Shown here: in pieces, positions 1-64,000 of the stretch
How the letters are laid out: every line of letters begins with the position of its first letter
Position numbering within the stretch: position 1 is the stretch's first letter
Assembly (NCBI RefSeq): GCF_003202205.1
Contig: NZ_PDOG01000001.1
Location: 696,358 to 760,357, forward strand
Origin: Halomonas sp. LBP4
GTDB lineage: Bacteria > Pseudomonadota > Gammaproteobacteria > Pseudomonadales > Halomonadaceae
Length of the DNA: 64,000 bases
Direction: 5' to 3'
Program-made: the position numbers and the translations under genes
The notes under the pieces: generated by a model
The model's database searches: none
The model's input: only the letters and a program-made list of their open reading frames with translations
Told to the model about the DNA's origin: nothing

Positions 1-1002
1 CATGCCATAGCCCGGCACGATGATCACGCTGTCGGCATCGTTGAGGGCGCTGGCCACGCCGGCGGCGTCGATGGCCACCTGCTCGCCCTCGATCTCCGCC
101 GCCGGCCCCTGGCTGCCGCCGAAGCCGCCCAGGATCACGCTGACGAAGTTGCGGTTCATCGCCTTGCACATGATGTACGACAGGATGGCACCGGAGGAGC
201 CCACCAGGGCGCCGGTGACGATCAGCAGATCGTTGGACAGCGTGAAGCCGATGGCCGCCGCCGCCCAGCCGGAGTAGCTGTTGAGCATCGACACCACCAC
301 CGGCATGTCGGCGCCGCCGATGCCCATGATCAGGTGGTAGCCGATGAAGAAGGCCAGCAGCGACATCAACAGCAACGTCCAGAAGCCCGCGCCGCTCAGG
401 TAGAGAATCGCCAGCAACAGCGACAGTGCCGCTGCCCCGGCATTGAGCATATGGCCGCCGGGCAGCTTGCGCGGCTTGCTGTCCACCTTGCCGGCCAGCT
501 TGCCGAAGGCGATCACCGAACCGGTGAAGGTCACCGCGCCGATGAACACGCCCAGTACCACCTCGATCTGCAGGAAGGTGAGCTCCGCCGGCGTCTTGGT
601 GGCCACCAGGGCGGCGAAGGCGGAGAAGCCCTCGGTCGAAGACTCCGCGAGCTGGGTAGCCAGTACACGGCGCCGCTCCAGGTCGGCGTTCCAGCCCACG
701 AACACCGCCGCCAGCCCCACGAAGCTGTGCAGCGCCGCCACCAGCTGCGGCATCTCGGTCATCTCGACCTTCTTGGCCACCTGCACACCGATCACCGCGC
801 CGACGATCATCATCGGCACCATCCACCAGTAGCCGCCGATGCCCGGTCCGAAGGCGGTGAAGACCACCGCCACGGCCATGCCGACGATGCCGTACCACAC
901 CGCCCGCTTGGCCTTCTCCTGGTTGCTCAGCCCCCCCAGGGAGAGGATGAACAATACACTCGCCGCGATCGCCGCGGCAGATACAAATCCCTGACTCAAC
1001 AT
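1..1002 (-). CDS. pntB: NAD(P) transhydrogenase subunit beta (partial, C-terminus off the window)
   Basis: Membrane subunit of the proton-translocating transhydrogenase, which couples hydride transfer between NADH and NADP+ to proton flow across the inner membrane. The 334 visible codons begin MLSQGFVSAAAIAASVLFI and show a series of hydrophobic helices, then the start of the soluble NADP(H)-binding domain with a GYGM motif at the very edge. The start ATG lies 16 bp after the pntA stop, so the two form an operon. The family is normally about 460-480 residues, so roughly 130-150 residues are missing because of the window edge, not through truncation. Confidence 0.95.
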   Translation of the reverse strand, partial: MLSQGFVSAAAIAASVLFILSLGGLSNQEKAKRAVWYGIVGMAVAVVFTAFGPGIGGYWWMVPMMIVGAVIGVQVAKKVEMTEMPQLVAALHSFVGLAAVFVGWNADLERRRVLATQLAESSTEGFSAFAALVATKTPAELTFLQIEVVLGVFIGAVTFTGSVIAFGKLAGKVDSKPRKLPGGHMLNAGAAALSLLLAILYLSGAGFWTLLLMSLLAFFIGYHLIMGIGGADMPVVVSMLNSYSGWAAAAIGFTLSNDLLIVTGALVGSSGAILSYIMCKAMNRNFVSVILGGFGGSQGPAAEIEGEQVAIDAAGVASALNDADSVIIVPGYGM

Positions 1003-1018
1003 CTCGTCTCTCCGCCGC

Positions 1019-2590
1019 TCAGGATTTCTGGAACATGGCGAGCATCCGGCGCGTGACCTGGAAGCCCCCCACGATGTTGATGGACGCGATCAGTACCGCG
1101 ATCGCGGACATCAGCACCACCAGGAAGCTACTCGAGCCGATCTGCAGGATCGCCCCGAGGATGATGATGCTGGAGATGGCGTTGGTCACCGCCATCAGCG
1201 GCGTATGCAGGGAGTGGCTGACGCCCCAGATCACCTGGAAGCCCACGAAACAGGCCAGCACGAAGACGATGAAGTGCTGCATGAAGGACACCGGCGCCAC
1301 CTGGCCGAGCAGGAGCATCAGCGCTCCCCCTACACCGAGCATCGTGACCTGGCGCTTGGTCTGGGCCAGGAAGGCGGCATGCTCGGCGGCCTTCTTCTCC
1401 TCCGGTGTGGGCTCGGGTTCCTTGGGCTTGGGCTTGGCCGCGGCGATGGCCTTGACCTTGGGCGGCGGCGGCGGGAAGGTGATCTCGCCCTCGTGGGTCA
1501 CCGTGGAGCCACGGATGACGTCGTCCTCCATGTCATGCACGATCTTCCCATCCTTCGCGGGGGTGAGATCGGTGAGCATATGGCGGACGTTGGTGGCATA
1601 GAGCAGCGACGCCTGAGTGGCCATGCGCGAGGGGAAATCGGTGTAGCCGACGATGGTCACGCCGTTGTCGGAGACCACCTTCTCGTCGGCGCGGGTCAGG
1701 TCGCAGTTGCCCCCCTTCTCGGCGGCCAGGTCGACGATCACCGAGCCGGGCTTCATCGCCTCGACCATGTCCGCCAGCCACAGCTTGGGCGCGGGACGGC
1801 CCGGAATCAGCGCCGTGGTGATGACGATGTCGACATCCGGCGCCTGCTCGCGGAAACACTCGAGCTGCTTCTCGCGGAACTCGGGGCTCGAGGGCGCGGC
1901 ATAGCCGCCGCTCTCCGACCCGTCCTGGCTCTCGTCGAAATCGAGGAACAGGAACTCGGCGCCCATCGACTCGATCTGCTCGGCCACTTCGGGGCGCACG
2001 TCGAAGGCGCGCACCACGGCCCCCAGGCTGGTGGCGGTGCCGATGGCGGAAAGCCCCGCCACCCCGGCACCGATCACCAGCACCTTGGCCGGCGGCACCT
2101 TGCCGGCGGCGGTCACCTGGCCGGTGAAGAAGCGCCCGAAGTTGTTGCCGGCCTCGATCACCGCCCGGTAGCCGGCGATGTTGGCCATGGACGACAACGC
2201 ATCCATCTTCTGCGCCCGCGAGATCCGCGGCACCATGTCCATGGCGATGACCGTCGCCCCCTGGGCGCGGCATGTCTCGAGCAGGGCCTCGTTCTGGGCC
2301 GGCCAGATGAAGGCGATCAGCGTCTGACCCTGGCGCAGGCGACCGGCCTCCTCCTCGGAGGGCTCGCGCACCTTGATGACCACCTCGGCCTCGCGCCAGA
2401 GTGCCTCGGCACCGTCGACGACGGTGACCCCGGCCGCCCGGTAGGCGTTGTCATCGAAGCCCGCGGCAGTCCCGGCTCCGGCCTCGACGAGACACTCGTG
2501 TCCCAGTTTCTGGATCTGCTGAGCGCTCTCGGGGGTCAGCGCGACGCGCGCCTCACCCTTGGCGAGCTCCCTGGGTGCACCAATCTTCAC
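1019..2590 (-). CDS. pntA: NAD(P) transhydrogenase subunit alpha
   Basis: NAD(H)-binding subunit of the transhydrogenase. The 523 residues start [18 protein letters not shown] from a GTG codon preceded by GGGAG. Order: two Rossmann-type lobes with [17 protein letters not shown] near residue 170, then a Pro/Lys/Glu-rich linker near 375-400, then four hydrophobic helices in the last 110 residues. It is therefore the single-chain E. coli type (510 aa), not the split PntAA/PntAB type. It is the first gene of a pntAB operon. A weak promoter candidate (TTGTGC, 17 bp, TATGAA) sits at 2641-2669 on the minus strand. Confidence 0.96.
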
Positions 2591-2782
2591 GTTGGATCTC
2601 CCGGTTGGTTATTGACATTTTGCATGCGTCAGACCGTGTATTCATACCTGACGATGCCGCATTGCACAACCGTCAGGAGAATGAAGGGCAGCCCTCGAAT
2701 GTAGCACTATATGACTGACGAGTCAGGGAAAATCCACGAAATGACGTTGACGTAAAGGAGAGAAGGACCAACCCCCTGACGC

Positions 2783-2810
2783 ACGCAGGCCGCCCGAACG
2801 CGGCCTGCGT
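2783..2810 (-). terminator. Hairpin downstream of htpG
   Basis: Perfect 11-bp inverted repeat (ACGCAGGCCGC / GCGGCCTGCGT, 6-nt loop) about 30 bp after the htpG stop. There is no U-tract behind it on the minus strand, so it may be a transcript-end stabiliser rather than an intrinsic terminator. Confidence 0.4.
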
Positions 2811-2841
2811 GGAGGTCAAGTATCGCTCGATGAAATGGTGA

Positions 2842-4746
2842 TCAGGCGCTCAACAGGGCGTTGAGGCGCTTGACGTAGGCGGCCGGGTCATCGAGATGAC
2901 CGCCTTCGGCGATGATCGCCTGGTCGAGCAGCACATGGGCCAGATCGGTGAAGGCATCGCCGTCCGCCGACTCCAGCCGCTCGACCAGGGGGTGGGCCGG
3001 ATTGAGCTCGAGGATCGGCTTGACCTCGGGCAACGGCTGGCCGGCGGCCTCCATGATGCGGCGCATCTGGTAGCCCATCTCATGCTCCGGGAGCACCACG
3101 CAGGCCGGCGAATCGATCAGGCGATGGGTGACCCGCACCTCCTGGGTCTGCTCGCCGAGTGCTTCCTTGACCCGCTTGACCAGGGCCTCCTTCGCCTTGG
3201 CGGTCTCCTCCTGAGCCTTCTTCTCCTCTTCTCCCTCGACCTCGCCGAGGTCCAGGTCGCCCTTGGCCACGTCGACGAAGCCCTTGCCATCGAATTCGGT
3301 CAGATGGCTCATCAGCCACTCGTCGATGCGGTCGTGGAGCAGCAGTACCTCGATGCCCTTCTTGCGGAAGATCTCGAGATGCGGGCTGCTCTTGGCCGCA
3401 TTGAAGCTGTCGGCGACGATGTAGTAGATCTTGCCCTGCCCCTCCTTCATGCGCCCGACATAGTCGGCCAGGGACTGGTCCTGGGTGGCACTGTCGGTAT
3501 GGGTGGTGGAGAAACGCAGCAGGCCGGCGATCTTGTCGCGGTTGGCGAAGTCCTCCGCCGGGCCCTCCTTGAGCACGCTGCCGAAGGCGTTCCAGAAGCC
3601 CTGGTAGGCCTCCTTGTCCTTGGCCAGCTTGCCGAGCATGTCCAGGGCGCGCTTGGTCAGGGCGCTCTTGATCTTCTCGACCTTGGGATCCTGCTGCAGC
3701 AGCTCGCGGGAGACGTTCAGCGACAGCTCGCGGGTGTCGAGCACGCCCTTGATGAAGCGCAGGTAGAGCGGCAGGAACTGCTCGGCGTCGTCCATGATGA
3801 AGACGCGCTGCACATAGAGCTTCACGCCACGGGCGCCGTCGCGCTCATAGAGGTCGAAGGGCGCGCGGCCCGGCACATAGAGCAGGCTCACGTACTCGAG
3901 CTTGCCCTCGACCTTGTTGTGGCTCCAGGTCAAGGGATCCGCGAAGTCGTGGGCCACGTGCTTGTAGAAGGCCTTGTACTCGTCGTCGGAGATCTCGCTC
4001 TTGGGCCGCACCCAGAGCGCGGTGGCCTCGTTGACCGTCTCCCAGACGGTCTTCTCGCTGCCCTCGACCGGCTTGCCGTCCTCGTCCTTGTCGGTCTCGA
4101 CACGCGGCATGCGCACCGGCACATCGATATGGTCGGAGTACTTGCGCACCAGGCTCTGCAGACGGAAGTCGTCGGCGAACTCCCTGGCGTTCTCCTTGAG
4201 GTGGAGGACGATCTCGGTGCCGTGGGCCGGGCGCTCGACGTCGGCGACGGTGAACTCGCCCTCGCCCTTCGAGTGCCACTCCACCCCCTCGCCGACCGGG
4301 GTGCCGGCCTTGCGCGTACGCACGGTGATGTCGTCGGCGACGATGAAGCCGGAGTAGAAGCCGACGCCGAACTGGCCGATCAGCTTCGCATCCTTCTGCT
4401 GCTCGCCGGAGAGCTGCTTGAGGAACTCGGCGGTGCCGGAGCGTGCGATGGTACCGAGGTTCTCGATCACCTCGGCACGGTTCATGCCGATGCCGTTATC
4501 GCGCACGGTGACGGTGCCCGCCGCCGGGTCATGCTCGATCTCGATGCGCAGTTCGCTGTCGTCCTCGTACAGGGCATCGTTGTCCAGCGCCGCGTAGCGC
4601 AGCTTGTCGCAGGCGTCGGCGGCGTTGGAGATCATCTCGCGCAGGAATATCTCCCGGTTGGAGTACAGGGAGTGGATCATCAGGTGCAGGAGCTGCTTGA
4701 CCTCGGTCTGGAAGCCGAGGGTCTCTTCATGGGTGGCTGTGGTCAT
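2842..4746 (-). CDS. htpG: Molecular chaperone HtpG (Hsp90 family)
   Basis: Cytosolic ATP-dependent Hsp90 chaperone. The 634 residues start [20 protein letters not shown]; this ATG was chosen over an upstream in-frame codon because AGAGGGG lies at the right spacing and homologues begin here. The N-terminal GHKL ATPase motifs are visible: [25 protein letters not shown] and [11 protein letters not shown]. The middle domain ([10 protein letters not shown]) and C-terminal dimerisation domain follow, and the length matches the family. It is transcribed alone from a sigma32-like promoter (4811-4838), consistent with heat-shock control. Confidence 0.97.
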
Positions 4747-4810
4747 GTGTCTCGGACCCCTCTTTCGACATGACGATGGTGGCGATTCCACCGGTTTGGA
4801 ACTGACGTCG

Positions 4811-4838
4811 ATATGGGGCCCGGTACCGGTTTTTCAAG
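4811..4838 (-). promoter_or_regulatory. Sigma32 (heat-shock) promoter of htpG
   Basis: Reading the minus strand: CTTGAAA, 13-bp spacer, CCCCATAT. Both boxes match the RpoH consensus (CTTGAAA and CCCCATnT) with standard spacing. It lies 64 bp upstream of the htpG ATG and no other gene intervenes. Confidence 0.85.
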
Positions 4839-4906
4839 CGCCGGCTGCCCCCGGGTCGCCGAGCACGAAGTGCAGCAGCAGGGAAGGAGAACTTCAAACG
4901 ATCGTA

Positions 4907-5275
4907 TCAAGGCGGACGCTCCCCGTCGCATCGACCCTCGCCGGAGGGCGGGTCGCCACCCTCCCGGCGTGCCCGCCAGATACGATACCCCTTCAGGCGG
5001 CGATCGACCCGGGTCAGCAGCCAGCCGACGATCACCACATCGTCCACCAACCCCAGCATCAGGAGCATGTCGGGAATCAGGTCCAGCGGCGAGACCAGGT
5101 ACGCCAGGGCCGCCAGCATCCACAGGAAGGCCGCCCAGGGCACCGGCCGGTAGCGGCGCAGCAGCACATCACGGGTCATGGGCAGGAACAGCCGCAGGGC
5201 GCGGCCCATCTCTCCCAGCACACGGGAGCGGCGGCGCAGCCGCTCCATCAGGAACCAGCCACCGAATCTGGCCAT
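4907..5275 (-). CDS. DUF1232 (YkvA-like) membrane-associated protein
   Basis: 122 residues starting MARFGGWFLMERLRRR. This start was preferred over one ten codons upstream because AAGGAGGTCGAG sits immediately before it. The centre holds the DUF1232 signature YLVSPLDLIPDMLLMLGLVDD inside two hydrophobic stretches (about 49-80). The N-terminus is strongly basic and the tail polar (GDPPSGEGRCDGERPP). The family is widespread and its biochemical role is not established. It is monocistronic and ends 68 bp before the htpG promoter. Confidence 0.85.
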   Translation of the reverse strand: MARFGGWFLMERLRRRSRVLGEMGRALRLFLPMTRDVLLRRYRPVPWAAFLWMLAALAYLVSPLDLIPDMLLMLGLVDDVVIVGWLLTRVDRRLKGYRIWRARREGGDPPSGEGRCDGERPP

Positions 5276-5436
5276 CTCGACCTCCTTGCCGGCATGCGGG
5301 AACACCGCTACACGATAGGGTATCCCCCCCTGCGACGGACAGCCGGTGTCTGTCGGGTAACGGCGACACTACTCAAGCGCCCTGCCATCGGCCACCATGG
5401 CGGCACTGCCGACCGCGAACCCCAAGAGGTCACGAT

Positions 5437-7377
5437 ATGCCCCTGTCATTCGGTCACTGCAAGGCCCTGATCGCCGCCACCCTGTGCTGCCTGCCGCTGC
5501 TCGTCCAGGCTGATGATCGCGCCATGCGCGACGCCCTGGAGGCGGCCCGCAACCAGGAGTGGCAGAAGATCGACCAGGCGGCCATCGACGACCACCTGCT
5601 GGCCGGCTACGTGGAGTACCACCGACTGCGCCACCGCCTGCCCCAGGCGGAGCCGGCCCGAGTGCTCGATTTCATCGAGCGCCACGGCGACTCACCGCTG
5701 GGCGAGTGGATGCGCGGCCAGGCCATCGCCCGCTACGGTCACGCCGGCCGCTTCGGCAGCCTGCTGGCGGTGGCCGACGGCGTGCCCGAGGGCACCGCCC
5801 GTCAGTGCTACTACTACACGGCCCTGCTCGGCCGCGACCCCAGGGCCGCCGCCGAGGGGGGGCGGGAGCTGTGGCGCGTCGGCCGCTCGCAGCCGGATGC
5901 CTGCGACACCCTGTTCCTTGCCCTGCGCAGCCGGGGCGAGATCGGCGAGCGGGAGATCTGGGAGCGCAAGATGCTCGCCTGGCAGGCCGGCGAGACCGGG
6001 CTGATGAGCTACCTGGGCAGGATGCTAGGCAGCCGCTGGCAGGAGGCGCGTGACACCGTGGAGCGACTGCAGAAGGACTACGCCGCGGTCACCCGGGTAC
6101 CCACCTGCATCGGCCCCGACTGCCAGGGCAGCAGCGCGCTGTTCGCCGCCGCCATGCACGGCTTCAACCGCGCCGATACCGAGGCCGCCCATGAGGCCTG
6201 GCGCAAGATCGCCCCGCACCTGGAACTCGACGAGCCCAGCCGCCTCGCCATCGAGCGCGACCTGGTGTTCTACTCACTGGTACGGGACATCCGCCAGAAC
6301 CGCGCCTGGGTCGACGAGGCCCTGGTCGGCATGCCCGATGCCGAGTTGCTCGAGCTGCGAGTACGCACCGCCCTGGCCGAGCGCGACTGGCGGGGGGTCA
6401 TCGACTGGGTCCACCGCATGCCCGACGCACCGCGACAGGAGGCCCGCTGGCAGTACTGGCTGGGCCGTGCCCTGGAACAGCTCGGCGACACCGCCACCGC
6501 GGAGACGGCCTATGCCGCCGCCGCCGACGAGCGCAGCTTCTTCGGCTTCGCCGCCGCCGATCGCCTGGGCCGGCCCTATGCCCTGAACCTGGAGCGCAAC
6601 GGCTTCGACGACGGCTTCCGTGAGCAGGTCGCCCGCTGGCCGGCGGTGCAGCGCACCGAGGCGCTGATCCGCATCGGCGAGCAGGGCCTGGCCAACAGCG
6701 AGTGGCACGCCGCCGTGGCCCGGGCCACGCCCCGGGAGGCGCGCGCCCTGGCCGACTATGCCCAACGCCGGGGCTGGCACGCCAAGCTGGTGCAGACCAC
6801 CATCACCGGGCAGATGTGGGACGCCCTGGACTGGCGCTTCCCCGAGGCCTACCGCGAGCATTTCCTGCACTGGGGGCGTGCCACCGGGGTCGACCCCTAC
6901 CTGCTGATGGGCATCGCCCGTCGCGAGAGCGCCTACAATCCCGAGGCGCTCTCGCCGGCCGGCGCCCGCGGCCTGATGCAGATCATGCCGGGTACCGCCA
7001 CCCAGCTCAGCCGCCAGCTCGGCATCAGCGATCCCGGCCCCCATGGCGTGCTCGACCCGGCGCTCAACATCCGGCTCGGCAGCACCTACATTCGCGACAT
7101 GCTCGACCGCTATCGCGGCAATCGCCTGGCCGCCACCGCCGCCTACAACGCCGGCCCCGGCCGGGTCGACCGCTGGCTGCGCGACGCCCCGGAGGAGTTC
7201 GACCTCTTCGTCGAGAGCATCCCCTTCCGCGAGACCCGCGCCTATGTCCAGGCGGTGCTCGCCTACCGGGCGATCTTCGAGAGCCTGGCCAACGGCGGCA
7301 ACAGCGAGGGCGTGGCGGTGCTGAGCCCCGCGGAGACCTCCGTGCGCTACGACCGCTCGCTGCTGGCCCGCAACTAG
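5437..7377 (+). CDS. slt: Soluble lytic murein transglycosylase
   Basis: Periplasmic enzyme that cleaves the MurNAc-GlcNAc bond of peptidoglycan to give 1,6-anhydro products. The 646 residues (E. coli Slt70 is 645) start MPLSFGHCKALIAATLCCLP after AAGAGGT. A signal peptide ends near residue 25 (LVQA/DD). A long alpha-helical superhelix (U/L domains) follows. The catalytic GH23 domain is in the last 160 residues: GIARRESAYNPEALSPAGA holds the catalytic Glu, then GLMQIMPGTA and AYNAGPGRV. The gene is monocistronic and convergent with the LysE exporter. Confidence 0.95.
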   Translation: MPLSFGHCKALIAATLCCLPLLVQADDRAMRDALEAARNQEWQKIDQAAIDDHLLAGYVEYHRLRHRLPQAEPARVLDFIERHGDSPLGEWMRGQAIARYGHAGRFGSLLAVADGVPEGTARQCYYYTALLGRDPRAAAEGGRELWRVGRSQPDACDTLFLALRSRGEIGEREIWERKMLAWQAGETGLMSYLGRMLGSRWQEARDTVERLQKDYAAVTRVPTCIGPDCQGSSALFAAAMHGFNRADTEAAHEAWRKIAPHLELDEPSRLAIERDLVFYSLVRDIRQNRAWVDEALVGMPDAELLELRVRTALAERDWRGVIDWVHRMPDAPRQEARWQYWLGRALEQLGDTATAETAYAAAADERSFFGFAAADRLGRPYALNLERNGFDDGFREQVARWPAVQRTEALIRIGEQGLANSEWHAAVARATPREARALADYAQRRGWHAKLVQTTITGQMWDALDWRFPEAYREHFLHWGRATGVDPYLLMGIARRESAYNPEALSPAGARGLMQIMPGTATQLSRQLGISDPGPHGVLDPALNIRLGSTYIRDMLDRYRGNRLAATAAYNAGPGRVDRWLRDAPEEFDLFVESIPFRETRAYVQAVLAYRAIFESLANGGNSEGVAVLSPAETSVRYDRSLLARN

Positions 7378-7390
7378 GCCTCAACGCCGC

Positions 7391-7481
7391 GAGCTTCGAG
7401 CTTCGAGCTTCGAGCTTCGAGCTTCGAGCTTCGAGCAACATGTTACGACCACATAGCCCGTAGCCCATAGCCCGTAGCCCG
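7391..7481. repeat. Two abutting 7-bp tandem repeat arrays
   Basis: Six and a half perfect copies of GAGCTTC (7391-7436), then after 17 bp four near-perfect copies of TAGCCCG (7454-7481). They lie between the converging slt and LysE-family genes and belong to the 7-bp-period array family also seen at 39992, 44913, 49756, 51501 and 51564. Confidence 0.9.
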
Positions 7482-7489
7482 TAGCGATG

Positions 7490-8134
7490 TCAGCCTGGCT
7501 GACGTGCCAGCGCCAGCTTGACCCCGAAGGCGATGAGCACGCCACCGGTCACCGCGTTGAGCCACCTGGCGAAGGCGCGGCTGGTCAGCCAGCGCCCGGC
7601 GCTGCCTACCATCGCCACGATGGCGATCTGCCACAGGTTGGCGATCACGAAGTGCACCCCGGCGAGCCACAGCGACTTGACCAGCGCCGGGTCACCCGGG
7701 GCGATGAACTGGGGCAGGAAGGCCATGTAGAAGACCACCGTCTTGGGATTGAGCACGTTGGACAGGAACCCCTCGCGCAGCGGCAGCCATACCGGCACCG
7801 CGCGTCGCTCGCCGCCGACGCCGGCCACCGGCAGCCCCTGGCCGCGCCGGGCGGCAAGCAGGCTGTTCCCCCCCAGCCAGACCAGGTAGGCGGCACCGGC
7901 CAGCTTGAGCAGCCCGAAGGCCCAGGCCGACTGCAGCAGGATCAGCGAGATGCCCAGCGCCGAGACGGCGGCATGCACGAAGAGCCCGCAGCAGATCGCC
8001 AGGCTGGTGAGAATGCCGTCGCGCATCCCTCCCCGGGCGGTGTTGCGGATCACCAGCAGGGTATCGACACCGGGACTCATGGTCAGCAGGGTGATGGCCA
8101 CCAGGAAGGGCCAGAAGTGTGCGTCGATGAACAT
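7490..8134 (-). CDS. LysE/RhtB family amino-acid exporter
   Basis: Inner-membrane exporter of the LysE/RhtB superfamily, which expels amino acids such as homoserine, threonine or lysine. The 214 residues start [20 protein letters not shown]. This start fits the family N-terminus (...[19 protein letters not shown]), although an in-frame ATG lies 22 codons upstream. The glycine-rich SPGVDTLLV signature sits at the end of helix 1; six hydrophobic segments are visible, with [15 protein letters not shown] in the middle. The substrate cannot be read from sequence. The gene is single, divergent from cspA. Confidence 0.88.
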
Positions 8135-8438
8135 GGCAGGACTCGCGAGGGTGATCGGGAAAGGCGGCCGGCGGGTGCTGGACGCCTGGGGGGTTTCCAT
8201 CTACAGTGAGCTTGCGGGCGGTTGCAACGGTTCCCCCTGCGGCAGCCCGGTTGACGCAATCGGGGTGCCGGTGCACCATCCGCGGCGTTGGTCAGCAAGT
8301 AAAAAGTCGTCAGTTGTACTTCGATTCCTTCGATACACCCAGTGCGCACTTCTTCCTTGCCTTGCCCACGCACTTGGGGCGCTCGATCCGACATCGTGTG
8401 CCCGGCACGATCATTACAGTATGTTAAGGAAATCGACA
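8135..8438. other. Intergenic region between the LysE-family gene and cspA
   Basis: 304 bp shared by two divergent genes. The half next to cspA (from about 8296) is AT-richer than its surroundings and would supply the long leader usual for cold-shock genes. AAGGA at 8426-8430 is the cspA ribosome-binding site. I found no convincing sigma70 pair, terminator or small gene here. Confidence 0.5.
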
Positions 8439-8645
8439 ATGGCAACTGGCACTGTCAAGTGGTTCAACGACACCAAGGGCTACGGCTTCATCTCTCCCGA
8501 CGACGGCGGTGATGACCTGTTCGCGCACTTCTCCGAAATCCAGGCTGAAGGCTTCAAGACCCTGCAGGACGGCCAGAAGGTCACCTTCGAGGTCACCCAG
8601 GGCAAGAAGGGCCTTCAGGCCTCCAACATCCGGATCGCCAACTAA
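8439..8645 (+). CDS. Cold-shock protein, CspA family
   Basis: Small OB-fold protein that binds single-stranded RNA/DNA and melts RNA secondary structure. The 68 residues start [21 protein letters not shown]1 (KGYGFI) and RNP2 (DLFAHFS, where VFVHFS is more usual) are both present, followed by the standard [11 protein letters not shown] and KGLQASNI strands. It is monocistronic, with a strong terminator 90 bp downstream. Whether it is cold-induced or constitutive cannot be told from the coding sequence. Confidence 0.97.
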
Positions 8646-8658
8646 GGGAGCCATCCCT

Positions 8659-8679
8659 GGCAACCCGGCGCCGGTTGCC
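8659..8679 (+). other. Hairpin just after cspA
   Basis: Seven-bp stem GGCAACC / GGTTGCC with a 7-nt loop, 14 bp after the cspA stop, without a T-run. It probably protects the 3' end of the message; the true terminator is further on at 8734. Confidence 0.45.
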
Positions 8680-8733
8680 GACCCCGTCTGACGACGACAT
8701 CGCCAATCGGTGCGTTGCGGCCCGTGAAACAGG

Positions 8734-8760
8734 AAGGCCCACCTCGCGGTGGGCCTTTTT
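8734..8760 (+). terminator. Rho-independent terminator of cspA
   Basis: Ten-bp perfect stem AAGGCCCACC / GGTGGGCCTT with a 4-nt loop, followed by T5 on the plus strand. A canonical intrinsic terminator. Confidence 0.92.
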
Positions 8761-8778
8761 CATGGGCGGCCGGGCGCC

Positions 8779-9453
8779 TCACTCCTCCTCCTCGACCTCC
8801 ATGGGCTCGAACTCGGGGCTTTCCTCCTGCTCCTGTTCCACCTCCTCGAACTGCTCTTCCAGGCGGCGCTGGGCCTCATCGAAACGGCGCTCCTGCTCCT
8901 CGATGATGGCATCGATGTCGCTGCTGGTGGGCTCCCCGGCCTGGGCGGCCTCTTCATCCAGCCCGAACTCGTCGCGCTCCTCGAGGGGGTCACTGGACGG
9001 CTCGAGGTCGGTCGGATCCTCCATGGGCTCGAACTCGGGGCTTTGCTCCTGCTCGGCCTCCTCGAATTGCTCGTCGATGCGGCGGCTGGCCTCCTCGAAG
9101 CGTCGCTCCTGCTCCTCGATGATGGCGTCGACATCATCACGGGTCGTCTCGCCGGGAAGCGCCTCGTCGCCTTCCAGGCTGGTGTCGGGCGACTCGCCGA
9201 GGGTCTCGGCATCGGCATCGACCCCGGCGCCCCCCTCCACCTCCGCCTCGCCATCGGCGGGCGGCGGTGCCTCGGCGGCCGCGGGCTCGTCATCGTCCAT
9301 CGTGGCGGCCGGCTCCTCCGCCTCCTGTTCCATCTCCTGCGCTTCCTCGGTCTCGGCAGGGGTCGACTCGTCATCGTCGCCGTTGCCGCAGCCGGCCAGC
9401 CCCAGGGCGAGCACCATGGCCGCCACCAGAGGCATCCAGGGTTTCATTGCCAT
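8779..9453 (-). CDS. Acidic lipoprotein with internal duplication
   Basis: 224 residues starting MAMKPWMPLVAAMVLALG after AGGAG. A lipoprotein signal peptide ends in LAGC (Cys at 22), so it is expected to be lipid-anchored. The mature part is extremely acidic (runs of D/E, A and P) and low in complexity. Two copies of a block of about 45 residues occur near 130-175 and 180-224, each with DAIIEEQERRF(E/D)EA, then a predicted coiled-coil helix, then SPEFEPME. The duplication is visible in DNA: a 22-bp identical stretch near 8800 and 9022. I do not recognise the family. It stands alone. Confidence 0.8.
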   Translation of the reverse strand: MAMKPWMPLVAAMVLALGLAGCGNGDDDESTPAETEEAQEMEQEAEEPAATMDDDEPAAAEAPPPADGEAEVEGGAGVDADAETLGESPDTSLEGDEALPGETTRDDVDAIIEEQERRFEEASRRIDEQFEEAEQEQSPEFEPMEDPTDLEPSSDPLEERDEFGLDEEAAQAGEPTSSDIDAIIEEQERRFDEAQRRLEEQFEEVEQEQEESPEFEPMEVEEEE

Positions 9454-9523
9454 CCTCTTTCTCCTGACGAAAAGCATGACATTGCACCAGAGCGACACCG
9501 CCCCCGCAAGGCGAGGCCGGGAT

Positions 9524-9952
9524 TCAGGTGGCGAACAGCTGTCCGGCAATGTCACGGAAGGCCTTGAACTCGATGGCATTGCCGCTGGGGTCGCGGAAGA
9601 ACATGGTGGCCTGCTCGCCGGGCTCACCCCGGAAACGGATGTGGGGCTCGATCTCGAAACGCACCCCGGCCTCGGTGAGGCGGTCGACCAGCGCCTCCCA
9701 GTCACCCATTTCCAGCACTACCCCGAAGTGTGGCACCGGCACGCCGTGACCGTCCACGGGATTGCGGTGATCGTCGCTTCCCCGGTCGCCGAGGGCCGGG
9801 TTCAGGTGACAAACGAACTGGTGGCCGTAGAGGTTGAAGTCGATCCAGGTATCGCTGGAGCGACCTTCCGGGCAGCCCAGCAGCTCGCCATAGAAGCGAC
9901 GGGCCTCGGCCAGATCGCGAACCTGCACGGCGAGATGAAAGGGAGTGAGCAT
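9524..9952 (-). CDS. VOC (glyoxalase/bleomycin-resistance fold) protein
   Basis: 142 residues starting [20 protein letters not shown]. The paired beta-alpha-beta-beta-beta modules of the vicinal-oxygen-chelate fold are clear: [12 protein letters not shown] in the first half; [18 protein letters not shown] and [16 protein letters not shown] in the second. His7, the His of PHFGV and the Glu of NAIEF are the likely metal ligands. Family members include glyoxalases, dioxygenases and resistance proteins; the reaction cannot be assigned here. It is 115 bp downstream of lemA on the same strand. Confidence 0.9.
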
Positions 9953-10067
9953 CGCGGTGCCTCCAGGTTGTCATTGCCGGTGCCCTCCATCATGCCGCGG
10001 CAGGGACCGGCTGGCCAGGTGGCCGGTGAGCCGCCGGGCCTCGAAGAACCCCATGGAGCCGCCCGCC

Positions 10068-10673
10068 TCAGAAGCTCACGCGGGGAGCGGCCTGGATCTC
10101 GGCGCTGTCCGCGAGCTCCAGCAGGGCGGCGTCCTCGCGATGGCCCAAGGGGCCGGCCAGCAGCACCGGTGGAAAGCTCTGCCTGTAGCTGTTGTACTGC
10201 ATCACGGCATCGTTGAAGGCCTGGCGGGCGAAGGCGACCCGGTTCTCGGTGCTGGTGAGGGTCTCGCTGAGCTGGCGCATGTTCTCCGAGGCCTTGAGGT
10301 CGGGATATGCCTCCATCACCACGTTGAGCCGCCCCAGTGCGGCCCCCAGGGCGCCCTCGGCACCGGCCAGCTCGGCCATGGCACCGGGTTCGCCGGGCCG
10401 GGCGGCGGCGGCCCGGAGGCTGGCCAGGGCCCCGTTGCGCGCCTCGGTCACCGCCTGCAGGGCCTCCCGCTCGTGACTCATGTAGGCCTTCGCCGTCTCC
10501 ACCAGGTTGGGAATCAGGTCATAGCGGCGCTTGAGCTGCACCTCGATCTGGGCGAAAGCGTGGCCGTAGCGGTTCTGCAGCGTCACCAGGCGGTTGTAGA
10601 TGGCAACGCCATAGGCCAGCAACACGCCCACGGCCACCAGCAGCACCAGCACCACGATCGTCGAGATTTCCAT
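10068..10673 (-). CDS. lemA: LemA family protein
   Basis: 201 residues starting MEISTIVVLVLLVAVGVLL after GAGGAG. One N-terminal membrane helix (5-25) is followed by the LemA coiled-coil core: IYNRLVTLQNRYGHAFAQIEVQLKRRYDLIPNLVETAK and YPDLKASENMRQLSETLTSTENRVAFAR are diagnostic. The function of LemA proteins in bacteria is unsettled. The usual neighbours (TPM-domain or M48 peptidase genes) are absent; here it is next to a VOC gene and divergent from the Kef-type antiporter. Confidence 0.92.
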   Translation of the reverse strand: MEISTIVVLVLLVAVGVLLAYGVAIYNRLVTLQNRYGHAFAQIEVQLKRRYDLIPNLVETAKAYMSHEREALQAVTEARNGALASLRAAAARPGEPGAMAELAGAEGALGAALGRLNVVMEAYPDLKASENMRQLSETLTSTENRVAFARQAFNDAVMQYNSYRQSFPPVLLAGPLGHREDAALLELADSAEIQAAPRVSF

Positions 10674-10795
10674 GCACGTCTCCTCGTTACGACGCGGCAC
10701 GAGCGGCGAGCCAACCATGCCATTGGCCGGTGCCATTCCCGGACCAACCTCTTTACACTCTACCCCGTGCCATTTTTGTCGAACAGGGACCGTCG

Positions 10796-12394
10796 ATGAT
10801 CGATGCAGCCTTCCTACTTGCCGCCTTCATCGGCGGGCTGGCGGCCATGGCCGTGCGGCTGCCTCCACTGGTGGGGTTTCTCGTTGCCGGCTTCGCCCTG
10901 AACGCGCTGGGCTACGACAAGACCCCACTGCTCGAGCTGCTGTCCAACACCGGTGTCACCCTGCTGCTGTTCACCATCGGACTGAAGCTGGATGTGCGCA
11001 CCCTGCTGCGCCATGACGTCTGGGGCAGCGCTTCCCTGCACATGCTGGGCTCGACGCTGCTGCTGATGTCCCTGCTGTCACTGTTCAAGTGGCTGGGGCT
11101 CGGGCTGCTGGCCGAGGCTGGCTGGCCGACGCTGGCGCTGCTGGGTTTTACCCTCTCCTTCTCCAGCACCGTCTTCGTGGTCAAGGTACTGGAGAAGCGC
11201 AGCGAGACCCAGACGGCCTATGGCCGCCTGGCCATCGGCGTGCTGATCATGCAGGACATCTTCGCGGTGCTCTTCATCACCGCCTCCACCGGCGAGCTGC
11301 CGAGCCCCTGGGCCCTGGGGCTGCTGCTGCTGATCCCGGCCGCCCCTGGACTGCGCCGCCTCCTGGACCAGCTCGGCCATGGCGAGATGCAGCTACTGTT
11401 CGGCATCCTGCTGGCCCTGGTGCTGGGCTACGCCTTCTTCGAGTCCGTGGGCGTCAAGGGCGACCTCGGTGCCCTGGTCATCGGCCTGCTCCTGGCCCCC
11501 CACCCCGCAGCCCAGAACCTGGCTCGCTCCATGTTCAACATCAAGGAGCTGCTGCTGGTGGGCTTCTTCCTGGGGATCGGGCTCACTGCCATGCCCGATG
11601 CGAGCCACCTCGGCATGGCCCTGGCCCTGGTGGCCGTGCTGCCCCTGAAGAGCCTTCTCTACCAACGGATCTTCATGGGCTTTCCCATGCGCCCGCGCAC
11701 CTCGGTGCTCGCGACGCTGAGCCTCTCCAACTACTCGGAGTTCGGGCTGATCGTCGGGGCCATTGCCGTGTCCACCGGCTGGCTGAGCGAGGAGTGGCTG
11801 GTGGTCCTGTCGCTGGCCGTGGCCATCAGCTTCGCTAGCTCGGCAATGATCAATGGCGCCAGCGAGAGCATTTACCGCTGGCTCGAGCCTCGACTGCCGC
11901 AGCGTGCCCCCAGCCAGTTGGCCGCCAACGACCGCCCCATCGAGGTGGGGGATGCCGAGGCCGTGGTGCTGGGCATGGGGCGCATCGGCCGCAGCGTCTA
12001 CCGGCGCCTGCAGAAAGTGTATGGTCTGCGTGTGCTGGGCATCGACAGCAACCCCAATAGCGTGAAGCTACTCCGCGAACGCGGTTTCAATGTGCTGGAG
12101 GGGGATGCCGTGGATTCCGATTTCTGGGACAAGCTGCTGATGTCCCGCGACGTGCAGATGGTGGTGCTGGCCATGCCGCACCACGCCGGCAACCTCGTCG
12201 CCCTGAAGCAACTGCGCTCGCGGGAATTTCCGGGGCGCATCACGGCCGTCGTGGAGTTTCCCGAGGAGATCGAGCCGATCCGCGAGCTGGGCGCCAATGC
12301 CGTCTTCCACGTCTACGATGAAGCCGGACGCGCTCTGGCTGACAGCGCCGCCGAGGAAGCCGGGATCTCGCCCCTGTCTCGGCAGCTCGGCTGA
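10796..12394 (+). CDS. CPA2-type cation:proton antiporter with TrkA-N domain (Kef/YbaL-like)
   Basis: Monovalent cation:H+ antiporter, possibly K+ efflux. The 532 residues start MIDAAFLLAAFIGGLAAMAV after CAGGGA. Residues about 1-375 hold 11-13 membrane helices with the unwound-helix region FLVAGFALNALG and the FSSTVFVVKVLEKR segment. The C-terminal third is a Rossmann RCK/TrkA-N domain: VVLGMGRIGRSVYRRL, then VLGIDSNP. KefB and KefC are glutathione-gated; I cannot verify the glutathione site. A cation antiporter is unsurprising in a presumed halophile. Single gene. Confidence 0.88.
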   Translation: MIDAAFLLAAFIGGLAAMAVRLPPLVGFLVAGFALNALGYDKTPLLELLSNTGVTLLLFTIGLKLDVRTLLRHDVWGSASLHMLGSTLLLMSLLSLFKWLGLGLLAEAGWPTLALLGFTLSFSSTVFVVKVLEKRSETQTAYGRLAIGVLIMQDIFAVLFITASTGELPSPWALGLLLLIPAAPGLRRLLDQLGHGEMQLLFGILLALVLGYAFFESVGVKGDLGALVIGLLLAPHPAAQNLARSMFNIKELLLVGFFLGIGLTAMPDASHLGMALALVAVLPLKSLLYQRIFMGFPMRPRTSVLATLSLSNYSEFGLIVGAIAVSTGWLSEEWLVVLSLAVAISFASSAMINGASESIYRWLEPRLPQRAPSQLAANDRPIEVGDAEAVVLGMGRIGRSVYRRLQKVYGLRVLGIDSNPNSVKLLRERGFNVLEGDAVDSDFWDKLLMSRDVQMVVLAMPHHAGNLVALKQLRSREFPGRITAVVEFPEEIEPIRELGANAVFHVYDEAGRALADSAAEEAGISPLSRQLG

Positions 12395-12524
12395 CAGCCC
12401 GTGCCGCTTGCCAGCCAGAGGCGTTTGCGGCTTGATGGCTAGGGGAACCCCGGGCAATATCCTGCCGGACCATCCCGATGAGTGACGCTTGCGTCGAACA
12501 TGGCTGTCCTGGAACCCCTTGAGC

Positions 12525-12812
12525 ATGGAAGACGTCTTCACCTGGCTGGGCGGCGCGCTCGGCGACCTGATCCGCTTCATCGTCGACCTGTTGCGCGGCT
12601 TCTTCGCCAATCTCGGCGATTCGGCCCGGAGCTTTCTGCGCGGCCTCTCCGAGTCGCTCGGCATCGCCCCCTCGCTGATCAGCCTGCTGGTGCTGATCGT
12701 CGGCCTGTGGCTGCTGTGGAAGGGGCTGGCCGCCATCCTGCGCCGCGCCTTCGTCGTCGCCCTGATCTGGCTCGTACTTGGCGTGACCGTGCTCAGCTGG
12801 CTGATCAACTGA
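12525..12812 (+). CDS. Small hypothetical membrane protein
   Basis: 95 residues starting MEDVFTWLGGALGDLIRF. An amphipathic N-terminal half (IRFIVDLLRGFFANL) precedes two hydrophobic segments in the last 50 residues (SLISLLVLIVGLWLLW and FVVALIWLVLGVTVLSWL). Start choice is uncertain: there is no strong ribosome-binding site, and an in-frame TTG lies 12 codons upstream. Third-position GC and the following shared terminator support a real gene. I do not recognise the family. Confidence 0.55.
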   Translation: MEDVFTWLGGALGDLIRFIVDLLRGFFANLGDSARSFLRGLSESLGIAPSLISLLVLIVGLWLLWKGLAAILRRAFVVALIWLVLGVTVLSWLIN

Positions 12813-12862
12813 TTGGGCGGGTACTTTGCCGCTGCGCTCGACGGCCGTTGTGCAGGACAAGA

Positions 12863-12885
12863 AGCGCCGCCCGATGGGCGGCGCT
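12863..12885. terminator. Hairpin between the small membrane protein gene and pepN (convergent)
   Basis: Ten-bp perfect stem AGCGCCGCCC / GGGCGGCGCT with a 3-nt loop midway between two converging genes. The minus-strand exit reads TCTTGT, so it probably serves pepN best and may work in both directions. Confidence 0.6.
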
Positions 12886-12908
12886 GTCGTTACCGATCGT
12901 GCGTTGGC

Positions 12909-15542
12909 TCAGGCGAGAGCCTTTTCGACCACCTCATACACATTCGGCGAGAGCTCCTCGGCGCGAATCCGCTCGAGCTCGCCCTTCATCAGCGCCTGGC
13001 GGGCCTCGTCGAAGCGCTGCCAGCGGGTCAACGGCGTGATGAGGCGTGCGGCGATCTCCGGGTTGAGCCGGTTGAGCTCGATCACCACGTCGGCCAGCAG
13101 CCGGTAGCCCTCGCCGTCGAGGCGATGGAAGTTGACCCGGTTCTGGCCGGCGAAGGCACCGATCAGGGCGCGCACCTTGTTGGGGTTCTTCAGCGAGAAG
13201 GCCGGGTGTCCCATCAGGAACTTCACCCGCTCGAGCACGTCCGGCTGGGGGCGGGTGACCTGGATGCTGAACCACTGGTCCATGACCAGGGGGTCGTGGG
13301 CCCACTTCTCGCCGAAGGCCTTGAGCGCCGGATCGGCGATGTCGTCCCGGCTGCTGTGTACCAGCAGGGTCAGGGCATGACGCACGTCGGTCATGTTGTG
13401 GTCGGCCGCGAACTGCTCGCGGGAGAGTTCGATCGCCTGTTCGTCCTCCAGCGCCATCAGGTAGGAGAGCGCCACGTTCTTCAGGCTGCGCGCGGCGATC
13501 TGCTCGGGTTCCGGGGCATAGGGGACGTCGGAGCGATTCGCCTCGTAGAGGCGCAGGAAGTCGTCGCGCAGGGCCACGGCCAGCGACTGCTCGACGAAGT
13601 CACGGGCGGCATGGATGGCATCCACGTCCACCAGCGGCTGCTGTTCGGCGATATAGGCCTCGGAGGGCAGGGTCAGCATCTCGGCGAGCACCGCCTTGTC
13701 CTCGGGGTCGGAGGCCAGCAGTCCGCGGAAGGCTTCCACCACCCGGGGGTCCATCACCTTCTCGACCCCGTTGCGGTGGGCGGCGATCAGGTCGTCCAGC
13801 GCCAGCAGGGCCAGGCGCTGGCCGGCGTCCCAGCGATTGAAGCCGTCGGCGTCGTGCTGCAGCAGGAAGGCCAGGTCCTCGCGTCCATAGGGGAAGCGTA
13901 GCTTGACCGGCGCCGAGAAGCCGCGCAACAGAGAGGGCACCGGGGCTTCGGCGACATCGGTGAAGACGAACTCCTGCTCCGTCTCGCGCAGGTGGATGAC
14001 GGCGTCACTGCCCAGCGCCTCGCCGCCGAGGGTCAGGGACAGGTCGCGCCCGGACTTGGTGCCCACCAGCCCCAGGCGGATCGGGATGTGCAGGGCCTGC
14101 TTCTCCGCCTGGCCGGGGGTGGCCGGGGTGCGCTGCCGCAGGACCAGCCGGTATTCGCAGCTGGCGTAGTCGTATTCGCCGTGGGCGTCGATCTCCGGGG
14201 TGCCGGCCTGGGAGTACCAGAGCATGAAGCGGGAGAGGTCCTGGCCCGAGACCTCGCTCATGCAGCCGACGAAGTCCTCGATGGTCACCGCCCGGCCGTC
14301 GAAGCGCTCGAAGTAGAGGTCGCTGCCACGACGGAAGGTCTCCCAGCCCACCAGGTTGCAGAGCATGCGCACGATCTCGGCGCCCTTCTCGTAGATGGTC
14401 AGGGTGTAGAAGTTGCCGATCTCGATGTAGTGATCGGGACGCACCGGGTGGGCGGTGGGGCCGGCGTCCTCGGCGAACTGGGCGGTGCGGAAGAAGGAGA
14501 CGTCCTCGATGCGCTTGACCGGTGCCGAGTTGGTGTCGGCGCTGAAGCACTGGTCGCGGAAGACCGTGAAGCCCTCCTTGAGGGAGAGCTGGAACCAGTC
14601 GCGGCAGGTCACCCGGTTGCCCGACCAGTTGTGGAAGTACTCGTGGGCGACGATGCCCTCGACCCGCTGGAAGGCGGCGTCGGTGGCGGTGTGCGGATGG
14701 GTCAGCACCGCCGCGGAGTTGAAGATGTTGAGCCCCTTGTTCTCCATGGCGCCCATGTTGAAGTCGTTGACCGCCACGATCATGAACAGGTCGAGGTCGT
14801 ACTCGCGGCCGTAGGTCCGCTCGTCCCAGGCCATGGCGCGCTTGAGCGAGGCCATGGCGTGATCGGTCTTGCCGAGGTTCTCCTCCTCGACCCAGATCTG
14901 CAGGGCCACCTCGCGCCCGCTCATGGTGGTGAAGCTGTCCTCGACCTTCTGCAGGTCGCCGGCCACCAGAGCGAACAGGTAGCAGGGCTTGGGGTGGGGA
15001 TCCTCCCAGGTGACGAAGTGGCGATCGCCCGGCAGCTCTCCGCGCTCCACCGGGTTGCCGTTGGAGAGCAGCACCGGCAGGCTCGCGGCGTCGCCGATCA
15101 ACGTGGTCGAAAAGGTCGCCATCACGTCCGGGCGGTCGGGGTAGAAGGTGATGCGCCGGAAGCCCTCGGCCTCGCACTGGGTGCAGTACATGCCGTTCGA
15201 CTGGTAGAGCCCTTCGAGGGCGGTGTTCTCCTTCGGCGCGATCTCCACCTCGGTATCGAGCAGGAAGGTCTCCGGCACCCGGTGCACGGTCAGGCCGCTC
15301 TCGGTGAGGGTGTACTCGTCCGCGCCGAGCGGCTGGCCATCGATGGCGATGGCCTTGAGCGCAAGTTGCTCACCGTCGAGTTCCAGCGATAGCCCGGGCT
15401 CGCGCTCGGGGTGGCGTTCCAGGTGCAGCCGCGCCTTGACCCGGGTGGCGGCGGGATCGAGAGCGAACGTCAGCTCGGTGCGGGTCACGCGGTAGGCGGG
15501 AGGGCGGTAGTCGCTGAGGTGGATCGGCTGCGGTTCGGACAT
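12909..15542 (-). CDS. pepN: Aminopeptidase N (M1 family)
   Basis: Cytosolic zinc aminopeptidase that removes N-terminal residues from peptides. The 877 residues (E. coli 870) start MSEPQPIHLSDYRPPAYRVT after AGGAG. The GAMEN exopeptidase motif is followed by the zinc site HEYFHNWSGN and the downstream Glu in LKEGFTVFRDQ. The C-terminal alpha-solenoid is complete. It lies 107 bp behind the DUF454 gene, with a hairpin in between, so it is probably transcribed on its own. Confidence 0.97.
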   Translation of the reverse strand: MSEPQPIHLSDYRPPAYRVTRTELTFALDPAATRVKARLHLERHPEREPGLSLELDGEQLALKAIAIDGQPLGADEYTLTESGLTVHRVPETFLLDTEVEIAPKENTALEGLYQSNGMYCTQCEAEGFRRITFYPDRPDVMATFSTTLIGDAASLPVLLSNGNPVERGELPGDRHFVTWEDPHPKPCYLFALVAGDLQKVEDSFTTMSGREVALQIWVEEENLGKTDHAMASLKRAMAWDERTYGREYDLDLFMIVAVNDFNMGAMENKGLNIFNSAAVLTHPHTATDAAFQRVEGIVAHEYFHNWSGNRVTCRDWFQLSLKEGFTVFRDQCFSADTNSAPVKRIEDVSFFRTAQFAEDAGPTAHPVRPDHYIEIGNFYTLTIYEKGAEIVRMLCNLVGWETFRRGSDLYFERFDGRAVTIEDFVGCMSEVSGQDLSRFMLWYSQAGTPEIDAHGEYDYASCEYRLVLRQRTPATPGQAEKQALHIPIRLGLVGTKSGRDLSLTLGGEALGSDAVIHLRETEQEFVFTDVAEAPVPSLLRGFSAPVKLRFPYGREDLAFLLQHDADGFNRWDAGQRLALLALDDLIAAHRNGVEKVMDPRVVEAFRGLLASDPEDKAVLAEMLTLPSEAYIAEQQPLVDVDAIHAARDFVEQSLAVALRDDFLRLYEANRSDVPYAPEPEQIAARSLKNVALSYLMALEDEQAIELSREQFAADHNMTDVRHALTLLVHSSRDDIADPALKAFGEKWAHDPLVMDQWFSIQVTRPQPDVLERVKFLMGHPAFSLKNPNKVRALIGAFAGQNRVNFHRLDGEGYRLLADVVIELNRLNPEIAARLITPLTRWQRFDEARQALMKGELERIRAEELSPNVYEVVEKALA

Positions 15543-15605
15543 CGAGGTGGCTCCTGTCGAGAATTGCCGGCCATTGTACGGCCCCCCCGCCCCCTATCTC
15601 AAAGC

Positions 15606-15639
15606 GCCTCGTCTCGAGGGATTTCGGTCGAGACGAGGC
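15606..15639 (-). terminator. Hairpin downstream of the DUF454 gene
   Basis: Twelve-bp perfect stem (GCCTCGTCTCGA / TCGAGACGAGGC, 10-nt loop) 10 bp past the stop, followed on the minus strand by GCTTTGAG. Likely terminator separating this gene from pepN. Confidence 0.6.
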
Positions 15640-15649
15640 AACCGGTGCC

Positions 15650-16027
15650 TCAGGAAGCGACGACGGGTTCCGGGCGAGTGACGATCCATACCCCCACCAG
15701 GAAGAGCCCGGCGATCAGGGCGAATTTCAGCCACGCCACGCTGACCGTGAGGGTCAAGACCAGCATCGAGAAGGCCAGCATGCCGGTGGCCAGCCACTTG
15801 GCATGCCGGGGAATGGCGCGCTCGCCCTCCCAGGCCACCACGGCGGGGCCGAAGCGTGGATGCTCGCGGATCCACAGGGCGAAGCGCGGCGAGCCCCGCG
15901 ACGCGGCCCACACCGCCAGCAGCATGAAGCAGGTGGTGGGCATCAGCGGCACGAAGACCCCGATCAGGCCGAGCGCGAAACTGATCCAGGCGATGGCGAT
16001 AAAGACGGCACGTTGCAGCGTCGGCAT
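15650..16027 (-). CDS. DUF454 (YbaN-like) inner-membrane protein
   Basis: 125 residues starting MPTLQRAVFIAIAWISFALG after GAGGGAGGGAG. The family signature LGLIGVFVPLMPTTCFMLLA is at 19-38, followed by RFALWIREHPRFGPAVVAWE and two closely spaced C-terminal membrane helices. This matches the YbaN family in length and layout. The function is unknown. Confidence 0.88.
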   Translation of the reverse strand: MPTLQRAVFIAIAWISFALGLIGVFVPLMPTTCFMLLAVWAASRGSPRFALWIREHPRFGPAVVAWEGERAIPRHAKWLATGMLAFSMLVLTLTVSVAWLKFALIAGLFLVGVWIVTRPEPVVAS

Positions 16028-16163
16028 CGAGTGCTCCCTCCCTCTCCCTGATCATTCATTGAAGCCCAAGGCGCCCGGCATGGCCAATCGCGATGCCCTA
16101 TGGGACGAGGAGAGGCAACCTATGGTCCGGCCACGAAGAGAGACCCGCGGCATTCGGAAAGCG

Positions 16164-16187
16164 CGGGCCCGCGTAGCGGCGGGCCCG
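16164..16187 (-). terminator. Hairpin downstream of hsp20
   Basis: Nine-bp stem CGGGCCCGC / GCGGGCCCG with a 6-nt loop, 17 bp beyond the hsp20 stop; the minus-strand exit reads CGCTTTCC. A likely but not ideal intrinsic terminator. Confidence 0.5.
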
Positions 16188-16204
16188 TGACGGTGGGCGA
16201 ACGC

Positions 16205-16735
16205 TCAGCCCTGGATGGGAATCTCGCGGCGTGACGCCTTCGCCTCCGGGGAGCGCGGTACGCTGATCCTCAGCACGCCCTTGGCGAAGGAGGCCGTGAT
16301 CTCCTCGACCCGGGCGTCCCCCGGCAGGTCGAGCACCCGCCGGAAGCTGCCATAGGAGCGCTCGACGCGCTGGTAGCGCTCCTCCCGGGTAGTGCTCTCC
16401 TGGCGCTTCTCGCCCTCGATCACCAGGCGGCGGTCGTCCAGGCTCAGCTTGACGTCCTTCTCCTCGACGCCGGGCACCTCGACGCTGATCTCGTAACGGT
16501 CGTCGTGCTCGGCAATATCGAGGCTCGGGCGCAGCAGCGCGGGCATGTCACCGAAGCGACTCTCGAGCGATGGCATGCCGAACTGGCGCATCATGCCGTC
16601 CATCCAGCGATCGAGTTCCTGGTGCATGCTCGTCAGCGGGGTCAGCTCGCCACGCCGAGGTTCCACGGTCCCGGTCGGTGCATCGGCACTCTCGCTCTTG
16701 AACCAGTTCCAGGGAGAGAATTTCTGCAGGTTCAT
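16205..16735 (-). CDS. Small heat-shock protein, Hsp20/alpha-crystallin family
   Basis: ATP-independent holdase that keeps unfolding proteins soluble. The 176 residues start MNLQKFSPWNWFKSE behind a near-perfect ribosome-binding site (AAGGAGGTG); longer in-frame extensions upstream lack one. The N-terminal arm (1-70) precedes an alpha-crystallin domain (about 72-170): PSLDIAEHDDRYEISVEVPGVEEKDVK, then the usual F-A-K-G-V-L-R-I-S strand. The C-terminal REIPIQ fits the I-x-I anchoring motif. Transcription from a sigma32-like promoter (16805-16832) fits heat induction. Confidence 0.95.
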   Translation of the reverse strand: MNLQKFSPWNWFKSESADAPTGTVEPRRGELTPLTSMHQELDRWMDGMMRQFGMPSLESRFGDMPALLRPSLDIAEHDDRYEISVEVPGVEEKDVKLSLDDRRLVIEGEKRQESTTREERYQRVERSYGSFRRVLDLPGDARVEEITASFAKGVLRISVPRSPEAKASRREIPIQG

Positions 16736-16804
16736 CTGCCACACCTCCTTTCTCGTCTGTCGAAGATGCTCCACGGCAAGAACTCTGCCATTCGGCATCT
16801 TCAG

Positions 16805-16832
16805 AATTGGTGGCGGCAGGGCGCTTTTCAAG
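16805..16832 (-). promoter_or_regulatory. Sigma32 (heat-shock) promoter of hsp20
   Basis: Minus strand: CTTGAAA, 13-bp spacer, CACCAATT. The -35 box is perfect and the -10 box is a partial match to CCCCATnT. It lies about 70 bp upstream of the hsp20 start and has the same spacing as the htpG promoter in this window. Confidence 0.7.
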
Positions 16833-16860
16833 AGGCATGAACGGGCGGCGTGACCTGGGT

Positions 16861-16886
16861 CAAGAAAGCCCGGGACCGGCCCGGGC
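16861..16886 (-). terminator. Rho-independent terminator of yajQ
   Basis: Seven-bp GC stem GCCCGGG / CCCGGGC with a 5-nt loop, 22 bp past the yajQ stop, followed on the minus strand by TTTCTTG. Confidence 0.65.
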
Positions 16887-16908
16887 AGAGACGCCGGGAC
16901 ACCGCGGA

Positions 16909-17394
16909 TCAATCGCGGAAGTTGTCGTACTGCAGCGGCAGGTCGGGGCCTCCCTCGCCCTTGAGCAGGGCCATGACCGCCTGCAGGTCGTCGCGCTTCT
17001 TGCCGGTCACGCGCACCTTCTCGCCCTGGATCTGGGCCTGGACCTTGAGCTTGGAATCCTTGATGCGCTTGACGATCTCCTTGGCCTCCTTCTGCTCGAG
17101 GCCCTGCTTGAGGACTACCTCCTGGCGGGCGCGCACCCCGGAGAGCACGGGATCCTTGACGTCCATGCAGCGGGCGTCGATGCCGCGCGCGATCAGCTTG
17201 TTGCGCAGCACCTCGAGCATCTGCTTGAGCTGGAAGTCGACCTCCGCCTCGAGCGATACGGTCTCGCCATTGAGCTCGAAGCTCGCGGTGACGCCCTTGA
17301 AGTCGAAGCGCGTCTGGATCTCCCGGTTGGCCTGGTCGACGGCGTTGCTGGCTTCGTGCTTGTCGAACTCGGAAACGATATCGAAGGAGGGCAT
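16909..17394 (-). CDS. yajQ: YajQ family nucleotide-binding protein (DUF520)
   Basis: 161 residues starting [21 protein letters not shown], identical in layout to YajQ of other gammaproteobacteria. The two ferredoxin-like domains are recognisable: [10 protein letters not shown] and [25 protein letters not shown]. Some members (Xanthomonas, Pseudomonas) bind cyclic di-GMP and act with transcription factors; that role is an inference here. The gene follows the GNAT gene after 42 bp and has its own terminator. Confidence 0.93.
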
Positions 17395-17436
17395 GATGCG
17401 GTCCTGGTAGCCGATGGAAATGGAAGGGTGAGTCTA

Positions 17437-17934
17437 TCAGCCCACGCGCTCGACGGCCTCGACCGTCGGCGCCAGGGTCTTGACCATCTGCCAGCCGGCA
17501 CAGCCATCCGCGTAGTAGCACTCGAGCCAGCACTCCAGACGAAAGCCCAGGCGCCGATAGAGCCCCAGCGCCACCCGGTTGTCGGCACGCACCTCGAGGC
17601 CCAGCCGCTCGGCGCCCCTCGCCAGCGCTACCTGCTCGAGCGCCTCGACGAGACGCCGGCCCAGGCCCTCGCCCCGAGCCGCGGGGTGCACGCAGAAGGA
17701 GTAGAGTCTCGCGCGCCGGCTGCCGCGGCGAAACAGCAGGGTGCCATAGCCCAGCAGCCGGCCCTCCTCGCCCTCGGTCCCCGGGCTCTCGGCCACCAGG
17801 GTCACGGCGTGGGCGCGGTTGAGCAGATGCCAGAGCTGGCGACGACTGAAACGGTCACCGGTGAAGGCCATCTGCTCAAGGCGATGGAGGTCGTCCAGGT
17901 CCCCGGGACGGGCCTGGCGCAGGGTCACGGTCAT
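17437..17934 (-). CDS. GNAT family N-acetyltransferase
   Basis: Acetyl-CoA-dependent N-acetyltransferase. The 165 residues start MTVTLRQARPGDLDDLHRLE; GGAGG six bases before this ATG favours it over an upstream alternative. The fold is clear: motif A is LYSFCVHPAARGEGLGRRLVEAL (Q/RxxGxG/A type) and motif B is NRVALGLYRRLGFRLE. The resemblance is closest to the RimI-like group, but the substrate is unknown. It is divergently arranged with the RimK-like ATP-grasp gene at 18111; acetyltransferase and RimK-like genes often sit together, suggesting a shared peptide or protein target. Confidence 0.88.
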   Translation of the reverse strand: MTVTLRQARPGDLDDLHRLEQMAFTGDRFSRRQLWHLLNRAHAVTLVAESPGTEGEEGRLLGYGTLLFRRGSRRARLYSFCVHPAARGEGLGRRLVEALEQVALARGAERLGLEVRADNRVALGLYRRLGFRLECWLECYYADGCAGWQMVKTLAPTVEAVERVG

Positions 17935-18110
17935 CTCATGCCTCCAGAGGTCACGGCCGTGATTGTGATCATGCTCGATACGCTTGTCAGCGCCCGTGAT
18001 CATGAAATCTTTTCACCAACCCCGCCGCTTGTCGAGGACCGGGCTCAAGGGCATGCTGACTGCGTTCCGGCGGCCCCCCTGCCGCCCCTCCTCGCCCGGC
18101 TGGAGCCCCC

Positions 18111-19607
18111 ATGTGCCCCCTGCGCATCGTCGTCGACCGTCTGGATGACTGGCAACCCTACTACCCTTCCGAGGACCTGATCGGTGCCGAGGACTTCCTT
18201 GCCCAGGATCACCGTCATCGCGATGCCGACGATCGGGACCGTACCACCCACGTGATCAACCTGAGCAGCGACCTCGACTACCTGGGCAGCGGCTACTATG
18301 TTTCGCTGCTGGCCCAGGCCCGTGGCCAGCGGGTGCTGCCGACGGTGGAGACGCTCAACGAACTGTCGCGCAAGGCACTGATCGACCTGCGGCTCGACAC
18401 CCTGGCCCCGCTGCTCGGCGACCTGGCCCGGCAGGGGTCCCTGGCCGGCGACAACCTGACCCTGCGGGTACTGTTCGGCGAATGCCGCGAGCCGGCGCTG
18501 GCCCGGCTCGCCCGCAAGCTGTTCGAACGCCTGCCCTGCCCGCTGCTCGAGGCGCGCCTGGTGCGCCGCCATGACCTCTGGCGGCTGGCGCGGCTCAGGC
18601 CGATCCGGCTGCGCGACCTCGCCGCCGAGGAGCAGGACCTCTTCGCCAAGGCGCTCAACCGCCACTCGCGCAAGGTGTGGCGGACGCCCAAGGCACGCCG
18701 CCGCTACCGCTTCGACCTGGCGATCCTGGTCGACCCGAACGAGGCCCTGCCGCCGAGCAACCGCAGTGCCCTCAAGGCGTTCATCCGGGCCGGTCGCCGG
18801 CTCGGCATCGACGTCTCGCTGATCACCCGCCGCGATGCCGGCCGCCTGGCCGAGTTCGACGGCCTGTTCATCCGTGAGACCACGGCCCTGGACCACCACA
18901 CCTACCGCCTGGCCCGGCAGGCGGAGCACGAGGGACTGGTGGTGATCGACGCCCCCCGCGACATCCTGCGCTGCACCAACAAGGTCTATCTGCATGCCCT
19001 GCTGCGTGCCCGCGGCGTGCCGGCCCCGGAGGGCGCCCTGCTCCAGCGTCGTGACCGCCGGCCGCTGGCCGAGCGGATCGCCGGCCTGTCGTTCCCGCTG
19101 GTGCTCAAGGTACCGGATGGCTCCTTCTCCCGGGGGGTGGTCAAGGTCGAGTCGCCCGCGCAACTCGAGCGCGAGGCCGCCCGGCTGTTCGATGCCTCGG
19201 CCCTGCTGCTGCTGCAGGAGTGGCTGCCCACCGACTACGACTGGCGCATCGGCGTGCTCGACGGCCGGGTGCTGTTCGCCAGCCGCTACTACATGGCCCG
19301 CGGGCACTGGCAGATCTATGACCACTCGGGCCCGAAGGTGAAGAGCGGAGGCTTCACCACCCATGACCCGACCGAGGTGCCGGCGGACGTCCTCAAGGCC
19401 GCGCTCAAGGCCACTCGCCTCATCGGCGACGGCTTCTATGGGGTCGACCTCAAGCAGGCCGGTGGGCGCGTGGTGGTGATCGAGGTCAACGACAACCCCA
19501 ACGTGGACGCCGGGGTCGAGGATGCGGTGCTCGGCCGCACGCTCTATGAGCAGATCATGGGCGTCTTTCTCGCCCGGATGGAGGCCCGGATTCGCGAGGG
19601 CGCCTGA
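18111..19607 (+). CDS. RimK-like ATP-grasp ligase with N-terminal RLAN-type domain
   Basis: 498 residues starting MCPLRIVVDRLDDWQPYYPS. The N-terminal 200 residues match the extension seen in long RimK-like proteins (SDLDYLGSGYYVSLLAQARGQRVLP). The ATP-grasp core runs from about 280: KVYLHALLRARGVPAPEG, FPLVLKVPDGSFSRGVVKV (ATP-binding lysine), LLLLQEWLPTDYDWRIGVLDG, and VVVIEVNDNPNVDAGVED with metal-binding E/N. Such enzymes ligate amino acids, typically glutamate, to a carboxylate. It is nearly twice the length of classical RimK (300 aa). The substrate is unknown. Confidence 0.88.
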   Translation: MCPLRIVVDRLDDWQPYYPSEDLIGAEDFLAQDHRHRDADDRDRTTHVINLSSDLDYLGSGYYVSLLAQARGQRVLPTVETLNELSRKALIDLRLDTLAPLLGDLARQGSLAGDNLTLRVLFGECREPALARLARKLFERLPCPLLEARLVRRHDLWRLARLRPIRLRDLAAEEQDLFAKALNRHSRKVWRTPKARRRYRFDLAILVDPNEALPPSNRSALKAFIRAGRRLGIDVSLITRRDAGRLAEFDGLFIRETTALDHHTYRLARQAEHEGLVVIDAPRDILRCTNKVYLHALLRARGVPAPEGALLQRRDRRPLAERIAGLSFPLVLKVPDGSFSRGVVKVESPAQLEREAARLFDASALLLLQEWLPTDYDWRIGVLDGRVLFASRYYMARGHWQIYDHSGPKVKSGGFTTHDPTEVPADVLKAALKATRLIGDGFYGVDLKQAGGRVVVIEVNDNPNVDAGVEDAVLGRTLYEQIMGVFLARMEARIREGA

Positions 19608-19704
19608 GCAGCGTCACCACGGCGGACGGTCCCGCGCGTCGGGCGTAGCCTCGCCCCCTGGAAAGTCATGCCACATCAGTACCTTGTGTCGCCTTCACCG
19701 CCCC

Positions 19705-19724
19705 CTGTTGCCGATCGGCAACAG
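19705..19724. promoter_or_regulatory. Perfect 20-bp palindrome, candidate activator or operator site
   Basis: CTGTTGCCGATCGGCAACAG reads the same on both strands. It lies about 140 bp upstream of the -24/-12 element, the distance at which enhancer-binding proteins of sigma54 promoters usually sit. The half-site TGTTGCC recurs at 19769-19775 and 19871-19877. Confidence 0.6.
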
Positions 19725-19861
19725 CCAACTCCCTGATCTGCAAGGCTCCTTCGATCTCGCGCCCGATCTGTTGCCTCACGGTGACGGATCGGGCGTTCCC
19801 GCGCGGCGACGCCATCCGAGCCTAGCCCCCAACCCACTGATTTAGAAGCCTCCTTGAAACC

Positions 19862-19876
19862 TGGCCTGATTGTTGC
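19862..19876 (+). promoter_or_regulatory. Sigma54-like -24/-12 promoter of the exopolysaccharide operon
   Basis: TGGC, exactly 7 bp, TTGC: the invariant GG and GC dinucleotides of RpoN promoters in the correct register, preceded by CC. It lacks the AC after TGGC. It is 121 bp upstream of the ugd start, and no other promoter of comparable quality was found. Confidence 0.5.
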
Positions 19877-19997
19877 CTGAGGGTAAGGTCGACGACTCAC
19901 GTTTTCGGCCCTTTCGCGTCACCGCTTGCCGGCAACCCCGGCGGCAGGCTGGCGTGGTGCACATGGAGCGGCCCAACAGCAAGGAGCAACGACGACC

Positions 19998-21344
19998 ATG
20001 AGGATTACCATCTTCGGTTCCGGTTATGTGGGGCTCGTGACGGGAGCCTGCCTGGCCGATGTCGGCCATGACGTCATCTGCGTCGACGTGGACGTGGCCA
20101 AGGTGGCCCGACTCGAGGCCGGCGAGGTGCCGATCTTCGAGCCCGGCCTGGAGAGCCTGATCCGCCAGAACCAGGCCGCCGGACGGCTACGCTTCACCAC
20201 CGATGCCGCCAAGGGTGTGGCGTTCGGCCTGCTCCAGTTCATCGCCGTGGGCACTCCCTCCGACGAGGACGGCAGCGCCGATCTGCGTCATGTGCTCAAG
20301 GTCGCCGAGACCATCGGCCGGCACATGACCGACTATCGCATCATCGTCGACAAGTCGACGGTACCGGTGGGGACGGCCAGCAAGGTGGAGCGCGTCATCG
20401 CCGCCGAACTCGACGGTCGCGGCGTCGAGCTGGAGTTCGATGTCTGCTCGAACCCCGAGTTCCTCAAGGAGGGGGCCGCCATCGAGGACTTCTCCCGTGG
20501 CTCCCGGATCGTGGTCGGGACCGAGTCGGAACGCGTCAGGCGCGCCATGCGCGAGTGCTACGGCCCCTATAACCGCCAGCAGGAAAAGCTGATGTTCATG
20601 GCGGTGCGCAGCGCCGAACTCACCAAGTATGCCGCCAACGCCATGCTCGCCACCAAGATCAGCTTCATCAACGAGATCGCCAACCTGGCCGAGCGCCTCG
20701 GCGCCGACGTCGAGGAGGTGCGCCACGGTATCGGCAGCGACCCGCGCATCGGCTACAGCTTCATCTATCCCGGCTGCGGCTACGGCGGCTCCTGCTTTCC
20801 CAAGGACGTCAAGGCGCTGGCCCACACCGCCGAGGCGGCCGGCTATCCGGCCGAGATGATCAATGCCGTGGAGCGCGTCAACGGCCGTCAGAAGGGCAAG
20901 CTGTTCGAGAAGCTCTGCGCGGCCTTCGACGGCCAGCTGGCCGGCAAGACCATCGCCCTCTGGGGGCTGGCCTTCAAGCCCAACACCGATGACATGCGCG
21001 AGGCGCCGAGCCGGGCGCTGATGGAGGCGTTGTGGGAGGCTGGCGCCCGGGTACAGGCCTTCGACCCCGAGGCAGCCGAGGAGTGTCGCCGGTTGTATGG
21101 CGAGCGTGACGACCTGGTCCTCGCCGAGCGCCGCGACGAGGCCCTGGAGGGTGCCCATGCTCTGGTCATCTGTACCGAGTGGAAGGCCTTCCGCACCGTC
21201 GACTTCGACCTGCTGCGCGAGACCCTGCTCGAGCCGGTGGTGGTCGACGGCCGCAACCTCTTCCATCCCGACAGCGTCAAGGCCGCCGGGCTCGGTTACT
21301 ACGCCATCGGCCGGGGCGACTCCGTGCGGCCCGTCCTGGCCTGA
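19998..21344 (+). CDS. ugd: UDP-glucose 6-dehydrogenase
   Basis: Oxidises UDP-glucose to UDP-glucuronate with two NAD+. The 448 residues start [20 protein letters not shown] after AAGGAG. Visible motifs: Rossmann [10 protein letters not shown] (7-16), NPEFLKEG (152-159) and the catalytic-Cys loop YGGSCFPKD (Cys 266). The phenylalanine in SCFPKD separates it from AlgD-type GDP-mannose dehydrogenases, which read SCLPKD; a GDP-mannose role is therefore unlikely though not excluded. It is the first gene of the operon and overlaps nothing; alg8-like follows after 9 bp. It supplies the probable sugar donor of the polymer. Confidence 0.92.
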
Positions 21345-21353
21345 GGAGTCGAG

Positions 21354-23294
21354 ATGTCGAAACCGCCCCTTGATCGCGCCGTCGCCAGCCGGGTGACGGA
21401 GCTCACCGTCCTGGTGCTGATCCTGGCCATGCTGGTGGTGGTGATCGTCGAGCTGCCGCGGGAGGTCTTCGATGCCGAATCGAAGAGCTTCTTCTTCGCC
21501 ATCGGTGCCGTGGGCGCCTGGCGCTACTCCTGGTGGCTGGTCCAGGCCCTGCGTTCGGCGTGGTACAACCGCCGCCTCTTTCCGCGGCTGCGGGCCGAGG
21601 CCGATGCGGCCGCGGAGGTGTCGCGGCCGCCGGAGCTCTACGTGCTCTGCACCTCCTTCCGCATCGACCCGGAAGTGAACTTCCGGGTCTACGATGCCCT
21701 GGTGCGCGAGCTCGTCGACTATGGCGTGCCCACCACCCTCTTCGCCTCGATCTCGGACCGCACCGATGTCGATGTCATCACCCACGTCATGGACGACCAC
21801 GGCTGGCCCGGCAACGTCGAGGTGCGCTACATGTTCCAGAAGGGGGACGGCAAGCGCTCGGCCATGGCCGAGGTGCTGCGGGCGATCTCGCGTCGGCTGC
21901 CGGCACCCGGGGCGCTGCTGGTCTCCATGGACGGCGACATCCGCCTGGAACCCGGTACCCTGGAGCGTTCGCTGTCCTTCTTCCAGGCCGACCCGGACCT
22001 GGGGGCCCTGACCACCAACAACAGCGCCATCGTCACCGGTGGCGACGCCACCCGCGAGTGGTACGACCTGCGCTATGCCCAGCGCCACCTGGTGATGAGT
22101 TCGCTGTCGGTCTCCAACCGCTTGCTGGTGCTCACCGGCCGCTACAGCGCCTTCCGCGCCGACCTGGCGGTGCAGCCGGACTTCATCGACCTGGTCGAGA
22201 ACGACCAGGTCGAGCACTGGCGCTTCGGCCGCTTCAAGTTCCTCTCCGGCGACGACAAGTCGACCTGGTTCTGGCTGCTGAAGAACGGCTGGCGGATGCG
22301 CTACATCCCCGACGTCTACGTCTCGGGGTTCGAGGAGCTACCCGACCGGCGGCGCTTCTTCGCCTCGACCACCGACCTGATGCGGCGCTGGTACGGCAAC
22401 ATGCTGCGTACCAGCGACCGGGCCATCGCCCTGGGGCCCCGTCCCATGGGGATGTTCGCCTGGTGGAGCCTGGTCGACCAGCGGCTCTCCATGTGGACCA
22501 CCCTGATCGGGCCGACGGTGGCGCTCCTGGTCACGCTCTTCGTGCGCCCCTCGTTCATCTTCGCCTACCTGCTGTGGATCCTCTTCACCCGTGGCATCGC
22601 CACCCTGATCCTGGCCTGGCAGCGCGGGCGCTACAGCCTGCTGTGGATTCCGCTGATCTACTACAACCAGGTGTGGGGCGCGATCCTCAAGACCTATGTC
22701 AGCTTCCGCTTCAACCGCCAGAAGTGGTCGCGCCAGGGGATCTCCGCCGGCGAGCCCGGCGACCCGGTGGCGGCGCGCCGCCAGCGCCACATGGGGCATC
22801 TGCTGCACGGCTTCGCCTACGGCGTGCTGCTGTTCGTGCTGATCCTCACCACCGGCGTCCTCGCCCCGCCCGACCGCATGTCGCTCTCGATCGCCAGGGA
22901 CACGGGCGTCACGGGTTCCGAGACTCCCGAGAACGTCAACCGCTGGCTGTCGCAGGTCATCACCACCCTGCCCGACGGCGGCACCGTGCAGCTGCCTGCC
23001 GGCAGCTTCCGGGTGAACGAGGCCCTGCTCGATGCCCTGGAGAATGGCGAGACGATACGGGCCGAGCGCATCGACGGTGCCGACGGCACGCCGTCCACCA
23101 CCCTGGCCCTCAGTCCGGCGGTGGCCGCCCATATCGAGGGGCCGGATGGCGAGGCAATCGAAGACACGGCGTCCTGCACGCCCGAGACGAACTGCGCCCT
23201 GACCCTGGAGCAACGGCGCCTGCCCCTCGTCAACGTACGCCTGAGGGTCGAGGCCGACCCCATCATGGAGGCCGTGGCGACGGCCGGCCCTTGA
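21354..23294 (+). CDS. Alg8-like processive glycosyltransferase (GT2) with C-terminal periplasmic extension
   Basis: Inner-membrane polymerase. The 646 residues start MSKPPLDRAVASRVTELTVL after GAGGAG. An N-terminal membrane helix (16-34) and a second region (45-66) precede the cytosolic GT2 domain: LYVLCTSFRIDPEVNFRVYD (95-114), DGD at 193-195, WYDLRYAQRHLVM, SGDDKST (298-304) and RRWYGN (344-349) in place of QxxRW. Membrane helices follow (368-450, 486-503). Alg8 ends near 494 residues; here about 140 more lie outside the membrane, with two Cys in CTPETNC. The closest known relative is alginate polymerase Alg8. The sugar is inferred to be glucuronate from the linked ugd. Confidence 0.88.
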   Translation: MSKPPLDRAVASRVTELTVLVLILAMLVVVIVELPREVFDAESKSFFFAIGAVGAWRYSWWLVQALRSAWYNRRLFPRLRAEADAAAEVSRPPELYVLCTSFRIDPEVNFRVYDALVRELVDYGVPTTLFASISDRTDVDVITHVMDDHGWPGNVEVRYMFQKGDGKRSAMAEVLRAISRRLPAPGALLVSMDGDIRLEPGTLERSLSFFQADPDLGALTTNNSAIVTGGDATREWYDLRYAQRHLVMSSLSVSNRLLVLTGRYSAFRADLAVQPDFIDLVENDQVEHWRFGRFKFLSGDDKSTWFWLLKNGWRMRYIPDVYVSGFEELPDRRRFFASTTDLMRRWYGNMLRTSDRAIALGPRPMGMFAWWSLVDQRLSMWTTLIGPTVALLVTLFVRPSFIFAYLLWILFTRGIATLILAWQRGRYSLLWIPLIYYNQVWGAILKTYVSFRFNRQKWSRQGISAGEPGDPVAARRQRHMGHLLHGFAYGVLLFVLILTTGVLAPPDRMSLSIARDTGVTGSETPENVNRWLSQVITTLPDGGTVQLPAGSFRVNEALLDALENGETIRAERIDGADGTPSTTLALSPAVAAHIEGPDGEAIEDTASCTPETNCALTLEQRRLPLVNVRLRVEADPIMEAVATAGP

Positions 23295-23312
23295 GCAAGG
23301 AGACAACAACGG

Positions 23313-24863
23313 ATGGCTGACCATTATTCCGATCCCCGCGATCAGGACCGACACGAACCCACCCTGGGGGGCGCCCCCGACGACGACCGCTACCCGGCAT
23401 GGGGCGGGGTTCCCCATGACCGTGCCCGCCAGGCGAACGGCGACCGGATCCAGCATGAACGCCGTGACGAGCGGCGTCATATTCGTGTCTCGCCGCCCTT
23501 CCGGGTCAGGCTGGATGACGGCACCACCCTGACCGGGGCCGACGTGTCGCTGGGCGGCTTCGCCCTCTACAGCGACCGCGCCTTCCAGCCCGGCGAGACG
23601 GTCTCGGCGTCGCTGCTGATGATGGCCGGCCCCACCGAGCTGATCATCCCGCTGCGCGCCGAGTGTCGCCGTGCCGTGCCCGAGCCGAACGGTCGCGGCT
23701 ACAAGGCGGGGTTCGAGATCGTCGACATGGAGCCACCGCACCGGGAGCTGCTGCGCCAGGTGATCCGCAGTTGCCTGAGCGGACGCACCGCCAGTGTCGA
23801 GGCCCTGATGGCCGGCGAGGATCCCCAGACACCGCGCAAGCGCCAGGCCGGGGTCGCCAAGCCCTTGCCCTCGTCACGACCACCGCGCCCCATGCGCCGC
23901 TACGTGATCCTGTTCGGGGCCATCGGGGTGCTGGCGCTGGTGGCCGCCGCCACCGCCTATCGCAACTTCATGATGATCGAGCCGAGCTTCGCCGCGGTGA
24001 CCGCGCCACGCATCGATATCCGCGCCCCCGGTCCCGGCATCCTGGCGGCCCATGACCTCCAGGCCGGCGACCGGGTCGAGCGTGACCAGTTGCTCACCAA
24101 CGTCGAGAACAGCGACCTGGAGTCGGACCTGATCCTGGCCGATGCCGCCCAGCGCTACAACAACCGGCTGATCGAGAACCTCCAGGAGCACCTCGATGCC
24201 GGCGGCCAGGAGGTCAGCCTGGCCAACTCCGCCCAGCCGGCCAGTGGCGACACCCTCACCTTCGAGTCGGTCTCGCCGGAGATCGCCCGGGCCCGCATCG
24301 AGCAGTTCGAGACCGCCCGTGACTACGAGAGCTCACGCATCACCGCCCTGGAGGCGCGCAAGGCCAACAACGACATCTACAGTCCCTGCGACTGTCTGGT
24401 GGCCTGGGCACTGAGCAGCGCCGACGGCACCTACATCAACGAGAGCGAGCGGATCATGACGCTGATCCGTACCGGTGAGGACGACGTCCTGGTCGAGGCG
24501 CTGGTGCACATGAGCGACATCGATCGCATCGAACCCAACCAGCTGGCCTATATCGCCCTGCCCAATGCCACGGAACCGATCCGTGCCCGGGTACGCAACG
24601 TCGCCCTCGACGTGGAACGCCAGCCCCGTGCCGGCTTCCCCAGTTGGGTCCGCCAACAGCAGAACGTGGCCAGCGTGCTGCTGGTGCCCGAGCGCGACCT
24701 CCCGGCGGAGAGCGTCGGTCAGCCGGTGGACGTGCGCTTCACCGAGGCCCCGCTGCTGGGTGCCACCGCCGAATGGGTCTGGCAGGGAGCCCGCGCCGTG
24801 ATCCAGCTGGGTGATCGCATCTATCGCGCCGCCATGGAGGAAGACGACGGCGACACCGGCTGA
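23313..24863 (+). CDS. Alg44-like PilZ / membrane-fusion protein
   Basis: 516 residues starting MADHYSDPRDQDRHEPTLGG. The N-terminal cytosolic PilZ domain has both c-di-GMP motifs: RxxxR at R54-R58 (RRHIR) and DxSxxG at D77-G82 (DVSLGG). A membrane helix at 197-216 leads into a periplasmic HlyD-like part: a split lipoyl-like beta domain (RIDIRAPGPGILAAHDLQAGDRV), a helical hairpin, then NNDIYSPCDCLVAWAL and a beta-barrel. This is the layout of Alg44, which activates Alg8 on binding c-di-GMP and bridges the periplasm. It is 18 bp after the synthase gene, so one transcript. Confidence 0.9.
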   Translation: MADHYSDPRDQDRHEPTLGGAPDDDRYPAWGGVPHDRARQANGDRIQHERRDERRHIRVSPPFRVRLDDGTTLTGADVSLGGFALYSDRAFQPGETVSASLLMMAGPTELIIPLRAECRRAVPEPNGRGYKAGFEIVDMEPPHRELLRQVIRSCLSGRTASVEALMAGEDPQTPRKRQAGVAKPLPSSRPPRPMRRYVILFGAIGVLALVAAATAYRNFMMIEPSFAAVTAPRIDIRAPGPGILAAHDLQAGDRVERDQLLTNVENSDLESDLILADAAQRYNNRLIENLQEHLDAGGQEVSLANSAQPASGDTLTFESVSPEIARARIEQFETARDYESSRITALEARKANNDIYSPCDCLVAWALSSADGTYINESERIMTLIRTGEDDVLVEALVHMSDIDRIEPNQLAYIALPNATEPIRARVRNVALDVERQPRAGFPSWVRQQQNVASVLLVPERDLPAESVGQPVDVRFTEAPLLGATAEWVWQGARAVIQLGDRIYRAAMEEDDGDTG

Positions 24864-24932
24864 GGCGTCGCCACTCGATCAGACCCCGCGACGCCAGGCG
24901 TCGCGGGCGACCCTATCCAGCCAGGAGACACC

Positions 24933-25814
24933 ATGACCTTGGACGCTGCACCATTCGCCCGCCCCCTCACCGGCCTGCCGCTGGCCTTGCTGCTGATGGC
25001 CGTCACGCCCTGGACGGCGCAGGCCGACGATATCGACGAGGCCTCGCTGGGGATTCCCGGGGTCGAGGCGTGCTCGGCGCGCTACACCGAAATCGATGCC
25101 CCGCGCCCCAGCGCGGCCGGCAACGGCCATGACGCCATCCGCGAGGGCTTCGACACACGACGCCACTGGGGCACCAAGCAGAACGTGGACCGCCTGGGAG
25201 CCGACCAGACCGGCCTCGGCGAACCCGGCCTGCGGGTCCACTATCCCGCGGACACTTCCTCGCCGGGTGACGGAGAGAAGGGCGGCGCCGGTTTCTACAC
25301 CGAACCGGCGGCCCTGGCCGGCGCCGAACGCGCCTGCCTGACCTACCGGGTGCGCTTCGAGCCCGGCTTCGACTTCGTCAAGGGGGGCAAGCTGCCTGGC
25401 CTCTACGGCGGTGAGGCCCCCAGCGGCGGCGAGACCGCCGACGGCGAGAACGGCTTCTCCATGCGCCTGATGTGGCGCGAGCAGGGCCAGGGTGAGCTCT
25501 ACGAGTATGTGGTCGACCAGACAGGCACCTCGGTGGGCCGAGGCACCTGGACCTTCCCCAGCGGCCAGTGGGTGACCATCGAGCAGGAGATCGTGCTCAA
25601 CGACCCGGGGGAGAGCAATGGTCTGGCTCGGCTGTGGATCGACGGCCAACCGGTGCTCGAGCAACGCGACATCGTCTATCGCACCACGCCGGACCTGACC
25701 ATCGACGGCCTGATGTTCTCGACCTTCTTCGGCGGCAGCGGGAACGAGTGGCGCACGCCTCGGGACCAGTACGCGGATTTCGCCGCCTTCCGGCTCTATG
25801 TGCCGACGACCTGA
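24933..25814 (+). CDS. Secreted polysaccharide lyase, PL14-like
   Basis: 293 residues starting MTLDAAPFARPLTGLPLALL after CCAGGAGA. A signal peptide ends near AQA (31). The mature beta-jelly-roll carries FDFVKGGKLPGLYGG (about 149-163), NGFSMRLMWREQG, and the closing GLMFSTFFGGS, all typical of family PL14. PL14 members cleave alginate and, in the chlorovirus enzyme, glucuronate-containing glycans by beta-elimination. Two Cys (in EACSAR and ERACLTY) could form a disulphide. Its place inside a synthesis operon suggests it trims or releases the polymer, or clears periplasmic chains. The substrate is inferred only. Confidence 0.8.
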   Translation: MTLDAAPFARPLTGLPLALLLMAVTPWTAQADDIDEASLGIPGVEACSARYTEIDAPRPSAAGNGHDAIREGFDTRRHWGTKQNVDRLGADQTGLGEPGLRVHYPADTSSPGDGEKGGAGFYTEPAALAGAERACLTYRVRFEPGFDFVKGGKLPGLYGGEAPSGGETADGENGFSMRLMWREQGQGELYEYVVDQTGTSVGRGTWTFPSGQWVTIEQEIVLNDPGESNGLARLWIDGQPVLEQRDIVYRTTPDLTIDGLMFSTFFGGSGNEWRTPRDQYADFAAFRLYVPTT

Positions 25815-25835
25815 CGTCACCCGGTCTCGCCATCG

Positions 25836-25874
25836 ACGGTCCAGTGCCACCGTCCAGTTCCACCGTCCAGATCC
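25836..25874. repeat. 13-bp tandem repeat, three copies
   Basis: Three adjacent 13-mers of the form ACNGTCCAGNNCC in the 80-bp gap between the two lyase genes. They are imperfect copies with identical spacing. Confidence 0.7.
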
Positions 25875-25894
25875 AGCAGGGAGCGACCCCCACC

Positions 25895-27157
25895 ATGCCC
25901 CATGTCCGACGCCGAGCCCTCCTGTCGCGCTGCCCGAGCCCCGCGATCCTGGCGCTGCTGTTCGCCGGGTTCGCTGGCGTGGCCAGTGCCGACGAGAACG
26001 AGCTTCTCAGCCGGGAGGAGCGGGAAGCCCTGGACCTCTCGGCATACCGGGTCAACGAACCGGACGCCGGCTACTTCGACGTCGCCGCCCGCATGGCCGA
26101 GCTCGAGCAGACCGACAACTCCATCCTGCTGCAGGAGCTCGATGAGCTCTCCCAGGGGCCGAGCTGCCAGCAATTGCTGGAGTACGAGCCCATCACCACC
26201 CGGGTGCGAATCCCGGGCTACTACCCCAATCCGGAGGAGTGGGAACTCGCCTCGGAGCCGCTGTTCCGCTTCGAGGACAACGTCTCGATGCTGGCAGGCT
26301 CCTTCGTCGCCAGTGGCGATCCCTACTATGCCGAGTGCCTGATCCGCTTCCTGGACCACTGGGCCGAGTCCGAGGCGCTCACCGACTTCCACTACGACTC
26401 CATGCAACCCCAGGCCTGGTTCGCCACCGAGTCGATGCTGTTCGCCGCCGGCATGGCCTACGCCGTGGTGCGCCCCTACGTCGAGGGCCTGGAAGAGGAG
26501 CGCGAGCGCCTGGAAGCCTGGCTCAACGAGCTCGCCCACCTCCACGCCGACATCCCCGGCGACGCCGAGAACAGCTGCTGCAACAACCACTTCTATCGGC
26601 GTGCCCTCTACGGCAGCGTGATCGGCGTGCTCACCGAGGACGACGAGCTGTTCCGCTTCGGGGTCAGCGCCATCTATTCCGCCCTGCACGACATGACCGA
26701 CGACGGCGCCTTCCCGCTGGAGGTGAACCGTGGCCGACGCGCCACCCACTACCAGAACTATGCCCTGCTCTACCTGGTGACCAACATGCAGGTCATCTCC
26801 CGCCAGGGCTACGAGGAGATCTTCGACCTCGAGATCGAGGGCAAGACCCTCCGCGACGGCGTCGATTTCCTGTTCGAGATCCTCGAGGATCCGGCGGCGC
26901 TCGGCGACTATGCCCCCCTCGAGCAGTACACCGGTTTTCTCAAGGATCCCCAGTACTTCACCTGGATGGAGATCTACCAGACCCGCTACGACGACCCACG
27001 CATCGAGGATTTCGTGACCCGGGTGCGCCCCCTCTACAACCGCAGCGCCGGGGGCTACGCCACACTTTACTTCATGCCACCCGATGCCCAGACCCACGTC
27101 TTCCGGGACGAGGAACAGCGCCAGACCGAGGCCTTCCGCGGCCTGGGCCAGCAGTGA
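25895..27157 (+). CDS. Periplasmic alginate-lyase-family (AlgL/PL5-like) protein
   Basis: 420 residues starting MPHVRRRALLSRCPSPAILA; a signal peptide ends near residue 32. The all-alpha PL5 core retains every catalytic residue of AlgL: NH at 231-232 within CCNNHFYRRALYG, and R282 and Y289 in RRATHYQNYAL with AlgL spacing (R to Y, seven residues). In alginate producers AlgL degrades polymer that strays into the periplasm and is needed for export; PL5 also contains polyglucuronate-active enzymes. It is longer than AlgL (about 370 aa), mostly at the N-terminus. The substrate is unproven. Confidence 0.85.
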   Translation: MPHVRRRALLSRCPSPAILALLFAGFAGVASADENELLSREEREALDLSAYRVNEPDAGYFDVAARMAELEQTDNSILLQELDELSQGPSCQQLLEYEPITTRVRIPGYYPNPEEWELASEPLFRFEDNVSMLAGSFVASGDPYYAECLIRFLDHWAESEALTDFHYDSMQPQAWFATESMLFAAGMAYAVVRPYVEGLEEERERLEAWLNELAHLHADIPGDAENSCCNNHFYRRALYGSVIGVLTEDDELFRFGVSAIYSALHDMTDDGAFPLEVNRGRRATHYQNYALLYLVTNMQVISRQGYEEIFDLEIEGKTLRDGVDFLFEILEDPAALGDYAPLEQYTGFLKDPQYFTWMEIYQTRYDDPRIEDFVTRVRPLYNRSAGGYATLYFMPPDAQTHVFRDEEQRQTEAFRGLGQQ

Positions 27158-27195
27158 CGCCCGCGGTCGTCCCCCCGCTCAACGAGGAACCCTCC

Positions 27196-29880
27196 ATGAA
27201 GAAGACCGCCACTACCTTCCGCCCTTACGCCTCCTTGCGGCTCACAGCCTCGGCCGCCCTGCTGGCCTTGCTCGCCGGGTGCGTCGCCCCGGGACAGCCG
27301 AACGACAGCACCCGTGGCGTACCGGCCGGCTACACCGACTGGTTCGATGGCGGCCCCCAGGCCGACATCGAGGGAGATGACTGGAGCAGGATCGGCCGCA
27401 TCCAGGAACTAGTCGAGGTCGGGCAGTACGACGAGGCCATCGAACGCCTCGAACCGCTGGTGGCCCGCCACCTTCCCCCCGCCTACTACGAGATGGCCAA
27501 GCTGTATGACGCCGGCGAAGGGGTCGAGCGGGATCCCGCCGAGGCCGCCAGGCTCTACGGCAAGGCGATCGAGTTGCCCTCGCCGGTTCTCGGCAACGCC
27601 TCGCTCAACCTCGCCAAACTCTACCGGGAAGGGGACGGCGTCGAACGCCACGACGTGCTGGCCTACTACCTGCTGGACCAGGCCGTGAACGAGGGCGTGG
27701 AGCGCGCCGAGCCGATGCTGGCGGCACTGCTCGCCGAGGGCGGCGAGGGGGTCGGAGCCGACCCCGAGCGGGCCCGGGAGCTCTATGCCCGCGCCGCCGA
27801 GCGGGGAGACGCCCAGGCCTTGCAGGCCCTGGCCGAGGCCCATGGCCCCGGCGGCTGGCTGCCGGAAGAACCGGAACGCGCCATGGATTATGCCCAACGC
27901 TACGCCGCCATGCTCGAGGAAGAGGCGGCTGCCGGCGATACCAACGCCATGCGACAGCTCGCCGGGCTTCACGCGCCGGACGGACTGCTCGGCGACCAGC
28001 CGGAGCGGCGCCGACAGTGGCTGGTGCGCGCCGCCGAGGCCGGGGATGAGGACGCCCTGGGCCAGGCCGGCAGAGCCATGATGGAGAGCGACCCTCAGCG
28101 CGGCAGGGAGCTGCTCGAGGAGGCGGCCAACCGTGGTGATGTGGACGCCATGACGCAGCTGGGCCGGCTGCTGCTCGACCCGGAAGTGGGACCGACCCAG
28201 CGAGTCGAGGCCGAGCGCTGGCTGACCCATGCCATCGAGGCCGGCTCGGTGGATGCCATGGTGGTCCTCGGGGCGGCACTGATCGATGAAGCCGGCGAAC
28301 GGAGCAATCTCATGGGGCCGGACCGTCTGGATGGCGACACCGGCAACGACGCGACCGGTTCCCTTGCCGACACGGCGATGCGCCCCTCTCCCGACGTCAG
28401 GCGTGGCATCGAGCTGCTCGAACGGGGCGCCGAGCAGGATGACCCGCTGGCCCTGGCGTATCTCGGGGACATCTACCTCGGCGATGAGCTCGTACCGAGC
28501 CAGCCCTACCTGGCCATGGAGTACCTGGAACGTGGCCACGAACTGGGCCACCCCTGGGCCACCGAGCAGCTCGGTGCCGCCTATCTCGAGGGGCGGGGCG
28601 TGCCCGCCGACGGCCGTCGGGCCGAGGAACTGCTGAGGGAGGCCGCCGAACGAGGCCAGAGCGGCGCCCTGCGCCTGCTCGGCGAGGCCCATCTCGAGGG
28701 CGAGGTGGTGCCCTTCCACCCCAGCCGTGGCGAGGAGCTGCTCCAGGCGGCGGTGGAGGCCGGCGATGCCAGCGCCATGACCACGCTCGGCGAGGCCTAC
28801 CTCGCCGGGCCGCTCGAGGAGCACCCCGGCCGCGGGCTGGAGCTGCTCGAGCAAGCGGCCCACCAGGGCGACGCCTATGCCATGGTGGTGCTGGGGCGCG
28901 CCTACCGTGAAGGCCAGGGGCTGCCGCAGGACCTCGACGCCGCCTCCCGCTGGCTGACCCGGGCCCGGGATGCCGGGCATGCCTCCGCCGACGAGGCCCT
29001 GACCCGGCTCAACCGGGATCGCGGTGCCCAGGGGGATATCCGCGCCCTGGTCGAGGCCGCCGAGGACGGTCACCCCGGCGCCATGGCCGACCTGGGGCGC
29101 GCCTTTCTCCACGGCGAAGGGGTCGAGCAGAACCGCGAGTATGCCCGGGCCTGGCTCGAGCGCGCCGCCAACGCCGGCCATGCCGGCGCCAGGGCCGACT
29201 TCGGCGAGATGCTGCTCGACAGCGACCCCCAGCGCGGCATGCAGCTGCTGCGGGGCGCGGCCGATGCCGGCCACCAGGGCGCCCGCCTCGCCCTGGGACG
29301 CGCTTACCTCACCGGCGAACACGGCGAGGTCGACGCCGAACAGGGCCTCGCCTACCTGCGTCCCGCCGCCGAGGCGGGCAATCCCCACGCCGCTCAGCTG
29401 CTCGGCCAGGCCTATCTGGAGGGCAAGGGTGTCGAGGCCGACCCGGACCAGGCCGAGGAGTGGCTGACCCGGGCGGTGGAGAGCGGCGATCTCTCCTCCC
29501 GCGCCAACCTGGGTCGCGTGCTGCTGCGCGGCGAAGACGGCATGCCGCAGGATGTCGACCGGGGCCTGACCCTGCTGCAGGAAGCCGCCGAGGCGGGCCA
29601 TGCTGGCGCCCAGGCGACCCTGGGCCGCGAGTACCTGCGCGGCGAACTGCTCGAGCGCGATTCCCGTCGCGGGGCCGACTACCTGCTGCAGGCCGCCCAC
29701 CAGGGCCACGCCAGCGCCCGGCTGGCCCTGGCCGAGGCCTACCTGTCGGCCCACGGCCTGGAGAACGCCAACCGCGAGCAGGCGCTGCTGTGGCTCGACG
29801 AGGTCATGGAGGGCGACAGCGACATCGCCCTGGAGACCCTCCACGACCTGCTCTCGGACGATATCGCCGCGGCCGAGTGA
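27196..29880 (+). CDS. AlgK-like Sel1/TPR repeat lipoprotein, double length
   Basis: 894 residues starting MKKTATTFRPYASLRLTASA after GAGGAA. The lipoprotein signal ends in LAGC (Cys 29). Nearly the whole mature chain is Sel1-like repeats of about 36 residues (pattern A...LG.AYLEG.GV..D...A..WL..A...G), at least 20 by eye. AlgK (about 470 aa) is the outer-membrane-anchored TPR scaffold that localises the AlgE porin and holds AlgX and Alg44. Here no porin or AlgX gene is near, and the scaffold is twice as long. It is the last gene of the operon, followed by a strong hairpin. Confidence 0.85.
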   Translation: MKKTATTFRPYASLRLTASAALLALLAGCVAPGQPNDSTRGVPAGYTDWFDGGPQADIEGDDWSRIGRIQELVEVGQYDEAIERLEPLVARHLPPAYYEMAKLYDAGEGVERDPAEAARLYGKAIELPSPVLGNASLNLAKLYREGDGVERHDVLAYYLLDQAVNEGVERAEPMLAALLAEGGEGVGADPERARELYARAAERGDAQALQALAEAHGPGGWLPEEPERAMDYAQRYAAMLEEEAAAGDTNAMRQLAGLHAPDGLLGDQPERRRQWLVRAAEAGDEDALGQAGRAMMESDPQRGRELLEEAANRGDVDAMTQLGRLLLDPEVGPTQRVEAERWLTHAIEAGSVDAMVVLGAALIDEAGERSNLMGPDRLDGDTGNDATGSLADTAMRPSPDVRRGIELLERGAEQDDPLALAYLGDIYLGDELVPSQPYLAMEYLERGHELGHPWATEQLGAAYLEGRGVPADGRRAEELLREAAERGQSGALRLLGEAHLEGEVVPFHPSRGEELLQAAVEAGDASAMTTLGEAYLAGPLEEHPGRGLELLEQAAHQGDAYAMVVLGRAYREGQGLPQDLDAASRWLTRARDAGHASADEALTRLNRDRGAQGDIRALVEAAEDGHPGAMADLGRAFLHGEGVEQNREYARAWLERAANAGHAGARADFGEMLLDSDPQRGMQLLRGAADAGHQGARLALGRAYLTGEHGEVDAEQGLAYLRPAAEAGNPHAAQLLGQAYLEGKGVEADPDQAEEWLTRAVESGDLSSRANLGRVLLRGEDGMPQDVDRGLTLLQEAAEAGHAGAQATLGREYLRGELLERDSRRGADYLLQAAHQGHASARLALAEAYLSAHGLENANREQALLWLDEVMEGDSDIALETLHDLLSDDIAAAE

Positions 29881-29912
29881 CCCTGCCTCGCGGCACACGC
29901 CCACCGCAAACG

Positions 29913-29943
29913 CGCAAGGCCGGCACTGGATGCCGGCCTTGCG
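29913..29943. terminator. Hairpin ending the exopolysaccharide operon (convergent with purA)
   Basis: Thirteen-bp perfect stem CGCAAGGCCGGCA / TGCCGGCCTTGCG with a 5-nt loop, 33 bp after the last gene and 42 bp before the purA stop. No strong T-run on either side. Confidence 0.55.
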
Positions 29944-29985
29944 CTGAAGGGTGATCACGTCACGGGGCCAGGCCCCGGGGCGCGT

Positions 29986-31389
<1,404 letters not shown>

Positions 31390-32565
31390 CTACAGGGAGC
31401 GCGGCTCCCAGCGGCCGTCGATCCGCTCCAGCCGCCGGTTGCAGCGGTGCTCCCCGGGGCCGGTGCGCTGGCCGGGCAGCGCCTGGACGACCCGTTCGCC
31501 CCGCTCGCGCAGGGCGGCGATGGCCTCCCGCAGCCCCTCGCCCTCGGCCGGGGCCCAGACGCCGTCATGGGCCGGCTCGCCGAGCGCCAGGGTGGCCAGC
31601 AGCTTGAGGTCCATGGAGCAGCCGGTGGCCGGCCGGGCGCGACCGAAGGCGCGGCCGGTATCGTCATAACGGCCGCCCTTGGCCAGGGCCTGGCCGTAGC
31701 CGGGCACGTAGGCGGCGAACATCATGCCGGTGTGGTACTGGTAGCCGCGCAGCTCGGCCAGGTCGAAGTAGGGCTCGACCTCGGGATGCTGGGCCTGGAC
31801 CCCCTGGTGCAGGGCGCGCAGCTGGTCCAGCGCCGCCCCCACCGCCGCCGGCGCCTCGGCGAAGGCCTCGCGGGCCTCGTCGAGCACCTCGGGGCCGCCA
31901 TGCAGGCGCCCCAGGGCCATGAACATCCCGGCCAGGGCCGGGTCGCGGACGGACTCGGCGACCCGGGCCGCCAGCTCGCCCGGCGACTTGAGCTCCAGCG
32001 CCTCGAACAGCGCCCGCTCCTGTTCGGTCGCCAGTTCGGCGGCCTGTACCAGGCTACGGTAGATGCCGATGTGGCCGAGCGCCAGGTGGATCTCGTCGGC
32101 ACCGGCGGCGACCAGGCTGGCCAGCGCCAGGTGCAGGATCTCCACGTCGGCCTCGAGACCGGCATGGCCGAACAGCTCGACTCCGACCTGCACCGGACTG
32201 CGCCCCCCCTGGTGCTGGTCGGCCTTGGCCCGCAGCACGTTGGTGCAGTAGCACAGGCGCACCGGCCCCTGGCGCTGCATGGAGTGGGCATCCATGCGTG
32301 CCACCTGGGGGGTGACGTCGGCGCTGACCCCCATCATGCGGCCGGTCAGCTGGTCGGTGAGCTTGAAGGTCTGCAGGTCCAGGTCGGTACCGGTACCGGT
32401 CAGCAGCGAGTCGAGGAACTCCACCGGTGGCGGCATCACCTGGTCGTAGCCCCAGCGATGATAGAGATCGAGCAGCGCCCTGCGCAGCTCCTCCATGCGG
32501 CTCGCCTGGGGTGGCAGTACCTCGTCCATGCCGTCGGGCAGCAGCCAGCGGTCAGCGATGGTCAT
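31390..32565 (-). CDS. hisZ: ATP phosphoribosyltransferase regulatory subunit
   Basis: Catalytically inactive histidyl-tRNA-synthetase homologue that regulates the short form of HisG in histidine synthesis. The 391 residues start MTIADRWLLPDGMDEVLPPQ; this ATG has GGACGAAAAG upstream and matches family starts. Class II synthetase features remain (VSADVTPQVARMDA, then GGRYDDTGRAFGRARPATG) but the tRNA-binding domain is missing, as in all HisZ. Its presence implies a short HisG encoded elsewhere. An intrinsic terminator upstream shows it is transcribed apart from hflC, perhaps with purA. Confidence 0.93.
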   Translation of the reverse strand: MTIADRWLLPDGMDEVLPPQASRMEELRRALLDLYHRWGYDQVMPPPVEFLDSLLTGTGTDLDLQTFKLTDQLTGRMMGVSADVTPQVARMDAHSMQRQGPVRLCYCTNVLRAKADQHQGGRSPVQVGVELFGHAGLEADVEILHLALASLVAAGADEIHLALGHIGIYRSLVQAAELATEQERALFEALELKSPGELAARVAESVRDPALAGMFMALGRLHGGPEVLDEAREAFAEAPAAVGAALDQLRALHQGVQAQHPEVEPYFDLAELRGYQYHTGMMFAAYVPGYGQALAKGGRYDDTGRAFGRARPATGCSMDLKLLATLALGEPAHDGVWAPAEGEGLREAIAALRERGERVVQALPGQRTGPGEHRCNRRLERIDGRWEPRSL

Positions 32566-32655
32566 GTCTTTTCGTCCTGCAACACGATGAATGGCCAGGG
32601 AAACATGCTCCGGCGAGCGGCCACGTGCGGTGCTCGCGCGGAGGGGGACGGGGCC

Positions 32656-32681
32656 ACAAAAAAACCGGGCCACGCCCGGTT
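32656..32681 (-). terminator. Rho-independent terminator after hflC
   Basis: Eight-bp stem AACCGGGC / GCCCGGTT with a 3-nt loop; on the minus strand it is followed by a run of T. It lies between hflC and hisZ and ends the hfq-hflX-hflK-hflC transcript. Confidence 0.88.
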
Positions 32682-32725
32682 GGAGGAGTCTACCACGTTT
32701 GCGCCCCGGTTGAACCCTGCCGGGC

Positions 32726-32757
32726 GGACTGCCGCCATCGTGTGATGGCGGCGGTCC
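32726..32757 (-). other. Stable hairpin in the hflC 3' region
   Basis: Fourteen-bp stem (one G.U pair, 4-nt loop) 40 bp after the hflC stop and before the terminator, with no T-run. Probably a transcript-stabilising structure. Confidence 0.4.
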
Positions 32758-32796
32758 GAGCACCGGGCGCGGGCCTAACCGGCCTCTCCCGGCGCC

Positions 32797-33708
32797 CTAC
32801 TCCTCCGGCGGCAACAGCGCATCAGCCTTGAGCCCCCGGTTCGTCGGGCTCTTGAGGTAGCGGAAGAAGTCGCTGGAGGGGTCCAGCACCAGCATGTTGC
32901 CGTCTCCCGAGAAGCTGTTGCGATAGGCGTTCAGGCTGCGCCAGAAGGCGAAGAACTCCTCATCCTGGGAGTAGGCCTCGGAGAAGATCGCCGCGGCCTC
33001 GGCGTCCCCCTCACCGCGCAGGGTCTCGGAACGCTCCGTGGCCTGGGCCAGCAGCACCTGGCGCCGACGGTCGGCGTTGGCGCGGATGCGCTCGGCCTCC
33101 TCCTGGCCCTGGGCGCGCCACTCGCGGGCCTCCCGCTCACGCTCGGAGCGCATGCGATCATAGACCGCCGAGGAGACGTCCTCGGGCAGGTCGATACGCT
33201 TGACCCGGATGTCGACGATCGCCACGCCCAGTTCCTCGCGCATCAGGGCGTCGAGGTCGTTGGCCGGGCCGGTCATCAGGTCGTCCCGACGCTCGGCGAT
33301 GATCTGCTGCAGGTCGAGGCGACCGAACTCGTTACGCAGGCTCTCGTCGACCCGCGGCTGGATCAGGCGCGTGGCCATCATCTCGTCGCCGGCGGTGGCC
33401 TCGTAGTAGCGGGTCGGGTTGACCACCTGCCACTTGACGTAGGAGTCGACGATCACCGCCTTCTGCTCCAGGGTCAGGTAGCGGCTGGGGTCGGTATCCA
33501 GAGTCAGCACCCGGGTGTCGAACTTGCGCACCGTCTGGGTGACCGGCACCTTGAAGTGCAGCCCCGGCTGGATGTTCTCCTCGACGACCTCACCGAAGCG
33601 CAGCTTCACCGCACGCTCGGTCTCGTCGACCACGTAGAGGCTGTTGCTGGCCAGCCAGGCGGCGGCCGCCAGGCCGCCGACGATGATCAGGGAACGATTG
33701 TTGATCAT
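32797..33708 (-). CDS. hflC: FtsH protease modulator HflC
   Basis: SPFH/prohibitin-domain membrane protein which, with HflK, forms the cage around FtsH and limits its proteolysis. The 303 residues start MINNRSLIIVGGLAAAAWLA; a single N-terminal membrane anchor is followed by the SPFH domain (VDETERAVKLRFGEV) and a long helical region (ERIRANADRRRQVLLAQATERSE). The ATG follows the TAA of hflK without any gap, indicating translational coupling. Confidence 0.96.
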   Translation of the reverse strand: MINNRSLIIVGGLAAAAWLASNSLYVVDETERAVKLRFGEVVEENIQPGLHFKVPVTQTVRKFDTRVLTLDTDPSRYLTLEQKAVIVDSYVKWQVVNPTRYYEATAGDEMMATRLIQPRVDESLRNEFGRLDLQQIIAERRDDLMTGPANDLDALMREELGVAIVDIRVKRIDLPEDVSSAVYDRMRSEREREAREWRAQGQEEAERIRANADRRRQVLLAQATERSETLRGEGDAEAAAIFSEAYSQDEEFFAFWRSLNAYRNSFSGDGNMLVLDPSSDFFRYLKSPTNRGLKADALLPPEE

Positions 33709-34935
33709 TTAGCGGCCCTCCCTGCGGATTCCACTGCTGTTGGTGCTCCCGGTCGATGATTGGCTGCCGCGCAGGCGCTCGAGCACTCTCGGATCGAGCT
33801 CGCCCTCCTCGCCGCGGCGCTCGGCATCGGCAGTCCGCTCGCCGCCGCCGTTGCCCATCTGGTCCAGCGGCAGGTACATCAGGGGGCTGTCGTCGGCCAC
33901 GTCGACCAATACCTTCGGCGTGCTGCCGAAGATCTCGGCGATGGCGTCCAGGTAGAGACGCTCGCGCATGATGGCCGGCGAGTTCTGGTACTGGGCGAGC
34001 AGCGCCGTGAAACGGTTGGCCTGGCCGCGGGCCTCGGCCACCACCGACTCACGATAGCCCTGCCCCTGCTCGACCAGGCGCTGGGCCTGACCCTGGGCCT
34101 CGGGGATGATGGCGTTGGCGTAGGCCATGCCCTGGTTGATGGTCCGCTGGCGGTCCTCGCGGGCCCGGATCACGTCGTCGAAGGCATCGATCACCTGGGC
34201 GGGCGCCGAGGTGGACTCGATGTTGATGGTCTGCAACAGGATACCGGTGCCGTAGCTGTCCTGGTAGGACTGCAGGCGGCTGGCCACGGAACTGCCGAGG
34301 ATCTCGCGCCCCGAGGTCAGGATATCGATCATGTCGGTGCCGCCGACCACGTGGCGCAGCGCGGAGTCCAGGGCGTTCTCGATGGAGAGCTGCGGGTTGC
34401 GCACGTTGAGCACGAAGTCACGGGGGTTGTTGACCTGGTACTGGGCCGAGATCTCGACCTCGACGATGTTCTCGTCGCGGGTCAGCATCGACTGGGTCTG
34501 GGTCAGCGAGCGCACCCGGGTCACGTTGACCATGCGCACGTCGTCGATCAGCGGCGGGTTCCAGTGCAGCCCGGGGTTGACCACTTCCTGAAACTTGCCG
34601 AAACGCAGCACTACGCCGCGCTCGGACTGGTCGACCAGATAGAAGCCGGTGGCCGCCCAGATCGCCAGAGCCACGATGATCAGCAGGCCCGGCAGGGTGA
34701 AGGCGTTGCGCGGCTTGCCTCCGCCCCCCTTGCCACCACTGCCGCCGCGCCTGCTGCCACGCCCCCCGAGCATGCTGTTGAGCTTGTCCTGAAACTTCTT
34801 CAGGGCCTCGTCGAGATCGGGGGGGCCCTGATTGCCACCGCGATTACCGCCCCCACCATTGCTGCCGCCACCGCGTCGGCCACCACCACTCCAGGGGTCG
34901 TGCTGGTTGCCACCACCAGGCTCATTCCAGGCCAT
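33709..34935 (-). CDS. hflK: FtsH protease modulator HflK
   Basis: Partner of HflC in the membrane HflKC complex. The 408 residues start MAWNEPGGGNQHDPWSGGG. A Gly/Asn-rich cytosolic N-terminus (to about residue 75) precedes a membrane helix (FTLPGLLIIVALAIWAATGFY), then the SPFH domain (VDQSERGVVLRFGKF) and a helical C-terminal part. The start is chosen at the family-typical MAWNEPGG. It follows hflX by 160 bp. Confidence 0.96.
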   Translation of the reverse strand: MAWNEPGGGNQHDPWSGGGRRGGGSNGGGGNRGGNQGPPDLDEALKKFQDKLNSMLGGRGSRRGGSGGKGGGGKPRNAFTLPGLLIIVALAIWAATGFYLVDQSERGVVLRFGKFQEVVNPGLHWNPPLIDDVRMVNVTRVRSLTQTQSMLTRDENIVEVEISAQYQVNNPRDFVLNVRNPQLSIENALDSALRHVVGGTDMIDILTSGREILGSSVASRLQSYQDSYGTGILLQTINIESTSAPAQVIDAFDDVIRAREDRQRTINQGMAYANAIIPEAQGQAQRLVEQGQGYRESVVAEARGQANRFTALLAQYQNSPAIMRERLYLDAIAEIFGSTPKVLVDVADDSPLMYLPLDQMGNGGGERTADAERRGEEGELDPRVLERLRGSQSSTGSTNSSGIRREGR

Positions 34936-35095
34936 ACGTCCTCTCCCACTATGCGTTGCTTCCCGCCACCAGAGCGGCTCCGTGGCGGGCATCGGTTGCG
35001 ATCCTGTGTGCGCCGTTCGAGCGACGCCTGTCGACCTTGTCGTTATCGTGCGGGTCCCCGTCATGGCCGTGACAGGGGCACGGTTCGTCGTTGGT

Positions 35096-36412
35096 TCAAC
35101 CCTCCCAGACGGGCCGCTCCTGCAACTCCCTTGGCAGGTAATCGTCGGGGCGCTCGCCGAGGCGCGCCATCAACTGCAGGAAGTCGCGCCGCGGCAGCCG
35201 CACTTCGAGCAGGATATGCCCCCGATCGTCGAAGGCCTCCTCGCGCACCGCCCCCAGCTCGTGCAGGCCGGCACGCAACCGGCCCTGCTCGGGCGTCAGG
35301 GTCAGCTGCACGTCGATCACATCCTCGGCCAGGCACTCGGAAAGCGCCTGGCCCAGCAGCTCCAGGCCACGCCCCTCGCGGGCCGAGAGCCAGACCACCT
35401 CGGGGCACCCCTCGCCGTCGCGTTCGATGCGCGGGGCACTGTCGAGCAGGTCGATCTTGTTCATCACCTTGAGCATCGGCACGTCCAGGGCGCCGATCTC
35501 GTCGAGCACCGTCTCGACCTGGGTCACGTTGAGGTCACGATCGGGATCGGCGGCATCGATCACGTGCACCAGCAGGGACGCCTCGGCGGCCTCCTGCAGG
35601 GTGGCACGGAACGCCTCGACCAGCTTGTGTGGCAGATGCCGGATGAAACCCACGGTATCGGCCAGCACCACCGGCCCCACGTCCACGACCTCGAGACGAC
35701 GCAGGGTCGGATCGAGGGTAGCGAAGAGCTGGTCGGCCGCATAGACCTCCGCCTCGGTGAGGGCGTTGAACAGCGTTGACTTGCCGGCGTTGGTGTAGCC
35801 GACCAGCGAGACGCTGGGAATCTCGGCCCGGGACCGCGCACGGCGATTCTGGCTGCGCTGGCTGCGCACCCTGTCGAGCCGCTTGTGGATCGACTTGATG
35901 CGCGCACGCAGCAGGCGACGGTCGGTCTCGAGCTGGGTCTCCCCCGGACCGCGCAGGCCGATACCGCCCTTCTGGCGCTCCAGGTGGGTCCAGCCCCGCA
36001 CCAGGCGCGTCGACATGTACTCGAGCTGGGCCAGCTCCACCTGCAGCTTGCCCTCATGGGTCCGGGCCCGCTGGGCGAAGATGTCGAGGATCAGCCCGGT
36101 ACGGTCGAGCACGCGACACTTGAGCTCACGCTCGAGGTTGCGCTCCTGGGAGGGGCTCAGGGCATGGTTGAAGATCACCAGCTCGGCGTCGTGGACGACC
36201 ATCGCCTCGCGCAGCTCCTCCACCTTGCCCGATCCCACGAAGGTTCGCGAATCGGGCCGGTGTCGGCTGCCGGTGAGTAGCGTGGCCGGCTCCGCGCCGG
36301 CGGAGCGCACCAGCTCGAGGAACTCGCCAGGGTCCTCGCGCTCCTGTTCGTCCTGGAAATCCACATGGACGAGTACCGCCGTTTCACCGGCGTCGGGACG
36401 TTCAAAAAACAA
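35096..36412 (-). CDS. hflX: Ribosome-associated GTPase HflX
   Basis: GTPase that splits stalled or stressed 70S ribosomes. The 438 residues start MFFERPDAGETAVLVHVDF from a TTG codon; GAGG, which overlaps the hfq stop (TGAGG), is the ribosome-binding site, so translation is probably coupled to hfq. The HflX N-domain (GSGKVEELRE, FNHALSPSQERNLE) is followed by the G domain: GYTNAGKST (G1), ADTVGFIRHLPH (G3) and NKIDLL (G4). Length agrees with the family (426 in E. coli). Confidence 0.96.
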   Translation of the reverse strand: MFFERPDAGETAVLVHVDFQDEQEREDPGEFLELVRSAGAEPATLLTGSRHRPDSRTFVGSGKVEELREAMVVHDAELVIFNHALSPSQERNLERELKCRVLDRTGLILDIFAQRARTHEGKLQVELAQLEYMSTRLVRGWTHLERQKGGIGLRGPGETQLETDRRLLRARIKSIHKRLDRVRSQRSQNRRARSRAEIPSVSLVGYTNAGKSTLFNALTEAEVYAADQLFATLDPTLRRLEVVDVGPVVLADTVGFIRHLPHKLVEAFRATLQEAAEASLLVHVIDAADPDRDLNVTQVETVLDEIGALDVPMLKVMNKIDLLDSAPRIERDGEGCPEVVWLSAREGRGLELLGQALSECLAEDVIDVQLTLTPEQGRLRAGLHELGAVREEAFDDRGHILLEVRLPRRDFLQLMARLGERPDDYLPRELQERPVWEG

Positions 36413-36420
36413 TCAATACC

Positions 36421-36672
36421 TCACGCATTGTTTTCCGGCTGCGCGGCAGGGTCCTGGACCGGCAGGCGCACATTGCGCGACGGCACCACGGTGGAGATGG
36501 CGTGCTTGTAGACCATCTGACTGACGGTGTTGCGCAGCAGGATGACGAACTGGTCGAAGGATTCGATCTGTCCCTGAAGCTTGATGCCGTTGACCAGGAA
36601 AATCGATACCGGAATGCGCTCCTTGCGGAGGATGTTCAGGTACGGGTCTTGAAGGGACTGCCCTTTGGACAT
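36421..36672 (-). CDS. hfq: RNA chaperone Hfq
   Basis: Hexameric Sm-like protein that anneals small RNAs to their targets. The 83 residues start [20 protein letters not shown] after GGGAGAGC. Sm1 ([25 protein letters not shown]) and Sm2 ([12 protein letters not shown]) are intact, with the YKHA(I)S distal/proximal-site residues. The C-terminal tail is short (about 15 residues), as in Pseudomonas rather than E. coli. Confidence 0.98.
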
Positions 36673-36796
36673 GTTGCTCTCCCTGAATTGTCTCTGGGGG
36701 TTGATGTTATGCTCGGTCACGCCGCAAGCCAGTCGGCGCCTTGACTGTTACCCGAAGGGGCCTGGTCACCCGGCCACTCGAAAGGATTATCTTACG

Positions 36797-37735
36797 CTAA
36801 CTGCCGAATTCGCGCACGAGTTTCAGCACTTCGCCCCTGGGGTCGGGGCCCAGGCTGTCCACCCAGTGCAGCCCGGCCCAGCCGCGCATCCAGGTCAACT
36901 GGCGCTTGGCCAGCTGGCGGGTGGCGACGATGCCGCGGTGGCGCAGCGCCTCCCGATCGTATTCGCCATCGAGAAATGACCAGGTCTGACGATAGCCCAC
37001 GCTCTTCATCGACGGCAGCTCGGCGTGCAGGTCGCCACGGGCCCGCAGCGCCGCCACCTCCTCGATCAGGCCGCCCTCGAGCATCGCCTCGAAGCGGGTT
37101 GCGATGCGCGCGTGCAGCTCCCGACGGTCGAAGGGTGTCAGCCCTATCGACAGCACACGCCAGGGGAAGGTTTCCGGGCGCTGGGCCTGCCACAGCTCGG
37201 AGAGGGTCCGCCCACTCAGGCGGTAGACCTCCAGCGCGCGCATCAGCCGCTGCGGGTCGTTGGGATGGATGCGCGCCGCGGAGGCCGGATCGACCCGGGC
37301 GAGTTCCGCGTGCAGCGCGGCGAGTCCGCCCCGCTCGACGTCACGCTCCAGCTCGGCGCGCACCGCCGGGTCCGACGAGGGCAGGTTGGCCACCCCGAAG
37401 AGCAGTTGCCGGAGGTACATCATGGTGCCCCCCACCAGCAGCGGCACCCCGCCGGCTGCGCTGATCCGTCGCATCTCGCGCAGGGCGTCCTCGCGGAAGT
37501 CGGCCGCCGAATAGGGATCGGCCGGGTCGCGGATATCGATCAGCCGGTGTGGCGCCCGCGCGAGCTCGGAGGCACTGGGCTTGGCGCTGCCAATGTCCAT
37601 GCCACGATAGACCATGGCCGAGTCGACGCTGATCAGCTCCAGGCCGAGGCGCTCGTGGAGTTCGATGGCCAGGTCGGTCTTCCCGGCGGCGGTGGGCCCC
37701 ATCAGCAGGATGGCGGGGGGGCGGGAATCGCTCAC
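36797..37735 (-). CDS. miaA: tRNA dimethylallyltransferase
   Basis: Adds the dimethylallyl group to N6 of A37 in tRNAs that read UNN codons. The 312 residues start at GTG ([20 protein letters not shown]); AGGAG five bases before this codon decides against a GTG ten codons upstream. The P-loop [27 protein letters not shown], the DIRDP loop and the [10 protein letters not shown] motif are all present. It is part of the amiB-mutL-miaA-hfq series, but a REP-like element separates it from mutL. Confidence 0.96.
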
Positions 37736-37812
37736 GTGATCTCCTGATACTGGTACGTTTGCCACCTGCGCAGTAGGCCTGCGATTGGCGGCAACTCTCC
37801 AGCGCTGACGCT

Positions 37813-37905
37813 CCCTTTGGGGTCAGACCCCGGCGGTGTCGAATCCGCTCGCAACCTGCACGAAGATGGGCCTGCTGGCCCGGCCGGGGTCTGACCCCAA
37901 AGGGG
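37813..37905. repeat. REP-like inverted pair with GGGGTCAGACCCC core
   Basis: Two units in opposite orientation: 37813-37834 (CCCTTTGGGGTCAGACCCCG and two more bases) and 37883-37905 (its reverse complement plus one base), 48 bp apart, so the pair can fold into a large hairpin. The same units, with at least 17 bp of shared outer flank (GGCCATGCCGCCGACAT), occur between parE and parC. It lies in the mutL-miaA gap. Confidence 0.85.
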
Positions 37906-37996
37906 CCATGCCGCCGACATATGCCAAGAAAAGGTCGTCAACACCGGCAACTCGAGGCCAGGCTCGGTATGAAGCCGCCCACGCTTTGCCGTTCGC

Positions 37997-39976
37997 TCAC
38001 TGCCCCCTCAGGAAGAGGCGGTCCAGTTCCTTGAGGCTCATCTCGGCCCAGGTCGGGCGGCCATGGTTGCACTGGCCGCTGCGCTCGGTGCGTTCCATGT
38101 CGCGCAGCAGGGCGTTCATCTCCTCCAGCGTCAGGCGACGGTTGGCGCGCACGCTGCCGTGACAGGCCATGGTGGCGAGCAGCTCGTTGATGTGTGCCTC
38201 GAGGCGGTCGGAACGACCGTAGCGCTCGAGATCCGCCAGCATCCCGCGGATCAGTGGCTCCACATCGGCATCCGCCAGCAGCACCGGCAGCTGGCGCACC
38301 AGCAGGGTCTCGGGGCCGGCCACGTCGAGCTCGACGCCGAGCCGGACGAAGGCCTCGCGCTCGGCCTCGGCGGTGGCCACCTCGGCGGCGCTCGCCGCCA
38401 GGGACACCGGCACCAGCAGCGGCTGGACCTCCAGCTCGCCGCCGTGCACCTGGGTCTTCATGCGCTCGTAGACGATGCGCTCGTGGGCGGCATGCATGTC
38501 CACCACGATCAGGCCGCGCTCGGTCTGGGACAGGATGTAGATCCCGTGAAGTTGGGCGATGGCGTAGCCGAGGGGGGGCGCCCGGGTGGCGTCCTCTTCG
38601 GGCAGCGCCGGGCGCGAGACCTCCGCCCTCGCCGCCACCCCGGTGGGAACCTGGCGCTCGCGCAGGGCCACGCCGGCGGCGGTGCCGCCCGCCCCGGGGG
38701 CGGCCGGCTGCGGTGTCAGCAGCTGCTCCTCGTGGCCGGGGTGCAGTGCCCGATAGCCGTCCATGAAGGCGCGGACCCGGTCGGGCGTCACTCTATCACG
38801 GGCACCATCACCGGCCCCCTCGCCCACGTCGTCACGCCCGTGCAGTGCCATGGGCTGCTGCTGCCAGCGCCCGGGGCTCTCGCCGACCCCCTCGCCGACG
38901 CCGGCCGACGCGGCGGCGGGCTCGGCCCGCGCCTCGTCCTCCGCCACCTCAGGGCCGCCGGCGCGGGCCTCGCCCAGGGCACGGTGCAGGCTGGAGAAGA
39001 GGAAGTCGTGGACCATGCGACCGTCGCGGAAGCGCACCTCGTGCTTGGTGGGGTGCACGTTGACATCCACCACCAGGGGGTCGACCTCGAGGTAGAGCAC
39101 GAAGACCGGATGGCGACCGTGGAAGAGCACGTCGCGATAGGCCTGGCGAATGGCGTGGGCCACCAGGCGGTCGCGCACCACCCGGCCGTTGACGAAGAAG
39201 TACTGCTGGTCGGCCTGGGCCCGGGAGTGGGTGGGCAGCCCCACCCAGCCCCACAGGCGCAGGCCGCCGGTCTCGAGGTCCAGGTGCAGGGCATTGTCGA
39301 GGAAGGCGCGGCCGAGCAGGGCGGCGATGCGCCGCTCGCGGGCGACCATGTCATCACCGGGACGCAACTGGTGGAGGGTCTTCTGGTTGTGGCGCAGCAC
39401 CCAGCCGATGTCGAAGCGCGACAGGGCCTGGCGACGGAAGGCCTCCTCCACGTGGCCGAACTCGGTCTTCTCGGTGCGCAGGAACTTGCGGCGTGCCGGG
39501 GTATTGAAGAAGAGATCGCGCACCGTCACCGAGGTGCCACGGGGATGGGGTGCCGGGGAGACCCGGGGCTCCATCTGGCGCCCCTCGGCCACCACCCGCC
39601 AGCCCTCACGGGGGTCGTCATCGATATTGGAGATCAGCTCGAGCCGCGATACCGAGCTGATCGAGGCCAGCGCCTCGCCGCGAAAGCCCAGGCTCGCCAC
39701 GCCCTCGAGTTCCTCGAGGGAGGCGATCTTGCTGGTGGCATGGCGCGACAGGGAGAGCGGCAGGTCCTCCTCGCCAATGCCGCTGCCGTCGTCGCGCACG
39801 CGGATCGAGCGCGTGCCGCCATTCTCCAACTCGACCTCGATGCGGCGGCTGCCGGCGTCGATGGCGTTCTCCACCAGCTCCTTGACCACCGAGGCGGGAC
39901 GTTCGACCACCTCGCCGGCGGCGATCTGGTTAGCCAGCCGCGGGTCGAGGACCCTGATGCGTCGCTGCTCTGTCAT
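37997..39976 (-). CDS. mutL: DNA mismatch repair protein MutL (endonuclease type)
   Basis: Mismatch-repair matchmaker ATPase. The 659 residues start [20 protein letters not shown] after GAGGAG. N-terminal GHKL motifs: [29 protein letters not shown] variable Pro/Ala/Glu-rich linker spans about 330-450. The C-terminal domain carries [12 protein letters not shown] (493-504), matching the DQHA(X)2E(X)4E metal site of nicking MutL proteins, plus ACHGSVR and CNHGRPT. This is unlike E. coli MutL and suggests MutH-independent repair. Confident on family; nuclease activity is inferred. Confidence 0.97.
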
Positions 39977-39991
39977 ATCGCTCCTCAAGAC

Positions 39992-40061
39992 GAGCTGCGG
40001 GCTACGAGCCGCGAGCCACGAGCCAACCCCTGCTCGAAGCCCGAAGCTCGAGGCTCGGAGC
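39992..40061. repeat. Degenerate array with 7-bp period between mutL and amiB
   Basis: Ten consecutive heptads filling the gap up to the amiB stop: first GAGCNNC-like units (39992-40026), then TCGANGC-like units (40034-40061). Same class as the array at 7391. Confidence 0.75.
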
Positions 40062-41513
40062 TCAAGAACGGGGGATCCGGATCAGCTGTCCGACCCGGAT
40101 CACGTCACCGTTGAGTTCGTTGGCCTGCTTCAGCTGGGCCACCGGTACGCCGTGCCGGGCGGCGATCTCGGAGAGGGTATCACCGGGCCGGATCCGGTAC
40201 TCGTTGCCGTCGGTGCTGCGATTCTGGTCGCGCTGCCAGGCCAGCAGGCTGGCCGGGGGCGGATTGCGCTGGAAGTGGTCACGCAGGCCACCGAAGATCG
40301 CCCGGGCCAGGCCCTGCTGGTGGGAGGCGTCGCGCAGGCGGCGCTCCTCGTCCGGGTTGGAGATGAACCCGGTCTCGACCAGCAGCGAGGGAATGTCCGG
40401 CGACTTCAGCACCATGAAGCCGGCCTGCTCCACCCGCGACTTGTGCAGCCGGTTGATCCGCCCCAGCTGGTCGAGCACCTGCCCGCCGATGGTCAGGGAG
40501 TCGTTGAGGGTCGCGGTCATGGTCAGGTCGAGCAGCACGCCGCGCAGCACCTCGTCCTTGTCCTCCAGGGACAGGTTGCCGTCCACCCCGCCGATCAGGT
40601 CGGCCCGGTTCTCGCTGGCCGCCAGCCACTGGGCGGTCTCCGAGGTGGCGCCGCGCTGTGACAGGGCGTAGACGGAGCTGCCGTTGGGCCGCGGGCTGTT
40701 GAAGGCGTCGGCGTGGATCGAGACGAAGAAGTCGGCCTTCTGCTCGCGGGCGATGCGGGTGCGCTGGCGCAGGCCGACATAGTAGTCGCCGTCGCGGATC
40801 ATCACCGCGCGGAAGCCCTCGGCCTCGTTGACCAGCGTCTGCAGCCGACGGGCGATCTCCATCACCACGTCCTTCTCGCGAACGCCGCTGGGGCCGATGG
40901 CCCCCGGGTCCTCGCCGCCGTGTCCGGGGTCGATGGCGATGATGATGTCGCGCCGGGGATGGGGCTGGGCCTGCTGCAGGGTCACCGCCGGTTCCGACGC
41001 CACCTCGGTGCCACCGGCGCCGACCCGGGCGCGGTTGGCGACGATCTCCTGCTCACGGATCATCGCTTCGATGGGGTCGATGGGGTCCTCCACGGCGCTT
41101 TCGCCCGGATACTCCAGGTCCACCACCAGGCGGTGCCCATACTGGTCGTTGGGCTCCAGGGTGAAGTGGCGCGGCTCCACCTCGCGCTCGAGCTCGAGCA
41201 CCACCCGCAGGCCCTGGCCGTCGCGAACGCCGGTACGCACCCGGCTGATGGCGCTGCCGGAGAGCTCGAGCCGGTCGACGTCGGCCTCGAGGCGGCTGTC
41301 ATCCAGGTCGATCACCAGGCGTCGGGGATTGTCCAGGGAGAAGACATTGGCCCGGGAGGCGGCGGAGAGATCGAAGACCAGCCGGGCATGGTCCGGGGCG
41401 GCCCACAGGCGAATGTTCTCGACCTGGCCGGCACCGGCGACACCGGCCGCCAGCCAGGACAGCATCAATAGCGCCACCGACAGCAGACGGCGACCGAACG
41501 AAACCTTCCTCAT
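40062..41513 (-). CDS. amiB: N-acetylmuramoyl-L-alanine amidase (AmiB/AmiC type) with AMIN and LysM domains
   Basis: Periplasmic zinc amidase that splits septal peptidoglycan. The 483 residues start [21 protein letters not shown] signal peptide (1-28) is followed by an AMIN domain (about 30-130), then an Amidase_3 domain (about 190-415: [42 protein letters not shown]), and a C-terminal LysM domain ([20 protein letters not shown]...LIRIP). LysM plus its place between tsaE and mutL match AmiB. Its ATG overlaps the tsaE stop (ATGA), so the two are coupled. Confidence 0.95.
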
Positions 41514-42025
41514 GGCGCCGCCCCACCCTCCATGTCGACGAAGCTCCTGTCACCCTGCCACTCCGGGGCGGCGGCCAGCCGTTCCAGCACCCGGCGGCCA
41601 TGGTCGCTGAAGGCCTCGAGCCGCGCCTCGCGGCCCGTGCCGGCCAGCACCAGGGTCACCACCAGGTCGGGCGTCGGCAGCCAGCCCTCGCCACGCTCGG
41701 GCCATTCGATGAGGCAGAGCGCCTCCTCGGCCAGCAGGTCGCGACCACCGATGAACTCCAACTCCTCGGGGTCGCCGAGGCGGTAGAGGTCGAAGTGGTG
41801 GATGCGCGCCCCGCTGAGCTCATAGGGCTCCACCAGGGTATAGGTGGGGCTCTTCACTGCGCCCCGGTGTCCATGGGCCCGCAGGATGCCGCGGGCCAGG
41901 GTGGTCTTGCCGGCGCCCAGCTCGCCCTCCAGATGCACCCGGCCGTGCCCCCGCAGTGCCCGCCCCAGGCACTCGCCGAAGGCGACCTGGCGGTCTTCGT
42001 CATCGAGTCGCAGCTGCATGGTCAT
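41510..42025 (-). CDS. tsaE: tRNA threonylcarbamoyladenosine biosynthesis ATPase TsaE
   Basis: P-loop ATPase that works with TsaB and TsaD to make t6A37 in ANN-decoding tRNAs. The 171 residues start MTMQLRLDDEDRQVAFGECL. Visible are Walker A (GELGAGKTTLARGIL), the conserved SPTYTLVEPYE loop and LIEWPERGEGWLP. It overlaps the end of nnr by 26 bp and the start of amiB by 4 bp, a tightly coupled cluster found throughout the gammaproteobacteria. Confidence 0.96.
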   Translation of the reverse strand: MTMQLRLDDEDRQVAFGECLGRALRGHGRVHLEGELGAGKTTLARGILRAHGHRGAVKSPTYTLVEPYELSGARIHHFDLYRLGDPEELEFIGGRDLLAEEALCLIEWPERGEGWLPTPDLVVTLVLAGTGREARLEAFSDHGRRVLERLAAAPEWQGDRSFVDMEGGAAP

Positions 42026-43538
42026 CGCCAGTCCCGGGGTTGATCAACAATTGCGCATAGGATGCCAGATCACCGGCCAGCAGACCACGCTCGCCGCTGT
42101 CGTCGGCCGCCATGTCGGCGGCCAGGGCGTGCACCAGCACCCCCAACCGGGCGACCGTCTCCAGGGGCAGGCCCTGGGCGAGCAGGCCGCCGAGAATTCC
42201 CGAGAGCGCATCGCCCATGCCGCCACTGGCCATCCCCGGGTTGCCGAAGGGACAGACGGCGAGCCCCGCCGGCCCGGCCACCAGGGTGCCGGCGCCCTTG
42301 AGCACCACCACCCCGCCGCGGCGGCGCTGTAGCTCGAAAGCCGCCGCCGGCCGGTCGGCCTCGACCGCTGCTGCGCTGATGCCCAGCAGGCGCGCCGCCT
42401 CGCCGGGGTGCGGGGTCAGGATCCAGTCATCGCGGCGCTCGCCCGACCAGCGCGTCGCCAGCAGGTTGAGGCCGTCGGCATCCACCACCAGCGGCTTGCC
42501 GGCCTGCAGGGCGGCCTGCAGCATGCCCTGTCCCCAGCTGCCCTGCCCCAGCCCGGGGCCGACCACCAGCACGCCAGCCAGCCCGGGCAAGTCCCCGAGG
42601 TCGGCCGCGCCGCGCACGCCGTGCACCATCACCTCGGGCCGACGGACCAGGCTCGCCGTGACATGCGCCGGGGCCGTGGCCAGGCTGACCTTGCCGGCCC
42701 CCAGCCGGACGCAGGCCTCGGCGGCGAGCAGCGCCGCGCCGCCGAAGCCGGGCGCCCCGCCGAGGATCAGGGCGTGGCCGAAATCGCCCTTGTGGGCGTT
42801 GCGCTCCCGCGGCACGAGCCAGGCGCCGATTAGCCCGGCGTCGAGCCGGCGGGCCGCGGGCAGGAGGTCCGCCTGGGCCTCGGCATCGACCCCCAGGGCT
42901 CGGAAGTCCAGCTCGCCGACATGGGCCGGCGCCGCCCCGGTATGCAGGCCGAGCTTGTCGCCGATGAAGGTCACCGTCCGGGTCGCCCGCACCGCGGCAC
43001 CGAGCACCGCTCCGGTATCGGCATGCAGCCCCGAGGGAATATCGATGGCGAGCACCGGCAACCCGCTCTCGTTGACGGCGGCGATGACGTCACGGATGTC
43101 ACCGCGCACCTCCCCGCCCAGGCCGGTGCCGAGCAGGGCATCGACCACCAGTTCGCCGCGCAGGGTCAGGCCCGGCCGCCAGGGCTCGACGCCCACGCCG
43201 GCGGCGCTCGCCATCTCGGCGGCGCGCCGGGCATCGCCGGCCAGGTCATCCACCGTCTTGAGCAGGATGCGCTGCACCACCAGGCCCTCGGCGGCGGCCA
43301 GGGCCGCCAGCACATGGCCGTCGCCACCGTTGTTGCCGCCGCCGCACAGCACGGTGATTGCGCCGGCCCCGGGCCAGCGCGCCTTGAGGCTCTGCCAGGC
43401 GGCCATGGCCGCCCGCTGCATCAGGGCGAAGCCGTCGACCCCCGCGGCGATGGTGCGCCGGTCGAGCTCACGCACCTGGTCGGCGCGGTAGAGCGGGCGA
43501 CCGCGACGCTCCCGATGATCGAACGACTCGATGGACAT
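42000..43538 (-). CDS. nnr: Bifunctional NAD(P)H-hydrate epimerase / ADP-dependent dehydratase
   Basis: Repairs hydrated NAD(P)H: the N-terminal YjeF domain epimerises R- and S-NAD(P)HX and the C-terminal ribokinase-like domain dehydrates S-NAD(P)HX. The 512 residues start MSIESFDHRERRGRPLYRAD after GGGGAG. Visible: CGGGNNGGDGHVLA (about 65-78), VDALLGTGLGG and DIPSGLHADTG in the first half; HKGDFGHALILGGAPGFGGAAL, TPHPGEAARLLG and GMASGGMGDALSGILGG in the second. First gene of the nnr-tsaE-amiB group, divergent from queG. Confidence 0.95.
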   Translation of the reverse strand: MSIESFDHRERRGRPLYRADQVRELDRRTIAAGVDGFALMQRAAMAAWQSLKARWPGAGAITVLCGGGNNGGDGHVLAALAAAEGLVVQRILLKTVDDLAGDARRAAEMASAAGVGVEPWRPGLTLRGELVVDALLGTGLGGEVRGDIRDVIAAVNESGLPVLAIDIPSGLHADTGAVLGAAVRATRTVTFIGDKLGLHTGAAPAHVGELDFRALGVDAEAQADLLPAARRLDAGLIGAWLVPRERNAHKGDFGHALILGGAPGFGGAALLAAEACVRLGAGKVSLATAPAHVTASLVRRPEVMVHGVRGAADLGDLPGLAGVLVVGPGLGQGSWGQGMLQAALQAGKPLVVDADGLNLLATRWSGERRDDWILTPHPGEAARLLGISAAAVEADRPAAAFELQRRRGGVVVLKGAGTLVAGPAGLAVCPFGNPGMASGGMGDALSGILGGLLAQGLPLETVARLGVLVHALAADMAADDSGERGLLAGDLASYAQLLINPGTGDDHAAATR

Positions 43539-43673
43539 CCGGTGTCTCCCCTGAACGTGATGCTTTACCATGGAGTGTAAGTGCTTCACGCCTCGCGCCA
43601 AGTCCCCCGGCAGCAGAATAAGCGCCGGGGCCCGTTCTTGCTCATTCTTTTCACCAATCACGGTTTCCCGATC

Positions 43674-44780
43674 ATGAGTGCCCTGGCGCCGATTCCCGAC
43701 ACCCCGCCCGACCTCCAGGCCCTGGCCGACCGGATCAGGACCTGGGGGCGTGAGCTCGGCTTCCAGCAGGTGGGCATCACCGACACCGACCTGGCCGAGG
43801 ACGAACAGCGCCTGCAGCGCTGGCTGGCCGCCGGCCACCACGGCGAGATGGGCTTCATGGAAAAGCACGGCAGCAAGCGCACCCGCCCCGCCGAGCTGGT
43901 GCCCGGCACCCTCCGCGTGATCAGCGTGCGCCTGGACTACCTGCCCGCCGAGGTGGAGACCGCCAAGGTGCTCGGCCGGCCGGAGATCGCCTATGTCTCC
44001 CGCTACGCCACGGGGCGCGACTATCACAAGCTGATGCGCAAGCGCCTGGCCAGCCTGGCGCAGCGGATCGAGGCCGAGGTGGGCCCCTTCGGCTACCGCG
44101 CCTTCGTCGACTCCGCCCCGGTGATGGAACGGGCGCTGGCGCGCAAGGCGGGGCTCGGCTGGTTCGGCAAGAACGCCATGCTGCTCAACCCCAGGGCCGG
44201 TTCGCTGTTCTTCCTCGGCGAGCTCTACACCGACCTGCCGCTGCCGGTGGACGAGCCCTTCGAGGGCGACCACTGCGGCAGCTGCAGCGCCTGTCGCACC
44301 GCCTGCCCCACCGGGGCCATCGTCGAGGATCGCGTGGTCGACTCCCGGGCCTGCATCTCGTATCTCACCATCGAGCTGTTCGGCGCCATTCCCGAGCGCT
44401 ACCGCGAGGCCATGGGCAACCGGGTGTTCGGCTGCGACGACTGCCAGCTGGTCTGCCCCTTCACCCGCTTCACCCGCGTGACCCGCGAGGCCGACTTCGC
44501 CCCCCGCCATGACCTCGACCGAGCCAGCCTGGTGTCACTGTTCGCCTGGGGCGAGGAGGAGTTCCTCGACAAGACCGCCGGCAGCCCCATCCGCCGCATC
44601 GGCTACGAGCGCTGGCTGCGCAACCTGGCGGTGGGGCTCGGCAACGCGCCCTGGAGCGAGGCGGTGGAAGCCGCCCTGATGGCCCGCCTGCCCTACCCCT
44701 CCGACCTGGTGCGCGAGCACGTGCGCTGGGCGCTGGCCCGCCAGCGGCAGAAGCGCCGGGCGTTGATCGCCAGCACCTGA
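43674..44780 (+). CDS. queG: Epoxyqueuosine reductase
   Basis: Cobalamin- and iron-sulphur-dependent enzyme catalysing the last step of queuosine synthesis in tRNA. The 368 residues start MSALAPIPDTPPDLQALADR; the start has no strong ribosome-binding site, but the family N-terminus fits. Motifs: AYVSRYATGRDYHKLMRKRL, AGLGWFGKNAMLLNP, and two 4Fe-4S clusters, CGSCSACRTACPTGA and CDDCQLVCPF. Divergent from nnr, the usual gammaproteobacterial arrangement. Confidence 0.96.
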   Translation: MSALAPIPDTPPDLQALADRIRTWGRELGFQQVGITDTDLAEDEQRLQRWLAAGHHGEMGFMEKHGSKRTRPAELVPGTLRVISVRLDYLPAEVETAKVLGRPEIAYVSRYATGRDYHKLMRKRLASLAQRIEAEVGPFGYRAFVDSAPVMERALARKAGLGWFGKNAMLLNPRAGSLFFLGELYTDLPLPVDEPFEGDHCGSCSACRTACPTGAIVEDRVVDSRACISYLTIELFGAIPERYREAMGNRVFGCDDCQLVCPFTRFTRVTREADFAPRHDLDRASLVSLFAWGEEEFLDKTAGSPIRRIGYERWLRNLAVGLGNAPWSEAVEAALMARLPYPSDLVREHVRWALARQRQKRRALIAST

Positions 44781-44797
44781 GCATAGCGCCTGGAAAC

Positions 44798-44909
44798 GCG
44801 GCTTTACCGGCGACAGGTCTCCGAGGAGGCGCTGTAGACCCCTCCATGGGCGCTACATTTGCCATCCATGGCAAATGACCTCCTCTCCGACCTGTCCCCG
44901 GCGCCGCTC
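44798..44909. repeat. 112-bp imperfect-palindrome element, copy A
   Basis: One of three 112-bp copies (others at 49648 and 55952). Outer arms pair (positions 1-5 with 106-110; 15-20 with 94-99; 26-32 with 82-88) and enclose a small CCC/GGG hairpin and a strong inner hairpin (60-79). It sits 61 bp downstream of the orn stop, between converging queG and orn. I cannot name the family. Confidence 0.92.
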
Positions 44910-44912
44910 ACA

Positions 44913-44962
44913 CGCTGCCCGTTGCCTGCCAGGCGCTTGTAGCTCGCCGCTTGGTGCTGGCC
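44913..44962. repeat. Degenerate array with 7-bp period next to copy A
   Basis: Seven heptads of the form NGNNNNN, the later ones close to NGCTNGN (for example CGCTTGT, AGCTCGC, CGCTTGG, TGCTGGC). They run from the end of the 112-bp element towards orn. Weaker than the other arrays. Confidence 0.5.
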
Positions 44963-44970
44963 CGAAGGGC

Positions 44971-45564
44971 CTACTCCTCCTCGTCGCGCTCCGTGCCCGG
45001 CAGACGCAGGAAAGTAGTGCGGTAGTGCGCCAGCTCGGCGATCGACTCGCGGATGTCGTCCAGCGCCAGGTGCGCGTTGCGCTTGCTGAAGCCCGCCAGG
45101 GCACCCGGGTTCCAGCGCTTGGCCAGTTCCTTCAGCGTCGAGACGTCCAGGTTGCGGTAGTGGAAGAACGCCAGCAGTTCGGGCATCTCGCGCTCCAGGA
45201 AGCGACGATCCTGGTGCACGCTGTTGCCGCACATCGGCGAGGTGCCTGGCTCGACGTGCTCGCGCAGGAACTCGAGGGTGCGGCGCTCGGCCTCGGCGGT
45301 GTCGGTCGTGCTCTCCTTGACCCGCTCGGCCAGGCCCGACTCGCCATGGGTCTTCTGGTTCCAGTCGTCCATGGCATCGAGCAGGCCAGCGGGCTGGTGC
45401 ACGGCGATCACCGGCCCCTCGGCCACCAGGTTGAGGTCGTTGTCGGTGACCAGGGTGGCGATCTCGATGATGCGCTCGCGGTTCGGGTCGAGGCCGGTCA
45501 TCTCCAGGTCGATCCACACCAGGCGCTGCTTGCGCGGGTCACGCTTTTCGCTCGTCTCGGACAT
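44971..45564 (-). CDS. orn: Oligoribonuclease
   Basis: 3'-to-5' exonuclease that degrades di- to pentaribonucleotides, including pGpG from c-di-GMP turnover. The 197 residues start [20 protein letters not shown]. DEDDh motifs: [20 protein letters not shown] (I), [19 protein letters not shown] (II) and [14 protein letters not shown] (III). About 15 residues longer than E. coli Orn at the N-terminus and ends in an acidic tail. Divergent from rsgA, as commonly seen. Confidence 0.97.
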
Positions 45565-45662
45565 GCGGGGGGTTCCTTGCTGGGCGGCGCTGCGGCATGG
45601 TTGACGACAGCGGGCACCCTGGGTGAGTACAATACCGTCATTGTACCGAGCTTCGGGCCCCC

Positions 45663-46682
45663 ATGAGCAAACGCAAGTTGAGCCGCCAGCAGCGCTGGCG
45701 CATCGAGAAGATCCAGGCCGAGCGCGCCCGGCGCGCCGAGCAGCTCGACGCCCGGGACGTCGACAGGCTGGCCGCCGGTGAATATGGCCCCGAGCAGCGG
45801 GGCCGGGTGATCGCCCACTTCGGCCGCACCCTGGACGTCGCTCCCGAAGGTGGTGGCGATGCCGTGCGCTGCCATCTGCGCGCCAACCTCGAGGGGCTGG
45901 TCACCGGCGACCGGGTGATCTGGCGCGCCGCCCGGGACGGCAGCGGTGTGGTGGTGGCGAGGGCCGAACGCGACAACGTGCTCGAACGCCCCGACGCCCG
46001 CGGCCAGCTCAAGCCGGTGGCGGCCAACATCGACCAGATCCTGATCGTCTTCGCCGTGGAACCGGCGCCCCATGCCAACCTGATCGACCGCTACCTGGTG
46101 GCCGGCGAGGCCACCGGCATCGCCCCGGTGCTGGTGCTCAACAAGATCGACCTGCTGCCGGAGGACGGTGGCGAGCTGCGCGAGCTGCTCGGCCGTTACG
46201 AGGCGCTGGGCTACCCGGTGGTGACCACCACCACGGCGCGCGAGGGTGGCCTGGCGGCCCTGCTCGCCCGGCTGGCCGGTCGCACCTCGGTGTTCGTCGG
46301 CCAGAGCGGGGTGGGCAAGTCCTCGCTGATCGATCGTCTGCTGCCGGATGAGGAACTTCGCATCGGCACACTGTCGAAGGACTCGCGCAAGGGCACCCAC
46401 ACCACCACCACGGCGCGCCTCTACCGGCTGCCCGCCTCCGCTGGTGGCGAACTGATCGACTCGCCGGGGATCCGCGAGTTCGGCCTGGTCCACCTGGACG
46501 AACAGCAGGTCGCCGAGGGCTTCATCGAGTTCCACGACCATCTGGGTCGCTGCCGTTTCCGCGATTGCCGCCACCGCCATGAGCCGGGTTGTGCCCTGCT
46601 GGCGGCCGTGGAGCGCGGCGAGATCCACCCCGAACGCTTTGCCAGCTATCGACGCATCGTCGACACTCTCGACGAGAGCTGA
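45663..46682 (+). CDS. rsgA: Small ribosomal subunit biogenesis GTPase RsgA
   Basis: Circularly permuted GTPase that matures the 30S subunit. The 339 residues start [21 protein letters not shown] basic N-terminal tail and OB domain precede the G domain in permuted order: G4 [12 protein letters not shown]1 [13 protein letters not shown]3 [10 protein letters not shown]. The C-terminal zinc finger is [16 protein letters not shown]. Length is near that of E. coli RsgA (350). Confidence 0.97.
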
Positions 46683-46739
46683 GACAAGAACGTCAACGTC
46701 GACGCCCCCGATTCGGGCCTGAGGTTAGGAGAGAGTGCC

Positions 46740-47570
46740 ATGAGTTCAGAAGACAACCTGTTGCCGCTGATCGTCGAGCCCGAGCGGCTCGCCGAGCACC
46801 TGGACGAGCCGTCGCTGCTGATCATCGACGTGCCGCTCAAGGCCGAGAGCTATGGCCAGGGCCATGTGCCCGGCGCCGTCTTCCTGGATCATCGCCTGCT
46901 GCTGAGCGGCGAGGGGGAGGTGCCCTGCAAGGTGCCCTCCACCGAGGCGCTCTCGCGGCTGTTCTCCTCGCTCGGCCTGACCCGCGACACCCATGTGGTC
47001 GCCTACGACGACGAGGGCGGCGGCTGGGCCGGTCGCCTGCTCTGGACCCTGGAGCTGATCGGCCACACCCGCTACTCCTACCTCAATGGCGGCATCCACG
47101 CCTGGCGGGAGGCCGGGCTGCCGGTCTCCACCGAGCCCCACGCCCCCGCGCCCAGCGACTACGAGGCCGAGATCCTGCATCCCGAGGTGGCCATCGATCG
47201 CCTCGAGATCATGGAGCGCCTGGGCGAGAAGGGCTTCGCCGTCTGGGACGCCCGCTCACGGGCCGAGTACGACGGCGAGAAGGGCAACAACAAGCACCTC
47301 GGCCATATCCCCGGCGCGGTCAACATGGAGTGGACCGAGGCCATGGACCGTGAGCGCGCCCTGCGCATCCGCGACTATGCCGAGCTGATCACCGAGCTCG
47401 AGGCCCTGGGCCTGACCCCGGACATGGAGGTGGTCACCCACTGCCAGAGTCACCACCGCAGCGGCTTCACCTGGCTGGTGGGCAAGGCACTGGGCTTCGA
47501 GAAGATCCGTGGCTATGCCGGCTCCTGGAAGGAGTGGGGCAACCGCGACGATACGCCGATCGAGAAATAG
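46740..47570 (+). CDS. Sulfurtransferase with two rhodanese domains
   Basis: Transfers sulfane sulphur, probably from thiosulfate. The 276 residues start MSSEDNLLPLIVEPERLAEH after TTAGGAGAG. The N-terminal rhodanese domain is inactive (Asp in AYDDEGGGWAGRLLW where Cys would be); the C-terminal domain has the active loop HCQSHHRSG with Cys 235. A CQSHHRS loop suggests thiosulfate rather than 3-mercaptopyruvate (CGSGVTA) as donor. It follows rsgA by 57 bp and precedes psd. Confidence 0.92.
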   Translation: MSSEDNLLPLIVEPERLAEHLDEPSLLIIDVPLKAESYGQGHVPGAVFLDHRLLLSGEGEVPCKVPSTEALSRLFSSLGLTRDTHVVAYDDEGGGWAGRLLWTLELIGHTRYSYLNGGIHAWREAGLPVSTEPHAPAPSDYEAEILHPEVAIDRLEIMERLGEKGFAVWDARSRAEYDGEKGNNKHLGHIPGAVNMEWTEAMDRERALRIRDYAELITELEALGLTPDMEVVTHCQSHHRSGFTWLVGKALGFEKIRGYAGSWKEWGNRDDTPIEK

Positions 47571-47721
47571 GCCCGAAGAAGAGGAGGCACCATGCGGCCT
47601 GCCGATGGGGAGGCGTATTCACCAGCGCCGGTGTAGCCCTCGGCGCCGGGATCAAGCCGGCCATCGGTGCCTACGGAAGCGGCCTCGTCCCTGCGCCGCT
47701 GTCTGGCCATCAACCAACCAT

Positions 47722-47745
47722 GGGGTGAACCTGCAAGCTCACCCC
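47722..47745. other. Hairpin in the leader region of psd
   Basis: Seven-bp perfect stem GGGGTGA / TCACCCC with a 10-nt loop, 31 bp before the psd TTG codon. It could influence psd translation; no T-run follows. The rest of the 206-bp gap shows no convincing gene. Confidence 0.3.
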
Positions 47746-47776
47746 GGTCCGAATTCAGTTCAAGAGAATCCCCGTC

Positions 47777-48622
47777 TTGTCACTTGCCAAGCTCTTCGCC
47801 CTGATCCAGTACCCCCTGCCCCACCACCTGCTCTCGCGGCTGGTGGGCCGGTTCGCCGAATGCCGCCTGCCGTGGCTGAAGAACGTCCTGGTCCGCGCCT
47901 TCATCAAGCAGTTCAAGGTCGACATGACCGAGGCCGCCGAGCCCGACCCGACCGCCTATGCCACCTTCAACGACTTCTTCACCCGCGAGCTCAAGCCGGA
48001 GGCCCGCCCCCTCGGCGAGGGCGTGGTCAGCCCCGCCGACGGCACCCTCTCGCAGTTCGGCGCCATCGAGGCCGGCCAGCTGTTCCAGGCCAAGGGGCAC
48101 CGCTTCTCGGCCATGGAGCTCTTCGGCGGCGACGGCGAAGCGGCCAGGCGCTACCTGGGCGGCAGCTTCGCCACCGTCTATCTCTCGCCGAGCGACTACC
48201 ACCGGGTGCACATGCCACTGGCCGGCTCCCTGACCGAGATGGTCTATGTGCCGGGCCGGCTGTTCTCGGTGAACGCCGCCACCACCGAGCACGTGCCCAA
48301 CCTCTTCGCCCGCAACGAGCGCCTGGTGTGCCACTTCGACACCGAGTATGGGCCCATGGCGGTGGTATTGGTCGGCGCGATGATCGTCGCCGCCATCGAG
48401 ACGGTATGGGCCGGCCAGATCACACCGCTCTCCGGCGAGGTGCGGCGCATCCGCTTCGACACCCCGGTACGGCTCGCGAGGGGCGAGGAGATGGGCCGCT
48501 TCAAGCTCGGCTCCACCGTGGTGATGGGCTTCGCCGAATCGGCAAGCTTCGCCGATCTCGACCCCGGCGCCAAGGTGCGGATGGGTCAGTCGCTCGGTAG
48601 TCTTCCCCCCTGCGAGGGCTAG
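47777..48622 (+). CDS. psd: Phosphatidylserine decarboxylase proenzyme
   Basis: Makes phosphatidylethanolamine. The 281 residues start, by alignment to the family, at a TTG codon ([20 protein letters not shown]); no ATG or GTG fits, and the ribosome-binding site is poor (AAGAG, 10 bp away). Motifs: [46 protein letters not shown], and the self-cleavage site FKLGSTVV, where the Ser becomes the pyruvoyl group. Its stop overlaps the epmA stop on the other strand (shared CTAG). Confidence 0.95.
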
Positions 48623-49593
48623 CAACGCGGCGTGGCGAAGGCCATAACTTCCGCCACGTCTGCCCTGCCCAGGGCCAGCTGGACCAGCCGGTCGATGCCC
48701 AGGGCCACCCCGCTGCCGGCCGGCATGCCGTGCGCAAGCGCCGTCAGCAGCCGCTCGTCGACATCCACCTCGGGCAGGCCCAGCCGACGGCGGGCGGCGT
48801 TGTCCTCGGCGAAGCGGGCGCGCTGCTCCCCGGCATCGGTGAGCTCGTCGTAACCGTTGGCGAGTTCCAGCCCCGCCAGGTAGACCTCGAAGCGCGACGC
48901 CACCCAGGCGCCATCCTCGGGGTCGCGATGGCGCCGGGCCAAGGCCGCCTGGCTTGCCGGGTAGTCCACCACCACGTCCAGCCCGCCCCGGCCGAGGGTC
49001 GGCTCGATCGTCAGGCTCATCAGCAGGTCCAGGCAGTCGTCGCGGGAGGCATCGCTCATCTCGAGTCCGCCCGCGTCGCCGGCCAGCCGCTGCAGTTCGG
49101 CAAGCGGAGCCGTGAACGGGTCGCGCCCCAGCGCCTCGCGGAACAGCTCGCGGTAGCGGCGCCGCCGCAACGGGCCCGGATCTCGCCCCAGCACGGCACG
49201 GATCAGCTCGGCGGTCTCCTCGATCAGCTCATCGAGGGCGAACCCCGGCCGATACCACTCCAGCATGGTGAATTCGACGTTGTGGCGCCGCCCCACCTCG
49301 CCGTCGCGGAAACTGCGCGCCAGCTGGAAGATGGGGCCGCTGCCGGCGGCCAGCAGCCGCTTCATGTGGAACTCCGGCGAGGTCTGCAGCCAGAGCCGCT
49401 CACGGCCGGCCGGCGTCGTGGCCTCGGTGCACAGCGAGGCCAGGTGCACGTCGGTGCTGCCGCCGTGCCCCAGCACCGGGGTCTCCACCTCGAGCACCCC
49501 GCGGCCGGCGAAGAAGGCCCGCACCTCGGCGAGCAACCGCGCCCGCTCGCGCAGGGTCTCGAGGGTGGCAGTGGGCTGCCAGTCGCTTGCCAT
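48619..49593 (-). CDS. epmA: EF-P--(R)-beta-lysine ligase
   Basis: Truncated class II lysyl-tRNA-synthetase paralogue that attaches (R)-beta-lysine to Lys34 of elongation factor P. The 324 residues (E. coli 325) start [20 protein letters not shown]. Synthetase motifs: [37 protein letters not shown] (motif 2), [10 protein letters not shown] and [11 protein letters not shown] (motif 3); there is no anticodon-binding domain. Its stop shares CTAG with psd. It lies 194 bp downstream of efp on the same strand, with copy B of the 112-bp element in between. Confidence 0.95.
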
Positions 49594-49614
49594 AGCACCA
49601 TCCTCTACCTACGC

Positions 49615-49640
49615 GAAGGCCACGCCGAAGCGTGGCCTTC
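49615..49640 (-). other. Hairpin with UUCG tetraloop upstream of epmA
   Basis: On the minus strand an 11-bp perfect stem (GAAGGCCACGC / GCGTGGCCTTC) is closed by C(UUCG)G, one of the most stable RNA tetraloops. It ends 22 bp before the epmA start and has no T-run, so it may protect or stage the efp-epmA message. Confidence 0.55.
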
Positions 49641-49647
49641 AGGAGCC

Positions 49648-49759
49648 GCGCCTTGCCCGGCGACAGGCCGTCGCGGAGGCGCTGTGAACCCTTGCCTGGG
49701 CGCTACCTTTGTCATTCCTGACAAATGACCTCCGCTTCGCCCTGTCCCCGGCGCCGCTC
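49648..49759. repeat. 112-bp imperfect-palindrome element, copy B
   Basis: Same orientation and exact length as copies A and C. Inner-hairpin pair 65/74 is T-A here (C-G in A) and outer pair 27/87 is C-G here (A-T in A). It sits 28 bp downstream of the efp stop and before epmA. Confidence 0.92.
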
Positions 49760-49783
49760 GTAGCTCCTAGCTCTTAGCTCAAT
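49756..49783. repeat. Array with 7-bp period next to copy B
   Basis: Four heptads GCTCGTA, GCTCCTA, GCTCTTA, GCTCAAT directly continue from the 112-bp element to just before the efp stop. Confidence 0.75.
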
Positions 49784-49787
49784 ACAA

Positions 49788-50354
49788 TCAGGCGCGAGAG
49801 ACGTACTCGCCGGAGCGCGTATCGACCTTCAGCACCTCGCCCTGGTTGATGAACAGCGGCACGCGGACCACGGCACCGGAGGAGAGGGTCGCCGGCTTGG
49901 AGCCGCCCTGGGCGGTGTCGCCCTTGAGGCCCGGGTCGGTCTCGACCACCTCCAGCTCGATGAAATTGGGCGGGCTGACGGCGATGGCGTTATCGTTCCA
50001 CAGGGTCACGGTGTAGGGCACCTGCTCCTTGAGCCACTTCTCGGTGTCGCCCAGGGCCTTCTTCTCCACGGCGTACTGCTCGAAGGAGCCGTCGGTCTTC
50101 ATGAAGTGCCACATGTCGCCGTCGGTATAGAGGTACTCCATCTCCAGCTCGAGGACATCGGCGCCTTCGAGGGATTCGCCGGACTTGAAGGTCCGCTCCC
50201 AAACGCGGCCGGTGATCAGGTTGCGCAGCTTGACGCGATTGAACGCCTGTCCCTTGCCGGGCTTGACGAATTCGTTCTCGACGATGGTGCAGGGATCGCC
50301 GTCCAGCATCACCTTCAGACCGCCCTTGAATTCGTTGGTAGAATAGTTCGCCAT
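49788..50354 (-). CDS. efp: Elongation factor P
   Basis: Relieves ribosome stalling at polyproline stretches. The 188 residues start [20 protein letters not shown]. Lys34 in KPGKGQAF is the residue modified with beta-lysine; epmA and epmB flank the gene, so this organism uses the E. coli-type modification rather than rhamnosylation of an arginine. All three domains are complete ([30 protein letters not shown]). Divergent from epmB. Confidence 0.98.
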
Positions 50355-50462
50355 GATCTCTCACCCATATTCGGGCGCGCCGCCGGCCAGTGCCGGTGGC
50401 GCACCCAAGCAAACGAAGTTCGACGAGGGCTCGCCCCTCGCCCGCATTGACTGGTGTGCCGC

Positions 50463-51500
50463 ATGATAACCCGAAGCCCCGCCCTTTTGCAGCGTCCCGA
50501 CCGGGAGGCCCGGCCGCTGGCCCTCGCCGCCCCCTGGCAGACCCAGCTGTCCCGGGCGATCCGCGACCCGCACGAGCTGTGCCGGCGCCTCGGCCTGGAT
50601 GACGCCTGGCTGCCGGGCGCCGAGGCCGGGCACGGCCTCTTCGAGGTGCGGGTGCCGGAGGCCTATCTCGCACGCATCCGCCCCGGCGATCCCCACGACC
50701 CGCTGCTGCGCCAGGTGCTGCCGCTGGCTGCCGAGGCTGCCTCGGCCAGCGGCTTCGTCGACGATCCGCTGGCCGAAGCCGACCACGCGCCGGCGCCGGG
50801 GCTGATCCACAAGTACCGGGGACGCGTGCTGCTGATCGCCAGCCCCGCCTGTGCGGTGAACTGCCGCTACTGCTTCCGCCGTCACTTCCCCTATGAGGAC
50901 AATTCGCCCTCCCGGGCCCAGTGGCAGCAGTCGCTGGGCTATCTGCGCGAGGACGCCTCGATACGGGAAGCGATCCTTTCCGGCGGCGACCCCCTGGCCG
51001 CCAGCGACCGCCGGCTCGCCTGGCTGGTGGAGCGGCTCGAGGCCATCCCCCACCTGAAGCGGTTGCGCATTCACACCCGGCTGCCGGTGGTGATCCCCGA
51101 CCGCATCGACGGCGCCCTGCTCGACTGGCTCGCGGCCACCCGATTGCAGAGGGTGATGGTGCTGCATATCAATCACCCCGGCGAGATCGACGACGCCGTG
51201 GTCGCTGCCTGTGAACGACTGAAGCAGATCGGCGTGACTCTGCTCAACCAGAGCGTGCTGCTGCGCGGCGTCAACGACGACGTCGGCACCCTGGCCGCGC
51301 TCTCCGAGCGGCTGTTCGAGGCGGGGGTGCTGCCCTACTACCTGCATGTGCTCGACCCGGTGGCCGGTGCCGCCCATTTCGACGTGCCGGATAACGAGGC
51401 CCGCGAGCTGGTCGCGGGCCTGAGAGAGATGCTGCCGGGTTTCCTGATGCCGCGGCTGGTGCGGGAGATCCCCGGTGAGGCCAGCAAGACGCCCTTATAA
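50463..51500 (+). CDS. epmB: EF-P beta-lysylation protein (radical SAM lysine 2,3-aminomutase)
   Basis: Converts L-alpha-lysine to (R)-beta-lysine for EpmA. The 345 residues start MITRSPALLQRPDREARPLA; an in-frame GTG three codons upstream is possible. The radical-SAM cluster motif is CAVNCRYCFRRHFPY, followed by AILSGGDPLAASD, RIHTRLPVVIP and the PLP-binding region near LLNQSVLLRGVND. It is shorter than clostridial KamA (about 415 aa), as expected for EpmB. Divergent from efp; ends in a strong terminator. Confidence 0.95.
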   Translation: MITRSPALLQRPDREARPLALAAPWQTQLSRAIRDPHELCRRLGLDDAWLPGAEAGHGLFEVRVPEAYLARIRPGDPHDPLLRQVLPLAAEAASASGFVDDPLAEADHAPAPGLIHKYRGRVLLIASPACAVNCRYCFRRHFPYEDNSPSRAQWQQSLGYLREDASIREAILSGGDPLAASDRRLAWLVERLEAIPHLKRLRIHTRLPVVIPDRIDGALLDWLAATRLQRVMVLHINHPGEIDDAVVAACERLKQIGVTLLNQSVLLRGVNDDVGTLAALSERLFEAGVLPYYLHVLDPVAGAAHFDVPDNEARELVAGLREMLPGFLMPRLVREIPGEASKTPL

Positions 51501-51528
51501 GCTGTAAGCCTTAAGCCGTAAGCTATAA
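51501..51528. repeat. Array with 7-bp period after epmB (left arm)
   Basis: Four heptads GCTGTAA, GCCTTAA, GCCGTAA, GCTATAA start at the base after the epmB stop. With 51564-51591 they flank the terminator as an inverted pair. Confidence 0.8.
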
Positions 51529-51534
51529 GTTAAC

Positions 51535-51565
51535 CCCCCAAGGCATGACACCTTGGGGGTTTCTT
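51535..51565. terminator. Terminator between epmB and leuA
   Basis: Nine-bp stem CCCCCAAGG / CCTTGGGGG with a 7-nt loop, followed by TTTCTT on the plus strand and GGTTAACTT on the minus strand. It serves epmB and probably also leuA, which converges on it. Confidence 0.82.
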
Positions 51566-51591
51566 ATGGCTTAAAGCTTTCAGCTTATGGC
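51564..51591. repeat. Array with 7-bp period before the leuA stop (right arm)
   Basis: Four heptads TTATGGC, TTAAAGC, TTTCAGC, TTATGGC: the reverse-complement style (GCCATAA, GCTGAAA, GCTTTAA, GCCATAA) of the left arm at 51501. Confidence 0.8.
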
Positions 51592-51610
51592 TGCCGACCG
51601 GCGAAGCCAG

Positions 51611-53317
51611 TCAGGCCAGCGTGGCCGCGGTCACATTGGCCGCCGGTTCCGCGGTGGAAACGTGGCGGTTGATGGCGCTCATCACCGCCTTCATGGAGGC
51701 GCTGGTGATGCTCTCGTCGGTGCCCACGCCGAACACCGCCTTGCCGTCGATGCGCACCTCCACGTAGGCGATCGCCTCGGCGTCCGCGCCCTGGCCGCGG
51801 GAGTGCTCGTGGTAGTCGATGATCTCGACGTCATGGCCGGCCGCCGCCAGGGCCTTGATGAAGGCCGCCAGCGGGCCGTTGCCCTCGCCGCGTATCGCCT
51901 GGCGCTCGCCGTTCGCCTCGATGCTCGCCTCCAGGCTCACCCGGGGGCTGTCGGGCTCGGAGGAGAGCCGATGGTTGATCAGCGCGAAGGGCGCGCGCCG
52001 CTCCAGGTATTCGTCGGCGAAGGCCTGGTAGATCATCTGCGAGGTGATCTCCTTGCCCGTGCGGTCGGCGACCTCCTGCACCACCTGGCTGAACTCGATG
52101 GAGAGCCGACGCGGCAGCTCGATGCCGTGCTCCTGCTCGAGCAGGTAGGAGACCCCGCCCTTGCCCGACTGGCTGTTGACCCGGATCACCGCCTCGTAGC
52201 TGCGCCCCACGTCGAGCGGATCGATGGGCAGGTAGGGCACCTCCCAGACCGCATCGGGGTTGGCGCGCCGCTCGGTCATGCCCTTCTTGATGGCATCCTG
52301 GTGGGAGCCGGAGAAGGCGGTGAAGACCAGGTCGCCCACATAGGGGTGGCGCGGGTGCACCGGCAACTGGTTGCAGTACTCCACCTCGCGCATGATCGGC
52401 GTGATGTTGGAGAAGTCGAGCCCCGGGTGCACGCCCTGGGTGTAGAGGTTCATGGCGAGGGTGACGATGTCAACGTTGCCGGTGCGCTCGCCGTTGCCGA
52501 ACAGGGTACCCTCGACGCGGTCGGCGCCGGCCATCACGGTGAGCTCGGCTGCGGCCACGCCGGAACCGCGGTCGTTGTGCGGATGCACGCTGACGATCAG
52601 GCCGTCGCGGCCCTTGACGTTGCGGCAGAACCATTCGACCTGGTCGGCGTAGTTGTTGGGGGTGGCCACTTCCACGGTGGCCGGCAGGTTGACGATCATG
52701 CGCTTGTCGGGTGTGGCGCCGTAGGCCTCCATGACGGCCTCGACGATCTCCCTGGCGAAGTCCATCTCGGTGGTGGTGAACAGCTCCGGCGAGTACTGGA
52801 AGGTCCAGTTCGTCTCCGGGGCCGCCTCCATGCGGCTTCGAATCTGCGCGGTTGCGTCCACGGCGATCTGGATGCACTCGGGCTTGCTGACGTTGAACAC
52901 CACGCGGCGGAACACCGGGTCGGTGGCGTTGTAGACGTGGACGATGGCGTTCTTCGCCCCCTGCAGCGCCTCGAAGGTGCGGTCGATCAGGTGGGGGCGG
53001 GCCTGGGTCAGCACCTGGATGGTGACGTCATCGGGCACCTTGTCCTGCTCGATCAGCGCACGCACGAAGTCGAAATCGGTCTGGGAGGCCGAGGGGAAGC
53101 CCACCTCGATCTGCTTGAAGCCGACCTTCACCAGCAGGTCGAAGAAGCGCTGCTTGCGCTCATGGTCCATGGGGTCGATCAGCGACTGGTTGCCATCGCG
53201 CAGGTCGACGCTACACCACAGCGGGGGAGTCTCGATGCGGCGGTTCGGCCACTGGCGGTCCGGCAGATCGACGGCGACGAAGGGGCGATACTTGGTGGCG
53301 GGGTTGTCGAGCATCAT
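51611..53317 (-). CDS. leuA: 2-isopropylmalate synthase
   Basis: First committed step of leucine synthesis: condenses 2-ketoisovalerate with acetyl-CoA. The 568 residues start [26 protein letters not shown] lies upstream. The TIM barrel contains [24 protein letters not shown] (metal-binding HxH) and [10 protein letters not shown]; the C-terminal regulatory domain (about 440-568), which binds leucine in this family, is complete. It is the longer LeuA type found in Pseudomonas and Mycobacterium, not the 523-aa enteric form. Expression is probably attenuated by the leader at 53562-53618. Confidence 0.95.
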
Positions 53318-53382
53318 GGTGGCATTCTCCCTGGGCTGGCGACGCTGGTGTTCGGAAGTCGGGCGGCATTCAGAAACGGCAA

Positions 53383-53412
53383 CGCCCCGGATGCATCGAG
53401 CATACCGGGGCG
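53383..53412 (-). promoter_or_regulatory. Second hairpin in the leuA leader
   Basis: Eight-bp CGCCCCGG / CCGGGGCG stem extended by ATGC/GCAT, 66 bp before the leuA start. The exit reads GTTGCCGTTTC, too poor in U for a certain terminator. It may be an extra pause or translation-control structure. Confidence 0.35.
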
Positions 53413-53526
53413 CCGGGGCACGCAGCAAAACGATTCGCGCGGCCGACAACGACCATGCGAGAACCGCGACTACTGCGGACAAGAATTCGGACGGAAGACA
53501 TTTCGACACCTCGACTGACCTGGACT

Positions 53527-53550
53527 CAAAAATGCGATGCGCAGCGCATC
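53527..53550 (-). terminator. leuA attenuator terminator
   Basis: On the minus strand ATGCG - 8 nt - CGCAT is followed at once by TTTTT; an overlapping alternative stem GATGCGC/GCGCATC can also form. It begins 12 bp after the leader-peptide stop, the position expected of an attenuator. Confidence 0.7.
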
Positions 53551-53561
53551 ACCCGGCACGA

Positions 53562-53618
53562 TCAAAGGCCGGTTAGTAGTCGTAGGTCCAGGCTGGGGTG
53601 ACGAAATTCAGTGTTCAT
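53562..53618 (-). CDS. leuL: leuA leader peptide (attenuation control)
   Basis: 18-residue peptide MNTEFRHPSLDLRLLTGL with five leucines, three of them rare CTA codons in this GC-rich genome, two of those adjacent. A hairpin with a T-run follows 12 bp after the stop, and leuA lies 245 bp downstream. This is the layout of leucine-operon attenuation: ribosome stalling at Leu codons prevents the terminator from forming. Oddity: AGGGAG is only one base from the ATG, so initiation may be weak, or the transcript may begin at or near the ATG. Confidence 0.72.
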   Translation of the reverse strand: MNTEFRHPSLDLRLLTGL

Positions 53619-53648
53619 GCTCCCTAGAGAATCAGCATGCGACGCCCT

Positions 53649-53654
53649 TGTCAA
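53649..53654 (-). promoter_or_regulatory. Possible -35 box (TTGACA) upstream of the leuA leader
   Basis: Perfect TTGACA on the minus strand, but the hexamer 17 bp downstream is TTCTCT, a poor -10 box, and would place the start site at the leader ATG. Recorded as a weak candidate only. Confidence 0.3.
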
Positions 53655-53675
53655 GCCGGGCCGCCATTTCTGTCC

Positions 53676-53830
53676 TCATGGCGCCTCGGCTTCGGCATGG
53701 CGCCACCAGTGGAACAGGGCCTCCGGCTCGCGGCCCCGAAACGACGGCCGGCGTTGTCCAGGGCCAGCTCGGCGAAGGCCGCGAAGTCGCTGTCGCGGGC
53801 ATCGAGGCCGGATGACTCCTTGTCAGGCAC
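53676..53830 (-). pseudogene. Possible small ORF with a frameshift, downstream of the sodium channel
   Basis: Starting from a GTG 21 bp after the channel stop, the frame reads VPDKESSGLDARDSDFAAFA and on to DNAGRRF with strong GC3 bias. About 95 bases in, that bias switches to another frame, which reads GREPEALFHWWRHAEAEAP and then stop. The joined length (155 nt) is one base short of a whole number of codons, as expected for a single-base deletion in a gene of about 51 residues. I do not recognise the product; a sequencing error is an alternative. Confidence 0.35.
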
Positions 53831-53851
53831 AGGCGGCGCGGGAATGGTCCC

Positions 53852-54685
53852 CTATTCGCCCCGCCGCTCGAGCAGCGCCTCCATCCGCGAGAGCTGGTCG
53901 CGCATCTGGCGCACGTCGCTGCGCAGGCCGTGCAGCTCGGCGGCCTCCCCCGTGCCGCTCTCGAGCTCGATCTGCGCGCTCTCCTTCTGCATCACGTCGA
54001 GCACGATGCCGATCATCATGTTGAGGAAGATGAAGGCGTTGAGGAAGATGAAGGTCAGGAAGTAGATCCAGGCGTAGGGGTAGTGCTCCATGATGGGGTA
54101 GAGCACCGCGGTGGCCCAGCTCTCGAAGGTGGCGACCTGGAACAGCGTCAGCATGGCCAGCGAGATGTTGCCCCACAGCTGCTCGTCGACGCTGGCGAAC
54201 AGGAAACTGCCGATGGCGCCGTAGATGTAGAAGATGATGAACATCAGCAGCGCCACGTAGCCCATGCGCGGGATCGACTTGAACAGCGCCGCGATCAGCA
54301 TGCGCAGCTCGGGGATCATCGATACCAGGCGCAGCACCCGGAAGATCCGCAGCAGGCGCGCCAGCAATACCATCTCCGAGTCGTCCAGGGGAACCAGGCT
54401 GGCGGTGACGATCAGGAAGTCGAAGACGTTCCAGCCCCGCTTGAAGAAGTCGCGCAGGCGCTTCTCCGCCGCCATGCGGATCAGGATCTCCACCAGGAAG
54501 AACACCGTCACCGCCGTGTCGAGCAGCAGCAGCCACTCCTGGAAGGGGCTGACCTCCTCCTCGTAGGTCTTGGCGCCGATCAGCAGCGCCGAGACGACGA
54601 TGATGGTGATCACCGTCAGCTCGAAGGCCTTGTGGGCGCGCAGCCGCTCGAAGCGGCCGCGCCAGGTCTCGAAGGTCGTGCTCAC
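53852..54685 (-). CDS. Bacterial voltage-gated sodium channel (NaChBac-type)
   Basis: Single-domain six-helix channel that assembles as a tetramer in the inner membrane. The 277 residues start MSTTFETWRGRFERLRAHKA at a GTG whose ribosome-binding site (GGAGGAG) overlaps the serB stop. S4 carries regularly spaced arginines (LARLLRIFRVLRLVSMIPELR). The selectivity filter TLFQVATFESWA keeps the Leu-Glu-Ser-Trp-like pattern of sodium-selective BacNav channels. S6 (FIFLNMMIGIVLDVMQ) leads to a C-terminal coiled coil (ELHGLRSDVRQMRDQLSRMEALL). Coupled to serB; a halophile or marine link is plausible. Confidence 0.92.
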   Translation of the reverse strand: MSTTFETWRGRFERLRAHKAFELTVITIIVVSALLIGAKTYEEEVSPFQEWLLLLDTAVTVFFLVEILIRMAAEKRLRDFFKRGWNVFDFLIVTASLVPLDDSEMVLLARLLRIFRVLRLVSMIPELRMLIAALFKSIPRMGYVALLMFIIFYIYGAIGSFLFASVDEQLWGNISLAMLTLFQVATFESWATAVLYPIMEHYPYAWIYFLTFIFLNAFIFLNMMIGIVLDVMQKESAQIELESGTGEAAELHGLRSDVRQMRDQLSRMEALLERRGE

Positions 54686-54689
54686 GGCC

Positions 54690-55910
54690 CTACTCCTCCA
54701 GATCCACCTGGCGATAGCCGATCAGGTAGAGCACCGCATCGAGGCCCAGGGTCGAAATGGAGTGGCGGGCCTGGCTGCGCACCAGCGGCTTGGCACGGAA
54801 GGCGATGCCGAGCCCGGCGGCGGCCAGCATCTTGAGGTCGTTGGCACCGTCGCCCACGGCGATGGTCTGCTCCATGGCGAACCCCTCGCGCGCGGCGATC
54901 TCGCGCAGCAGCGCCGCCTTGCGGTCGGCGTCGAGGATCGGCTCGCGCACCTCGCCGGTGACCTTGCCGTTCTCGATTACCAGCTCGTTGGCATGGATCT
55001 CGTCGAAACCGAGCCGCTCCTGCAGGTGGCGGGCGAAGTAGGTGAAGCCCCCGGAGAGGATCGCGGTGCGATAGCCCAGCCGCTTGAGCTGCGTCATCAG
55101 CCGCTCGACGCCATCCATCAGCGGCAGCTCCTCGGCGATCTCGGCGAGCACCGACTCATCGAGTCCCTTCAGCTTGCTCATGCGCTCGCGGAAGCTCTGC
55201 TGGAAATCCAGCTCGCCGCGCATGGCCCGCTCGGTGACCGCGGCGACCTCGTCGCCGACGCCGTGACGCCGCGCGAGCTCGTCGATCACCTCGGTCTTGA
55301 TCAGGGTGGAGTCCATGTCGAAGCAGACCAGGCGACGGTGGCGACGCCAGATGGAGTCCTCCTGGATGGCGATGTCGACGCCATGCATGGCGCCCAGCGC
55401 CAGGGCCTTCTCGCGCAGGGCATCGAGGTCGATCTCCTCGCCGCGCAGCCAGCATTCCACGCAGGCACCGCTGATGCTCGCGTGTTCGTGGGGCACGCCG
55501 CCGTCCAGCGGCTCGCGGCCGGAGAGGCGATGGATCAGTTCCACGGTCAGGCCATGCTCGGCGGTCAGCGCCCCCACCTCGGCGAGGATCCCCGCCGGCA
55601 GGTGCGGCGCCAGCAGCGTCAGGATCAACCGCGGCTGGCTGGCGTGGGCACTCCAGCGCTGATAGTCCTCGGCGCTGACCTGGATCGCCTGGACGTCGAG
55701 ACCCAGGGCGTCGCCGGCGGCGGTCAGGGCGCCCTCCAGGTCGTTGTCCTGGCCGAGCCCCACCAGGGCCTCCAGGGAGAGCATGTCGAAGGTCACGCTC
55801 TGGTTGATGTCCAGCAGGCGGGCGCCGCTGGTGGCAAGGGCCTTGCCCAGGCCGGCCAGCTGGCCGGGACGCGCCGTGCCGGTGGCGCGAATCAGTACTC
55901 GTCGTGTCAT
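54690..55910 (-). CDS. serB: Phosphoserine phosphatase
   Basis: Last step of serine synthesis. The 406 residues start MTRRVLIRATGTARPGQLAG after TGAGG. An ACT-like N-terminal half (about 1-180) precedes the HAD core: FDMDSTLIKTEVID (motif I, nucleophile Asp), ILSGGFTYFA (II), RKAALLREIA (III) and AVGDGANDLKML (IV). The long ACT-containing form resembles the Pseudomonas and mycobacterial enzyme. The sodium-channel start follows its stop by four bases, so the two are one transcript. Confidence 0.95.
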   Translation of the reverse strand: MTRRVLIRATGTARPGQLAGLGKALATSGARLLDINQSVTFDMLSLEALVGLGQDNDLEGALTAAGDALGLDVQAIQVSAEDYQRWSAHASQPRLILTLLAPHLPAGILAEVGALTAEHGLTVELIHRLSGREPLDGGVPHEHASISGACVECWLRGEEIDLDALREKALALGAMHGVDIAIQEDSIWRRHRRLVCFDMDSTLIKTEVIDELARRHGVGDEVAAVTERAMRGELDFQQSFRERMSKLKGLDESVLAEIAEELPLMDGVERLMTQLKRLGYRTAILSGGFTYFARHLQERLGFDEIHANELVIENGKVTGEVREPILDADRKAALLREIAAREGFAMEQTIAVGDGANDLKMLAAAGLGIAFRAKPLVRSQARHSISTLGLDAVLYLIGYRQVDLEE

Positions 55911-55951
55911 GGTTGCCTCAAAATCCGAGCGTACCCAATACGCTGATTGAG

Positions 55952-56063
55952 GCGGCTTTTCCGGGGACAGGCCTGCGCGGAGGCGCTGTGAACCCCTCCC
56001 TGGGCGCTACCTTTTCCTTCCCTGGAAAAGGACCTCCGCTTCGACCTGTCCCCGGCGCCGCCT
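55952..56063. repeat. 112-bp imperfect-palindrome element, copy C
   Basis: Third copy, same orientation and length. Inner-hairpin pairs 60/79 (C-G; A-T in copy A) and 64/75 (T-A; G-C in A and B) are changed in compensating fashion. It sits 19 bp downstream of the parC stop and before serB. Confidence 0.92.
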
Positions 56064-56082
56064 ACATGGCTGCTGCCATTCT

Positions 56083-58344
56083 TCAAACTTCCGGCATCAA
56101 GCTTTCCAGCCGGTCGACCTTCTGCAGGCCACGGGGCAGCTTGCTGCCGCGCCGGCCGCGCTCGCCACGATAGTAATCCAGATCGGCGGCCTTGAGGGTC
56201 AGGTGACGCTTGCCGGCATGCACCACCAGCGCGCTCCCGGCGGGCAGCACCACCAGGTCGCGCACGAACTCCTCGCGCCGGGCGGCTCGCGCGCCCGGGA
56301 TGTCGATCATCTTGTTGCCCTTGCCCTTGGCCATCTCGGGCAGCTGCTCGAGGGGGAAGACCAGCAGCCGCCCCTCGTTGGAGACCGCGGCCACGCTGGC
56401 GCCCTCCTCGTCGGGCACCGCGCAGGGGGGCAGCACGTTGCAGCCCTTGGGCACGCTGAGCACCCCCTTGCCCGACTTGTTCTTGCCGACCAGCTCCTCG
56501 AGGCGGGCCACGAAGCCGTAGCCGCCGTCGGAGGCGAGCAGGAAGCGCGCCGTGGGCGGCGCCAGCATCAGCCCCGCCATGTGCGCCCCGGCCACCACGT
56601 TGACCCGGCTGGTGACCGGCTCGCCCTGGCCGCGGGCGCTGGGCAGGTTGTGGGCGGCCAGGGTATAGGCACGGCCGGTGTCGTCGAGCAGCACCAGCGG
56701 CTGGTTGGTCTTGCCCCGGGCCGCCAGGGCGAAGCGGTCGCCGGCCTTGTAGGAGAGCCCGACGGGGTCGATCTCGTGACCCTTGGCACTGCGGATCCAG
56801 CCCTTCTCGGAGAGCACCACGGTGACGGGGTCGGCGCCGACCAGCTCGACCTCGGAGAGCGCCCGGGCCTCCTCGCGCTCGACGAGGGGCGAACGGCGGG
56901 CGTCGCCGTACTCCTTGCCGGCGGTGCGCAGCTCCTCCTCGATCAGGTCGGTGAGCCTGGCCTCGCTGCCGAGCAGCGCCTCGAGGTGCTGGCGTTCGGC
57001 CTCGAGCTCGTCCTGCTCGCCGCGAATCTTCATCTCCTCGAGCTTGGCCAGGTGGCGCAGGCGCAACTCGAGGATCGCCTCGGCCTGGCGGTCGCTGAGC
57101 CCGAAGGCCGCCATCAGCGCGGGCTTGGGCTCGTCCTCCTCGCGGATGATGCGGATCACCTCGTCGATGTTGAGGTAGGCGATCAGCAGGCCCTCGAGGA
57201 TATGCAGGCGGTCCTGCACCTTGCCCAGGCGATGTTCGAGGCGCCGGCGCACGGTGGTGCGGCGGAAGCGCAGCCATTCGCCGAGCAGGTCGGGCAGCGA
57301 CAGCACCCGCGGGCGGCCGTCGAGGGCGATCACGTTCATGTTGACGCGGATGTTCTTCTCGAGATCGGTGGTGGCGAACAGGTGCGCCATCAGCGCCTCG
57401 ATATCGACCCGGTTAGAACGCGGCTCGATCACCAGCCGGGTCGGCTCCTCGTGGGTCGACTCGTCGCGCAGGTCGGCCACCATGGGCAGCTTCTTGGCCT
57501 GCATCTGGGCGGCGATCTGCTCGAGCACCTTGGCGCCGCTGACCTGGTAGGGCAGCGCGGTGATCACCACGCTACCCTCCTCGCGCATGTAGCGGGCGCG
57601 CAGCTTCACCGAGCCGCGGCCGCTCTCGTAGAGCTTTCGCAGGTCGGCCCGCGGGGTGATGATCTCGGCTTCGGTGGGAAAGTCCGGCGCCGGCAGGTAC
57701 TGGCCGAGATCCGCCGTGGTCGCCTCGGGGTGGCGCAGCAAGTGACAGGTGGCCTCGACCACCTCGTTCACGTTATGCGGCGGGATATCGGTGGCCATGC
57801 CCACGGCGATGCCGGTGCCGCCGTTGAGCAGCACATGGGGCAGCCGTGCCGGCAGCACCACCGGCTCGTTCATGGTGCCGTCGAAGTTGGGGGTCCAGTC
57901 GACGGTGCCCTGGCCGAGTTCCGAGAGCAGCACCTCGGCGAACTTCGACAGCCGTGCCTCGGTGTAGCGCATGGCGGCGAACGACTTGGGATCGTCGGGG
58001 CTGCCCCAGTTGCCCTGGCCGTCGACCAGCGGGTAGCGGTAGCTGAACGGCTGGGCCATCAGCACCATGGCCTCGTAGCAGGCGCTGTCGCCGTGGGGGT
58101 GGAACTTGCCGAGCACGTCGCCGACGGTACGCGCCGACTTCTTGTACTTGGCGCTGGCGGAGAGTGCCAGTTCGCGCATGGCGTAGACGATGCGCCGTTG
58201 CACCGGCTTCATGCCGTCGCCGATGTGCGGCAGCGCCCGGTCGAGGATGACGTACATCGAGTAGTCGAGGTACGCCTTCTCGGTGTACTCGCGCAGCGAG
58301 AGGCGCTCGACATCGCCCTCCGCCACCTGGATATCCATGGTCAT
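56083..58344 (-). CDS. parC: DNA topoisomerase IV subunit A
   Basis: Breakage-reunion subunit that decatenates replicated chromosomes. The 753 residues start [20 protein letters not shown] after AAAGGGG. The active-site Tyr is in [10 protein letters not shown]. The quinolone-resistance region reads [13 protein letters not shown], with wild-type Ser and Glu. The C-terminal part carries degenerate GyrA-like beta-pinwheel blades. It is 282 bp downstream of parE, a gap filled with REP-like units. Confidence 0.97.
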
Positions 58345-58421
58345 CGATTGACCCCTTTCATGATTTCATGGCCGTTGCCGTGCAGCACCAGAGCCCATTC
58401 GATCCAGCCGCCGAGGCCGCG

Positions 58422-58595
58422 CCCTTGGGGTCAGACCCCGGCAGGGGGCGAATCCGCTTGGTGCTGCTGCGGTACTGGCCTTCCCATGTCGGCGGCATGG
58501 CCCCTTTGGGGTCAGACCCCGGCCAAGACCATCCAGCCCGTCATGGTGCACGTTGCTAGCGGAATATCCCTCCGCCGGGGTCTGACCCCAAAGGG
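58422..58595. repeat. REP-like cluster, three units with GGGGTCAGACCCC core
   Basis: Two direct units (58422-58442, 58501-58523) and one inverted (58574-58595). The outer flank GGCCATGCCGCCGACAT and the stretch GAATCCGCT are shared with the pair at 37813-37905, so the repeat is longer than its palindromic core. Located between parE and parC. Confidence 0.85.
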
Positions 58596-58626
58596 AACGC
58601 CAGCGCTGGCGACCAACCGCTCGGCG

Positions 58627-61142
<2,516 letters not shown>

Positions 61143-61170
61143 ACCCCAACCCCTGTACAAACAGCCAGCC

Positions 61171-62856
61171 TCATCGCAAACCGGTCTCCGCCGCCCGCTC
61201 GGCCTGCCACACGGCCTCGATCAGCGCGCGGGTGGAGTCATCCATGGCCTCGAGGCCCTGATGGCTCTCCAGGATGCGCTGGGTCTCGCCGGCGATCTTC
61301 TTGCCCAGCTCCACCCCCCACTGGTCGAAGGGGTTGATCTCCCAGATGGTGGCCTGGACGAACACCTTGTGCTCGTAGAGGGCGATCAGCGCCCCCAGCG
61401 TCGCCGGCGTCAGCCGCTCGAGCAGCACCGTGGTGGACGGCTGGTTGCCACGGTAGCGCTTGTGGCCGGGACGCGGGCCGTCGTCCTCGACGGCGTCGTC
61501 GCCGAGCATCAGCACCCGCGACTGGGCGAAGCAGTTGGCCAGGGTCAGGCGGTGCTGGCTCATCAGGTGATCGCGGGTCGCCTCGTCGGTCACGTCGTCA
61601 TAGCGCACCAGGGGCGCGATGAAGTCGCACTCCACCGCCTGGGTGCCCTGGTGCAGCAACTGGTAGAAGGCGTGCTGGGCGTTGGGCCCGAGCTGGCCCC
61701 ACAGCACCGGGCAGGTAGAGTAACCCACCTCACGACCGTCGTGGGTCACCGACTTGCCATTGGACTCCATCTCGAGCTGCTCGAGATAGGCGGCGAAGTA
61801 CTCCAGGCGGCCGTCATAGGGCAGGATCGAGTGGGCGCGGATGTCCAGGAAGTTGACGTTCCAGATCCCCGCCAGGGCCAGCAGCACCGGCAGGTTGTCG
61901 GCAAGCTCCGCCTCGCGGAAGTGGCGGTCCATGGCGTGGGCCCCGGCGAGCAGCTCGCGGAAGTTGCCCATGCCGACCACCAGGGCGATGGGCAGGCCGA
62001 TGCCGCCCCACAGCGAGTAGCGCCCGCCGACCCACTCCCAGAACTCCAGCTGGTGATCCGGCGCGATGCCCCAGTCGTTCATCTTCTCGGGGCTCGCCGA
62101 GACGCCGATGAAGTGCTGGCGCATCACCAGGCCATCGTCGACGCCTTCCTCCTGGCCCAGCCGCGACATCAGCCAGTCCCGGGCGGTACGGGCATTGGAG
62201 AGGGTATCGATGGTGGTGAACGACTTGGACGAGAGCACGAACAGCGTGGTCTCGGGGTTGAGTCGCGAGAGGTAGTCGGCCAGCTGGGAGCCGTCCATGG
62301 TCGAGGCGAAGTGCACCTCGATGCGGTGCACGCCCTCCGGGCGGTAGTCGGCCAGGGCGTGGGTCACCATCAGGGGGCCGAGGTCGGAGCCGCCGACCCC
62401 CAGGTTGACCACATTGCGAATCGCCTTGCCGGTGGCACCGCGCCACTGGCCGGCATGGAAACGCTCGACCATGGTGGCCATGCGATCCAGCGTCGCGTGC
62501 ACGCCGGGTACCAGGTCCTCGCCCTCCACCACCAGCAAGGCATCCGCCGGCAGGCGCAGGGCGGTATGCAGCGCCGGGCGATCCTCGCTCACATTGACCC
62601 GCTCGCCGTCGAGCAGGGCGCGGCTCGCCTCGGGCAGGCCGGCCTCCCGGGCCAGGTCCAGCAGCAGGGCGAAGGTCTCGTCGGACCAGCGCTGCTTGGA
62701 GAGGTCCAGGGTCAGCCCCGCCGCGTGGCGGGTGTAGGCCGCATGGCGGCCGGTCGCAGCGGCGAAGAGGTCACGCAGGTGCACGCCGCGCATGGTCTCG
62801 GCGTGGGTGGCCAGGGCGCGCCAGGCCCCGCGCTGGTCGATCGGGAGTTGGGTCAT
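61171..62856 (-). CDS. pgi: Glucose-6-phosphate isomerase
   Basis: Interconverts glucose-6-phosphate and fructose-6-phosphate. The 561 residues start MTQLPIDQRGAWRALATHAE after AGGAGGAAACC; longer in-frame extensions upstream have no such site. Motifs: NLGVGGSDLGPLMV, FVLSSKSFTTIDTLSNA, VGGRYSLWGGIGLPIAL and the C-terminal QWGVELGKKIA. Full length. Sits 28 bp upstream of the esterase gene and is divergent from cmoA. Confidence 0.97.
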   Translation of the reverse strand: MTQLPIDQRGAWRALATHAETMRGVHLRDLFAAATGRHAAYTRHAAGLTLDLSKQRWSDETFALLLDLAREAGLPEASRALLDGERVNVSEDRPALHTALRLPADALLVVEGEDLVPGVHATLDRMATMVERFHAGQWRGATGKAIRNVVNLGVGGSDLGPLMVTHALADYRPEGVHRIEVHFASTMDGSQLADYLSRLNPETTLFVLSSKSFTTIDTLSNARTARDWLMSRLGQEEGVDDGLVMRQHFIGVSASPEKMNDWGIAPDHQLEFWEWVGGRYSLWGGIGLPIALVVGMGNFRELLAGAHAMDRHFREAELADNLPVLLALAGIWNVNFLDIRAHSILPYDGRLEYFAAYLEQLEMESNGKSVTHDGREVGYSTCPVLWGQLGPNAQHAFYQLLHQGTQAVECDFIAPLVRYDDVTDEATRDHLMSQHRLTLANCFAQSRVLMLGDDAVEDDGPRPGHKRYRGNQPSTTVLLERLTPATLGALIALYEHKVFVQATIWEINPFDQWGVELGKKIAGETQRILESHQGLEAMDDSTRALIEAVWQAERAAETGLR

Positions 62857-62942
62857 GGTTTCCTCCTGACATCCTGTCGTGCAGCCGGGGCGAGGGAGAC
62901 GTAGAATGGGCGTCCATTTCCGCACGATTTCCGGCTCGGCCC

Positions 62943-63701
62943 ATGAGTGACGCATCTTACCGTGACGCGATCTTTTCGACACCCCTCGATCGGATGGCGC
63001 GCTTCTCCTTCGACGAGCAGGTCGTCGCCTGCTTTCCCGACATGATCCGCCGCTCGGTCCCGGGCTACGGCCAGATACTCGGCATGCTGGGGCTGATCGC
63101 CCGGCGCCACCTGCGCCACGGCGCCCACGTCTACGACCTGGGCTGCTCGCTGGGGGCCGCCGGCCTGGCACTGGCCGGGACGCTGCCGCCGGCCGCCTTC
63201 CGCTATACCGGCGTGGACCTCTCGCCGGCCATGGTGGCCCGGGCCCGGGAGACCCTGGCCGCGGAGTGCCCGGAGCACGCCGTCGAGATCGTCGAGGGCG
63301 ACATCCGCGAGCTCGACTACCGCCCCTCGGGGATGATCGTGCTCGACTTCACCCTGCAGTTCCTCGCCCCCGAGGATCGCGATGCGGTGATCGACAAGCT
63401 CTTCGCCGCCCTGGAGCCCGGCGGCGTGCTGGTGCTCTCGGAGAAGATCGTGGCCGAAGATGAACAGGACAATGCCTGGCTGGTGGAGCGCTACCACGAC
63501 TTCAAGCGCGCCAACGGCTACAGCGAGCTGGAGATCAGCCAGAAGCGCACGGCGCTCGAGAACGTCCTGGTGCCCGACACCCTGGCCGCCCACCACGAGC
63601 GCCTGGCGCGGGCCGGTTTCCCCCGCTCGCAGACCTGGTTCCAGTTCCTGAACTTCGCCTCCTTGATCGCCTTCAAGGACGCCCGGTACGGGGAGACCTG
63701 A
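62943..63701 (+). CDS. cmoA: Carboxy-S-adenosyl-L-methionine synthase
   Basis: Makes carboxy-SAM from SAM and prephenate, used by CmoB on wobble U34 of tRNA. The 252 residues start MSDASYRDAIFSTPLDRMAR. Class I methyltransferase motifs: VYDLGCSLGAAGLALA (SAM loop), YTGVDLSPAMVARAR, and IVLDFTLQFLAPEDR. The length matches E. coli CmoA (247). The cmoB start follows directly. Confidence 0.96.
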   Translation: MSDASYRDAIFSTPLDRMARFSFDEQVVACFPDMIRRSVPGYGQILGMLGLIARRHLRHGAHVYDLGCSLGAAGLALAGTLPPAAFRYTGVDLSPAMVARARETLAAECPEHAVEIVEGDIRELDYRPSGMIVLDFTLQFLAPEDRDAVIDKLFAALEPGGVLVLSEKIVAEDEQDNAWLVERYHDFKRANGYSELEISQKRTALENVLVPDTLAAHHERLARAGFPRSQTWFQFLNFASLIAFKDARYGET

Positions 63702-63702
63702 C

Positions 63703-64000
63703 GTGCCCATTCCCGCCGAGCACCGCGAGCTCTACCAGGCCTTCCTCGACCAGGGGCTCGACACCTGGCTGGCCCGGCTGCCCGACCAGCTCGCCCGCGG
63801 GCTGGACCGAAGCCGCTACGGCGACCTGCCGGCCTGGGAGAAGGCGGTGGCCAAGCTGCCCGCCCTCCCCGAGGCCCGCGAGGTGTCCCTGGACGGCGAT
63901 ACCGTCAGCGTCGACCTGGCGCTGACCGACAGCCAGCGCCGCCGGTGCGAGAACCTGCTGCGCAAGCTCGCGCCCTGGCGCAAGGGGCCCTACCGCCTGG
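63703..64000 (+). CDS. cmoB: tRNA U34 carboxymethyltransferase (partial, C-terminus off the window)
   Basis: Transfers the carboxymethyl group from carboxy-SAM to 5-hydroxyuridine 34, giving cmo5U. Ninety-nine codons are visible, starting at GTG one base after the cmoA TGA (MPIPAEHRELYQAFLDQGLD). The N-terminal CmoB pattern ends with LLRKLAPWRKGPYRL just before the edge. The family is about 320-330 residues. Confidence 0.93.
   Translation, partial: MPIPAEHRELYQAFLDQGLDTWLARLPDQLARGLDRSRYGDLPAWEKAVAKLPALPEAREVSLDGDTVSVDLALTDSQRRRCENLLRKLAPWRKGPYRL

Follow-up and report, generated by a model that had tools for sequence, protein, structure and literature searches.

Three copies of a 112-nt element in the window

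The window, a stretch of 64,000 nucleotides from the genome of Halomonas sp. LBP4 (probably a salt-loving organism), contains three copies of an intergenic element lying downstream of orn, efp and parC (Table 1). The first-pass annotation had described copies of equal length and orientation, and the alignment agrees, being gapless over 112 columns with a mean column identity of 91%; the four compensatory pairs that it named (27/87, 65/74, 64/75 and 60/79) are all present among copies A–C, with one exception that it did not mention, namely that pair 60/79 is broken in copy B (C·T). The gene names that it gave are upheld by protein family matches, and the distance from stop codon to copy is 61 bp for orn, 28 bp for efp and 19 bp for parC. 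When the core pattern is searched with up to 3 mismatches, exactly copies A, B and C are found in the 64-kb window, where 0 matches are expected.

All six single strands (three copies, two strands each) fold better than 200 dinucleotide shuffles, with z from -4.1 to -7.8, and in each of copies A, B and C the minus-strand fold is more stable than the plus-strand fold. It is the minus strand that folds: the complement of the strand on which the element was first read, with the same sense as the three upstream genes. No U-tract is seen by eye after any of the three copies, which are therefore not terminators themselves. Hairpin 1 of copy B is probably a decayed site.

Table 1. Coordinates of the element copies, their hairpins and the genes upstream of them (positions in the window)
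Feature	Position	Strand	Basis and context
Copy A, full 112-nt element	44798..44909	-	orn upstream, sense; queG convergent; CM score 130.2 bits
Copy A hairpin 2, loop AUGGAU	44856..44877	-	Sequence, consensus pairs
Copy A hairpin 1, loop AUGGAG	44839..44850	-	Sequence
orn, oligoribonuclease, upstream of copy A	44971..45564	-	NF003765, 282.5 bits
Copy B, full 112-nt element	49648..49759	-	Between efp and epmA, codirectional; CM score 120.9 bits
Copy B hairpin 2, loop AGGAAU, GGA displaced by one	49706..49727	-	Sequence
Copy B hairpin 1, loop AGGCAA, GGA lost	49689..49700	-	Sequence
efp, elongation factor P, upstream of copy B	49788..50354	-	TIGR00038, 251.6 bits
Copy C, full 112-nt element	55952..56063	-	Between parC and serB, codirectional; CM score 130.5 bits
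Copy C hairpin 2, loop AGGGAA	56010..56031	-	Sequence
Copy C hairpin 1, loop AGGGAG	55993..56004	-	Sequence
parC, upstream of copy C	56083..58344	-	TIGR01062, 1112 bits

A covarying family in the host genome and beyond

The host genome carries about 60 intergenic copies (63 matches of the RNA model), 52 of them full. Covariation was evaluated in an alignment (A2) of 38 of the 40 BLAST elements, L037 and the split L040 being left out; 19 of 34 pairs show changes on both sides, a number reached by 0 of 500 shuffles, so that the selected structure proposed from three copies now has support well beyond them. The elements share a conserved tail, UUCACRGCG, and conservation within the genome stops, as judged by eye, at the edge of the 112-nt element except in a subset that lies in miniature transposable elements (MITEs). 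Enlarged variants also occur; among ten folds examined, chosen by eye from 11 loci, nine place a GGA apical loop within the extra domain.

The same two-hairpin architecture is dispersed through Gammaproteobacteria with outer stems that are different yet paired, and several genomes hold copies with common loops but differing, still paired, outer stems. A pattern search returned 118 stretches with 121 copies in 109 loci (10 matches lay too close to an end), of which 23 copies were put aside as Halomonadaceae, those in loci after L260 by sequence likeness. Orientation and mismatches were first counted on L181–L288 only and later again on all 118 stretches. A further model, R2, was built on alignment A4, from which matches above E 0.0015 were excluded. 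The element was found in 9 viral stretches and one Halomonas replicon, numbers that rule out phage or plasmid carriage as a main route of spread.

Stem mismatches and the strand under selection

Counted on consensus pairs and read on the minus strand, the stems of the host's own copies contain 26 G·U, 5 A·C and 39 other mismatches (p 0.0002), or 17 G·U against 5 A·C when the weak pair 20/92 is omitted (p 0.017), with p-values that assume independent cells, which related copies are not. One U·G pair is constant in 50 of 52 own copies. The 98 copies outside Halomonadaceae, selected on hairpin-1 sequence only, show 77 G·U against 12 A·C in 88 stems, the other 10 copies having no stem by the rule used. 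A further distant set gives 34 G·T against 4 A·C in 43 of 56 copies, and is less neutral because it was gathered with the RNA model. The excess is absent from a simple ungapped stem count, both in the host's own copies (6 G·T against 21 A·C in 50 of 52) and in Halomonadaceae relatives (5 against 5, and 7 against 6 on the full set). That count passes one register through a conserved internal loop, for which reason the own copies were recounted on consensus pairs, and it is on consensus pairs only that the excess is visible.

The predominance of G·U over A·C among stem mismatches points to selection acting on the minus single strand, and favours an RNA over a double-stranded DNA structure, which the first-pass annotation had left as alternatives; the restriction of the G·T excess over A·C to a single strand speaks against a cruciform or other double-stranded DNA structure. 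A strand-specific single-stranded DNA structure used in transposition could leave the same mismatch bias.

Conserved apical loops

Over the 52 full copies both apical loops have the consensus ANGGAN on the minus strand, closed by C-G. The A, G, G and A positions are about 99% fixed (4 of 416 cells depart, both loops taken together), at the four N positions 63 of 208 cells hold a base other than the most frequent one, and paired positions depart by 15% on average. The two loops are 22 nt apart in 49 of the 49 copies that have both motifs. Position 2 of the loop is G in 37 and Y in 14 of 52 copies in hairpin 2, and Y in 7 of 52 in hairpin 1. Among the 121 copies of the pattern search, selected on hairpin 1 with hairpin 2 unused, the hairpin 2 loop has GGA in 105.

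The host genome encodes one intact CsrA. An ANGGAN hexaloop and the consensus RUACARGGAUGU are described for CsrA sites (PMC7652899), and a CsrA dimer is described as bridging two sites 10–63 nt apart (PMC4066749). The element family presents what is looked for in a CsrA/RsmA site, that is, GGA in a loop, the ANGGAN motif and at least two sites within that range; copy B does so only in part, one of its loop motifs being gone. In sequence the loops match the hexaloop bound by CsrA/RsmA, which makes the element a putative CsrA ligand. The stem of hairpin 2 has about 8 pairs, unlike most SELEX-derived CsrA hairpins, which have at most 4 contiguous pairs, and very stable hairpins are possibly unfavourable for CsrA (PMC7652899); this counts against a CsrA reading.

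Mobile contexts

Of the 63 copies, 12 lie within CAGGGCNATCGC-type terminal inverted repeats, in a unit of 144–176 bp. Their 10-bp flanks match at 0.783, compared with 0.296 ± 0.044 for shuffled pairs; in seven of them 9–10 of 10 flank bases match, in the other five 4–7. Two of five copies examined in another genome (L106 and L171) sit in a MITE of another kind, whose 8-bp duplications are exact. No CAGGGCNATCGC terminal repeat adjoins copy A, B or C, no target duplication at a common offset is found in the other 42 full copies (A–C included), and no duplication scoring 5 or more lies directly at the 112-nt edges. In seven individual copies, including copy B, 9 of 10 flank bases match at odd offsets, many offsets having been tried with no null. 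A match to a known mobile palindromic repeat with no transcript had been named in advance as refuting a selected structure; mobility of this sort applies to part of the family, up to 12 of 63 copies lying within a transposable unit. The sole Y1 transposase gene found is flanked by GGGGTCAGACCCC repeats and not by the element, and a REP/RAYT origin is rejected on this ground.

These contexts bear on a purely selfish origin, in which the element would be a MITE-like repeat with hairpins recognised, as single-stranded DNA or as RNA, in its own transposition, the likeness to CsrA loops being incidental. The terminal repeats with matching flanks, the different MITE around L106 and L171, and the unbiased orientation outside Halomonadaceae described below are what such a repeat would show. 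However, most full copies lack a common-offset duplication, common loops are combined with different yet paired outer stems, unlike decaying transposon copies, the loop A and GGA are nearly invariant while N varies, and the same core occurs in MITEs that differ in ends and duplication lengths, which suggests that no single transposase dictates the core. A purely selfish origin is considered unlikely.

Placement next to genes

In the host genome a sense gene lies upstream of 38 of 52 full copies; contexts of type >E> number 22 against 8 of type <E< (p 0.016), and convergent contexts 16 against 6 divergent. This bias is not seen outside Halomonadaceae (>E> 26 against <E< 25, and 9 against 16 in a second set), so that many copies there are antisense to both neighbours. 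The suggestion that the element acts in 3' untranslated regions stands for placement in the host genome but finds no support in orientation outside Halomonadaceae, and a universal sense 3' UTR function, expected from the host genome, is rejected on the unbiased orientation. Terminator-like sites near elements are sparse and lean to the complementary strand (15 against 4).

Orthologous sites were surveyed at 30 loci each, of 58 efp matches and 60 orn matches in congeners. With the host genome counted, a sense copy stands behind efp in 10 of 30 and behind orn in 5 of 30, and there is one antisense copy at each gene. Together with the close succession of sense gene and element in the host genome, these sites could indicate local cis control, in which CsrA at an element would alter the stability or expression of one adjacent gene, through the 3' end of the upstream mRNA or the leader of the downstream one, with no titration; but presence at orthologous efp and orn sites is patchy and orientation outside Halomonadaceae is random, and this explanation seems improbable, more so than a selfish origin. 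Apparent internal-deletion scars are seen at three efp sites, which also speak against control of this kind.

A REP-like general stabiliser or insulator of 3' ends against exonucleases, acting without a protein partner, would fit the high fold stability (lowest z -7.8), the position behind stop codons and the surplus of convergent over divergent contexts, but it leaves unexplained the ANGGAN constraint in two hairpins and their constant spacing, and the window copies, without a U-tract by eye, are not terminators themselves; it is very improbable.

Relation to known RNAs and repeats

In architecture the element resembles TwoAYGGAY (RF01731), an RNA found in gamma-Proteobacteria among others (PMC2864571), for which CsrA binding is a proposal (PMC4333381). 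Like TwoAYGGAY, the element has two successive GGA-loop hairpins, in order, within a poorly conserved outer stem, and at L379 both AYGGAY loops of the Rfam model fall on the loops of the element. Scores stay below the gathering threshold of 43 bits, reaching at most 19.4 in the host genome and 40.4 and 38.3 in the best relatives scanned. The strict AYGGAY motif is absent, position 2 being mostly G in hairpin 2, and the element differs further in its UUCACRGCG tail, its many copies per genome and its MITE contexts. Both rsmX and TwoAYGGAY, which belong to one Rfam clan, match the element weakly.

A copy in Yersinia proxima is a full match, in the same place, to Ysr224 (RF02770), at 94 bits against a cut-off of 70. 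Ysr224 is filed in Rfam as an orphan sRNA on the complementary strand, unlike the selected strand of the element; transcription of Ysr224 copies is reported for Yersinia ruckeri (PMC12112432), and in the Ysr224 literature, so far as its text was available, no stated link to CsrA or TwoAYGGAY was found. Copy C scores 22.2 bits against RF02770 (threshold 70), and no match is listed for copy B, which scores 23 bits against rsmX (cut-off 56) and so falls outside that sponge family. No Rfam family exceeds its threshold in the 64-kb window, and membership of copies A–C in RF01731, rsmX or RF02770 is rejected on their scores. Free-standing trans-acting sRNAs of the Ysr224 kind, with their own promoters and pairing with mRNAs, are suggested by the Y. 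proxima match and by the listing of Ysr224 as an sRNA whose copies differ in expression profile in Yersinia (PMC12112432), but conservation that ends with the 112-nt element (by eye, the MITE subset aside) leaves no shared promoter and the Rfam strand is the opposite one, making this the least probable of the explanations considered.

The sponge RNAs CsrB, RsmX, RsmY and RsmZ present ANGGA hairpins to CsrA, as is predicted for the element; they are dedicated sRNAs with several to many sites, whereas the element has two sites per copy, tens of dispersed copies and no shared promoter seen. RsmU of Xanthomonas campestris is an RsmA-binding RNA from a 3' UTR (PMC7694677), a likeness to the predicted binding of the element; it differs in being one locus with its own terminator, and in the account given there neither binding nor function is abolished when all four predicted GGA are changed. 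RsmU is rejected as a family member, since three comEA-like loci (L303–L305) have no R2 match. With MITEs, ERIC and REP sequences the element shares the form of short palindromes dispersed between genes, some copies having terminal repeats and duplications; it differs from MITEs and REP in a core that is constant across different MITE ends and in single-strand selection. Among the matches listed in the open-licence literature, none connects CsrA to dispersed repeats or to MITEs; PMC4383904 has both sets of terms, in separate contexts in the text available.

Interpretation

An element of defined structure and strand, with constrained loops, a spread through Gammaproteobacteria and a minority of its copies in MITEs, is in our judgement probably a minus-strand RNA module with two CsrA-type hairpins, partly mobile, that serves as a distributed putative CsrA decoy or anchor. 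The long outer stem would display two hairpins 22 nt apart with ANGGAN hexaloops; the copies would be transcribed by read-through from adjacent genes, in the host genome chiefly within 3' UTRs or between cistrons; and one CsrA dimer per transcript could span both loops. Many copies jointly would then form a distributed decoy, tying free CsrA to bulk transcription, and a bound dimer may also shield the 3' end of a given mRNA. Of these two roles the decoy is our first choice over local protection. The module reading as a whole has against it the unbiased orientation outside Halomonadaceae, the lean of terminator-like sites to the complementary strand, the strand on which Rfam files Ysr224 and the loop motif missing from copy B.

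More tentatively, the module, as a putative CsrA-binding RNA, may be a recurrent cargo of different MITEs in Gammaproteobacteria, whose insertion would scatter ready-made two-site CsrA docks through genomes; helpful copies would be kept by compensatory evolution while the transposon ends are lost, and the approximately 50 copies would constitute a CsrA buffer of Halomonadaceae.

Three things hitherto kept separate, namely palindromes scattered between genes, the orphan TwoAYGGAY RNA and Ysr224 of Yersinia, come together in the decoy reading as a single biochemical proposal open to test. If it is true, genome-wide, partly mobile decoys in ordinary transcripts would help to determine the set point of CsrA in many bacteria, a few sponge RNAs would not be its sole determinants, and transposition would be a route by which a global post-transcriptional regulator is rewired. 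For Halomonas, where PMC7366521 gives the CsrA-antagonist RNA of Halomonas anticariensis as unknown, the element family is a concrete candidate for the CsrA antagonist.

Copy number and compensatory base changes

Copies A, B and C were described in the first-pass annotation as equal in length and orientation, with differences that preserve pairing, and this description was confirmed. With copy B as BLAST query, 41 places were found in the same genome, and 38 of these elements, in minus-strand orientation, were used to build a covariance model (R1). In a genome search that scored 150 of 6189 first-look candidates, R1 matched 63 places at E ≤ 0.001, and 52 scored at least 109 bits. In the 38-row alignment standard pairs make up 97.4% of pair cells, both sides have changed in 19 of 34 pairs, and cells with changes on both sides number 142, where shuffles average 42; none of 500 shuffles matched the standard-pair share, double-change pairs, double-change cells or covariation score, and the compensatory changes proposed from three copies thus extend to 38. 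Pairing falls to 34–52% when partners are shifted by 1–3 columns. Further pair types in this alignment are not outstanding (33 versus 31.6 in shuffles, equalled by 164 of 500).

Coordinates of the copies and of related loci
Feature	Location	Description
Copy A	window 44798-44909	behind minus-strand orn
Copy B	window 49648-49759	behind minus-strand efp
Copy C	window 55952-56063	behind minus-strand parC
Tandem array, other genome	L410:1788-3152	six modules on one strand, period 227 bp
Enlarged variants	L040, L008 (second copy), L142-L144, L335	hairpin 2 opened into multi-branch domain with CCATGGATGG or CCAAGGATGG hairpin
Y1 (REP-type) transposase	L041:1213-1869	the one found in the own genome; GGGGTCAGACCCC palindromes on both sides
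Ysr224 strand	L194:375-481	strand filed in Rfam is the reverse of that indicated by selection
Stems without hairpins	L138:1501-1571, L139:1501-1571	outer stem left, both hairpins gone

Folding strand, hexaloops and CsrA

The folding strand was deduced from non-Watson-Crick pairs. At consensus pairs of the own copies, read on the window minus strand, G·U occurs 26 times and A·C 5 times, with 39 mismatches of other kinds; leaving out the weak pair 20/92 gives 17 G·U versus 5 A·C. A single U·G pair stays constant in 50 of 52 own copies. Outside Halomonadaceae, 98 copies picked by hairpin-1 sequence only yielded 88 stems, in which G·T was counted 77 times, A·C 12 times and other mismatches 94 times (p = 9e-13 if cells are independent). 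A simple count of Halomonadaceae copies gave no G·T excess over A·C (own 6 versus 21; relatives 7 versus 6), because its register runs across a conserved internal loop. The bias over A·C therefore indicates that the single minus strand is what folds; the folded molecule is most simply RNA, single-stranded DNA of that strand being a possible alternative.

Both loops read ANGGAN in the 52 full copies, with the N positions varying: A52, N (G39 A6 T6 C1), G52, G51, A52, N (G29 A13 C6 T4) in hairpin 1 and A52, N (G37 T13 A1 C1), G52, G50, A51, N (T40 A11 C1) in hairpin 2. According to excerpts of a review (PMC7652899), RsmE structures give an ANGGAN hexaloop and CsrA SELEX gives RUACARGGAUGU. The motifs lie 22 nt apart in all 49 copies having both, and dimer bridging by CsrA has been reported for sites 10 to 63 nt apart (PMC4066749, in part). 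The own genome has a single, intact CsrA gene. Loop pattern, strand and spacing are together best explained by a CsrA/RsmA-binding RNA, and this reading is very probable. Copies A and C retain both motifs; copy B, whose hairpin-1 loop is AGGCAA and whose hairpin-2 loop is AGGAAU, is probably a decayed site. Sections of PMC7694677 describe Xanthomonas RsmU as an RsmA-binding RNA from a 3' UTR whose binding and function survived change of all four predicted GGA sites, and GGA loops are therefore no proof and call for caution.

Distribution and Rfam relatives

R1 matched 152 of 201 genomes of the same family (15 of 24 genera) and 31 of 369 class genomes. The family is probably Halomonadaceae, judging by named Halomonas and Billgrantia loci, which score 95–120 bits with R1, the next named loci dropping to 66. 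Distant copies have in common the two loops and a UUCACRGCG tail, their outer stems being different yet near-perfectly paired, and within several single genomes two copies carry differing, paired outer stems. A pattern search of named genomes with hairpin 1 only returned at least 118 stretches, the 80 titles listed including Stenotrophomonas, Halomonas, Microbulbifer, Marinobacter, Shewanella, Rheinheimera, Xanthomonas, Methylomicrobium and Yersinia proxima. The hairpin-2 loop, absent from the pattern, has GGA, according to a crude finder, in 105 of the 121 usable copies, and CANGGAN in 82. A wider model (R2) matched 74 of 369 class genomes, from 67 of 272 genera. In a phylum sample of 398, with an unstated share from outside the class, R2 matched 36, all belonging to that class.

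Comparison with Rfam, proposed in the first-pass annotation, gave no family above its own threshold in the 64-kb window but did reveal relatives. TwoAYGGAY (RF01731; threshold 43 bits), in one clan with rsmX, scores 40.4 and 38.3 bits on distant copies and no more than 19.4 in the own genome, and in the alignment of distant locus L379 its two loops sit on those of the element. It was first published as a candidate RNA (PMC2864571, in part), and CsrA binding was later proposed (PMC4333381, in part). The Yersinia proxima copy is spanned by Ysr224 (RF02770; 94 bits) on the opposite strand, and the strand of that entry may have to be revisited. Several Ysr224 copies are reported to be expressed with differing profiles in Yersinia ruckeri (PMC12112432), and one sRNA survey lists Ysr224 in its top-20 table (PMC9029176).

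Mobility and genomic placement

Selfish spread is a main rival to a joint role of the copies, and could coexist with it. At 12 of the 63 places the element lies in a MITE-like unit of 144–176 bp, 166 bp in seven, with terminal repeats CAGGGCNATCGC / GCGATNGCCCTG (at least 9 of 12 bases on each side). The 10-base flanks of the 12 units match at 0.783, versus 0.296 ± 0.044 in shuffled pairs; among flank lengths of 4–13, 10 alone is far above shuffles, 7 being slightly raised (0.393 versus 0.269 ± 0.047). In another genome, of another family, loci L106, L170 and L171 carry the module in a different MITE of 170–180 bp with GTRACTACTC ends (GTRACTACTCANCGTA); its 8-bp duplications are exact at L106 and L171 and agree at 6 of 8 bases at L170, and two of five copies inspected there are without these ends. 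Since ends and duplication lengths (10 versus 8 bp) differ, at least two distinct MITEs carry the module. The mobile-repeat caveat of the first-pass annotation applies in part, to these units; no common-offset target duplication was found in the other 42 full copies, A, B and C included.

Local control of the adjacent gene, the other main rival, could likewise coexist. ORFs were called with a purpose-made codon-usage gene caller; the window neighbours orn, efp and parC, and also epmA, serB and queG, were verified, and the 52 full copies are intergenic, except that one shares 25 bases with a called ORF. On the folding strand (leading >, sense gene upstream) the contexts are >E> 22, >E< 16, <E< 8 and <E> 6, the 22 versus 8 (p = 0.016) agreeing with the suggested 3' UTR placement. 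That placement does not extend outside Halomonadaceae, where 98 copies show no orientation bias (26 versus 25, convergent 22, divergent 13) and a second set of 56 gives >E> 9 versus <E< 16, which weakens any general cis model. Among 30 congener loci examined per site, own genome included, 10 have a sense copy at efp (one scoring 29 bits only) and 5 at orn, with one antisense copy at each; three more efp sites resemble scars left by internal deletion.

Possible joint action of many copies

Beyond probable CsrA binding lies a further step, in which many dispersed copies would act jointly as a CsrA decoy; we regard this as an even chance. Each L410 array unit also contains a TTATCGCGGCTGAAGCCGCTCCTACAAAA-like stretch, which we take to resemble Pseudomonas REPs, and a transcript spanning the array would bear about 12 GGA hairpins. 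In 9 of 10 enlarged variants the extra domain has a GGA apical loop. Together, the enlarged variants and the six-copy array would be in keeping with a function that depends on how many sites there are.
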